Assembly (NCBI RefSeq): GCF_008831285.2 | Contig: NC_045138.2 | Location: 40,911,115 to 40,975,114 of the forward strand | Source of the DNA: Nymphaea colorata | Lineage: Eukaryota; Streptophyta; Magnoliopsida; Nymphaeales; Nymphaeaceae | DNA length: 64,000 nt | Direction: 5' to 3' | Part shown: positions 1 through 64,000 of the stretch, one piece after another | Layout of the letters: the number at the start of each line of letters is the position of its first letter | Position numbering within the stretch: position 1 is the stretch's first letter | Translations under genes and position numbers: made by a program | Notes under the pieces: generated by a model | Seen by the model: the letters and a program-made list of their open reading frames with translations, nothing else | Told to the model about the DNA's origin: nothing | Database searches by the model: none

Positions 1-104
1 TGTGTTGTAAACTATTTACAACTAACCGAAATATCATAATATCTTCTCCATGGACGTGCCAACACTGCCAGGGAATTCTGATCAAGATTTGGTAATGGTA
101 TTAG

Positions 105-1438
<1,334 letters not shown>

Positions 1439-4009
1439 AACTTGGTTGTGGATTATCGAAGAAGGGGATTCAGAAGAAAAGCTTATAGAAAATGCTTCAA
1501 TATGACGTGGCTATAAAGTGTGGAAGTTTGGATTGTTAGACAAGAATTTGGGCAATGGATTCTGCATTTGTTTATTAAGACCATCTTTGGTTTGACAGGT
1601 TGCTCAAATTAAATGATGAAGAATTGTGCTGGATTTGCCATCTTGAGAATCGAGACTGCTTTGCATTTCTCGGTGCTAAGAGAAAATTGGTTGCCTGAGT
1701 CTTATCTGTCGTTTTCTGCAAGCAAGATTTTCTGTGCCTTATGAAGTTGATTAAAGTCAGACAAGATGCGGAGATCTTCAGGTTGCTAATGGTCTGTCAA
1801 GTATGAGTGCATTGTGTGGATGTACGTGTACTTCTCTATAGGCTTTGGTTATTCATATGGATGCTGATTGGATTTGGAGCTTGATGCAAGTTTATCAAGT
1901 GGGCCTTTAGCTTATTCTGAGCCAAGGCCGTTTCTTGGGCAATGCAAGTGGATCATCACGTGTTTGGGAGCCTACTGATGAAGGAGTAGGCGAGGATGAG
2001 CAAGAACTTTTCAAGGTCGTGGTGTCCTTCCTTTTCTTTTTGAACAGCATAATTTAATGTTATGTTCTTTAGGTTCTGGTGTTTATGCGCCATGCCTGTG
2101 GCGAAGACTGTGATTCATGAGCTATTTTACTGGGAATGAGTATTTTGTTTGTTGCTTTCTCAGTGCTTCAATGAGGTTCTTGCCTTTTGGTCCAATGGTA
2201 ATTTTTGGCTTATTAGATGATGTAGGAATTACGTGATGAAGTTCCTAACCTTCATGGCCCCATAAACCTTTGAAAGAGCAGATCTGTTGTAGATGTGCTT
2301 CATTTTTAGGGTGAAAAAAAATTGAGTGTTATTAAAAGTGTGAAAACCAAGTCCTGTGACTTATTAACGGTTTCCCGTCATTGAGGCGTGAGGTCTTTCT
2401 GTCTTTTCATTTTTCTTTTTAATTTGACAACACTGCTTCAGCTCGAGGCCCTTTGTTTCTCTGGAAGCAGTACTGTATGGAAATGGGTTGAAGCAGTACT
2501 GTGTGGAAATGTACTAGTATTCTAGTTTCTATTTTCTAAATATCTGCTGTATTTTGCATAGAGTCTTATCGCTTTTGAAAAGCATATTTTTGTGAAAGAA
2601 AAATAACAGAAGATAATAATTGTCAGGAGATCATTGATCTGTTTGAGGTTCATGTCCCAATGAAAATGTGATGGACGCATTTACCTGCCTCATGGCGTGG
2701 CGGAGTGAAATCAGGTCCCTAATGTTATGCAAACCATTTTAATTGTTTCTTATACGAAAAAATTTCATCTGTGCTGAGAAATTGCATCTTATACGAAGTC
2801 GAAGACTCGGCTTATGTCTGATTAGGGTTGTGGAGGGTACCAGCACTTGGCAGTCATACAGTTGCAGTTTGAGTGTTATGGGCGTCGCGTTTCAGTTCAA
2901 GTAATTGAGCGATCAACTGAGAGTGTTGTTTTCCTATGACATACTGTGTCCAATGTCTTCTGATATATATATGACCTTCACAGACTGCAGTATCTTTTAA
3001 CGTATGGTTAAAAAGGATAAAATTTTACAGAAGTAAAATGAAAATTTTACAAAAGGTGGTATAACATATACAGTTTGTATTTCGCTCGTTTGCCTTTTTA
3101 AACAGAACAAATTCAAGCGTGAGTTCTATGTTATTTTTTTTCAAAAAATGGACCATGTTTTTTAAGAAACTACACGTCCCCTGTTTTTTTTTTCAGTTCC
3201 AACGGAATCATTACTCAGAGCACTAACTTTTCTTCTTGTTTTTTTACAGGATCAAGCAAAATATGTTCTACCCTCTGTTTTTCTGCTGCCATGTGGCAGG
3301 GTAGTCAGATGGCTGTCTTTTCTTCCTTCTTGCTTTCCTATTTGAGCAAGCACTATGCTGTAGACTTGTAGCTCTTTTCTGATGGATACCTGATCTGCAC
3401 ATGTAGTTATTTTAGGAGTGTGTGAACTCTAGACTCTTAATCCATCTTTTGTACCCAACTCGTTTGATGACTACTTATCAGTTAACCCCATGATTTTCAT
3501 AGACAAGAAGTCATGAAATGAAAAAGGAAAAAGAAAATAAACTTTTCTCCTGCTTTTTGTTGTATCACCAGAAGTCTAGCGCGTTCTTGTAGGTTAATTT
3601 CTTTCCAGTTACTAACGATTCAAACATCAAGTCCTTCTAGATTCATTTTTCAACCCGAAAAGACAAAAGTACCTCTTGGGCACTGGTCGCCTTTCCATGT
3701 TTGCTTTCTAGCTAGAAACTGCATCCAGAAATTTTAACTGATTGCGCTTTAAATGCTGTGACGCAGAAGATATATCCACTCATATTAGCTTCGTGGCAAA
3801 GAAAAAAAAAAAGAAAACCAGATCAATGGGATGAGACCCAATAATAAGCAACCATCAGACCTGTAATGGACAGTAAAAAGAGATACAGCAGCAGAGAACC
3901 AACAGTCGAATATTTTGGCATTCCTTAGCAAGAAGACAAAAAGCAGAAACATGGACTGCTGTCTAAGACAGTGGCGATCCATAGGAGCTCATGTGACACG
4001 ATCGGTTTA
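1439..4009. other. 3' flank of eIF4A-III and convergent intergenic region
   Basis: No protein-coding exon is recognisable here. The first several hundred bases after the stop are the likely eIF4A-III 3' UTR; I could not place a poly(A) site. The last 200 bases or so before 4010 should be the 3' UTR of the minus-strand protease. Between them the DNA is AT-rich with poly-T tracts (about 3130-3245) and no convincing transposon ends. Confidence 0.6.
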
Positions 4010-5287
4010 CTAGGTACAGAGCTCACGTGACACACCTAGACGAGAGTTTGGAATGTCATAGAGGACCCTGTGATTCTGCTGCTGCATGGTGGCAATCACG
4101 TTCACCACAGAGTTGACATTGACTGGTGCAGCAGCCATGGCCAAGCAGGATGTGGTGCCATAGGTACTGTGTATGAGAACATTCTCCTCCGGCAAGGTCA
4201 TGTTCATCCCGTCGAACTGGAATGTAATCGTCGGCGGCACAATTGGCGTACTGTAGCACGTATCGAACCCACCTAGCGAGGTCACCGGCTGGTTGATCCG
4301 TCGCCGGAACTCGTCTCGGACTGCGACGTATGCCGGGGCCACTAGGCGAGTCACCATGGTGCCCGAGTCGAATATGGTTCCAGCACCGGTGGTAGGGTCA
4401 AACGCCAACACATTGGGCGGAATGTTCACTGTCCTTCTCCCTACCTTTATCCCTGTCATGTTGACATAGTACAGTGATGGCCGTCTGGGGTTCGTTAGCA
4501 ATGGGGTGTAAAGTATCCGTGTCGGCTGGCCGACTGGTCCGAGACGCAACGAACCGGAGAAGTTCATAGACTTGGCATTGGGCAGGCAGTAAGAGAAGGT
4601 CTTCTGGTAGAGAGTGCCTGCTTGAGATAGGAGTGACAATGGTCCTCGGCCTAGTCCCAGCAGGCCCTGTGGTGGGATTGAGGTCCCAGTCACGGACTTA
4701 AGGCAGCCAAAAGCATAGCTGGGTATGGTGCTGCTGGCCAAAGTAAGCGAATCAACAGATAACAACGCCTCAAAGGATGAGTCGCCATACGTCATATTGA
4801 AATGGCAGTCCGACAAGGTGCAATATGAGTTGGATACTTGTCGGCATTGGGCCGCGCCGCATTGCAGCGGCTTGAAGGTCGTAGATTGTTCAAGAGTGAA
4901 GAGGGTAGGGGATGAGCAGCCGGTGCAGCCACTGCATGGCACCCATGCAGCATCATTGCTTGTGTCCATGACCATGAACAAGGTCTGACCGGGTGTGCCC
5001 ACATTGGCTTTGACCAAGTAGTTGCCTGCCTGCTGGAACTGGCGACCTGAGCCAACGGGCACGTCTGTTTTGGCTATGAGGTTGTCGAGGTAGATCAAGC
5101 GAGCCTTGTCATGGGCATTGATTTGGTCTAGAGAAGGAGGTGATGGGGATGACTTGAAAGGTGAGAGGTTGCTGTTCGCGGGTATGAGAGTTAGGGTCAC
5201 GGAGGGAGATGGGGAGGCACTGGTCAGCCATATGGCTGTGAAGAAGAAGAAGAAGAAGAAGCTAAAGGAAGTGAAGGGGTTTCCCAT
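4010..5287 (-). CDS. Secreted nepenthesin-type aspartyl protease (AED3-like, A1B family)
   Basis: Pepsin-like (MEROPS A1B) protease expected to be secreted to the apoplast. It is a single-exon ORF of 425 aa. Residues 1-25 form a signal peptide with a run of Phe encoded by TTC repeats. The first catalytic motif is MDTS (Asp108) and the second FDSGT (Asp307). Between them is the cysteine-rich nepenthesin insert (CSGCTGC at 118-124), followed by QGLLGLGRGPLSLLSQ, the usual region after the flap. The C-terminus, HRVLYDIPNSRLGVSRELCT, is the characteristic AED3/CDR1-like ending. I chose the ATG at 5285-5287 rather than the in-frame ATG at 5384-5386 because the upstream start would lie 5' of the TATA box and would bury the signal peptide. 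The family is tied to leaf defence and extracellular protein processing; this member's substrate cannot be told from sequence. Confidence 0.93.
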   Translation of the reverse strand: MGNPFTSFSFFFFFFFTAIWLTSASPSPSVTLTLIPANSNLSPFKSSPSPPSLDQINAHDKARLIYLDNLIAKTDVPVGSGRQFQQAGNYLVKANVGTPGQTLFMVMDTSNDAAWVPCSGCTGCSSPTLFTLEQSTTFKPLQCGAAQCRQVSNSYCTLSDCHFNMTYGDSSFEALLSVDSLTLASSTIPSYAFGCLKSVTGTSIPPQGLLGLGRGPLSLLSQAGTLYQKTFSYCLPNAKSMNFSGSLRLGPVGQPTRILYTPLLTNPRRPSLYYVNMTGIKVGRRTVNIPPNVLAFDPTTGAGTIFDSGTMVTRLVAPAYVAVRDEFRRRINQPVTSLGGFDTCYSTPIVPPTITFQFDGMNMTLPEENVLIHSTYGTTSCLAMAAAPVNVNSVVNVIATMQQQNHRVLYDIPNSRLGVSRELCT

Positions 5288-5330
5288 TGCGAGAGCTTGG
5301 TGTAAGAGATGAACAAGAGCGGGGGAGGGT

Positions 5331-5338
5331 CTATATAG
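5331..5338 (-). promoter_or_regulatory. TATA box of the aspartyl protease gene
   Basis: On the minus strand the sequence reads CTATATAG, about 45 bp upstream of the ATG at 5287. With a TSS some 30 bp downstream, the 5' UTR would be only about 15-20 nt. This spacing supports the downstream ATG as the true start. Confidence 0.7.
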
Positions 5339-8300
5339 CCTTTCTTTCGAGGAGGGTAGTACATTGGCATCCTTACTGGATTCCATTTGCTTTGTTTTTA
5401 GTGAATTATTTTACTTTCTTTTGTCAGTGGCTTCCTTCCTAATCAATTGTGTCATTTGGTGGCAGACTAGAAACTGGATACTTTGTGCCCAAAAGTTTTT
5501 TTCCTTTTTGTGCTTTTTGGGCATTGAAAATTGATAGAATGAGCCAAAATACAACAGGGAAAATGTATTTTTTTCTTTGCATGCTCTGCTTGGAACTTAG
5601 TCAATTGTTTACATTAAGAAAATGTGAGGATATGCCAAATTACAGCAGGAAATTGTGTTTCCTCTTCCTGGAATTGGGATTCGGGATTTGGTTAGATTAT
5701 TGTCAGGGAGGTGCTCATTGCTCGCTGCTCTAGGTGAAACTTAAGAAGTGAGAACAGTAACTCTTTATTCACGAAGAAGAAGGTTGACTTATTTAACGAT
5801 ATGATAGACAATTGCAGGTGGTGAGAAGAGAGATGTTAATGGATACGTTGAGACATGGACCCTAGGAAAATTCCCAGCCCTACTGACCTACAGTTTTAGT
5901 TTTTACCAATTACTGTCTTCGAGAGGCCTGGTGGTCAATGCTCGCCCAGGGCATACTTATCAATGAGCAAATCGGTTAAAGTATTTCAATCAAGGTTCCC
6001 GTTCCTCGTCGCCTTAACAAGAAAAATGAAAAAGTAGCAGGATAAGATCTAGTTTCCTTTTTCCATTACCTTTTGGCTCTAGATCTCCTCTTCATTCTTT
6101 GGGGACCTAGATCTTTTGCCCCAGTAGTTGGGATGTTGATTGCTTTAATCGGATGTTAGCAGGCAAGCATAAATTGGTGCATGATCCTCTAGGTATTAAG
6201 AGAACGACATGTGGTAGGTGTGGGGCTCTTTTGCTTTCAGAAAATCAGAAGGGTTAGGTCACATGCATCACATACCTAGTGGGTTTAATCATGGTCACAA
6301 AATATCGCCAGTTTTTTTCTCATATAAAGGGCAGGCACTTCTCAGTTTGAAGGCAAAATTTCTAATATCAAAACTTTTTTTTTTGCACAATTTTTTACTT
6401 CTGGATCAATTTTCTCATGTTTTGCAGACAAAAGGACAAGACCAATAATTCTTTTTTCAGTTTGTCAATATATTATTGTCGTTGTTTTACGTTGGGTTTC
6501 AGATGACGAGCTTGTTATCTATCCAACTTTGAAAATGGGGGGCAGGGAACAAGTACCTTCCAGACCCAAAACTTCAATCAGAATCACTCATCCTTGTCCT
6601 AGGAGCTCTGGAAAATACACCAAATATGTCCCCAATCAGATAAAGGATGAATCAGATCGTCGTTTGGCTAATCTGTATCACGCTTGAACGACAGTTCTTT
6701 CATATGGGCAGTGTGGAGCCGTTCTCCAATCCGTGCGGCAAGTTGGGAAATTCAGAGTTTGAAACTATGTACTGACAGAAAATTGGCATACTCGATTTCC
6801 CAGTTTGTCGAGGTACTAAGCCATGAACTAATAATTCATTCATACAAGTTGAATTCCAAAATTACTGTTGATTCACCGCATCCCTTTTCTGCATGTCTGT
6901 CGTGATTTTTTTTGCTGGCTGATCTGTGTACTTGCACCTTATAGTGTAAGGTCTGAAGTGAAAGCTTCTCCCAACCTCTAGAGCTTACACTACTCCAACA
7001 AGCATTTATGCAGTTTGTCGCGCACGGGATCAAAACAGTGACCAGCGTCTACTAGCCCAGAACCCTTCTCCATCGAAATAATGAAGAATCAACTTTATGA
7101 AAGCTTCCAGTTCGTGCATTAAGTTTTACCATTGTAAAAGCATCTCGAGATTTCTTCTTTTTGGTTGATTTTTATGGTTTGGTAACTCTTTTCGATGGGA
7201 AATGTCCTCTGATATATTCATTTGATCGCTTCTGTCTTCTTTAGAGAGTTAGTGACCTATGAAAACTGTAGGAAAGGTGACGGGGCCTTTTAGGCCTTCT
7301 ATTCCCGATTGCATTAATTTCTGTGAATTTGATGCGATCTTTTCGTAAGGCCTTGTAAAAAGTGAAAGGTGAAAGGTCTGGCTCGATGAATGTTAATGCC
7401 ACAGGATTTTACTTTTCTGCCGGACTTCTCGGCCATCATATCGCTGTCAAAGTCTTGGACGCTCTTCCTGTTTCGAGTAGAGGACACACCCACATAGGAA
7501 AACTGCAAAATTTGCCATTAAAAGATACAGTAGAAAAATGGAAAGGAATTTTAACTGTACTGTTTTACTGCTGGACTTCAGCAACTCAAGAATACTTCTG
7601 ATCACTGCATGGCACTGCCGCATAAAGAATCAGTGAAAAACTGTAGGACCCACTTGGCTCTCATGCATGCGGATGTCCAATTCTGAATTGTCCAAGAACT
7701 TCTTAACCCCTTTGTGTCCAGTAGCAGCAGATCCTTGCTCAATCTCACCTTGAAGGAATCCAATGGAGAGAACAGTCGGTTCCCGATACTTCACAGAAGC
7801 AATACCTTCAATTTGCTCATTTGTTAGTAGCACTATTGAAATTGCAGAGGACAGTCCAAGTATGTGAGCCAACTTCATGAAACCAAAACCAAGAACCATT
7901 CCATGCAAGTATGTCCTGTATGTTCAGTGCCACTCTGGAGCGTCACATGGTTTTTACAATAAAGAAAGATATTAGTCTTGGCACATACAAAAGGGCCAAC
8001 CAAGCCACTTAGTATATGGAATATGTGATCCATAAGAAGAAACCATGTGATACTTCTACAATGAAGGTAGGATCTGCAAAATGATGCACATCACTCTTGC
8101 TCCTGCTATGGTCAATGAAAGGGATGGGAGCACCCTCCATGATCCCGATGATGTAAGGTATCACGGGTTTCCTTTGACGAAAGATCTGGATCTAGACAGA
8201 GAGACAGAGAAAACAAGGCCCCGTGAACACTTTTTTGCTAACATTAGAGTACATCAAGCATTCTCTCTGGTAATCGTGGTTGTCCCCTTGCCGCCAATCT

Positions 8301-8819
8301 CCCTCCAAAAAGAGTCTTCCACTTTCTTTGCAGTAAACGGAACAAACTCGCATAAGTGATTTCACGTTGAGTGTGAGTGCGTGGCCATGTGCTGTCTTGG
8401 GATCCTGTTACAAATCTCTCTCTCCCTCACGAGGAATAGAAAGCTGCCAACAAGAAGAAAAAGAAAGAAGGCAGAACATGATGGCAGATACGGCTGGAAA
8501 GAGTCCAAAAGCGCGTTAAGAGCGAGTGAATGGCATTCACCATGTCCTGCTTTATCTGGGTACAGAGGATCAAGTGGGTTCCAGGTCCAGCTGGATAGGA
8601 TAATACTGTGTGCAGGCCTAGTTCGTGGTCCAAATCCATATTTAGGATTAAATTCAAGGGTTGCTTTCACCAAATTTGAATAACTTGTGGAAGCCCTCTG
8701 CTAAAAAGTGCCGATTCAAGTTCTAAACACCTAAGTTGGCACATTTTCTGTCAAACATAACCATGTGCCTTGGAGGTGATGGAGTCCAACTAACCCTTGA
8801 GAGAACTGACAGAAAATTT

Positions 8820-9030
8820 TATAGAACAGTGAGGTTTTACAAAGACATGTTCTCAGAACACGTGATCTAAGGACATCATACTCTTGTTTTAAGTTGCTCA
8901 TAGATCTGCCAATCAAATATTAGACGCAGCCGTATCCTGTTTTTTGAAATAAAAACATGGTGTTCTTGAAAAGTGTTTGCAGAACAGGTATTTCAATAAC
9001 ACAATGTTCTTATTAAATGACCTCTAAGTA
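8820..9030. repeat. Dispersed repeat, copy A (partner near 19200-19415)
   Basis: This stretch and the one at about 19200-19415 share a series of collinear blocks in the same orientation: AGATC..CCAATCAAAT..AGAC, then TTTTGAAATAA(A/G)AA followed by ATGG, and finally ATG(T/C)TCTT..TTAA. The copies differ by many substitutions and small indels. They look like members of one old non-autonomous element family, one intergenic and one inside Fd-GOGAT intron 31. Ends are approximate and no target duplication was found. Confidence 0.45.
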
Positions 9031-11020
9031 TTCTAAAGAAAGAAAGGGAGCAAACTCTACACTCAAATACTCGACCGAGCTAGTGGAACTTTTGCCAAAA
9101 GATTAAAACCAGGCAAAACTTACTGAAAAATTCACAGAACACGCCCAACTTGTAGCCCCATAAGAAAACATGCTCAAGCTTGAATTTTTCTATTCCATTC
9201 ATCTGCTTCTTTTACATGTAGTTCAGTTGACATATTCAAACCAGTGCAAGTTGTGGGTCTTTAAAAGTTGTTGGTTTTTCTTTTAAGTAAAATTTCCAAA
9301 ATTATTGTTGGTGGATCTTCATCTTGTTTTGTGAAGCCCGGATGCAATTAATTTAAAGTAGCAACTTGTCATTGTCGCTAATAATTGATCTAGTGCACAG
9401 CATTTCCACTAACGATGCATCTGCTCTCCTCTCATGTTTGCGAACTCCATGCATAGAAATCAGGAACTTGGTCACTCTCTACTCTGAGTTCCCAAAAAGG
9501 AACAGACACGAGAGCTTGATCATTCAGTTGCCTTGGCCTTGTGGTTCAGAATTGCAGCAACTTGCAGGCATTATATTGTAAGCTAGGTTGGATCCCACAT
9601 TCAAAATACTAACTAAAATCTGAAACAAAAAGGTACAAGTGCGACAAAGAAACAGATGTTTTCATGCACTTTTCTCGATGTAGGGAAGATACACCACTAG
9701 TCTACTTTTATGTTCATAGTGTCTGCTTGGAATGTTAAGATGCCCTGCACTAAACTTTGAGGTCATTGGCTTGTACAGATTGCTTTATAGCTTTTCAATT
9801 AAATTAATGATCATAAAGTCTGTTTGTTTGATCACGTGAAATAAGAGCCAAAACAATGAAACTATTTTTTCTAATTACTACTTAAAACTTTCTTTTTTTT
9901 TAATCAAGCAGGTTGATCTTTCTCCTTGTTTCCTTTTTCAATGATAGAAGCTCCATGTAGAAGTAGGTAAAGCTGCATGTAGGTTCATGTCATTTTTGGC
10001 TGTTCTAAGTCAGATTCCCTTCAACTTGATTTTTTATGTCGTAACATTTTCTTGAATCTGAGGTTCTGAACCGTCTGCACCCCATAAAGGAGGCAATCTA
10101 TGAGCGGGACACTGACAACCAAGCCCTGATGCGTTGTTGATTTATGCCCTTCTTTTCCTTACCAAAATTGACACAACAGGGGCTGGGAGGGGACAAGCTT
10201 CTGTTTGAATTTTCGAGGCGTCAACTCTCTGTACTACAAACAGGAGACCATTGATACACAAGTTAAAGCATAGTAAGGGCAGCACCTCCATCAAGTTGAA
10301 GTGTAGTAAGGCAACATCTCGAAGCACTGAAAGCAGACCCTACTCACCTAGAATGGGGTACCACTATTAAAAAGCGTTTGATTACATGGAAAGAAACTTT
10401 TTGAGGAGCCCATAGTCACAAGCATAATAAAACTGGAAATTGAATCCTGATTATTGCAAACACCAGTGCACCTTGACTGCCTTTCTATCAAAAGATTGAA
10501 GATTTTTCTTCGACATTTAATGAAGAGAAAAACAAAAGAGAATAATCTAATATGCATGATGTGTTTGAGTTATTCAAATAAAACTCGTCAATTAAATCCT
10601 ATGCTAACCTACTTGTACCAATATGAGAAGGGGAAATAATTTAACCTCCACAGGTGCGACTTTTTCTACCAGCATGGGATGAAAAATCCATCTTCCCTCT
10701 GTTTTGTAACTTTGTTAATTGTAAATTTAAGGAGGATGTTCAATGGGGCAACCCCAAATGAAAACTCGCAGAGGTAGGTGTGCGCTTAGGTGGGTAGCCG
10801 CCCACACAGGCTCACATAATTTATTTTATTTACATATTAGCTCCTCAGTCCTTAATATCTGAGACTTCATAGGTTAGTGCCTCTTAGCCACAAATTTCTG
10901 GTTTCAATGCTGAAGACATAACTTTTTTTAGTGCATGAAAAGTCACCAACTTGATTCAAGAATGAAAATTCTTGAAATCAAAATTTTATGTTTTAGTTCC
11001 TAATTCCATAAACAAAATAC

Positions 11021-11105
11021 CCCGTTTGTTTAATAATTTCAATCTCTTGAAAAATGAATATTCTGATTATAAAATTCCATGATTTTGAATACATCAAACG
11101 CCCCC
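11021..11105. mobile_element. Short MITE-like segment with CCCC-GTTTG / CAAAC-GCCCC ends
   Basis: The left end reads CCCCGTTTGTTTAAT and the right end ATCAAACGCCCCC, forming a short imperfect terminal inverted repeat around about 55 bp of AT-rich DNA with TCAATCTCTTGA-type inverted segments. This style of end is common in plant MITEs. No clean target duplication is visible, so this is tentative. Confidence 0.3.
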
Positions 11106-11495
11106 AAGGTTATTTCTGTAAGGTATAATGGGTGTAAACTGTAGTTGTTAAACATGGAAGCACCATTTATTTTTACTTGCATCTCTTATTTCTACGGCAA
11201 GTAGATGTTTTTATTCATGGGCAGCTCAGCAAGGGTGTGATGTGATATCTATAAACATGGATGCAAATTTTTTTTTATAAATTTGGCGTCTTCATGTGCT
11301 TCAGTTTTTTTAAAAAAGATGTGTTAAAAAAATGATTACTGGTTGGTAATAGATTAAGGTTTAATTTTTCTTTAATGTTTACTTAATGAAAATTGCTTTT
11401 GACTTAAACATTTAAGATCAACTCTTATACCTTTTAAGTTCTGACTTGTTTTGGAATTTGGGTAGGCCTACCATATATTGTTCAACTTGATGTCA

Positions 11496-11591
11496 CGCTT
11501 GTCACTATTTGCAGTATACCGCTTGTCACTATTTGCAGTATACCGAAACTTAACAGCACCACAAAATTAAAACAGCACCACAAAATTAAAA
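11496..11591. repeat. Two adjacent short tandem duplications (25 bp x2, 20 bp x2)
   Basis: A 25-bp unit beginning GCTTGTCACTATTTGCAG occurs twice back to back from about 11496 to 11545. It is followed by a 20-bp unit AACAGCACCACAAAATTAAA twice in about 11552-11591. The copies are essentially identical, so both duplications are recent. Confidence 0.85.
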
Positions 11592-11899
11592 CTCCTGTCT
11601 ATGCTCTAATTGAAACATGTTTCAATTTCTTTCGTTTAACCAGTTGCACCAAAAAAAACAAAAAAAGAAAGCTGAGAGGTTAGGTTGGTCTCCATGTGTA
11701 TGGACTGATTCATCTTTAAATAAAATAATGATATTTTTTATTTTAATATAATTTAAAACGGCCTATGTGAACCAGGCCGAAACAGCGTCCCGCTAGATTT
11801 CGGAGCCTGCCCAGATTATCAATACCATGGGAAAGGTCCGGAGAGTTGCAAAGATGGTCGAAACCGATTCTCAAATTAACCATCGACCTGGTCCGTTAC

Positions 11900-14800
11900 G
11901 GTACTTGACGGAGAAGGGAAAAGGAGAGGACGGGAGAGTCACTCGTATTATCCGGAGAGCATACTGGAGGAACAGAGCATCGTCGGTTCAGGCGACAAGA
12001 AAATGATGGTAAACACCGGAATCTTGGACGGACTGACGTTTTAAGGTTCCGGTGGGCACCATTTTTCTCATTCACTGCGGGAAGATGTGAACAAGGAGGT
12101 TGCGTTCTTTCTCCCCATGTCTTGCTTGTCCTGCATCCATGGTTCTCCATTCCTCCCATCTCCCCTGGTTCACATCTTTGCCAGCTTCCAAAAATTTTCG
12201 TTAATTTTTCTTATTTCTTATGTGAATTGTTCATTTGCTGGTTTTTTCTTTGTGCGACTCGTGTGCTCTCTGTGCCGAATTTCGTCAACATTGCTTGATT
12301 TTCCCTTTGGGCATGAAATTCTCTTTTCTAAGTACAACTTGATGAAGCAAATATCATGTCAAGACTCTGAAAGTTTCGTAATTAAAATAATGTTCGGCAT
12401 AGTTGCGTCTTCAGCGATTGATCCCTGCATGTGTACCGCTTTTAGTTCTTCAGGGAATCCAATTCTTTTTTTATTTCCAGGCCATTAGTTTGTTCTCAAT
12501 CCATTCTCCTACTCGAGGGAGTTGATTTGCCCCTTAATTTGATATATTTTTCTTGTTTCGTGACACTTGTACCCTCTTCATGGTTCACGATCCTTCCTTA
12601 GACACTAATGTTTGCTGAAATTAGTAGACTGGTGTTTATTAGATGCAAAAAGGACAAAAAGAAGATTGTTGATTAGTTTCTGGTAATTTATTTGAACTAA
12701 TTGTATGTGTAAATCATTGTATCTGAACAGATTATGATAAGAAGAAGTGAAAGAGGCTTTGAAAAATTTTAAGGTTATCTTAGCTTGCTGGCTAGAGTAA
12801 ATTTAAATTGTTCGTAGAAGATGGGGGTCCTACTACCAACCAGAAGCTTTATTATATAGCTGCTTTTTGCCTGCCTCCAAGTAATTCATTATCATTGGGA
12901 CTGGTGTGACTATGATTCTATGAACTATGTTACCCGAATCTTAGAGAAGTTGCTTTTGTGATTGTTTGTCGTAATATCTTGGTTCCTCAGTGTGAGAGTT
13001 TCATATGTTATAAACTTCTGCAGTCACCAAGAAGTACGATATTTATCCTTGTTCCACTTGTATGGGTCCAGAACCCAGGGCTGACCTAATTCTCCATTTA
13101 TTTGTATTTGGATTTAATTTATTGTATTACTCCAAATACTTGCCAGTCTCTCACTCTTCTTAGATATACAATCTATCCTATAAACATCATCGACTGCATG
13201 GTGCTATTATATCTGTTCATTGTCCATACCATTTAGATAACACTTGACTTCTCAAAAGTTATGGGCTTTCCAGCAGATCTTCCTAGTTTATCTAATCCAG
13301 ATTCCAGAGCTTGTTCTTCTATTATCCCAAACAGCTGGTATAATATATTTATAATTTATCTTATGCACGTTCACTCTTTGTTCTTACCACTATCCTCTGC
13401 CCCTTGCAATAAGTCTATGTGATAGTGAAGATATTGCTGGAGTCATGTGACACTGCCCTTTTAGTCTTGCTCTATGTGCTTATCATAAGAACTGATTGTC
13501 TTTAAGTATTCACTTAACAGAAAATTTATATGGTATTATTATGGTATTATTGGGCAACTTTGATATGTCATGTGCTATTTTAGTGACCTATATAGATGAC
13601 CCACTTCCATTATCCAGATAAGAGGAGCATAGGGGAATATGCTTCTTCTTGGGATAATTGCATGGGCTTGAAGCTAACAGTGCTAATTTGTCTTAGTCAT
13701 TTGGCTTTGGTGGCGGAAAGACTTCGACAAGCTTATTCATTGAAATTATTTGAAACTAGATGTTTTATCTTAGGGTAAGGATCAGCAATGAAGGCTAAAA
13801 ATATTGATAAATTCGGTTGAGTTATCATTACTAATTGAAGGTGGTTCAGAAATGATGTAATAGCTGGTTACCTTGCATGTTGATTTTTCTGATGATCAAA
13901 AGGCATGTATTGGTCTAATAATTCATAAGATCCCAAGCTAACTTTCTTATTTCGACATGTATGTAATTGTATATTGATTTTTCTGATGATCAAAAGGTAT
14001 GTATTGGTCTAATAATTCATAAGATCCCAAGCTAACTTTCCTATTTCAACATGTATGTATGTATGTATGTATGTCATGAACTATTAACTGTTACCTCTCT
14101 CTTTTCAACATTCACTTGTTTTCCTGTTCTTTTTTGGAGAAAATCCTGCTTAGATTTGCTATCTTACTTGAATTAAATAAAAAGTCAAGGGGGTAAGAAA
14201 GAGATGCAGTAATAACTAAGCTGTTGAAATTTAGCCATTACCCTTGTATACTACCTTTTAAGTTTTCTTGGTAGTCTTTCTTGTTTCCTCATCACTTAAA
14301 ATTGTTCACTGCATTGAATGTTGGTTGAGGCATAGCAGCTTAGGCCTTGAAATGATTTGTAGCTATCCAAGTCCAATTTTTATTCTAAGTACATAAATAA
14401 AAGCCTAACTGTTATTCTTGTCTTCTGAAGCTCATGCACGGTATTGTAACTTGAGAAAAAAAAACAATATTGCGGCCATGTATTGTACACCAAGTTGCTG
14501 ACTGAATGTCAGTTGTGCCTGTGGAAGTCCTTCCATACAATATTGTAACTTAGAATCTTTAGTCCCTGGTTCTAATAGTGTTGGGACTTTTATCTTTGTT
14601 CTTATTTTAGATTGCCGTTTGTTTGGCAAGTTTTCTAGCATTATTATGTTAAGTGTGTGTAACGAGTAACACACCATTTATGCTTCTGATTTTTCAGTTA
14701 GAGACCTATTTGCATCTTGAAAAGACAGGTTGTGAAATGAAAGACTGTTTCTTTCTATAGACAAATTAACTTGTCATCCCAGTTTTGTTCACCCCATGCC

Positions 14801-15032
14801 GTACAATTTAACTTTTTTGGAACTTTATCCCCCACTGCAGTGGAACTTTATCCTCCACTCCACTAGGTCTCTTCATATGCATGGTTGGTTAGACTGGCAT
14901 TACACATCCACTGTGTCTTGTTTTTTATATCTTGGAATGCATTTGATATACTGCCTCCTTGTATCTGCATTAGATCTTGCCGTGGACACTCATCAATTGA
15001 TACTCTTGACTTTTCATATGGCAGACAGCGCA
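11900..15032 (+). other. Probable promoter, 5' leader and leader intron of the phospholipase gene
   Basis: DNA at about 11900-12170 is noticeably richer in C and G than its surroundings, as expected for a plant 5' UTR or promoter-proximal exon. The phospholipase coding exon is preceded by a good acceptor (pyrimidine-rich tract ending CATATGGCAG at 15024). The simplest model is a non-coding first exon near 12 kb and a leader intron of up to about 3 kb. The exact TSS and donor cannot be fixed by eye. A 94-bp tandem repeat lies inside this interval; otherwise I see no gene in it. Confidence 0.35.
13881..14074. repeat. 94-bp tandem duplication followed by a (GTAT)n microsatellite
   Basis: The unit beginning TGATTTTTCTGATGATCAAA starts at 13881 and again at 13975, with only a few substitutions between copies. 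The second copy runs into an ATGT/GTAT tetranucleotide run at 14051-14074, present as a single ATGTATGTA in the first copy. This suggests the microsatellite grew after the duplication. Confidence 0.9.
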
Positions 15033-16548
15033 ATGTTTTGGAACTTGGAAGCGGGTCACTTCCTCTGTCTTCCGACAATGGACTTTGGATTTCTCAAAAG
15101 TTTGCCTCTAGTTGGTTCCCAATCCAACACGGTGGTAGCATCTGAACCTGCGAGGCTTGAGGCATCTCCATCCACAGACTGGGAGAAAGGCAACATAGTG
15201 CAGCAGTCTAAATATCCATTGCAAGATCTGATTCCCTTGAGAAAGTCTCTCTTGTCAATCATTTCTTGGGAAGGTAAAACTAGAATTGAATCATATGCTC
15301 ATGATTCAAGCTTCAAAGCTGGTTCCAAGAAGATCTATAGGTCAGGAGATTCTGGCTGTTCTGTTCCCCTTTTCAGGCCTTATGTTGCCAGGGTTCCTTG
15401 GCACAAGGGCTTAAGGGCATTTCTGTCTCAGCTGTTTCCTCGATACGGACATTATTGTGGACCAAATTGGTCAAGTGGTAAAGATTGTGGAACTTTACTT
15501 TGGGATAGGCGCCCAGTTGACTGGTTAGATCTTTGCTGTTACTGCCATGACATTGGATATGATACGCATGACCAGGCAAAACTTCTTAAAGCTGACTTAG
15601 CCTTTCTTGAGTGTCTGGAGAAACCAAGAATTAATCCCAAGGAACATAATCACTGGGCTCAGATATACAGATCACTTTACATTGCAGGTATATTTTCATG
15701 CCACTTGAAGAAGGGTGTTTTCCCCTCTAGCTTTAATTTCACTATATGCCTAGTAATGAACAATCTGCTTCTACCATTTAACATTTCCTTCAGCCTATTC
15801 ATTAATATTTTAGGTTTCTAAGTTGAATGAATTCTGCAGCTATTGTGGCAAATGTTGGCTATATTTACAGAAGCACCACATCCTTGTCAGTGTTTTTTCA
15901 GAAGTTGATGAATCTTCAAAAAAGTTTTACTACCTTTCCCTCTTGCCTATTTTAAAAATACTGGTTCATAAAGGATTCTGTGATATTGATCTGCAGATAT
16001 TTACATGTTTCCATTTCCAATGTTGAGATTACCAAATTTAATACTATCTAATCTGGTGTAACTAAGACCGTGGCTCATATAGAACTTGGACTTGTTTCTT
16101 TCACCAGATCCAGTTGTTACAGTAACCAAGCCAGATTCATCAATTCAGCAGGATACCCAACCCAGACCTCATATAGTGATACCTTAACAGTTTCTTAGCT
16201 GAAAAAATTGGGTTATCCAACCCCCACCTGATTCGGTGATACCTTAGACGTTCTCCTTAGCTGAAAATATTGGGGGTTATTAATCTCTTATGTTTCATCC
16301 TACTTTATGCCTACCAGTGAATTGTGAACCTTTTTTTTCATTTTCTTGATTGGTTCTTACCTGTACTTTGATTTCCATTATTCCCAATTGATCAAGTCCT
16401 GTCTTGTATTTTGCTATTTTCAGGTCTCAAGACTGTGCTTATACCATATAGGACACAGCTTGTGAAATTACAAGCAAGGCAATCCATGGTGGAAAAGAAG
16501 TTGAACAGAATGAATAGCAGCAACAGGAACATCCAACACGCTAGTTGA
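15033..16548 (+). CDS. Phospholipase A2-family protein (HD-dyad, Ca2+-loop type)
   Basis: Predicted to hydrolyse the sn-2 ester of phospholipids. Coding exons 15033-15687 and 16424-16548 join in phase (GCA G|GT CTC) to give 259 aa, with TGA at 16546-16548. The PLA2 calcium loop YGHYCGPNWSSG is at residues 138-149. The catalytic helix DLCCYCHDIGYDTHDQ follows, with the His172-Asp173 dyad. Unlike the small secreted plant sPLA2s, it has about 130 residues before the catalytic core and no obvious signal peptide, resembling the Arabidopsis At4g29070-type proteins. The start is uncertain: ATG 15033 is the first in-frame ATG after the acceptor at 15024. The frame is open further upstream (to 14796), but that stretch reads as intron. 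The gene converges on Fd-GOGAT, with 2.0 kb between the stop codons. Confidence 0.8.
16150..16275 (+). repeat. Diverged 60-odd-bp direct repeat in the phospholipase intron
   Basis: Two adjacent copies share the order CCCAACCC/CCAACCCCC, GTGATACCTTA, then CTTAGCTGAAAA, and end at ATTGGG. The copies differ at several positions. They lie entirely within the intron 15688-16423, so they should not affect the protein. Confidence 0.7.
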
Positions 16549-17260
16549 TGGTACTGACTCTGTGAGTAGGGCTTCCAATCAGCTATATCCACTTCCAATC
16601 AATCATCTGGGAGCTCCATCAATATGTAATATTGTACAGTCTCTGTGTATTTTATAACGTTGATAACTTAATTAATGTGCAGTATAGCAAAATGAATAGG
16701 TGTTTTGAGCTATGAATCCTGTTTTACAGTAGCTTTGGTTTGATCAAGTATTTCATCTGCCACTTTTTCTCCAATGTCCACTATGCATGAAGCAAACGGC
16801 CAGCAGCAATCATCTGCAAGATGGACTATGGGCTGCAATTTTTTACATGTTTCTTAATGACCATGTAAGATTTCTTTAGGCAGCTGCCATCAGCGTGTCA
16901 ATAAACTGAAAACTTGCAATCGTCTCAAATTTTTCCCATTGAAAAGCTATGAACAGTTACGTGCAAAATGAGTAATGGCCTAGAAATTTTTTAGCTAAGA
17001 AAGCATCACATAGGCTGGCAGGGGATCGTATCCCCTCTGCCGGACATCCAAAGGGAGTGACCAAAGACGCGCATGGGCACAATCCGTCGAACGTGATCCA
17101 CTTTTGATGAGTTAGGTAGGCCCCCTTGGGAAAAAGGATTGGATTCAGATTCGCTGAGACTGTTGCTGGAATGCGCCACCCAAACATTGTCTGGTTAGAC
17201 TCGGTTTTCAATGTACAAAGCACAAAATCGAAGTTCCATTTTCACATCAAATCAGATTCC

Positions 17261-17326
17261 GCTCGGCGCCCAAATTCAGTAGGAAAATATCACGCTCGGC
17301 GCCCAAATTCAGTAGGAAAATATCAC
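17261..17326. repeat. Perfect 33-bp tandem duplication
   Basis: The unit beginning GCTCGGCGCCCAAATTCAGT is repeated exactly, 17261-17293 and 17294-17326. The GGCGCC core is unusually GC-rich for its surroundings. Confidence 0.95.
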
Positions 17327-17371
17327 ATATGAAACTCAAAATCAAATGCTAATAGGATTCAGATTCTAATG

Positions 17372-17490
17372 GGTACCATTTATAATTTAAAATGGATAGG
17401 AGGATGGCCATTGACGTCCCTACTTGGAGCACCATTTATAAACAAAATGGATATTGGATGATGGCCATTGGCGTCCCCACTTGGTGCTCA
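17372..17490. repeat. Diverged tandem duplication of about 58 bp
   Basis: Two consecutive copies start ACCATTTATAA, continue with AAATGGATA and GATGGCCATTG(A/G)CGTCCC, and end in ACTTGG(A/T)GC. A handful of substitutions separate them. Confidence 0.85.
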
Positions 17491-18566
17491 TTATGGAAGA
17501 TCCATAACTCGTTTTGAGTACACGCATGAGCGAGTAACATAGCCATGAAACTAGAAATTTCACAATTTTTTTTAGGTCGCTTTCATTGTCATATGACAGG
17601 AGATCAACTGTTAAAAGTGTGGAGCCCAAAAGGGCACATCTGTACTCATATAAAAAGCACATCTGTACTCATAAATGCCATTCTCCTGAACTGCAGAGAG
17701 TGAAGAGTGCGTCACTAGCCAAGTGGCGTATCACAGATCCGAAGCAACTCTGTAACCTAAGAATAAAGGAGGGAGGCTTTGGCCCTTTTTCAAGGGGCTG
17801 TCTCGCTCACCAAACCATTAAGTGGGGAGTGCACAAAAAGCTCTCGGATTTTTCTTTGCATCAATGTATCAAGGTCATAGTTTTTCACAAGCTGAAAATC
17901 AAAAAATGTATCCCCTCCGTGTGTACGATACGAATACACTCCGGAACTCAACCCGCTGGAGATGAAGCAGTGATATTACCTCTATATTGATCTAGACGTG
18001 TGAGCTGTCCCCGTACATTTCCTAGCATCCTGCAGTCGAGTTAATTTACTTTCTGGCATCACTTGTTGGTCACCTCTGTTGCTTGGAACAATCAAGGATC
18101 AAATAACAGCCAGGAGACATTGATGTGAATCATCGAAAGAATGATAAAGCAGAGCTCCAGTATAAGGTTTGCAGAACTACATCGACGCAACTAAGTACAA
18201 TCACGTAGATTTCAACACAATATCTTAGCTTACATTAACATATACGGAACATATTCCTGAGTGGACATGGAAACCCATGGTTTGGGTTAATCAATACAAT
18301 GTTTCCGATGTACACCGGGTGCCGTGCAGGCAATGGTGATGCCCCATTTGGGCACACATTATTGTATGAAGGAAACTCGTCATGATAAAGACGAAGGAGC
18401 AGGATATCACAAGAAGCAACTAGGGTTAAACTGGATAAGTTTGGAACCCAGCCTTTTCATGGTGAATGCTGTTTCGACAGCGATGGATACATGCTTCGAC
18501 AGTGCCAGCACGATTCCTGCCCATGACATGCAGCAATTCATATTATCCCCACCAACCAAAGTTGCT

Positions 18567-21500
18567 CTACGCTGATTGAACGGTAACCTGCCCTGCAGTT
18601 GTGCTCTCAAAATCCGCACAGGCTTCTGGAGTGTCTTCTTCACTTGGCGGCACCAATTGCCAGAACAAGGGCAGATAACGATCCCATTCTTTAAGAATAG
18701 AAGTTCCCTTGCTGCTACCAGTTTTTTCCTATAAAAAAATGAAAAGAAAATAAAAAAGATAAATAAAACTTTAGCATCAGATGATCATGTTTTTATCTGT
18801 TTTCAGGGGCAACAAAGCAAAAAAGTAGATGATAGAGGGTAATACTGACAACGTGTGCTTCTATAAGGCTCCTCAGTTGCATCTGACCAGCTGGTGCAAC
18901 GACTCTCTGTATTTTCACAATTTCTTTGTTTACCTGCATCATTGTTGACAGAAGGAAGCCTACCGGTGAGATAGGGGCATGAAAGCATAAAGATTCCAAT
19001 CAATTTAAATAAAAATGGGAACTGAAGTTAAATTCCAACGGACTCTTCTCCATTTTCAAAGGTAATCCACAATCAATGGCCATGCATAGATTTGGTTGGA
19101 GAACAGTCCCAATATGAATACAATACCAACAACGCGAAGCTGGCCATATAAGAGAGAGAGAGACAGAGGTTTCCTTATCGGTCACTTACAAAGCATTTGA
19201 TAAGTGAAATATTGTATTCTTGGAACACATGTTTCAAGAACACTACCTTCCTTTCTGAGAAACATGGTGTGATATGGTTGTCGCTTGCAGATCCAATAAT
19301 CAAATGCCAGACATAACCCATGTTTCTTGAAATAAGAATATGGAGGTTTGGAACGTGTTTTAGGAACATAAGTATGAAAAACATAATGCTCTTTTAATCA
19401 GACACCCTCTCAGAGATTCAAAAAAACATCCATGCCGTCATTCATGTATCATCACAGAACAAGGACACCAGTTGATGAAGAATCTAAAGCAAGCTGTGAG
19501 TATCTGTGTGTGCACAAAAGGGACATGCATTCAATTGATTTAAGGGCCAAGCCATGCCTAATAATTTCAAGGAATGAATAGAAAGGCAATGCCTAGAAAA
19601 AAAAATCCAAGTACACTAAGAAAATAGCAAGAAATTCAAGAACAATCGATGTCTGTAGATTATTAGCTTCCATGCCTAAATCTCATAGTTTTGCATTTCA
19701 CATTATTAAAGTTTGTGTCATTAAAAATTTGCCGTTGATCATCCTAAAGCAATGGAAAGCAGGTTGCAGCGATGAGACTACAAATAGTTAAGTCTTTTTT
19801 GAAACAAAGAACAACGTCAGCTGCAAAGACCCAACAAATTCATTATTCTTCTACTTTGAAAGTGAAGATAATTATCAAGCTAATTCCAAATCCTTTTTCA
19901 AGTACCCAAATGCCAATACACCTATAAATGGAGTATAATACGAGTCTTTCAGAAAATATGCTCATTTATCTGCAGAAACTGCTAGAGGAAGAGCCACCAA
20001 CCTTAGGAATAAGAGTGTCGTCTTCATCAAGGATGTAAGTCAATCCACCAGTCATGCCAGCAGCTACATTTCGACCAACTCTATCAAGAAAGAAAAATAG
20101 TGTTCAGCGGAACATCCAAAACAAAGCAATCAGTGTTCAGCATAATATCCAGATACTCTCAAAATTAAAAAGACGGAAAGAGGCATACTTTCCAAGTACA
20201 ACAACACAACCACCAGTCATGTATTCACAACAATGATCTCCAGTACCCTCAACGACAGCTTCAACTAGAGAGTTCCTCACAGCAAAACGTTCCCCAGCCT
20301 TTCCTCTTACAAAGATTTGACCACCAGTTGCACCATAGAGGCAAGTGTTACCCACTATTGTGGCATCTTCAGGAGTAAATCCGGTTTCTTGAACTGGAGT
20401 CACCACAAGCTCACCACCAGCCATTCCCTATCATGGGAAACAATATAAGTGACGGAACTCTCCCACATAAACAGGAGCGTACATGCTACAATTTCTTACC
20501 TTTCCAACATAATCATTGGCTTCACCAACAAGCCTAATGTTCATCCCAGGTATCAAAAAACAACCAAAAGATTGACCAGCACTTCCTGTGAACCTGAACC
20601 AAGACCCACAGACCTATCAAACTGCATATTTGAAGTTACTCAAAACTTTGAAATTTTTTTATATAGTTTTCATAAAAAAGCACTTACGTTATATTCAGCT
20701 GTCCAGCAAACCCTGTGTCCCCATACTTTTTCGCTATTACTCCAGCTACACGACCGCACACAGCACGATCAACATTGTATATTTTGATGGTTTTGTGCAC
20801 AACTTTCTCTTGCTCAATTGCTTCTGCTATCTGTTGATAAGACAATGTACAGAGCAAACCAGAAAGAATAACTTATATTATTAACAAAATACTTCTATGA
20901 ACACAAGAACAATATTAGTTTTCCTCTTGCAAGAAAGATCTTCTCATGCATCAAGAAGGCAATATAAGAATTTTCTGGTACATTATTATATATGGAAATA
21001 ACAAAATGGTGTGCTAAAGTTCATGACCCTATACTGCTCTTCTTCTGTATCTCCTGACTTCATGGTAAACGATTACATAGAGAAGTGTGTCGAACCAGCA
21101 TCCAATTTTTTGGCTGGTGGAGCCATTCCATGTGAAACTCATTTCTCTCCCCCTATGGTTCATGATATGTACTGCTTTCTTTTTTTCTTTTCTGTATCTC
21201 TGTGTACACAGTTAATCGATTATTACATACAGGAGATATGCAGGACCGGCATCTATCCTTAGGATGGTGCAACCAGTTCCATTTGAACTAGTTAAGAAGC
21301 AACATGCTGGATCACATAAAATAGTAATAAATTGACATAAGCAGAATCTTTAAAAATGACTTATGTTCTAGAAGAAAGATGTCCAAGGGCTAACTTAAAT
21401 AACAACGGAATCAGGATTCTCATGTTCAGAAACTGCAGTCAGATTGTGAACTGGATCCCCGATATGTTATACTCTATCAATTCTTAGGATTTGGGGTTTA

Positions 21501-24500
21501 ATACATCGAGCAGATCCCGGACAAGAGGACAGGTAAGATACACTAAACAGATTTTTTTAAAGTACATCAATACAGGCTGCAACCTAGACAACTGAGCTGG
21601 TCTTGAACGGTAAGTTCCTGCAGAATGACAAGCCATGTGCAGAACACAATCCCACTAAACACGTCCCACAAGTTCTGCGCAGACACAATGTGTTCATCTT
21701 TCTCATTCCATGCATTGACCAGTTAAACATTAAGAATTTCAAAAACACCCTGCAAGAGATGTACCTAGATTACACATTTAGCAATATTAAGGCAGCAGAA
21801 TCAGTAATCTATGTGGAGAACTGTACTTTAGCATTTTAACCATTTGTGGAACCCCAATTCTCTATAGCTAAGAAACAAGCACAGTAAGACCCCTCCAGTC
21901 AAATCCATACATTATCAACAATTTTGAACTTGTTAACTCATTCTCTATAGCTAAGATACAACTAAACAACCTACAATATTATTCAAAATCAGAAAATAAA
22001 ATTTGAAACTCTCACAGTAAGACCCTTCCAGTTAAATCCATACAGTATCAGCATTTTGAGACTTGTTACGCACACCCTTAAGCATACTCTAGAAGTCAAT
22101 CACTATCAGTACTGTCAGCTTGATAGATACGAAATGCCATCAAAAGTAAAATATAGAGACTAGTCGCATGTCAGATGTTGCATAAAAGGTACTCAATAGG
22201 CTTCCAAGGCACGACCACCTACTTTCTGCCCAGACCCTAATTTTATTTTTCCTGACATTTGAGTTATTTAGAAAATCTGAGTCACTTCAATTGATTCTTT
22301 CATATGTGATTTTTTAAATTTATGTTATTTTTTCACATGCGATGATGTTTTCCACTTCTTTCGTGTGCTAGGTCATTAGTCATACTCAGGCACCAGTGTG
22401 ACCCTCAGAAGACAATAGGAGGCCCAGCAACATGAGACCAGAAGAATTGTTAAAAGCAGGAAAAAGACTAACTTGCTTCCAGGGCCACATACGAAACAGA
22501 TCACAAGTCGTAAATTCGTAATACTTTGATTAGTTTATGTATAGGTGAGGACGCTCATAGAATGCACTGATGGACATTGACAGAGACGGAAATTTAAAGG
22601 TAAAATGTATAAGAAAACAAAATAATGAAAAAGAAAGGGCAACATGCAGAAGGGACATATCACAGACAAAGGCTAAGATGGGAAGTCGGAACCACCAACA
22701 TGAACACCAATTCAGTTCCAAATTTTTTGAGGCAGGGTGGCATGTGCCCCTCCACTGCCTCAATGTAGTTGCCACTGTCGATGAAGCTTAAAAATATATG
22801 GAGTTACAAATATTTGCATTTTTTATATTGTTTGTCATTCACAGAGGATACAATGATAATCTTTCACCAGCTAACTTGACAGAAATAACCTCATGGACCT
22901 TTTCATAAAAAAACTTGCATGTACTTTTTACAGTACTTAGGATTTATTTGTGCTTTCAATTATTGTTAAATATTCAGATGTGATTTTGAAAAATTTTCTA
23001 AATTAAGGCAGTTCCCTTAGCACAGCAATATAAGTGGAAAACAACATACAACAAAGGAAACTGAAAAAATAAACACGACCAAATGAAGAGTCCAGATCAA
23101 ATCATAGGAAAATTAGGATCATTCTCTATGTTAACTAATAAAATGTAGTGGAACTACCAAAAAACAGATGTATGATAGCTTAAAAAGTGACAGCACTATA
23201 GTTTCATAAAATAAGGTTGTAATGCTCTTCAAAGACAAAAGTTACTATGAAGACTAATGACACCAGGACCATATTACTATAGTAAAATCGAAAAATCAGA
23301 TAATGCCACTGAAGCTGCAAATTCCACGATGAAAGAATCAAAGACCATTTTTATATCTAGAAACTCATTAAGAGGTAACTTCCCAAGCAGAGAAGCATAG
23401 TGGACAAGAGTAGGATAATACCAAATCTGCTTCTTACCTGTGGATCTGACAGCAAAATATCGTCCAGAACAGGCCCATTGGTATGAACATCCTGGCTTCT
23501 TATTTGAGTACTAGTCCACTTGGGTAGACCAACACTCTGTGAACGAATATGTGACATGGGGTCAGTATGAATGGATGCAGAATGATTCAGAAAACATAAC
23601 TGCATGATTGAGAAAAGAAAAAAAGCCTGATTTTGCAGATGTTCAGAGGTTTAGTGTGCATACAGAGAGTATGTAACTAAGGTCAAGTTGTTGTGTTTTC
23701 ACCAAAGAGATGCTTCTTGGTCTTAGCAAATCAGTTCGACCAATAATATCATCCAACTTCTCGTATCCAAGTTGTGCCAACATGCCGCGCACCTAACAAT
23801 GCAAAAGTTTATTCTTCTCAAATGCCTTGACAAGATTGAATAATCAGCCAGAATGGATGGAGTAAAAGCATGCAGCTTAACATCATGATAGATAGCAAAT
23901 CTGACGATGAACAAGCTGAAATTCATAATATAAACCCAAAAACAACTAATTCACCTCTTCAGCAACAAACAGGAAGAAATTAACAAGATCCCCTGGGACA
24001 CCAGGAAAACGAGCCCGTAACTCCTCTCTCTGCAGAAATTTGTGTACACATGCAATTAATGATGATCAGAGAGTTACCAAAAAGTTAAGAAACAAAAAGG
24101 AAAAAAGTCATTACCAACCTGACTTGCCACACCAACTGGGCAGTTATTCGTGTGGCATATTCGTGCCATAACGCATCCAGTAGCAATCATAGCTACAGAA
24201 CCAAACCCATATTCATCAGCACCCATTGCAGCAGCCATCATAACATCCATACCGCTTTTGAGACCACCATCAACTCTCAAAATGACCCTCTCCCTCAGAC
24301 CATTTTCAATTAACGTCTGCAGAATTAAACCTATAATCAACACCTGTAGCATATGCAAGTGGCAGAACAAAAGGCACAGCATGACCAAGATCGAATAAGC
24401 TCCAGGAGAGAGCGACCTGATGAGTTTCTGTGAGTCCAAGTTCCCATGGACCACCAGCATGCTTAATTGAACTGATAGGACTTGCTCCAGTTCCACCATC

Positions 24501-27500
24501 ATGACCAGAAATCTGGAAGTCCATATATGGTACAAATATTAATCTAAGAAGATTCTTATAATAAAAATTGTTAACAATGGTGACCATCTTAGTCCAAAGA
24601 CAGCTGCACATCAATGACCCACATGCAACTAAAAAGGGGTGGGGGTGGAGGGAGCGAATAAACAAGAAACTGACAAAGGTAATGTGCATGGATGATTCAA
24701 GGTGATTGCCTTCACTTCCACTTATAATCTATTAAAGGTTTAGTCTCAGGAAAAATTAACTGTCACCTACCCATGTAAAGATAATCTTTTTAAAAGTCTG
24801 TGACTGGAATCATCACACAAATATCTACTTTCAGACAGAAATGTACTTCATATACCTAATATCAAGAAAATATTAAAAATTTCTAACACAGTTCTTCCAT
24901 TTCAAAAATGAAATCTTTTCCAATATGTTCTTAAACGTTATATAGATCATTTTGTTATCATTTGCAATGGTATAGATTACCTGAATTATATCAGCATTAC
25001 CCTTTGCAACCCCAGAAGCAACCGTACCAATACCAGCTTCTGCGACAAGCTTAACAGAGACCTTGGCCTTGGGATTGACCTGTAAAATTTTCAAGTTACA
25101 ACCATGCAAGACATGAATGAGTTACAAGGAAATCCTCCAGGGTTTAAGTTTAAAAACATCACTGTTCGACTACAAGCAGAAAACGGGTCAACTTTACCTG
25201 ATGAAGATCAAAAATTAACTGTGCCAAGTCTTCAATGGAATAGATGTCATGATGTGGAGGTGGGGATATAAGAGGAACCCCCGGCTTTGAGTTCCGCAGT
25301 CGTGCAATATAGGCGCTAACCTTTTTGCCTGGAAGCTGCCCTCCTTCTCCAGGCTTTGCACCTTGGGCAATTTTAATTTCGAGCTGATCAGCATTTACAA
25401 GAAATGTAGGAGTGACTCCAAAACGCCCTGAAGCAACCTGAACAAAAACAAAGACAATCAATTCCAGGGATGGAATCTTGAAACCTTCAAAGTTCAAATA
25501 TACTACTATATACTGCCTCTTCAAACTGTACATGTGCCAAGAAGAGAAAGATGACAAACTTATGATGTCAGAACATCACTCAAGAAGAACCATAATACTT
25601 ATTTTGCCAGTATAAATATATAGAATCTATAATCTTTGTGGTACTTTTTCAAGCAATTTCTGAATAAGAGGAAGATAACCTTAGACCATAGAACATTGGC
25701 TAACAACAATAATCATAAATCTTTTTTCTCACCATAAGTAGAACCTGAGCTTTTAAATGTTAAACGCTAAAAATAAGGCCATTGATATTTGTTCTTTTAA
25801 TCTAATATTTTAATATTTTGAACTTTTTTTTTTTTTACCACAGGAGATCCCAATTTTCCTACTCCATCTAAATGAAATGGTTATATACCAAGAAAAAACT
25901 TCCTACAGGCCCAGATGACAGGCTAAGTCTCTGCTAATCCAGGACTATTTGGTGCCTGTATTAGATCAATTAGTCAAGTATTACTATACAAAGGATCAAG
26001 GATTAGGCTGAAGACAACGAAAGATGAGGTGAAGGTGAAGAAGAGTTCGCCCTTGAACTGTGAAGAGCCCCCAGGCTCACATGTCACCATAATGTTTTAA
26101 CAACCTTGCCATAAGTCAAGTACCAAACAATTGCATGACTCATGCTAATGTGCATTACCTAGGTTTGCATTTTGAAATACTATGCTACAAAGGATTAAGG
26201 GGTAGGAAGAACAGATTTGAAGGGAGGAGAATTTGCTTGTGAAAAGCCCCGTTGCCCTCACATGCCACCATAATGCTCTGGACCAAAGCAGTTACAAGCA
26301 CTGCATATCTAAAGCAAAATGTGCAGCACCTTGGCACCCTATGTCACATAGGTACGGGTATGGGTACAGGTGCTCGTACGGGTACAAGGAAATAAGTAGG
26401 GGTACAACATTTTTGCCAATCTTGATACGGTGGTACAGTGATAATTATATATTTTTAATTCCAAAAAACAAAATTGATATCACATCATTAAGACAATGTT
26501 CCTCTCATAGTTCCTACATATAAATATATAATCTAAAAAAAAACGTAAATAGACTAAGAGAATGTTTCTTTTGTGGTTTGGATTGGTTCCGACCCCGAAC
26601 CGATCCAAACCTACCCAGTCGTATGGTTTTGCGAACTGTATGTTGGTACACCGGTATGGGAATGTGGGCCTCCCCTGCGTACCATTGTAACATAGTTGGT
26701 AACCCTATATGAATAGTCAGTATGCATCCAGTGCTATCCCTAAACATGCTTAGGCTGTTTGAAATATCTGTAGAAGAGTAGAGATTCACAGTAAAAACGG
26801 GCAGACCTGTTTAATTGCACTTGTGGCAGTGTCCCCATTCTGGAGACCTTTCAGGTGTGGTAGAGTTGAAGAGTATCCATCAACAACATCAGATAGTGGA
26901 CGCCAACGGATAGGATCCTGAAATAAAAGCACTGAGATGAAAAATGTGCAACGGAAAAAATATAAATTCATACATTATTACATAGCATTGTTTATCCAAA
27001 TCATACGGAAGTCAACAAATTAAAAACATTTGTTTTTTCAGTAATAAACTACATGGCATCAAAACAATACAGATGGAACAGATATTACCTCACCACCTTC
27101 TCCTGAGTTAGACTTTCCACCTAATCTGTTCATTGCTATTGCAATTGCTTCATGGGTTTCTCTTGAAATAGCTCCAAGAGACATCCCACCAGTGCAAAAA
27201 CGCTCAACAATTGATGAAGCAGATTCAACTTTGCCTACAGGGATAGGTGGCCTGTCACTCTTAAATTCAAGAAGGTCCCGTAGAACCTACAAAGGAAAAG
27301 GGTTCACATCATTACAATAGGGAAAAAAACATTAAAGGTACAGAACAATTTTGCAACACAATCACAATAAGATGAAGAAAAACTACGAAACTGACATTTA
27401 TAGGACGGTTGGCAATGTGTTGTTGATAAATTGAGAAAGCTGTTTCACTTTTTTGACGGACTGCTTTGTGCAGCAACTTTGACATCTCAGGATTGTTTCC

Positions 27501-30500
27501 ATGATATTCCCCTGTATATATGAACAAAATATGAATAAGATACTCCACATTGAAGAGGGTGTCATGGCTATGAAACAAACGTTATAGTAGAAATTATGTG
27601 ATGAGATGGAAGATTTTTTGCTTTTGAACTACTTCAAGGTGAAATAACATTAACTTGTAACAGCCAGAAACTCCCCTAGAGTGTGGTGGTTTGCAAGCAC
27701 AAAGAAAATGAACTATAAAGGATTTTTTCATAAGAGCCAATTGCATGATTACAGCAGAAAATATTGGTAAACCATACATTAAATAACTACCTCCAGGTCT
27801 GAATTGAATAAATCCAAAATTTTGAAGCCGCTTTGCAGTATCTTCTGAAAAGGCCTTCACCCAAAAAGATAATGTCTCTCTTGCAACCTATAATAATAAA
27901 TCATTATTGCTAACATTAATATTAATAACTGCAATACAAGAAGAAGAAAATGAATATTATAGCCATGTAATAGAAAGAGATAAGTTACATTTGCAAGTAT
28001 TTAGCAAAGCTGCAATTGTAAGCATAGAGATGAGTGGCTCAAAGCAGGAGCTAGCAACACATGGCTTGGAACTTGGAAGTACACATGATCTAAGGATAGA
28101 AAAAAAAAAATGCATAAACAGGAAAAACTGCACCTTACTAATTATCCTAATAATAAAGTGCGTGTTAATAAATAACCAATATAAACTTAAATTCTATGTC
28201 ACATGGGTGTGGGTGTGGGTGCGGGTGTGGGCAGGGGTGCAAATGCGGCGATGGCATATAGATAGATAGATAGATATAATATGTCATATAAGTAATTTTA
28301 TTTGTCTATATTTTTAAATTTTTCTATCAACGTTACCTTAATCTCATATGGAATTCAAAGTTGTAAAAAAATAAAATAGGGGGAAGAAAGAGAGAAGAGG
28401 GAAAAGATAGAATAAGAAAAAAAAATTTAAAAAAACAAGGGAAAAAAAGAAAGGGTGTGGTCAGTAGATGTCGGGCCGCACCTGCACTCGAGTCGACTAG
28501 GGTATGCCACCATTTTTGGTGCACCAGTGTGACTTAGCTTAAATTTTGTTTTACATGACAAAGTCACCTATTCCATTAACAAACTTAATCTGAAAATATC
28601 CAGTTCACTATGCAAGAAAATACTATAAATTTAAAATAAATAGCAACCGCTGATAACATTAACATCAATCTAAAACATTTACGATTTTTGTGACAGAGAG
28701 GAACAATGTTTTTTAACTAGAAAATTTATGGAAGCTAATGCATTGAATTCTTATTAAATGAATTGTCTAAAGCCTTTGAAAACAAATGTTTGAAATTTTC
28801 ACAAATTACAAGAATGTAGCCAAGCAAGATTCACTTTTCAATAACGTCAAAAAGATAAAAATGACATCAATACTCTAGAATCTAGATATTAAAATTCCCT
28901 AACAATAGAGTGATAAAGTATGGCCTTAACTGACATGCTTAGATAATAAAGTACATACAAACTACAAAGTAATAGTTAATGATGACTTAAATTACACAAT
29001 TACTTTTATTTTAAATTACAAAATTATTTTAGACAACTATGTTGTCATAGAAGAAAATCTAATAGCTTGAGTACTTCTAAGTTCACCATATAGAAATATT
29101 ACAAATTAGCAACAAACGCAAGCTACAAAAAACACCATAAATCACAATGATAACATAAATTTCACAAGAAAAATCACTTACAATCAGAAATATGCTTAAG
29201 CAAATGCATTGACTTGGTTTCAAATGAATCATTTAATATGGAAAGAACATATTCGAATTTTTCAAAATTATAAACAGGCAACCATTTTAAGATTTTCCTT
29301 CAACCGAGTCAAGATAAATAAATATGTCGCTAATACCATAAATATTAAAATTCCCAACTTGTGAATGTGTTTCCCAATGAAGAAGTGCAACTGTGTGCTG
29401 AAACTTTGTGTCCTGGAAAGCATTTTTCATGGCAACAGAACTAAATTCTGCAAACACCTTGAATTTTTTTTCAAATGCAATTTCCAGGAGCAAGTTTTAG
29501 CAAGCAGGAGTTGAAGCTTCCAGTAACCATGACTAAATGGAGAACTTAGAAGAAAAAGCAATTCAAATATTTATGCACATTAGTTTACTGTGCACAAGCA
29601 CTAGCATGCACACTTGTAAGCATGTGAGCATGGCAGTGTCTGCACAAGCATAACTTTTTACTGTGGACGAGGCAAGCATATACTAAAAATATATGATTAA
29701 AGAAAAAGAAAATGCTGTTGGTTATACAAACTTCAAAGAACAGAGTTCCACCTCACTTCATCATTAATAATGCAGAATTTTGATTCTTGGTTTAAAGGCG
29801 AGGGCGGGAAAAACAGAACATAGTCTAAAAGTATGGTTTTTGTGAAGTGCACCTCATCAACAGTTAATCCACCAACTTTGGAGACACTTCCACAGAAAGC
29901 TAGATCAACGACGTCATGCCCCAGACCATAAATCTCAAATATTTGGGCTCCACAATAACTGAAGAGAAAGGAAAGTAACAAGTCAAAGAAAGGTTGAAAT
30001 CTTTAGATTATAAAGTGATGGTATATTGCTTTTTTTCCTCAAACACAGAAAAACAAATAGAAGAAACTTATAGAGCATGAAGAAACACAAAAAAAAAACA
30101 CATATTCAACAAATTAAAAGAGGTGGGGTGGGGATCTCAGGATAGCATCATAAGTTTTCAGCTCTAGCAATACTTTGAGAACAAATATTTTTTATTTATA
30201 TTATCTACTGGCTGTAAAAAAACTATTAGTAGGATTTCCTACCATCAGGTATTAGCGACTACTATATATATACACTTCGAGTATTAGAATTGATCAATCA
30301 AAAACATACCTAGACAATAATGAAATGCCCATCTTAGATAGGATCTTGAGAAGACCTGATTTCACGGCCTGAAAAGCCAAAGAAGTATGGATAATTCATG
30401 TGACTGAAATCAAGCCCACATATAATGTCAAATCATGATTACCTAAACTAAATTAAACAGAAATAGATAAAGCACATTGCATCAACATTCACATGCAAGT

Positions 30501-33500
30501 ATTCATATAAACCCGTTTTCTAGTTAGTAAAAGCTTGGCTTAGGCAGATCTGCACTCTAGGTTATGGAAAGAGACAACCTGTATGCTAAATCCTTGGCCG
30601 CCTTCAGGTTTCAACTGAAAGGGCTTAAGATAACCTGCCACTCATCAAGGTGTAGGAGCTTATGTTTTGCATTTGACACTGAACATAAAAGAAAATACCT
30701 ATATGCAAATCTAATCCATGTAGGTGCACATGCAGTCAGATGTTTACATGCATAGTTAGTATTATGTCAAAAAAGAACACAGGCCATCCAAAAGTGGAAC
30801 AGACCATAGTCTATTTTCAGGGCTCAAAGCATGCACTGAATGAAATATAGTTTTTCAACTCTGAAATATATATGTCAGAGGAACAAAGTTTGGAACGAGA
30901 GAATAACCCCACAAAAGTTTGCATGCGATGTTTTACCAAAATAAGGATGCATAAATATTGAGGAAATGGCACCTAAGTCAGATGGGTGTTTCACTTGGTT
31001 GTTTGTATGGCAGGTATGGGCTACAGATACTTGGACACACGAGGTTACCTTTTGGATCAGATTCAGTCAGAGCTAGATATAATCCAATCAAAACTTTGAA
31101 AAGTTCACTTTTTCCTATATATATATCATAGTCACAAATAGTGTCTCGGAGTTTTAAACAGCAAGGTTTTTCTCGGGTATAATACGGCGGGCTTCAAAAA
31201 TACGAAGGGCTTGAAAAATACCAAAAAAATGGTATTTCTTTAAAAAATATTAAAAAACTAAAAATAGGGGGAAAATAAAATAAGTAAGAAAATAATAACA
31301 CAAATATCAAAAGCTAAGTAGATTTGCAACAAATAAAAAATATAAAATGAAAAAAAAAACTGTTTGGCATTAAAAAAATGAAAAAAAATGGAAAACACGA
31401 AAAAAACGCGTAACATTGTTTTAAAGTTTTAAACGGCATTTCATTTTCTCGTGTTTTTTTTGGAAAATAATGCGTTTTTTGTGACTATATATATACACCC
31501 AGCAGTACCCTGTACCCTCTATTTTGTGGAATAGTTGTGTTTTGTACATTCTGATTCTGTACCTACTTGTCTGGCAGAATTAAACATATTAGGTCTATCC
31601 TCAGAACTTAAAAAACAAAAGAATTGGCACTGAAAATGACTCTGCATTGCATCTATATTGCAAATTGCTCTACCTTTTGGGCAGAAAAGCTTCAGATGAA
31701 TTGGATGAACTCATCAAATAAGAACCTGGATTTTATACTTTCATTAGATGGCTAATTTAGATACTTTATCTTCATGCACTTCAAAGGCATGTAATAGTTG
31801 TTTTTTGTACATTCTGTACCTACTTGTCTGGCAGAATTAAACATATTAGGTCTATCCTCAGAACTTAAAAAACAAAAGATCAATTGGCAATGAAAATGAC
31901 TCTGCATTGCGTCTATATTGCAAGTTGCTCTACCTTTTGGGCAGAAAAGCTTCAGATGAATTGGATGAACTCATCAAATAAGAACCTGGATTTTATTCTT
32001 CATTAGATGGCTAATTTAGATACTTTATCTTCATGCACTTCAAAGGCATGTATATATTAATTCCTTTTCTTAGCACTCAAGTTCATATAAGCAGCTATGC
32101 ATCACAGATTGCATATGGTAACAGAGAGAGACTCAAAAAGAAATTCTCTAGCCTCATATCCCTACCCTGAAATTACCTTGCAAAAGTTTTTCTGAGCTTG
32201 CTCAATTGTCACAGTGGGCATCTTTCCATTTCGCATCAAGTTCACAGTTTTAGTACTCAGGCGCCACTGACGACAAGTCTCTAGTGCCAGATATGGACAT
32301 ATCGCACTGGAGGAGGAATAAGCAGATGTTATTAGCTCAATCACTAAATATAAATGCAATTTTATTAGGTATAATAATAACGTTGCAAAATGCAATGCAA
32401 AAATAGATATTCAGGAGAAATTCTATGCTTACACTTCCCTGAAAAGGACAGCTGTGGATGTAATAGGAAAGCAATTTCTTAGGAGAAGAAATAAACTATA
32501 TGAAGAAGTGTAGCACTATTAGCTTGAGGAATGAAATCCAACTCCATAGAATGAAATGTGAAGCACAAAAATAAATGGCAATGCTTCTCAGAGTATAGTG
32601 CAAAAAGGAAGACTTATTCACTCCAAAGTAACAAATGAATGCATGCAACAGGCAAGGAAACATATGTACCCCATAAAACATGTGTCTTTCCTATGCACCA
32701 TCTATGGAAAGTAGTTCTTTCCCTAATGATCTTCTAATAACCTAAGCTTGTTACAGATGGCTTCCTACCTAATAATCTTACTGAGCTTTGTGTGCCAGAG
32801 TTATGTGTACGGTGGATCTAGATCTCTTGAGTGGTTGCATCTCGCTCTTTTCTTGAATAGTTGCAAGCGAATGTATCTCGTCAAGATTCTTATGCAGCAG
32901 ATGTTGTGTTTCCCCATAATAAGGTACTTAAATATGATTAATTCTTTAGAAAGGTGACTAGTTTATGCTTTGGTTCTCCTAAAAGAGAGGGTATACATGG
33001 ACAAAAGAAGCAGATTCCACAAACTGCAATAAGTGGCTTCAGTTGATAACCTGATATATAGCTTAGATCCAATACGGAGGAGAAAACAAAAAAAAAATTG
33101 TTACTCTCCAACTAGAACATTTATAAAACTATTTTGTCAATTTCATGTTGTTTTTCCATGATTCAGATTCCTACAATAACTTCTTGTTCGATATCTTTAT
33201 CTGATACTGAAAACTACATCATCATCATCATCATTAACATTATTATTGTTATTAATTATTATCATTACTACTGCTATTACTAACTACCACCACCATTACT
33301 ATCAATATACACTTCATCCAATCTGTTGGCATATTTGCTGATCCAGTCTCCATCTAATCTTCTGCATGAACAGTATGCCTTGACATTCAGATGCCAAATT
33401 TACATGTCAAACAATCAGATGTTGTCAACTCAAAGCTGGATACCAGGTCAATGCAGGAAAAGCAGATTCTATTTGCTAGAGAAGGAAACTATGAGGAAAT

Positions 33501-36500
33501 GTTTAACTACTCCAAAACCACTACGTTCATTATTTAAGAACAAAGAAAATTGACATCACCAAAACACTATCATGTGAACATTGTGAAGACAACTAAGCCT
33601 CAACAGTATCAATTATTAGGTGACTAAGCACAGAAAGGTAAACAAGGAAGAGGAAACACAAAACCAAATTAGTAACATTATCGATCGAAGATAAATACCT
33701 TGCACCATATCCAATTAAACAAGCAAACTGGTGAGTGCTGAAGCATTGGGCAGTGTCAGCAATTATGGAGGCTGACATACGCAAGCCATTCTGGATAAGA
33801 TGTTGGTGAACCGCACCTACTGCAAGAAGTATTGGGATAGCAGGGCGTGTAGGTTCCTGCCATGAAAAGAATAAACCAAGTTTCTTCATCACCAAGGATA
33901 TGTTTGACCATTAGGTGCCAGTTTAGGATAACCAGGCTAAACACACTCACACTGTCTTTGAGTTCTACCAAGCCAGTGTTTGGTTCAATCAGAAGTGATA
34001 TGACCATTAATGTATCACACGCAAAGTTCCGTTTATATGGAACAGGTTTCATGGCTAAGAATATCAAGAGTCTGTGGTTAAAAGCCCATCACTCTCAAAA
34101 AACCATCCAATCAAGAGATCATCACATGAAGATGCAATAATTCATGCAAGCACAGAAATCAACTTCGAACCTTTGATGTTAGGCAACGGGTTTCCAATCT
34201 TTATTGCATATCAGTTCTCTATGAAGCAGCCGATCTTAAGAAATGAGAAGAAAAGGGGTTTAAATAGTAGTAAAGAATCTGAGGTAAGATGCAGATTAAT
34301 AAATAAGGAAAACTAGGAAATGCATATCTATCTATTGGCAAGAACTGCCTATGCAGTATGCATACAAAGGGTACCCATCCATGTCACCTAAGGTCTGTCA
34401 AGACGATCATCCTTGTCACACAATATGGTTATAAGGTATGGTAATACAACTATTTATGACATTTCCTGTATATTTTGCATACAAAGAAGGGAAGATTGGG
34501 TGAGCAATAGATGTCCTTGTCAGGTATGCTTTGAACCATTGTCACACATCGTTCTCGGGGAAATCTCGGCAAGGTTTTTCTTGGGGTTTTTTTTTTTGGT
34601 GAAGTTCTTCTTCTTGGGTAAATAAATCTCAAAAAAATCTCCACAATTTTTTAAAAATTAAAAAATCATAAAATCATAAAAAACCTTAAAATATTTTAAA
34701 AATATTAAAATATCTGGAAAATCATGATAAAATCGTGACATTTCTTTCTTTAGTGAGATTTTCAAAATCTCACGAATTTTCACTTTATTTGATTTTCTCG
34801 TATATATCGCGAGATTTTCGAAAATCTTGTGATACCTATGACACTGCTTTGAAGTAAAGCAGAACATATTTCAATTTCCATCAGAAGAGTAAAGCCTACA
34901 TATGGGCATCCATTTTCTAGGAAACTTCAGTGAAATCTGACTTATTTTATTGGACTAATATACCGGAACGTATAGATTTGGAACATGAGCTCCAGATTTC
35001 TTGGCTGTCATGCACAACCACCTGGTTCTGTAATCAACCAACATGTCAATGGACAGGCCAACAAGACAAGTTTAAAAGGATTACCATAGAACCATAGATA
35101 TGACTAGTGAAAGCTAACATTTTAAAGAAGAAAACATGAAATACAAAGTGGAGGCAGTTATCTTGTACCAGTTCATCAGACCGATCTGAAAGAATGAGAA
35201 GCTGAGAACCACCTCGTACAGCTTCATCAGCTGCTTCACAAAGCCTTCTCAAGGCTCTCTCCAGAGAACCATCAAGGCCTTTCTTTATATCAAAAAAGGT
35301 CGGCAATATTTGGGGCTTCAGATGTGGATCTTTGACTAAAAGGTCCAGCTCCCTTTCATTCAAAACAGGACTTGAAAGGACAACCTTTCACAACAAAGGA
35401 AACATGGACTTAGATACTGTACAAATTCGTCGCACCTGGTTGAAGAAATAATTATGTTCCAAATGCAGTTATGCATACCTGTGCAGCATTGTCTGGTCCA
35501 AGTTCTAAAATGTTTCCCCTCTTACCCAGACTAACCTCAAGAGACATAACCAAGCCTTCTCGAAGGGGATCAATTGGAGGATTTGTGACCTGGAATAGGA
35601 AGTCCATATTATTATAAAACAGTTACCTCTACAGTAAGTAGAATCTAGATAATATTAATGCATGTCTCTTGGAAACCCTTTTCCACAGATACTATAAATA
35701 GAATACTAATGAAGCATGGATGTGGTAAAATAAACAATATTCTAAAGCAGGATGAAGATCAACATTCATTTCTCTAACAAAAGTTAAAGGAAGTCAATAT
35801 ATTTGACATTCAAGCTTGAATTAGAACTAGGCTGCTCATGATGTCAATTAAGATAGGCCCCTCCCCAAAGAAGGCTTTGAATTCTGAAATTAGCTGGCCA
35901 AAGTGAACTGAAAGCCTGAATTGTCAATCAAAATTCAAAATACAAAGTGGCAGACACCATGGGCACAATCATGTGTTGCTTAACATGCTATTGCAAGGTT
36001 AGAAGATTACATTCTTTAATGTCAACATGATCTGTCCTTGCATGATAATATGCAAGGTACTAAATGCATTTTGCTTCCAATAAATGGCACCAACTGATAA
36101 ATTACAACCAAATAATTGCAGAAGAAGAAGATTTTCCATTAGGAAAGTACACTAAAGCTGGGATCACCTGTGCAAACCGCTGCTTGAAATAATCATATAA
36201 CATATGTGGTTTCTGTGAGAGTGCAGCTAAAGGAATGTCATCTCCCATACAAAACGTTGGTTCCTTTCCTTGGGATGCCATGCTCTCAATTACCATCTGA
36301 ACATCCTCACTTGAGTACCCATATGCCCTAAAACAAAATGCAGATGCACACACAATGAATTACTTCCTGATCTTGAAAAGGAAAATAAAAGGACTAAAGG
36401 GTATAATTGGACAAAACTTGAAACTAAGTCTCAAAAACAAATTTGAAGGGGGTTATGAAGATATTTAAACTTTCAAGATTCAGATAAACTATGTGACACG

Positions 36501-39500
36501 GGTGCGGATGCGATACGGGGATACGGGTGCGGATACGGCAATTTTCAAAATTTTCGGATACGCGGACACGGCTACATTAAATATTCTAAAAAATTATAAG
36601 ATTAAAAAAAACATTAAATTAATAGTTCACTTTTACAATCTTGTGAGAAAATGTGTTTAATCACAAAAGTACTGAATATTTGAAAGGATTGTTCATGGAA
36701 ATAATTGGATGCATCACAAAAATTTGATAAAATGAAAAAAAAACATTAAATTTTTATTTTTTATTTTTTGCCGTGTCCTAGCCGAGTCCCGTGTTGGAGA
36801 GTCGACATGGGTACGCGGCCTCTTTAGCCGCGTCCGTGTGACATAGTAGATAAATAAGGAAAAAAGTTCATGTCCCAAATAAAATAATTTACAGAAAATT
36901 ATATGATCCTTTCTCATGAGGATTGAGTTTTTTTTTACATCCTTTACCTGCCTTCACAAAAAACATTTAAGATGCTTAGTTACCAAACTTCCATGAAAGT
37001 GGACCTTTCTAGAAACGGTTTGCCGGGAATAGATCCATGTCAGTCACAGGCATGAAGTCCAAATATCAGAAGCTTTCCGTTGCAGCAATAGTAGCTTTCC
37101 TATTGCACGTCAGATTAGTAGGCAAAGCTACAAAAGCACTAGGTACCCCAACTAGTGGACTTCTAAAAGGGACTAGGCAGTGCTTAGGCAGGCTCAAAAG
37201 AGTAAATCGGAATAAGAAAAAGAGGAAGAAAGAGAAGAAGAAGAAAAAAGAATGAAAAGAAAGAAAAAAACGAAAAAAAAAAAAAAACTAAAGAAAGGTC
37301 AAACTGTCAAAGTAGAAGAAAAAAACAAATTGTCATAATTCTGTCTCTCTGGCATCCAGGTGGTCCATCCTAGTTCAAAGGGTGGCACCCTAGGGCCTGA
37401 CAGGCACGCTTTTAACTACTACGCATGTCCACGAAATCCTAACATGACATTGAGTTTATGCCAACCTAGAGTAACACCTTCCACCATAAACACTGAGAAA
37501 TCAGCAAAGACCCACAAATTACTTCCAATAGCAGTCTATGAAACTGTATCTGTTGATCTATTGTGACAGAAGATTGAACCGCAGAAGTGTGCATAGGCAA
37601 CTATCGAATGTACGCAACACAATTTAAATTGGGACTTCACCCCAAAAAAATGATAAAGTATCAAGATGCTAGTAGAACAAGTGTGCTTCAACGATTGCTC
37701 AGATATAGCATACCCTATCCAACATGATTGGCTTGCATGTATTGTTTTCATCATCTTATGTGATATCCAAATAGGTACTTAGAGGTATTTTGGAGCAGAT
37801 AAAAAGTCTGAAAAGGAATCTCATACATAACCATGGTGGCTGTTTAAAGGAAACATAGTTCTTGCAAAAGGTTACAAAATATCAGCTCAGTTCAGTCTCA
37901 CAGTGAGGCCCACAACATATAACTTTGCCTTGTAATATACCCGTAATTACCATTTCTGTTTCTTCTTTGCTTTTCGTTTCTTAGTTAAACGTTTAATTAA
38001 CTTGTTAATAAAGGTTCTCCTTTCAGTCAGAAAACCAGAAAGGCTGATGTTCTTACTGCTGATGCTGTAGAATTGTTTCGCTCTCCATAAGTGCTGAATT
38101 GAGAAAATTTGATGGCTTCAATGTTCTTGAATTTTCCTCGAGCCACTTCCTGTACGGGCTTGCTAAGGCAACACGCTTTTTTACCTCTGTATTCTCATAG
38201 ACCTAAAATAGAAAAATCCATTAAGTTAGAATTTATTTTCATAATCAAGTTAACATCTCCATATGAAGAAGTTGATTTCACAAGCCCGTTGGTCTTATGT
38301 AGCAAAGTCAAGCAAACTTTACATGACAGTTTTAAAGGCCCAGTCAAGAACCCAAAATAAGTTTAAAACATTGACTGGATAATTTCAATATTAGCTTAAA
38401 ACTTTAAAGATTTGAAAGTAATTGAAAGAGAACTGGCAATTTAAAAGATTGAAGACTAAACATGTTACAGTATTTCTAAGACAAAAGAAAAGCAGAAAGG
38501 AGAAGAAAAAGCCTAAGTGCCTCCACCCAGTGGTTACCAAGGATCCAAGGCAAGCAGAGGCCCTAGACTTGTGGACAGAGATCCCTAGACAGGCTTTTGA
38601 CTACAGAGTACCATTTTTACAGAAACAGAGAAATAGACCTTTACATCCATGTCTCTAGGGCTACACATATTTTACAATGTAGCACCACATGCAGTTACTG
38701 AATTTCCAAATGAACATGCTGAAGAATAAGCAGTTATATCATTTCAATAAAACAAAAACACATTGAGACAACATTGCTCAAAAATAAACAACAATAAAGT
38801 TACTTTCTTTGCCACCCATACACAAAGGATACACTTGTAAAATAAAGTAACAGTGATAATAAAATACATACCTCACCATTAATAAGGTCCACACTAATCA
38901 TCATCCCAGGACCTAAGCGGCCTTTCATGATGACTTTTGACTCATCCATTGGCAGCACACCCACCTTATAAAGGGTAAAATAAATAAAACTGTCACCAGC
39001 AATAAAGTACTGAATTTTCATCATATTCTCAGTCAAAACCATCCGTTACAATAAGTTAACAGTTGTAGAAGGAATTAGAACATGGACCGACATATGCACT
39101 CCATCTCAAATAGCAGAAAGCTTTTTTAGAAGAAATTTTTCTTTTGTCATCTTCTTAGTCAGAGAACATTAAGTTGCAGCATTTTTACCAATGAATAGGT
39201 CCATATACATTCTGAATTAAGAAAGCTTCAAGAAAAAGAGTGAAATCGGACCTCAGACGCAACATAGACCATATCATCTACCGTCCTCCAATATCGAGCA
39301 GGTCGAAGTCCATTACGGTCAAGGCAAGCTCCCACCGTTTTCCCATCACTAGATAAATCACAAAATGACAACAGAACAATAGAACAGGATAAGTTGGCAA
39401 ATCATTTTAAACTCTGGTACAGTTCCAAGCCACATAATGACTATAATTCCTTAATGTGAATATAATGCTTATGATACTGAAACAGTTAGAGGTGAAAGCA

Positions 39501-42500
39501 GTGGAAGATGGTCTACAGTGAAAGCTGAGGGAGAAAGACATAAGAAGTGCAGAAGAACAAATAATGACCACAAGAGAGACATGTCAACTTTTCTTTTTCT
39601 TTTTTCTTTTTTTTTTTGAGCTTCTGTATTGTACCCCAAAAATTTGCCAGAAAAATGCTAAAACTAACACAGTACACTTGATAACCATTGCTTCCAGTGT
39701 ACCATGAAAATTCCTGAAGTACACTACAAGTGTACTGTTATGTGCCTAAAAATTGTTTCCAGAGATCCCCTAATAATTGCTCACAAGGTGCTAAACATTA
39801 ATGCACTTGTTAACCATTGCCAGACGCACTGTGGAACATTTCAACTTCAAATTCTTTTGAAATTCCCAAATTCTGACCCACCAAGAGAAAAGATTAGGGT
39901 CTGACACAAGTCTTAAAATGTGAGCCATCCAAAATACCATGGTAAGGCATAAAGAAATCAGTATGTCTCATACAAGGATTACCAAATACACTCCTAAAAA
40001 AAATTCAGCATATGTAAGAATTTAATGTTGCAGAATCATACCAGCACCACAATTCCACTTGCAAATATGTGTGCAATTGTCACTACCAAAGTTGTCAAAG
40101 AAATTTTATTGTTTATATATATATATATATCAGTGTTGTACATATCGTACGATACGTACCATCGCGTTTCAAAACCGCGATATATACACCACCTGTATCA
40201 TAAACATGTGGTGTATTGTGCCTGTATCGCACATATCGTACGATACAGGCACCGTATTGTACGATACAGTTATGATATGTTACAATACAGTTATGATATG
40301 TTATGTACTTATGTCATGTTCCTTGTTGTGCTTTCTAGATTGATATTGACATATGGTTATGAATTTTGATGTTTATGAATGATGAAGTAATGAACCATAA
40401 CTTTATAGCAATAATAAGTCTATCATTCTGTAAAACATGTTTTTTATGAAGAATATATTATTCTTTATTTTTTATGATTTTTTCGAAATTTTTTCTATTT
40501 TTTTAATTAATTTAAAAAAAAATTACGATATTTTACGATACAACGTATATGGATAATAACCAATCTCCCAAAGCAGAAAAAGTACATTTATTAAACTTGA
40601 ACTCACTGAGGAAGCAGCTGTATCCATACATTTGTGTGAATATGCACATATTTATTTTCTCTTTGACTGGAAACTTCTGCAATCAATGAAGTCTTTGTTT
40701 TTGTTATGTCACTTTGAAAGCAAGCAAAAAGGTTCAAAATCATCCCTACCAAAAATGATACTGAATAAGAAAAATAAAGATGTCACTCGGTTAGAACATG
40801 TCCCACCAAAGGACAGCATAAACTGAACTGATCTATATGCTGGAGAAATCTACAGGCACCAGGCTCCACTAGATAGAACAGCATTTGTTGCTTCTAGAAA
40901 ATTTAGCAGGATTACGGCAGGTTAGCAGTCATGTCCAACTTTCAACCCCAAATATGGTGTATCTATGACACAGAGGGATATGCTTTTGATAATAGTAAGG
41001 CAATCCTTCTCCCTTCAAAGCTCAATTTGACAGCTCCATATATGGCAGTGGAAGAAGATAGAGAAATCACCCATCTCATCCTCCATTTGCATTCTGGTAG
41101 CAGAAATCATCTCGGTGCACTTCATAAGACTTAGGAATGCATTCCTTGCTAAAGGCATCTTCTTGGCATTTAGAGAACCATCCAGCCTAAAGGTCCATGA
41201 GCATATCCTAGAGACAAAAAGTTCCTAACCTTAAGAAAAACATCTGAGAAAAGCCAATCTTTTGATATTTTGGACCTTGAGCAGCCACGCCAACAAGATA
41301 GCAGCCAAGTGGTCAGGAGATACAATTTCTTCAAGGTTATTAGACATTGCAGTATTGCACCCTTCAATCTCTGCGTGCAACTGCATCTTCAGTTGATCCT
41401 GTCAACTGCACCTTTTAACTATCATAGTCTACACTAGAGAGGATGTAATTCAAGTTGTGTGCAAGGCACAAGCTGATCCAGGCAGCTGGTTGTGACCCAA
41501 AAACCTTGGGATAAGGCACAGAGCAAGTCTTCTTTTAGCAGGAACTCGGGCTTGAAATAAAATGAAGAATAAGCATTATGTAGTATGACTGAAACTCCAA
41601 CCTGTATTAGCTGGATGCCTCCCCTTGCAGCAGTTCTCTCAGACAATATTCTATTTCACGAATATATGTAGTTGAAGGATGAGAGGAATTAAATGATTAG
41701 CCAAACACTAACATAGATATAACGACAACCGTTTGGCTCCAACTACCATCATTGATATAGTGACAATCATTTGGCTAGGCACATTATAGATCTAACAAAA
41801 GACTGAGCACCTGAATAAGAGTAAAGCAGGACCATCCCATGCCTCCATTTGGCCTTTGTAATAGTCATAGAAGTCAACAACCTACAAAGAGGGGAAAAAT
41901 AAAAAGAATGAGAGAAATCCCAAAAGATATCCACCCAATGTAATGAAAAAGACAACTTATCAGCAATCTTGATCAGTTCTTCATACAAGAAAAAAGCTAT
42001 TTGGAAAGGAAAATTTTGAAGACACAAAGCCTTTTCTTGCTTCTCACATAGAATAAAGAAACTTATGTAGATTCTGTGGCAGCTATAAGGTAATCTCACA
42101 TGTTCAGTACTGTGCTTCAAAAGGAAATACCTCTGGATATTTTATTGTTAAGGTGGGATGGTTCTTGTATGCCTCTGGAACAAGAATCATAAGTGCTTCC
42201 TCTGCATTACGCCCACTTCTCAGTAACAACTGATCCACAACATCAACAGAACAAGGAAACAAGATCAGAAGAACAATTCCTAAATTCAAGAGACTTAAGC
42301 AGTATATCAAATTTATAAGACAGAATTAAATGATGAAATAGACAATTCAAACAAATAAATGACAAATAACAAGCACAGACTTTCAGTATGTTATCCTCAT
42401 AACTTTTGAAAAATCATCAACCATATAGAAGAATACATATGTATATCTTCAATCTATGGATGATCCACATCCACAGGATATCACAGAATAGAATATCTGC

Positions 42501-45500
42501 AGCCTATCTACCACCACTGGAAGAATACTGAGACTAACGAGTACTGTGTACAATGGTCAATGAATACAAGACATATTTTTGCATATGGATATTTTTATAT
42601 TGCTTCATACATGCACACATATACTCATCCAATTATTGCAAAATTATTATTCCTGTAACACCTAATGGCATAAAAATTAGATCCCAATCGCTCATCATTG
42701 CAAGAACTCATTTTCAATGTTGTGTCATTACTGGATAAATCAAAGGGAATAAAAGTAAAATTCTAAGAAGACATGTCACATTTTCAAATCAAGGTATCTC
42801 CCAACCGAGTAACCTATTCCTATATTACAAATTTATTTGGTCAAAAATAGCATTCTCTGCCAAGTTATGGCTTGTTTGCATCACAATATAAGCAGAACAA
42901 ACTTGTGAACCTTATGTCCACTTATGGTGTGTGCATAAAACTTAGAAAAACAAAGATTGAATTAACAGAAAGTTATCGAGAAGATAAATTCATATAACAT
43001 CAAAAGTATGTAATTTCATGAGCTGATCATACTTCAGCAGCACTGTCAAGGTTGGCCGAATCTGATGCCCTTGAATCACCAAAAGGACGAAGTTCATTTT
43101 CACGGCCACGCCAAACAGGAGATTTGATTGATGACTCACGAGATTGCATCCAATTCAAGTTTCCCTATGAAGAGCATTAAATGTCTTGTCACTAATTACT
43201 ACCATGAAATAGTGAACATAATGGATAAAAGCAAACAGTTTAGAGGGAAGACAAAACCTGTATGGTATTTATTTCCCCGTTGTGGCCAAGCAACCTCATT
43301 GGCTGAGCAAGAGGCCATCTTGGACTAGTATTTGTGCTGTACCTTCTATGGTAAATGGCAAAAGGTGATTTGTATAGCTCACTCTGAAGATCCAGATAGA
43401 ACTGCCCCAATACCTCCGACCGAAGCATACCTTTATAGACTATTGTTTGATTAGATAAAGAGCAGAAGTAGAGCTCACTGCCCCATTCCTTTTGTTTTGC
43501 TTCTCTTTCAATCAATTTTCGGGTAATGTACAATTCCCTTTCAATGTCATCAACATTGTCTTCTTTTTCCACTTTGACAAACACTTGCTGTATGTTAGGC
43601 ATCGTTTCTCTTGCATAATAGCCTACTACAGAAACATTTGTAGGTACAGGCCTCCAACCTAGAACCTCAAGCCCCTCTTGCTTCATAATATTGACAATAA
43701 CTGCAAAACTAGTAAATAGAACATATGAGAAAACAGTAGCATGTGTATAAGATACTATAAGATTATACTTCAAAGGGAATGACATAAATTGCCCAAGATA
43801 GACAAGGAAATGATGGACTAATAAGGCATTGTTAGACCAGTAAAATAGGACTCAAAGAACAAACAGTCCAAAACAGATTGAGTTAAATGAACTGACATTT
43901 GATACTCCCACTTGGTTGTGGAACTCTTCTGAGTCGGTTGTGGATAAATCAATGCAGAAATGATGAAAGATGGCAGCACAAATTTCATCAATAAATACTT
44001 CTGAATAAACATGAACTGACAATGCACATTAACTTTTAAGTAACTCAAAACATACAATGATGACTACAGTTCTCAGCCGTAACTACACTATAAAAGTAAA
44101 AATACATAAGCTAAAAGTCACCTGTCTTTGCTTCTTTCAACTGAACCTCATCCTTGGGGAGAAAAACCATTCCCACACCAGTGTTTGACTCATTAAATAG
44201 AGCAATTCCTTGTTTGTCAGCCCAATTGTTGAAAAGGTCCCATGGAATGCTGCTCATCACCCCAGCACCATCCCCAGAATCATTATCTGCACCACAACCT
44301 CCACGATGCTCCATGCAGCCAAGGGCAGTTAATGCATCACTTATGATAGCATGAGATGCCTTGTGTCTCAAGTTAGCAATGAACCCAACACCACAAGCGC
44401 CCCTTTCAGAAATAATGTCCTCCAAATTAACCACCTGCAGGATTGCACATGTTAGTATTATGAACCAGTATACACTAATGCCTGATAAGTTGCAGAATCT
44501 TGCATACCTCACCAAGAAATTGTAAAAGATAAGATGAAGTTCAGCAAGTTACATGAAATAAAAGCAGCTAAGCATCTTATTGGATATCCAAAACAGTGAC
44601 AATTCATAAATCACAAGGTGCAGATAACGTTGGTAAGCATTTGCAAGTTAGTCAATGCAATGGCAGATTTGATTCTTCAAAATGAGAAACAAAGAAATAT
44701 TATTAATGCAATGCAACACTGTGACTCGAATTAGTGTATCGACCAAAATTCCTATCTCTTCATTTGATGTACCAGACAATGAAAAGAAGAGCATGCACAT
44801 ATCAGCAGACAAAGATACAGATCCATACATAAACAGGAATGTGAATAATATACAGATATGTACACATGAATGCATGTCAGCTAGTCAGAAATCACAGGAA
44901 TGCACGTATGAGAATCTAAGGCTCGACAAATTGATAGGAAAAACTCAGAAATCTTCTGGCTCTTGGGCCGAATTCCAACACACTACCCAGCCAATCTAAC
45001 CCTGCTAACTGTGTGTAACAGAGCGGCAAATACTTCATCAAATTGCCAAATCTTTGTAAATTTGATTTCTATTAACCAATTATGTACCCCACAGCTGCCC
45101 CTCCCTCTTCCATTTATTGTTTGTGGATGACAATAATCTTGACTAATGGAACCAAGATTTCTCCAAATAATCACATCTTCAGAGCGGGTATGCCTCAGAC
45201 ATGGGAGGAAGTGACTCTGACGGTTGGACAAATCTATCTCTTTTGAGCAAACCCTACCATGGAACTCCTTGAGCTTCTTCCATGGGCACCTTCTTCAAAA
45301 GTTTTCCATATTTTCATGGGAAATCCTGACGTAATATTCCAACATTAACAGAGTAGACTCATCAGATCGATAGTGAAAATATGATGTTAGCTCCAGGGAC
45401 AAGCATTAGGGAATCTTCTTTAAGCATTCTTTTTAGGCCTTAAGTGGGCGTCCTCAAGGATTTGCCAGCCCTTCTCATTTCCTGCAACTATCCTTCTGCA

Positions 45501-47423
45501 GGTTGATCCCTAATGACCAAGTTTAGCTTTGTTCATTTTTTCCCCAAAAAAAGGAAGAAGAAAAGATTCACAAGGAGCCCAGGGAAAGATATCAAACATT
45601 TGGATTTATCATCCTTACTAAAAGTGTTTTCCTTCAACAAGTATTGTCAGCGACTCAGCGGTAAGGGATCAAAAAATACTGGCTTTTTCTCTTTAACCAA
45701 TCTTACACTTCGTTATCAGTAATCATCGCCAAACAGCCATAGAACACTTCTGCTTTCTATGTAACCCACGATGCAGTTGGTGCATCCATAATCCACAATG
45801 TTTTTTGAAGCATCAACTTTTAGCATGCCCTAAAAAGAGAAAGATAAAGAACACGTCTGCAAACAACCACTGATACCTATATTGAGCAACAGGTAATTGC
45901 AACTAAGATTTTTATCCTACTCGAAAAAATTATCAAGGATTAGAAGCTTCCAAGTGAAAATATTCAGTAACAGAAAAAGCACAACGTGAAAATGTAGGAT
46001 GCCATCCTGCCACAGAAGACATATACGAATTTTTCATTGAGTAATGAACAACTCCTAATAAGACTTAAATCCTTAACCTCTTAGTTGCGTGTGTCCAATA
46101 TTTTATTTCCATATATTCAAATTATTTAACTGATCATCACCATTGGCTACCGAAACCTTTCCTGTTTACAAACTGCATCCAATGTTTCATTTCCGTATAC
46201 TGAATAACTGAACTGAAGACCAACAGCTTCTGAAGTCCTAACCATCAGAAAGCTGTTTACCGTTAGGTTGAAACTATGATCCCAATGAGTAACTCCCTCG
46301 TGGACTCTGCTTATCACTTCATCATACAGTTTCCACATCAGAATTCAAAGAAAACCTTATTCAAGGTAAGACGTCCACGCATGTCGGGTCTCCACACTTT
46401 CCCATAATTACAAGATAAGAACGAAAGATTAGCAGACGAACAATTCTACAGAAGCCCTCTACCGGCAACAGCATTTCCTTCTTCCACGCCCACTACACGA
46501 TAAAATTATCTCATCCAATTATGATGACAACCCAAAGTTATCAACATACGCAAGATAATGATGGATTCAGCTTTTTGGATTTTGAAGAAGAGAAGGACAA
46601 GGATCTTAGAACCAGCGATCTAACCAAGTAAAGCAACGCACTGAAAGCCCCATCCATTCTTATGCATTGATAGAATGGATATATGACGAGCTCTCCCGCC
46701 CACAGGAATTCCACTAACCCGCCGACCGAATTGGACCCAACCATTATGAAATTCGATGATACGATTAACAAGCCGTCACCAATCATCGTGCCTGACTCCC
46801 AGCTTCTTGATTCATAATCCACTTTGCTAGCGCTTCCAAGATTCTAGGAATGTTACACAGAGTATGCCCACCGAGCCCATCAAGAACCCGCCAAAGCCAA
46901 TGAGCAAACAAGAAAGCTGCAGAGGAAAAGGGGCAGGATAAACCGGGGTATCTAGCCTCCAACAACAAGAAGAAGAAAAAGGATTGAGTAGAGGAATTCC
47001 CCAGCATTTGGTGATCACAGCCGAACCAGAACACACTCCGATCACTCAGAATTCCAAAGTACTACCCACCGCCAAAAGCGATTAATCATAGCAAAACAGA
47101 ACCAATTGAAAACTCACTAACCAAACATGCGATCAGAATTCCAAGCTCACCTTCTTCTGATTGTTCGGCAAGACCGAACTGGCGGCGCGAATCTTTGACC
47201 AATTTGAGTGCAGACCTCTGCTTCTTGATATCTGTTGACCTCCGCGAGCTCGTCGGACCGATCTGCTCGAACTCCTCCTGCAGAACAGGCCATTGAAGTC
47301 ACCGAAAATCAGCCGCTTAGCCTCCGCAGACTGCAAAGAACTCAACGAGCGCGATGAAGGCGACGAAGACGACGATGGAGCGTAAGCCGGCTGGTGTAGC
47401 CGGTACAGAGACTGCAGCGCCAT
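18567..47423 (-). CDS. GLU1: Ferredoxin-dependent glutamate synthase, chloroplastic (Fd-GOGAT), 33 exons
   Basis: Transfers the glutamine amide to 2-oxoglutarate in plastids, using electrons from reduced ferredoxin. Exons in coding order: 47423-47151, 44434-44122, 43700-43258, 43164-43033, 42229-42131, 41881-41811, 39348-39252, 38964-38872, 38202-38057, 36327-36168, 35589-35479, 35384-35169, 33856-33699, 32306-32177, 30368-30310, 29958-29853, 27887-27791, 27511-27396, 27286-27089, 26917-26807, 25437-25198, 25079-24981, 24512-24417, 24316-24119, 24029-23955, 23792-23664, 23536-23438, 20830-20688, 20593-20500, 20427-20189, 20080-20002, 18933-18850, 18728-18567. All phases fit: 4866 nt, 1621 aa, the usual family length. 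Residues 1-104 are a Ser/Arg-rich transit peptide. Cys105 of CGVGFIAN is the GATase-II nucleophile. [10 protein letters not shown] (from 1159) lies in the FMN domain. Cys1236, Cys1242 and Cys1247 hold the 3Fe-4S cluster. The GXGXG domain closes the protein. There is no NADH-binding subunit region, so this is not NADH-GOGAT. Confidence 0.97.
19200..19415. repeat. Dispersed repeat, copy B, in Fd-GOGAT intron 31
   Basis: Partner of the stretch at about 8820-9030, in the same orientation with the same order of short conserved blocks. It contains near-palindromic segments (GGAACACATGTTTCAAGAACA and its partner GGAACGTGTTTTAGGAACA) that suggest a fold-back, non-autonomous element. It lies within intron 18934-20001. 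Confidence 0.45.
20831..23437 (-). other. Fd-GOGAT intron 27 (2.6 kb) with internal diverged duplications
   Basis: The second-longest intron of the gene. Two old duplications are visible: about 21032-21139 against 21169-21290 (shared TACTGCT, TCTGTATCTC, CGATTA, CCATTCCAT-like blocks), and about 21880-21945 against 22015-22075 (shared AGTAAGACCC, CCAGT and AAATCCATACA). No coding exon is missing here: the flanking exons join in phase. Confidence 0.6.
25984..26275. repeat. Diverged direct repeat in Fd-GOGAT intron 20
   Basis: Copies at about 25984-26094 and 26179-26275 share ACTAT, CAAAGGAT(C/T)AAGG, GTGAA(G/A)AGCCCC, CTCACATG and CACCATAATG in order. The second copy lies just upstream of the MITE at 26339. 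Confidence 0.65.
26339..26695. mobile_element. hAT-like MITE in Fd-GOGAT intron 20 (CTATGT-TIR family)
   Basis: A 357-bp insertion whose left end reads CTATGTCACATAGGTACGG; the reverse complement of the right end reads CTATGTTACAATGGTACGC. The interior has degenerate GGGTAC repeats near the left end and an AT-rich centre. The flanks TTGGCACC and TTGGTAAC fit an old 8-bp target duplication with two mismatches. It has no coding capacity. Confidence 0.75.
28194..28537. mobile_element. hAT-like MITE in Fd-GOGAT intron 16 with a perfect 8-bp target duplication
   Basis: A 344-bp element with left end CTATGTCACATGGGTGTGG and right end whose reverse complement is CTAAGTCACACTGGTGCAC. It is flanked on both sides by CTTAAATT (28186-28193 and 28538-28545), an exact 8-bp target site duplication typical of hAT transposition. 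Inside, the GGGTGTGG repeats are followed by a GATA run and purine-rich DNA. It has no ORF and so is non-autonomous. Confidence 0.88.
31128..31488. mobile_element. Candidate MITE in Fd-GOGAT intron 14 with ATAGTCAC ends
   Basis: ATAGTCACAAA at the left is mirrored by TTTGTGACTAT at the right, 361 bp end to end. The body carries CGGAGTTTTAAAC and a matching GTTTTAAA-like segment near the other end, plus A/T runs. The flanks are TA repeats, so a target duplication cannot be judged. The size matches the other intronic MITEs, but the ends differ from the CTATGT-type, so this may be a related subfamily. Confidence 0.55.
31531..32051. repeat. 263-bp tandem duplication in Fd-GOGAT intron 14
   Basis: The segment starting ATAGTTGT at 31531 is repeated from 31794 with few differences: a short indel after TACATTCTG, one extra triplet AAAAGATCAATTGG against AAAAGAATTGG, and scattered substitutions. 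Both copies contain GGCAGAATTAAACATATTAG and CAGATGAATTGGATGAACTC. It lies directly next to the MITE candidate ending at 31488 and between exons 14 and 15. It adds length only to the intron. Confidence 0.93.
33216..33300. repeat. Imperfect (ATC/ATT/ACC)n trinucleotide-rich tract
   Basis: A run of ATC units passes into ATT-type and then ACC-type units over about 85 bp in intron 13 of Fd-GOGAT. It is a degenerate compound microsatellite. Confidence 0.75.
34536..34845. mobile_element. hAT-like MITE in Fd-GOGAT intron 12 with a perfect 8-bp target duplication
   Basis: A 310-bp insertion flanked by GCTTTGAA on both sides (34528-34535 and 34846-34853), an exact 8-bp duplication. The left end CCATTGTCACACATCG and the reverse complement of the right end AGTGTCATAGGTAT share a TGTCA core but are otherwise diverged. 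The interior contains several copies of AAAATCT(C/T)..GAGATTTT-type inverted motifs and is very AT-rich. No ORF is present. Confidence 0.8.
36489..36846. mobile_element. hAT-like MITE in Fd-GOGAT intron 9 (CTATGT-TIR family)
   Basis: A 358-bp element. The left end is CTATGTGACACGGGTGCGG and the reverse complement of the right end is CTATGTCACACGGACGCGG. Flanks are CAGATAAA and TAGATAAA, an 8-bp duplication with one mismatch. The subterminal DNA has GATACGGG repeats. It is the clearest sibling of the elements at 26339 and 28194. Confidence 0.85.
40132..40549. mobile_element. Candidate palindrome-rich element in Fd-GOGAT intron 6
   Basis: The interval opens with CAGTGTTGTACATATCG and contains repeated palindromic CGTACGATAC/GTATCGTACG motifs between 40140 and 40275. 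It ends in TACGATACAACGTATATGG, whose reverse complement partly resembles the left end. The size (about 420 bp) and position suggest another non-autonomous insertion, but boundaries are approximate and no target duplication was found next to the flanking TA repeat. Confidence 0.4.
44435..47150 (-). other. Fd-GOGAT intron 1 (2.7 kb)
   Basis: The longest intron of the gene. It separates the transit-peptide exon from the exon encoding the catalytic Cys105. Long first introns in plant genes often carry enhancing elements, but I see no specific motif. There is no recognisable transposon end and no extra exon: the flanking exons join in phase 0. Confidence 0.7.
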
Positions 47424-47832
47424 TCTGTTCCGGCCGGATAGCGACCGGAGAACGGCGATCGACCGGTAGAGACGTGCTAGGGTTTGAGTGGAGTGGGAGA
47501 AGGCGGCAAATCTGCGCAGCACCTTCGAAGGAAGAGAGCAAGAACGCGGGAGTGTGCAGTGAGCAAGGTTAAAAGGCCTCTCGGACCGGCATCTCCCGGT
47601 TGGCGGTGCCGCCCTCCCGTTGGACTTTTGGGCGTACGGAAGAAGAGGGGGGCCGCGGGATCACCGGCTGTTTCCGGTCGAGACGTTCCACAAACTTTTG
47701 AGGATGTACGGTCAGTGCAGCGCCAAGTGGCTCTTGACTTGCCGGCAGGGACTGACGCTCTTTGGCACGATGACAAAAATGCCCTTGCCGGATTGTTGAG
47801 TTTACGGAGAATGGACCAGGCCTTTGTTTAGC
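47424..47832 (-). promoter_or_regulatory. 5' UTR and promoter-proximal region of Fd-GOGAT
   Basis: The region upstream of the ATG at 47423 is GC- and CpG-rich compared with everything around it. On the minus strand the roughly 150 nt before the ATG are pyrimidine-rich (CTCTCTTCC, TTCTCCCACTCC), as in many plant 5' UTRs, and contain no ATG. I see no convincing TATA box. Open frames on the plus strand here are products of the high GC content. Confidence 0.5.
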
Positions 47833-50800
47833 CGTTAAGGCTTCTCCAATCTTGGCCCGAGTCGGCTCAACTCGGCCGGACCTGGTCAAGTTTGTATGTG
47901 ATAATCAACTAAGTGTGACCTTCGAAACTCGGCAAAAATAAGGTCATGAATAAACTGCCCTCTAAGTGCTTCCACATAAATGTGGCCTTGTTCTACCACC
48001 TAAGCTCACAAACCAGGTTTTCAAAGCTAGTTAAACATATCATTTAAACATATATAACATAACTTAAGGGTTGTACGACATTTATAGAGATACCAATATT
48101 TTTCAAAATCTCAACTTTTCACACTTAAATTTTCGTAAGTAAATATAGATTTGTGTTTTTGGTTTAGATCAAGTGAAAAGCTACTGAACACTTTTGTCTT
48201 ACATGCCAACTTGCAAGTTTCTCATTTACCATGTCAGATTCGATGTTCAAACTCCTAGTCATCCTTCATTAGTGAGTTTTCATTTACAGCAAATGACTAA
48301 AACCATGTGTGCTCCTCAAGTCCAACCTGATTGCATGTAAATGGCCAGACTAGAGTTAATCCCCGACTTCATGAGGTCGGGTCTGAAAGAAGGAGCGGGC
48401 TTTTTGTAATATACGGTCGCCTGGGGGCCTAATTTCGGAAGCGTGGGTCTAAATCCCAAGTTAAGGATCGCGCGTGGTGGTTGGTGGTTTTTGGAAAAAG
48501 TGAAAGGCCAAGATTCGGCTTCTCATGGGAGAGGATGATAAGCATTTGTTTTTTTCCCGTTGGGCAGATTGTTCTGTGGGTCCCACCCTTATTCCCTGAG
48601 CCGATGAACACCACTTGACCTTCATCCACAACGTTTGGCTTCCTGATAAGCGGTGCGAACCAGAGGATTTATTAGTTGAATTTCGCTTTTAAATAATTCA
48701 AGGTTGGTATTATTCTAATATGTTAACGTTTGGTCCACGTTCTACAGTGAGAACGTTATCCACCGTCAGCCAATGCATTGTGGCTTTACTTTAAAAAAAT
48801 AACCTCTCATAATTTTATTTTATTTTTCTTTTCTTTTTTTTTTTTAGTAATCCAGTAACACGATCATTTTAACTTTTTTACGTTTTCAAGCTAACGGACT
48901 TCTCCTATCTGGAAATTGTCAACTAGATCTGGGTACGTGTGAAAAAATTTAATCTATGAGATATGGCAGTATTATGAGAACTCCCGCGTGTTTGAATCGC
49001 AGAAATGTTTTCTCCGCAACACAACACGTCCCTTGTTCTAAAGTCAATTTTTTATATGGCTCTGGCACAAATATGACACGCTGTTGGACAAATTGTCTGC
49101 CCATTTTAATAGTTTCGATAACGAAACTCTACATAAAAACAACCTTTTCTTTTCCTATTACGAGCTTTTATAAAAGGGCTGGATGTTTTGTTAATTATAT
49201 AGACGACATGCTATACATTAAACAACTTCCAACCAGGCCTTTAAGTTCTACCGAGGATTTAAACTCAAAATTCGGTGTTTTAGTTCTAAATGCTTGCTGG
49301 AGTAGAAGAAATTTGTAACGGGTCAGGAGCTCCGATATAAGGTCAGATCCCTGGCCGTTTACAAAACTTGATATATATTATTCAAACAGTACTTGGCGTG
49401 CTTTTACTGTCGCAGGTGAAAAGACATAACAAACAACTTGCTGACATTGTTTTGCCCAAACAAAGTTTTGTACCTGTGAAACAGCATAACAAACAACTTG
49501 TTGTGACCCTAACAATTCTGTTCAAACATGGAGTTTTGTACCTGTGTGTTGGGATCCTCTGGCATAAATATTAGGCTTGCATGGCGTTTCTATAATTTCT
49601 TTCTGCATTGCAACTCGTTGATTGCTTGTTAACGAAAACGGGGATGGAAGCTCCCTCCCGGCAGGATTGCGTTGGAAATGTAGATGTAATCACAATATAA
49701 CTTTTACAATAATATAGCATTTTTTGGAATTATATATGTTAAGAACATATGCTCAAAGAATGTTAATACAAAAGGATTCTGCTGGCATCCAAGAACGTCA
49801 TTAATGATTCAAATGTCAATCTTCGAATGCACCATTTCAAAGTGATCATGGACAAGCTTGATTCCATGTACCAAAACTAGTGCATGCCAATGAAAGGCTG
49901 CTGGGAGACAGGCTCCCCTCCATTTATCAACAACAAAAATCGGCTATTTACAAGAAAGTACAAAAACTAGTGGCTATTGAAACAACAGCTGATCTGCTTA
50001 CGTCGTTACATTGTGGACGAGTCTCATGATCAGCTCGTCTTATTATACATGTACAACCTCCTATACCTGTTCTCATTAAATGCAATTGAGATGCAAGTCA
50101 TAAAAAGAAGAAGACGGATGTCCACTTGCTACAATATTTGGCTGCCTACTTGTTTCATTGCTACTTGTCTTGTTCTTATTTTGTTCATGGACGGCATGTA
50201 TTTGACCACATATGACATTTTGAAGAGAAAAAATCATGCATTTTTTTATTATATGCAATAAATTATCTTAGGTTTTGGCATTTATTCAAAGGTCCAAATC
50301 GCATATAAGCACAAAAAAATTGGCAATTATGCATACCATCTAATCTCATGTGGCCTAGTTCAGTCCCCTGCCCATGAAGCATCAAAGATGACCTCTTCAT
50401 CTTATAGGTTGTTTGCTTATGAGAAACTAAGTTACTAGTGGAAGTCAATGATACAGTATCTTTAATAGCATACAACATGTTTTCTCATGCTTCTTTGGTA
50501 GTTGAGATAGACAGAACAGGTGAATTAACTAGTTAATTACTTAAAAACAGTTGAGTGCAGGGAAGGAGCCAAGAATTTTTTCTTGGAGGGCCCAACTATA
50601 TGTTACAATATTTTTGCCAACCTTGCCTATGTTGACTGATAACACCTAGCTTCCTGTATAAGCTATCCATGTCCTTGCTGTGTATATATTTTACCTCCTT
50701 TACTGCAGCAATCCCTCTAAACTTTACAGCTATTTGTATGAGGTTTCCTGCAATATTTTTGTGTCCATAATATAGTTGATGTGCCCTTGCTTCTTAAATT

Positions 50801-50980
50801 TTGTTAATCTTGCATTGCAAACTTTACATAGCATTGCCGACCACCAACTCTCAACGGCGGAATTATAATGGATTGAAGCCTCAGTGTTCGCCAAGCATGA
50901 CCCTCTGTGTGTTGAACTTTCATCCTTTTTATTCCACAGCATATTTCTGTAGGTTTTTTCTTCAAAATGGAGGTTACATA
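47833..50980. other. Intergenic DNA upstream of Fd-GOGAT
   Basis: No coding exon is recognisable. It contains a diverged tandem repeat near 49417-49540 and poly-T/A tracts around 48820-48845. The first kilobase presumably carries distal regulatory sequence of Fd-GOGAT. Confidence 0.55.
49417..49540. repeat. Diverged tandem repeat, about 65-70 bp x2
   Basis: Two consecutive copies share AGGTG or CTGTGAAA, CATAACAAACAACTTG, then CAAA and GTTTTGTACCTGTG. An indel near the end separates them. Confidence 0.7.
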
Positions 50981-51669
50981 CACTACCAAAAAATAAAATG
51001 ATTGCACCGACACATGGAAAATATGACGTCAATGTAAGTCTACTTTTACAGACATTCAGAGCCAAATGTTGGTAAGTATGAAACAACTGTAAAAAATAAA
51101 AAAATGGCCAATTTTACCGATGTGTTATTATCATTGCGTTGATGAAATCGTTGTTCAAGATTACGGACGTTCGGTTGTGGTCATCGTTAAAAAGTACATG
51201 TATCGATATAGTTTTTATCAAGGTGTGACTTTCCTCACATCATTGAAACTTATCTCCACCGAAACATTACTGACATATTGCAAGAAAGGCTTTCCCGACT
51301 TATTACCATCATCTAAACCTTTCTTCTCATTTCTTTTTCTTTCCTCATTTCTTTTCTCTTCCTTCTTCCTTGCCTTGGCGAATTTGTAGCGGCTTCAGGT
51401 GTTCATCGTGTTTCTTGATTACTTAAAGTCTGAAAAGGTTGGTTCCTCAATTTCATTGCCCATTTTTTATAATTCTATATGATTTTAAGTTATAATATAC
51501 TTGTGTGGTATATATACAAATTTTTTTTGACAAGATATCGTCTTTTGGATAGTATTTAACCGTGAAACTTTGAAAGAATGTTTGCGGAGCCTAGCACCTT
51601 TCATTGAATGTTATCAGTTTTCAATTGATTTGATTACACAATACTCTTGAGAATGAGATCCGCTCAGAA

Positions 51670-51797
51670 TCTCGAGACGACGGCTTGGCCATGTTCCCTC
51701 GTGACTTTGTCCCACGACTTTAATCCATCGTGAGTATACAGTTGCAGAATTCAGAATTTAATTTACTGGCATTTGTACCATATGGAATACTGATACT
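51670..51797. repeat. Dispersed repeat, copy 1 (partner at about 55443-55594)
   Basis: Shares with 55443-55594, in the same orientation, the blocks GGCC(T/A)TGGCCATGTTCCCTC-like, TTGACTTTGTCC/GTGACTTTGTCC, CGACTTT.ATCATCGTGA and CAGAATTCAGAATTTAATTTA. The two copies bracket the Fd-GOGAT fragment and the chitinase gene. Confidence 0.75.
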
Positions 51798-52039
51798 GCC
51801 ATGCAGAGACTACTCTGTGTGTGTATTATAGTCCTCCTACTTTTTCACGGGAACGCCAATCCCATTTATTTCCTCTCCTTATTGCTTCTTACGTATCCTC
51901 TAGGGGGACGTATCAGTAAATATTTCATGAATGGGTAAAGTCATGGAGGCACTTGTTTGAATGTTTCATAAATTTACCCAAGTTTAAAAACCAAATTCAT
52001 AAAATTTCCTATCCCAAATATCCCTTGCTTACTCTTGTT

Positions 52040-52647
52040 CCTCAAGCCCCTCTTGCTTCATAATACTGGCAATAACTGCAAAACTAGTAAATAGAACATA
52101 TGAGAAAACAGTAGCGTGTGTATAAGATACTATAAGATTATACTTCAAACGGAATTACATAAATTACCCAAGATAGACAAGGAAATGATGGACTAATAAG
52201 GGATTGTTAGACCAGTAAAATAGGATTCAAAGAACAAACAGTCCAAAGCAGATTGAGTTAAATGAACTGACATTTGATACTCCTACTTGGTGGTGAAAAT
52301 CTTCCGAGTCGGTCGTGGATAAATCAATGCAAAGATGATGAAAGATGGCAGCATAAATTCATCAATAGATACTTCTGAATAAACATGGAACTGACAATGC
52401 ACATTTAACTTTTAACTCAAAACATACAATGATGACTATATTTCTCAGCCGTAACTACACTATAAAAGTAAAAATACATAAGCTAAAGGCCACCTGTCTT
52501 TGCTTCTTTCAACTGAACCTCATCCTAGGGGAGAAAAACCATTCCCACACCAGTGTTTGACTCATTAAATAGAGCAATTCCTTGTTTGCCAGCCCAATTG
52601 TTGAAAAGGTCCCATGGAATGCTGCTCATCACCCAGCACCATCCCCA
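52040..52647 (-). pseudogene. Duplicated and decayed Fd-GOGAT fragment (exon 2 end, intron 2, start of exon 3)
   Basis: This 608-bp stretch aligns along its whole length with 43675-44276 of the Fd-GOGAT gene in the same orientation: part of exon 2, all of intron 2, and the first bases of exon 3. Because the intron is retained, the copy arose from genomic DNA and not from mRNA. It is broken: on the minus strand an AAG codon has become TAG (plus-strand CTA at 52525-52527), and one C is missing from the CCCC run near 52631, causing a frameshift. The original has CTT and CACCCCAG at these places. Divergence is low, a few percent by eye, so the copy is fairly young. It cannot encode a functional domain. 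Confidence 0.93.
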
Positions 52648-53433
52648 CCACCGTTTATGCACTGAAGCAAGACAGAACTTTGACGACATAAAGGTATGAC
52701 TCTGGTTTCCATTTAGTAAACATTTTTTTTTTAAGGATCGTTTCGTTAAACTAATTAGAAGCTACTCCCAGCTCAATTTTAGCCGTACATCGAAAATTTC
52801 CTTTAATACTTTTTGCGTTAATTAGAAGCAACCTTCACAAATGAGTGGAGCTATTGTGTCGTTTAAGTTGAAACTTTATCAAGGTCTAACATTGGATGTC
52901 GATAAAAGTTAAAAAAAAAAAATTGGCCAATTTTACCAACGTGTTACCATCCTCTCGTCGATGAAACTTTTCATCACTGAAGATTTTATTGACGTTCAGT
53001 TGTAGTTGTCAGTAAAAAGTAACTTATTACCTCCATCTGAATCCTTCTTCTCATTTCCTATTCTTTTCTCTTCCTTCTTCCTCCCACTGGCGATTTTCTA
53101 ACGGCTGCAGGTGTTGAACTGCCATGGAGGAGAAGGATTTAATTTGATCAACTTTCGTCTTGAAATGGACGAATGCTCTGTTATCATCTCGAGATCCATG
53201 GCAGAATCCGTTAAGATCAGAGCCATGCATGGAGAAGGGTTTAATTAACTTCATCTGATCGTCAACTCAAGTCGACTTTTTATTTAGAGAGTACCCCTAC
53301 AGGAGGAGTCATTTATTACATACGGCTTTATTTATTTCAGTAATATAAGTTCACACAAATATGAACGTAAGGATGAGTAGCAAGTGCAGCTGCTGCCAAC
53401 CGCCCCACCGCTTCTCCATTATTTTCAAGTCGA

Positions 53434-54697
53434 TCAGCAATAAATGTTCGGTCCGGGAGTCACACCAAACTCCCTGCAGAACCTGAGATAGAACTCAACT
53501 CTGCTCCTCACAGCATCTGGCCTTCCTCCTCCGCATTCGCCGCCGTTGATGGCCCTGATGGTGGACCCGAATCCACGGCCGGTGGTGATCCCGCTGTGGC
53601 ACCTGCTGTTCTCCATCCAGAACCAGACCGCCGTCTTGAAGGACACAGTCCCGTCCAGAGCTACGAGGTCAGGGTTTCTCAGTAGATTCAAGCTTAGATA
53701 TCGTCCTGCTGCACCATAGTTGTAGTTCCTGCACACAATCATACGTATGGATCAGAAACAGGGAGGTCAGGGAGAAACCATGCAATATGTCAACTAATAA
53801 TAACATTATATATGAGTTACCAAGTAAGCTGAAGGGGGCCTCTGCCATAGTAGCTCCTGCCTGGCAGACACGGATACTGCCTTGCACTTGGACTGCAGTA
53901 TCTTGATTGAGGCCTTATTTCTCTAGTGTAGCACAAACCTGTTCGATCGTCATCGTCATCCAAATAGAAGTTATATGAGTATGCTGGATCATCATATACC
54001 AGAATTCTTTAGAATGTTTTGGTAATCCTAATCTTTCAGTTTGTGAAGACTGTACGAATGAAGACGAATCTGTTCTCATTGACATCAAATGACTCGGCCG
54101 TTCTTTTATCGATTATAGACAGTATATCAAAGCTGGTAACAGCTAGTCAAAGTTTCGACAATAATTTCCGGAACGAAATCGAGAAATTTCCGGAGATAAT
54201 CAATTTTAATGAAAGATAACGATCTTACAAGTTATGAAGAAGAAAAACTCCGCAAGAATACTGACCATTTTCTGAAAAGCCATTGATATGTTCAGCAGCT
54301 TAAAAAATCACATAATTATTGCGCGATGATGCGCCATGAAAAATGATTCTGTTCATTACGCAGTGGATAATTAGCAAGACAAGGGAACAGCATATATACT
54401 TCCAGTCTCGTGCATCACATTGGCAAGGAAAGCGGCCATCTCCCTCTTCCTGGTGACGATGGTGCCGGTGGTACCGAAGCCGGCGAAGCTCTCGGCAGCA
54501 AGAATGAAGGCATTGTACGTATACAAACGCTTCCCGGGGCACCGGCTGGGAACGGCAGCGAGGAGGCGATTGTAGAACCGAGGGGTCACAATCGTCCTTG
54601 GCTGCGGAGGGCCCTGTGCTGAACCCAACTCCAGCAGCAGAGCCACCACCATCATCACCATTACCCCTACCAACCCCTTGCAACTCTTCCTCGCCAT
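53434..54697 (-). CDS. GH19 endochitinase without chitin-binding domain
   Basis: Hydrolyses beta-1,4-linked N-acetylglucosamine in chitin; probably secreted and defence-related. Exons 54697-54400, 53938-53821 and 53728-53434 join in phase (711 nt, 236 aa), with TGA at 53434-53436. Residues 1-27 form a signal peptide. No cysteine-rich hevein domain follows it, so the catalytic domain begins at about residue 38. KREMAAFLANVMHETG carries the catalytic acid Glu97; Glu106 in CYTREI aligns by position with the second catalytic Glu. RSYYGRGPLQLTWNYNYG and the GH19 signature VSFKTAVWFWM (167-177) are intact, and the protein ends GVTPGPNIYC. The shortened loops resemble class IV catalytic domains, while the missing hevein domain is a class II trait. 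There are no frameshifts. The gene lies in the same direction as Fd-GOGAT, amid mobile DNA. Confidence 0.93.
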
Positions 54698-54759
54698 CTT
54701 TCCAAGCTGTTTCTAGTCACCTGATCTTTCTTGCACACATCTTTCGAACCCATGAAAGG

Positions 54760-54767
54760 TATTTATA
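54760..54767 (-). promoter_or_regulatory. TATA box of the chitinase gene
   Basis: The minus strand reads CTATAAATACC, with TATAAATA at 54767-54760, about 63 bp upstream of the ATG at 54697. This predicts a TSS near 54730-54735 and a 5' UTR of about 35 nt. Confidence 0.7.
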
Positions 54768-55442
54768 GGAAAAATTCTTGCTGCTAGTTTTTTTTTTGTT
54801 AAACAATTACTTATAAATCACTTGTAGATCTATCAATCTCTAATATGAGCCTACTTGGTACATCTTAATTAATAAACAAGGCGTCGATTAAAGTACTGCC
54901 CATTTGAAGCTGACAGAATCGCTTACTTATATTAAGTCAAGCACGATTTATTTAGTATTATTTACTAATTTTGACTTGGTAATTGGTTATATTTTTATCA
55001 ACTAGAACATAGAAATCAAAGGTCCAATTTTATTACATGAACTGTATAGGACGTTGGTGAAATTGAGGTGAGATCCCGTTGCACTTAAGGAAAGAACAAA
55101 CTTTCCGGTGACAGTTCCTTCTGTGTTTCTCTAACGAATTTCAAATTGATTGTCGGATTTTCAATTTCTTGATAAGAAAGAACACACAAAATGGACACCC
55201 ACAGTACAAGTTTGTTTGGTAAGAAACGTTTTAACATAAAACGGGTAGAAGCACAAAGAAAGTGTTCATAGTTACAGGGATCACCATGTTCTAACCTGAG
55301 CTGTTCAAACAAGTTAATTAAAGTTTTATCATCTAACAGACAAATCAGGCTCCATTTTTTATTTTACTAATTTGGATGCCGTGGGTACGATCTCCTATTG
55401 GGTCCCCCAAATCCCGCGGCTCGCAGGTCTCAACACGAATCT

Positions 55443-55594
55443 GGAAGAGCTCGACGGCCTGGCCATGTTCCCTCTTGACTTTGTCCTTTCCATTTCGCTT
55501 TGTCCGACGACTTTGATTCATCGTGAACATACAATTACAGAATTCAGAATTTAATTTATTGATATTTGTACCATACGAAATACTGAATTTTAGA
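55443..55594. repeat. Dispersed repeat, copy 2 (partner at about 51670-51797)
   Basis: Same-orientation partner of 51670-51797. It is slightly longer, because it contains an additional CTTTCCATTTCGCTTTGTC segment that the first copy lacks. Confidence 0.75.
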
Positions 55595-55734
55595 ATCCTC
55601 TCTGGCCACATCTAATTCATCTTCCCCCATATTTTTTTCTCTTAAAAAATTCTTGCTGGTCGGTGCAGTTCCTTCTTTTTTTTCTTCTTTCTTTGTCTTT
55701 TTGTGCTTCGTCACCCATTTTGTCCTACATTTTC

Positions 55735-55781
55735 AATTTCTCTTTCTCTCTCTCTCTCCATATATATATATATATATATAT
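55735..55781. repeat. (CT)n-(TA)n compound microsatellite
   Basis: A CT run through 55758 is followed by a TA run at about 55760-55781. Confidence 0.95.
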
Positions 55782-56024
55782 CGTGAGTTATGATGCATCA
55801 TCCCAATGCACCCAATAAATATACAATAAAAAAACAAAGGTGGAAGTTATTGTATTCTAGGGATTTTCATAAAAACAAATGCTATTCTTAGTTTTTTCAC
55901 TTGTTTGCTATCGTTTTTGTCCTTATAAAAAGCAATTTCTTCTTACTGATTAAGAGTATTCAGGTTATTATGCATTCTAGTGCAGTGTACAATATTTAGG
56001 AATCAAAGTACATTTAACTATCTT

Positions 56025-56067
<43 letters not shown>
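56025..56067. repeat. (AT)n-(GT)n compound microsatellite
   Basis: An AT run passes directly into about fifteen GT units. Confidence 0.95.
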
Positions 56068-56068
<1 letters not shown>

Positions 56069-56911
56069 GGACATGTAAGATTATTTTAAATGATGTTCAC
56101 ATCGTTGACTTAAAAAAATTTAAAGAAATACATCTAAAAAAACGTATTTTATAGATTTATAATGTTGTGACTATGAAGATAAGATTAAATATTGCATAAA
56201 TGTTAGGATAATTCTTCCATATTCTTACCTGCATTCATTAACAACTTAGCTGCAGCTTTTAGCTTGTTGACATTACCTTATATTTTTCAAATGGTGGACG
56301 AAAAAAGTGTCAAACTACATTTTTCAGTTTTCCAACAAGACATAATATATTATCAACCTAATAGAAAAACCCCATATTTACTTTTATAGACAATAAAGTT
56401 GACTGATACCTCAGCCCAAGAATAATTCTGGACCAGCTGGTAAAATACAATACCTATCAAAAAAACATGAAATTAAAAAATAACCTTATTTAAATAAACA
56501 AATTAAACTTGAAAATATTGTTGATAGAATTTGCTATTCAATATCTTCAAATGGAATATAATCGCAACCTTTTATTTTTAATCCAGCCTGATATCAGCCC
56601 TACCATACATTTCATTGATTACAAACTGTGCGGCCTGTCCACACTGTGCCATGGTTCGAAGCAATTACAGGATCCACAAAAACAAACGGCTTCAAATTTA
56701 AGCACTAAAAATTTAGTCGGTTTTTTTTTTTTTTCCCTTTGGCGTGGAACTAGAAAATATCCATGATATGAACTGGGTTTCGTACTATATCTTGCCTACC
56801 CAGGAGCACCTAGTTTTGCCATCCGGTGAAAACACAAACGCGGATGTCAAAATCTGAACAATTTAAGTCTTAAACCATTTGTTTACTGTTAAACATGCAG
56901 TTTTTATATTT

Positions 56912-57299
56912 AGGGGCTGTTTGATGAGGCTGGAATTGTGGAATTATACAATTAAATTTTTTATTTTTGATAAAATGGGAATTATGTTCCCAAACACAAG
57001 AGTTTTGATTTCAGAATTATAAGCCTGTTCATGAATCAAAATTTCAAAATTGCGATTCTACCTTAGGAGATGGAATTATGATTTTAATTTTTTTGAGTTT
57101 TTTCATCTCTTTAGAGTACATTTCATGGTGGTTTTAGTTCATCAACCCTACAATTTTCATTCATTTTTTTTATTATACACATCTTTAATTTTGAAACCAA
57201 TATTCCAAACCATCAAACACAAAAGAAAACTAAGACCCCAAAATTTTGTACTTTGAATTTAATTCTAAAACCAAAATTCAAAGTCGGCAAATGCCCCCT
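56912..57299. mobile_element. Candidate MITE with AGGGGC..TTTG ends
   Basis: The left end AGGGGCTGTTTGATGAGG is mirrored by a right end whose reverse complement is AGGGGGCATTTGCCGAC. The roughly 388-bp body is full of AATTCC/GGAATT and TTTTGAAA-type inverted segments (GGAATTGTGGAATT on the left, CAAAATTCAAAG on the right), the fold-back pattern common in plant MITEs. No target duplication is visible. Confidence 0.55.
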
Positions 57300-58125
57300 G
57301 AACAGGCGCAGTAGGTTTTCTTCCATCATTGACTTGACGCATTCAGAAAACGCGGCAGTTTTCTTTTCTTCCAACAAATTCAAGAGAACACATAAAAAAA
57401 TTTAATCAAGTCTTCGACGTTTTTGAAAAGGATGCCCGTAGGGTCGTGCAGTACCAACAAGGACAGTCTACTGCTTTAACAAAATGACATCATCTACTAA
57501 GTTTCCTGGCTCTGAATTATTCATTAGAAAACTCTGAACTGCCGGCCATCTCTGTGTGCTGAGATGATGTTAGCAATATTTTACTCAACGCATTGACATC
57601 CAAAAACCCTTAAAATGGAAAGGAAAGCGTTTGCATGGCTGCCAAAATAGCTCCAACCAGGATAAGGGAGTAAGGCTTTGAAGGACGTCAAGAACAGGAT
57701 AGCTTCGGTGTCTTTCTCAGCACAAAGTTGTGGGCTTGCCTTTTCCCAACTTGCTAATTTAAATGCGGTCTAGGGTTACCGATCGTTTGAAGAGAAAATT
57801 AGCGCAATATTTAAATTCCAGTTCCGCTAGATGGGTGTGGACGTTGTTAGTTTCTACATCGTGCTCAGGGAATCTTAGAGGGAAGAAACCTCAGTATGTT
57901 CGGTCTTTTTCCACAAGAGAACCACGATGAGCATTGACATAGTAGTTACTTTGAAGTTAAAAATGTAAAGAGGGGGGAGATCCCTAGCACATGAAGCTCC
58001 CCCTCTTTATCCTTACCTTCTAAGCTTAAAGTTGTGTCGGAGTGTCGCATTCTACACCATTTGTAGCCCTCCAGAGTAGCCGTCATAGGAATCAGTTAAT
58101 GGCCTGTAGGCATACCGCCATGCCA

Positions 58126-58171
58126 ACCAACTATGCTATGTCCCTCGAACCAACTATGCTATGTCCCTCGA
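58126..58171. repeat. Perfect 23-bp tandem duplication
   Basis: The unit ACCAACTATGCTATGTCCCT plus CGA occurs twice back to back. Confidence 0.95.
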
Positions 58172-58196
58172 AGTAAAAATTTATTACAAAGTGACG

Positions 58197-58352
58197 CGAA
58201 AAAGTTAAAAGTCAAAAATTATACATTCAAAATTTCTCAATTCTGGAATGGAGACATTTTTTGGGGGCATATTCTCAAAAGGAAAAGTTAAGAAGTCAAA
58301 GTATACGTTCAAAATTTCTCATTTTTGGAATCTAAACAATGTTTTTGGAGGC
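58197..58352. repeat. Diverged tandem duplication of about 85 bp
   Basis: Both copies contain AAAAGTTAA, AAGTC, TATAC(A/G)TTCAAAATTTCTCA, TGGAAT and GG(G/A)GGCATAT in order. Confidence 0.85.
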
Positions 58353-58737
58353 ATATGCTATGGACCATCTCCACATATAGTCATTGTTGGCAAATTCGGT
58401 GAGTTGACTTGACAATCGCCCGAGTTGGCACAGGATTGTCCTGACTCATGGCCATCGTCCTCTCATTGAGCCGCGAATCAGGACCCAAACAAGTTAGCAC
58501 CAAAATTCGGTGACTCACTAGATCCGTGACTCATATCGGAATCACCCAAGTTTGGTTCTAACTGCTTTAAGGTGCAAAAATTAATCTTCGTTCTTAAGTT
58601 ATAAACTATTTTTGCTTGTCTTTTCTGTTATGAAAGCTATTATGATAGATCATAAAGAAATACTAGCTCAACCATTTGTAAATATATTTGCATTATAGAT
58701 CTTTAAAATTCTAGAGGCCCATGAAGAATCAAACGGT

Positions 58738-58739
<2 letters not shown>

Positions 58740-58770
<31 letters not shown>
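58740..58770. repeat. (TA)n microsatellite
   Basis: An uninterrupted TA run of about fifteen units. Confidence 0.97.
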
Positions 58771-58771
<1 letters not shown>

Positions 58772-58999
58772 CAGGTTTGCGAGTGCTTTCTTAAGGGAAC
58801 TCGTCAAGGATTGACCGATGAATTTCATTTTCCCCTCTTTGTTCAATTTGATGGTGGTTTATGGTTAAGAAAAAAAAGAAGAAGCAAGTATTAAAAAATT
58901 TAAAGAGTAACAAGCCAGAAGTATCCATCAAAAACGATGAAGGGCTCTATTTTGACGTCCCTAGATGTCAGTTAAAACTGAAGTCATGATTTAATTACT

Positions 59000-59001
<2 letters not shown>

Positions 59002-59075
<74 letters not shown>

Positions 59076-59084
59076 AAGAGAGAA
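59002..59084. repeat. (AT)n-(GA)n compound microsatellite
   Basis: A pure AT run of about 55 bp is followed by a GA run of about 28 bp. It is the longest microsatellite in the window. Confidence 0.97.
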
Positions 59085-59130
59085 ATGGTGATAAATGCAA
59101 ACTAAGCAAGTGTTCTTTTATTCATGACCT

Positions 59131-59225
59131 CTTCTATAATTACAGTTGTTGACAAATCATATCCAAGATCATGTTCCTCCTCTACAATTACAATTGTTGA
59201 CAAATCATATCCAAGATCATGTTGC
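59131..59225. repeat. 48-bp tandem duplication
   Basis: The unit containing GTTGACAAATCATATCCAAG and ATCATGTT occurs twice with period 48 and two or three substitutions. Confidence 0.92.
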
Positions 59226-59484
59226 CCTTTCGAAAATATAGACATTTCAATGAAGTATCAAAGCACCTTCAACGTTTATAACGAGGTAAAGTACGATCAA
59301 TAGCATAACTGAGACACCTCGCCAAGACACTGCCGAAGTGTCACGGAGCCACACGAACCGCTGCAATTCTAGGGATGCCGGAGTACAATTTCATGGTCAT
59401 TCTGCCAGCAAGTGCCTGAAAGTTCCAATGGAGGCTCAGGAAAAGATAAGAAGGCTGCCCGTAATAGTAACTCCGGAAAAGGGA

Positions 59485-59516
<32 letters not shown>

Positions 59517-59882
59517 CGCTAGGCGCTTTCTATGCTTCAAGGGGTTGGTACTTTGTCCTTCCATACAGAAAATTTTTCTCACGCTTTATACCTCTAAAAT
59601 CCTTACTCCTCGGATTGCATCCGATCACATGTTGCAGTTTTAATAACTGAAACAATCAAATACATAATCTTCGAATTACCGTTACTTCTGATCACATAAG
59701 ATAATTCGAGTAGATCAAACACTTCTACGTGAACAACAAAAAAACGAATTGGCGCAAAAGAAAAGCAAAAACAAAAAGAAAACTGATTACACCAATTGCG
59801 ATATGAAAAGAGACAGATTGAGGATAGCCAAATACAAGAGTTACAGGTATTAGGATATACAAATGATTGGAATATGATCATT

Positions 59883-62800
59883 TTATCTTGGACTGGTCCA
59901 TGGTGGAGATGCTTTGTACACAGGGCCTTGTGAATTAGGCCTATAACTCAGGTCAAGATTGTGGAGCTGTTCCATGAGCTGGGAACGCCTCTCCTTGAAG
60001 AAGTCCAGCCGGGTCGTTAGTTCAACCAGAGTGGATGATGCTAAGGGTTGGCGTGGCTGTTCATTTCCCTGGAATAAGATCAAAAGTTAAAATCACGAGC
60101 TAAAAGTTACCCAAGATTAAGGACCATGAGTTATGTTACCTCCAGATCCCCTGATGCCTTGTTCACAGAAGAGTCGATGGCACAAATCTCATCTGTAGAC
60201 AAGCTTGTTGAAGCCTCAGAGACTTTGGAGATGGCTGGGCTTGACAAATCTGCTGGTGGCTTCCATTGAACCTGTCTATTCAACACAGATTGTGCAACCT
60301 GTGGCTTGATGCTCCTCCACGCGGATGATGGGTCCTGCCAATGTTGAATAATGTCAGGAGAGAATTTGTTAAATTGGCAGACAGCAGATTCAAGTTCTTT
60401 TAAATTAAGTTTAGCAGTTGATATATGATAAAATCAACTAACAGCAAAAAATCCAAGAATAAAAGATACTTCAATGATTAAGCAGTAAAGAACGAAAACC
60501 CCTTGCAGGATCAGCCAAAAATACTTGCCATGCATAAATATAAAGTTCACTCTCTCTTCCTATAATAGTTACTTTCTCCAAGCATTGGTAAATCTAGGAT
60601 GTCCCCTGGGCAAGTGAGTAAAACCAATAATGTGTGGCGCTAGCAGAACAGTCAAGCGTCTAAACATGATAAAAGTTTGGCCAATGGATCTTGTTTACTG
60701 TTCATCGTGACATGGAAATACCCCTATTCATAGTAATGAAAACTCTTTGAGAACCATGTGGAACTTCCTTTATTAAGGTTGGACAGAGCCACATGAGCAG
60801 AAATATGGAACAGCAGGCACCTATATGATAAGTTCAGCAAGGATTAGCATCAATGAACTGTAACACCAAAAGCTAAACACTGAACTAGATTAGTGGTATA
60901 CATTCTTAACCTTGTATTTATAAATGGATTTGAAGCCTTAAACATGGCAGTTGCAAAAACAGGTGCACATCATCTAAAATTTGATAAACTATATGAATAA
61001 CACCATTTCGTAACCAACTCATGTAGCTTGAAAATCCTGCCAATTGAACATTTGAAACCTGAGAGATATAAAGATGGCCTTCTCCGCTATATATGATCTC
61101 CAGATAGGACTGAGCCAACATAAGGAAACATGGAAAAAAGTAGAGATGGAGCAGCAGAACAAAACGATAACAAACTTGGATATGTTCACCACAGATACAT
61201 CATTGAGGTGCAAGCTATAAATATATCATGAAATGAAAACTAAACAGGAAAAAATTGTCCAGCATGAACAAACCGGGTGATGGTATCTATGACAAGAAAG
61301 GTGATGAAAGATTACTCAATTTTGATACCAAAAAAAAAACAGAAAACTTGAAGGTAGACTCACAACCTCACTTCTCTGTGCCCTTTCATAATTACAGAAA
61401 GCAAGAGTTGAATCAAAATCTTGTTGAAAGATCTTCCTGCAACATGACACATTTAACAAAATTAGATCCTAAGTCACGTGGATATATCCTTTTCAATGCA
61501 CATTATGTCCTTTCCAAAAGAACTTAAAGCAGATGAGCCCCATCTAAAAATCATAATCATGTGCTAGAAATAATAATAAAACATGTTTCTGAGCTTTGGA
61601 TACGACAATAGAATAGGAAAATGTTCAAACAACCATATGAAAGATTGTATAAAAATAATCCCCGATAGACAACAGAAACATTTATCACCAAAATGTGCTG
61701 TCAAATACGCATCCCATTTACAGTTAGAATTGAAAGGGAAAACTTTTGCTGATTGAGAAGAAAAGCGAAATACACCATCAACATCTAAAAGTTTTCGCTA
61801 GAAACATGTAGACCAACTATTAAAAATAAAAATACATATTAGATAACATACGGCTGTGACTGAAACTTCTGTAGAAGCTGGTACTGATCATATGCATCAG
61901 AAAGAGACCCAAAATGGTGCTGCCGTTGTTGATCTAGCTGCAAATGAAGTTCAGCAACCTTCTGTTTCAACCTTGCAACATCCGCTTCGGCCAGTGCAAT
62001 CTCCTCAAGCTCAGCTCTTGTCTTCAGGAAAACAAGGGGACCATCAGTTCGCATATGCTTCAATAACACAACTCAGAAATGAAAATGTGACGCATAAATG
62101 GACCAACCTTTGAATCCATACTACGTGAACTAAACTGCCCAGAAGACATACTTAACCCGGCCTCCAATGCTGCACGGAGATCTCTTTCTGCTTGCAGCTG
62201 CTCTTGCAATCTTGAAACCTATGAGAATGAGCAAACAATATCAAACAAAAGTTACAGAAGTATTGAAAAAGAATGCCCGAAAACAAAATACTAGACAGAA
62301 ATAAATGGTCAGAAATACAATATCTAACAATCAGACACATGAAAGCAAGAATTCTAGGTTCTGAATTGCAAGGACACATAAATCTCACCAGGCCACCATT
62401 TCATTCAACCATTAACCTTGGCGATACTCATTAATTAGCTAAATAGAGAATTGCAATAGTAAATATCCAGTTAATTGAGCAGGAATAGTAAAGCCAAATG
62501 GTTAGCGAAGAAGCAAATGAGCTTTTCCAAAGGAAACTGCCCCTTTTTCTAGCGACAAAAGCAAATACAGCTTTCATCATAAAAATGTGTATTTGTTGCC
62601 CATGTTGGCCGGTAGTGATCCTTGTTAGCTGATGCTTCACATCCTAAAGAAGAAAAAGGAAAAGAAAAAGAAGAAAACAAAGGACTCCCAAAATATCAGC
62701 TCATACCACGTTCAAAATTGGCAGAATCAACCTGACACTGCTGATTCAACTTATTTCAGTCTATTATTTGGTAAAACAATATTAAATTAGTACTTTATTT

Positions 62801-64000
62801 TTTTACTAGGCTGACTTAATATGGGACAATCAGTTCCCTCCAATTCCCTATGTTTTTTGTAAAGTGGTTCAACTCCATTACCAGTAACTGCAATAAGAAT
62901 TTTCCAAATCCATTTTTTGCTAAATATGGCATAAGTCTCAAAATGCTATTTTCAAAAATAGCCCTAAAGAGACAGGGTTTTTGCAAACTCATAAGTCATT
63001 TAACATTATTAGACGAGATCAATAAGGAATATCCATGACATCAAAGTAAATAAAACCAAGTCTGGCAAGCAAGATGCTGAAAAACCAGGTGATACAAAGC
63101 CATACATCTTGTTCAAGAGCTAAACGACGTTCATGCAAAGCCAGCTTTCTTCTTTCCAAACTTGCTTGTAGTATCGCGTTCCCCTTAGCCTACATAACGG
63201 GAAAATAGAATCATTGAAGCCATTATTGTATTTTAAACACATCACTATGTCAATAGATAGAAAAGGCTGAACGTGAAAAATACCTCCTTTGCAATCCTGT
63301 TACGCAGTTCATTCTTTGTACTCTCAAGCCTCCGAATTACAAGCCTGAAAAGTAAAAAAAAAAAAGTCGAAAAGGATCTGAAGTTAGAGAGAAAAGACTG
63401 AGGGATGGGAGTGGGAATAAGAAGATAAAAAATAATAATAACCAAAACATCTTCTGGATTGATTTTCCATGTTGAACATCTGGCAATTTTAAAAATTGAC
63501 TGTAGCATCTTTAAACTTCCAAATGGTACAAGATTTTTTTTTTTTTTTGGAAAAACAAGAAACATATATATGTACAGATAAAATACTATATATATAGAGA
63601 GAGAGAGAGACAGAGACAGAGAGAGAGAGAGAGAGAAAGAGAGAGCATACTCCTCATCACTAGGTGAATCGATGGATTCCATGGAGAGATTTTTCCTTGC
63701 CTGCAAAAGAAGTAGAAGGATAGTAAAAAATCAAAAATTTTATTTCCCTTCATTTAAAGGGGGAAAAACACGTCTGTCCACCTAAGGAAGATTAAGGTTA
63801 AGTGTAAAAAAAAAAATGGTTCTTGAGAGTCAAACAAAAGTTAATAACAAGCATCCAGAATTTAAATCCTTGAGTATGATCTTTGTCAAAGTTAGATTTC
63901 AAATTAGACATCACAGATTACAATAAAGGATAAAAGATGTCAGATTTCTTACTCCACTACGGCCCCAGAAGTTTGACCGCTTAGTGCTGGACAGAGTTCC
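59883..64000 (-). CDS. PH-RhoGAP protein of the REN1/PHGAP family, C-terminal part (5' end outside window)
   Basis: Plant-specific ROP GTPase-activating protein that switches off ROP signalling, as in polar growth and division-plane control. Visible exons in coding order: 64000-63953 (cut by the window edge), 63700-63651, 63344-63284, 63189-63106, 62218-62108, 62021-61852, 61436-61367, 60334-60140, 60068-59883. They total 975 nt in one frame: the last 324 residues and a TAA stop at 59883-59885. The PH and RhoGAP domains, including the Arg finger, lie before the window. What is seen is the coiled-coil tail: FWGRSGARKNLSMESID, a long Lys/Arg/Glu/Gln-rich helix with LQASLERRKLALHERRLALE and ADVARLKQKVAELHLQLDQQ, a Ser-rich linker, and the terminal coil LTTRLDFFKERRSQLMEQLH. 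These match REN1/PHGAP1-2 proteins; I cannot say which paralogue. Confidence 0.92.
63587..63645. repeat. (TA)-(GA)n microsatellite next to a splice donor
   Basis: A short TA run and a GA-rich run (with GACA interruptions) lie within the RhoGAP intron 63345-63650. They end a few bases from the exon boundary at 63651. On the transcript strand this is a CT-rich tract immediately after the donor. Confidence 0.9.

Follow-up and report, generated by a model that had tools for sequence, protein, structure and literature searches.

A truncated and decaying intron-bearing copy of part of Fd-GOGAT upstream of the parent gene

Non-processed (duplicated) pseudogene fragments are a descriptive class, in which a retained intron, a stop codon and a frameshift are common features. 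Gene fragments, introns included, are also carried by Pack-TYPE transposons (Pack-CACTA, Pack-MULE). Parts of two reports (PMC13317346, PMC8903248) describe gene capture by CACTA elements that lie close together. The copying of gene fragments as filler DNA in plants is discussed in sections of PMC3445842, PMC7935947 and PMC4423477, and maize p2/p1 is presented as an example of filler DNA from double-strand-break repair in the pertinent section of PMC2686159. In the cases given there, the foreign segments that filled transposon-excision breaks in rice were 1-123 bp long (PMC4423477) and fillers at maize loci measured 1-131 bp. The sections of PMC7935947 concerned attributed some gene fragments to filler and linked this model with dispersed pseudogenes; in those sections, fragmentation or lost flanking homology was not found to mark tandem and proximal pseudogenes.

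The locus described here lies in a window of 64 kb, the whole stretch of DNA analysed (GC 0.379, no N). In the self-comparison of the window, the strongest off-diagonal match among the best 80 paired 52040-52647 with 43665-44276 on the same strand. BLASTN within the window returned this match as one block of 614 columns with 94.625% identity, 25 mismatches, 5 gap openings and E = 0.0, with a sharp edge on either side. Under laxer scoring, the match extended to 44292 and about 52662 at 93.8%, and the edge of the copy was set at 52647 because the last ~15 bases were mostly mismatched. The MAFFT alignment gave 28 substitutions at 607 aligned sites (19 transitions and 9 transversions), a Kimura distance of 0.048 and four indel events with 6 gap columns in total; the lower mismatch count of BLAST reflects a different placement of gaps. 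The original prediction of a segment collinear with Fd-GOGAT, in the same orientation and including all of intron 2, was borne out by both programs, the similarity being continuous along all 608 bp. The start given there for the parent segment, 43675, was placed 10 bp too far in. The segment is a duplicate made at the DNA level, truncated and disabled (Table 1).

Table 1. Coordinates of the copy, its parent segment and features nearby
Feature	Position	Strand	Remarks
Copy of part of Fd-GOGAT, truncated and decaying (3' part of exon 2, whole intron 2, first 36 bp of exon 3)	52040..52647	-	94.6% identity to 43665-44276
Exon 2, 3' part, copied, 154 bp	52494..52647	-	TAG codon, D-to-G, 1-bp deletion
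Intron 2, copied whole, 418 bp (421 bp in the parent)	52076..52493	-	GT and AG splice sites retained
Exon 3, first 36 bp, copied	52040..52075	-	two amino-acid-changing substitutions
Parent segment in Fd-GOGAT	43665..44276	-	exon 2 part 44122-44276, intron 2 43701-44121, exon 3 part 43665-43700
Old dispersed repeat, left of the copy	51089..51403	+	two blocks match 52908-53115 at about 74% identity, gaps counted
Other occurrence of this repeat, to the right of the copy	52908..53115	+	same orientation
Lone CACTA-like terminus (CACTACCAAAAAAT...)	50981..51018	+	no partner end in the window; context only

The identity of the parent, a gene of nitrogen assimilation, was assessed from its open reading frames. 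The minus-strand ORFs with exons 2 and 3 matched Pfam GATase_2 (E = 7.4e-32 and 3.6e-61), and an ORF further along the gene matched Glu_synthase (E = 1.8e-29). Among 5 distinct PDB sequences matched by the joined exon 2 and exon 3 peptide, ferredoxin-dependent glutamate synthase 1llw ranked first (E = 2.6e-79) and the NADPH large chains came after it, at 1.2e-56 or weaker. The name Fd-GOGAT is therefore well supported by predicted peptides, in a comparison made with NADPH large chains and not with plant NADH-GOGAT. The parent reads through the GATase_2 domain in exons 2-3, the part on which its intactness was judged. A putative ATG lies at 47423 and the copy is upstream of it, with 4,617 bp between them, in agreement with the predicted distance of about 4.6 kb from the start of the gene. 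The ORF with this ATG had no Pfam match, and we infer that it is exon 1 from its position and from the earlier claim. In the same gene, judging by position, and probably in an intron, a tandem duplication was noticed at 31527-31793 and 31790-32052 (94% identity, 270 columns); Tandem Repeats Finder, run at score 80, did not list it.

Read in the sense of the gene, the copy starts inside exon 2, crosses intron 2 and stops 36 bp into exon 3; it contains neither a start codon nor any complete exon. The gained TAG codon and the 1-bp deletion that had been predicted were both found, the former in frame at 52525-52527, where it replaces K, and the latter within a run of C opposite about 44260. The four exonic substitutions (D to G, K to stop, N to S and V to A) all alter or stop the protein. 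The parent intron is thus retained, and the stop codon and frameshift stand against a parent that reads through exons 2-3, as expected for a non-processed pseudogene fragment; the copy fits this descriptive class with no difference noted. The prediction of a decaying duplication at the DNA level was accordingly upheld by the retained intron and by the disabling changes in the exon parts. A retroposed (processed) copy was rejected, since an intron kept whole argues against an RNA intermediate and no poly-A was present at the ends of the copy; within 60 bp, the longest A/T run was 5 at the left end and 3 at the right end.

Substitutions were found at 4 of 190 exonic and 24 of 417 intronic sites, a contrast which misses the 0.05 level (Fisher p = 0.059) and in which the changes are not polarised by an outgroup. 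In the first MAFFT count, the intron border had been one identical base off, giving 4/191 and 24/416 instead. Exons less diverged than the intron are the direction expected if the exons of the parent are constrained and those of the copy are free, while the intron drifts in both.

The copy is probably a locally templated insertion, that is, filler DNA of break repair. A double-strand break or a stalled fork would have arisen in the intergenic DNA upstream of Fd-GOGAT and would have been healed by DNA copied from the nearby gene body, through synthesis-dependent strand annealing or microhomology-driven template switching. In this way, about 612 bp of the gene, including the intron, would have been pasted 7.8 kb off with the parental orientation kept, and the fragment would then have drifted neutrally. 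Both the mechanism and the neutral drift are what we infer from the features of the two copies. Plant filler-DNA insertions attributed to NHEJ or SDSA consist of a gene piece copied as DNA, with a nearby donor retained, sharp ends and unrelated flanks, all of which are seen here. The donor is still present, both ends of the copy lie inside exons (exon 2 and exon 3) and no homology continues beyond them. In the flanks (636 bp on the left and 260 bp on the right), the sole matches to the GOGAT gene were words of 13 and 14 bp. The junctions, on the other hand, showed no clear microhomology: at most CC, the first bases of the copy, is shared at one of them with the right flank of the recipient.

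Two comparisons count against filler. At 608 bp, the copy is longer than the measured plant fillers of 1-131 bp in the published cases compared, and it is proximal to its donor, unlike the dispersed pseudogenes to which the sections of PMC7935947 concerned applied the filler model. The replication slippage suggested earlier would be unlikely in its simple form over 7.8 kb, and template switching or break-repair filler would fit better.

Transposon capture (transduplication), in which a Pack-type CACTA, MULE, hAT, PIF or Helitron element would have inserted the fragment and its ends would since have decayed, is a possible but rather unlikely alternative. As in Pack-TYPE transposons, a gene fragment is involved here, with a CACTA-like end and old repeats near it, and the published cases of closely spaced CACTA elements give a precedent. 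After the CACTACC-type end at 50981, the bin 51001-51500 holds five ACCGAC-like motifs, in comparison with 0-2 in each of 15 other 500-bp bins of 48001-56000, the motif having been picked after the sequence had been read. No partner for this end was found within the window. The only exact match of TTTTTTGGTAGTG was the 50981 end itself, and with up to 2 mismatches there were 8 matches against 4.36 expected, a number reached by 8 of 100 shuffles.

The paired TIRs with TSD that enclose a gene piece in Pack-TYPE transposons were not found around the fragment. The scan covered left ends in 48001-52040 and right ends in 52647-56500, low-complexity rows being dropped before counting. In its nine settings (2, 3, 5, 8, 9, 10 and 11 bp), the observed number of TIRs with an identical TSD enclosing the copy was reached by 4-30 of 30 shuffles; for the 2-bp TSD, 13 were observed and 7 of 30 shuffles reached 13. 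An earlier scan of seven settings (2, 3, 8, 9 and 10 bp) with four shuffles had given 13 against 5-10 for 2 bp and values within the shuffles for the other six. A Helitron 3' hairpin followed by CTRR and T gave 0 candidates right of the copy on the plus strand or left of it on the minus strand, the two arrangements able to enclose it; the stems sought were perfect, G+C-rich and 6-9 bp long (shuffle mean 0.01), so that a decayed end would be missed. The bases immediately outside the two edges of the copy shared no direct repeat of 4-8 bp. Near it, 40 pairs of inverted repeats were detected; the 25 longest measured 15-32 nt, and most of these were AT-rich or consisted of simple sequence.

The fragment is also bracketed by the two copies of an old dispersed repeat (about 200-315 bp), an arrangement which could suggest capture. 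However, these copies run in the same direction, and 39 of their 202 ungapped sites are different, compared with 28 of 607 for the fragment, so that they are not a pair of ends that arrived together with it; their interpretation as LTRs was rejected on the same figures. The absence of transposon ends from a decayed region of 8.5 kb, with old repeats and a CACTA-like end near, is negative evidence and speaks only weakly for filler. The capture proposed in the original prediction nevertheless found no support, as TIR/TSD counts were at shuffle level and neither a Helitron end nor a direct repeat at the edges was detected, although ends that have decayed may have escaped these scans.

A leftover of a larger tandem or segmental duplication, the remaining parts of which were deleted, is decidedly improbable. 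The same orientation and the spacing of 7.8 kb would suit it, and tandem and proximal duplicates are reported to be in excess among plant pseudogenes in the relevant section of PMC7935947. However, the flanks of the parent could not be traced on either side of the copy beyond the 13-14 bp words, which argues against such a remnant unless deletions cut both edges; these deletions would have to be independent, each stopping at the present end. An assembly artefact, in which a haplotype or a paralogue of the parent would have been misplaced, is very unlikely: a single assembly was examined, but the disabling changes, the 4.6% substitutions and the unrelated flanks on either side all speak against it, as parental flanks would normally be expected on a misplaced haplotype. 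Least credible is a regulatory role, in which the copy would be transcribed from a promoter of its own or by read-through and would tune Fd-GOGAT, either by way of small RNAs or by serving as an alternative upstream exon. In its favour, 85 of its 588 21-mers are identical to the parent exon 2-3 stretch, so that small RNAs would be possible in principle, and both donor and acceptor sites are kept in sense orientation upstream. Against it, the shared orientation allows no hairpin between the two copies and the exonic substitutions, all amino-acid-changing or stop, are as drift gives, an indirect argument.

For dating the insertion, plant substitution rates of 7e-9 to 1.3e-8 per site per year were applied to the exon divergence of 0.021, taken as one branch, or to half of the intron divergence of 0.060, which gave an age of about 1.6-4.3 Myr. 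Slower woody lineages have a rate of about 2e-9, at which the copy would be more than 10 Myr old. The description of the fragment as young was therefore not established, as the estimate hangs on the rate assumed.

The copy, a decaying gene fragment with its intron, is of a well-known kind, and the type of event is ordinary in plant genomes. Among the papers retrieved on Fd-GOGAT with pseudogene, no title was about such a copy. Its value is that of a clean single case of local, intron-retaining duplication of a gene fragment with a known donor 7.8 kb away, and of one data point on the reach of plant break-repair copying in distance and size. The general picture is unchanged by it, and it would gain more weight only if the fragment were shown to be transcribed.

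The copy is located between the putative start of Fd-GOGAT and a chitinase gene of family GH19 (Pfam E = 7.1e-17 and 4.3e-23). This gene occupies 53434-54712 on the minus strand; neither of the two ORFs tested covered the central part of the profile (about 69-114), and all three frames were interrupted by stops where it was expected, so that the gene either is decaying or contains an additional small exon. A piece to the left of the copy resembles DNA upstream of the chitinase (51678-51793 and 55452-55586; 75.6% identity with gaps counted, 14 mismatches and one 19-base gap), and this pair is either a second repeat of dispersed type or the product of older local copying. Across the window, no tRNAs and no RNA families at gathering score were detected. 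Elsewhere in it, a 94-bp unit was found in two tandem copies at 13873-14059 with 94% matches, and a (TA)28 array occupies 59002-59057.
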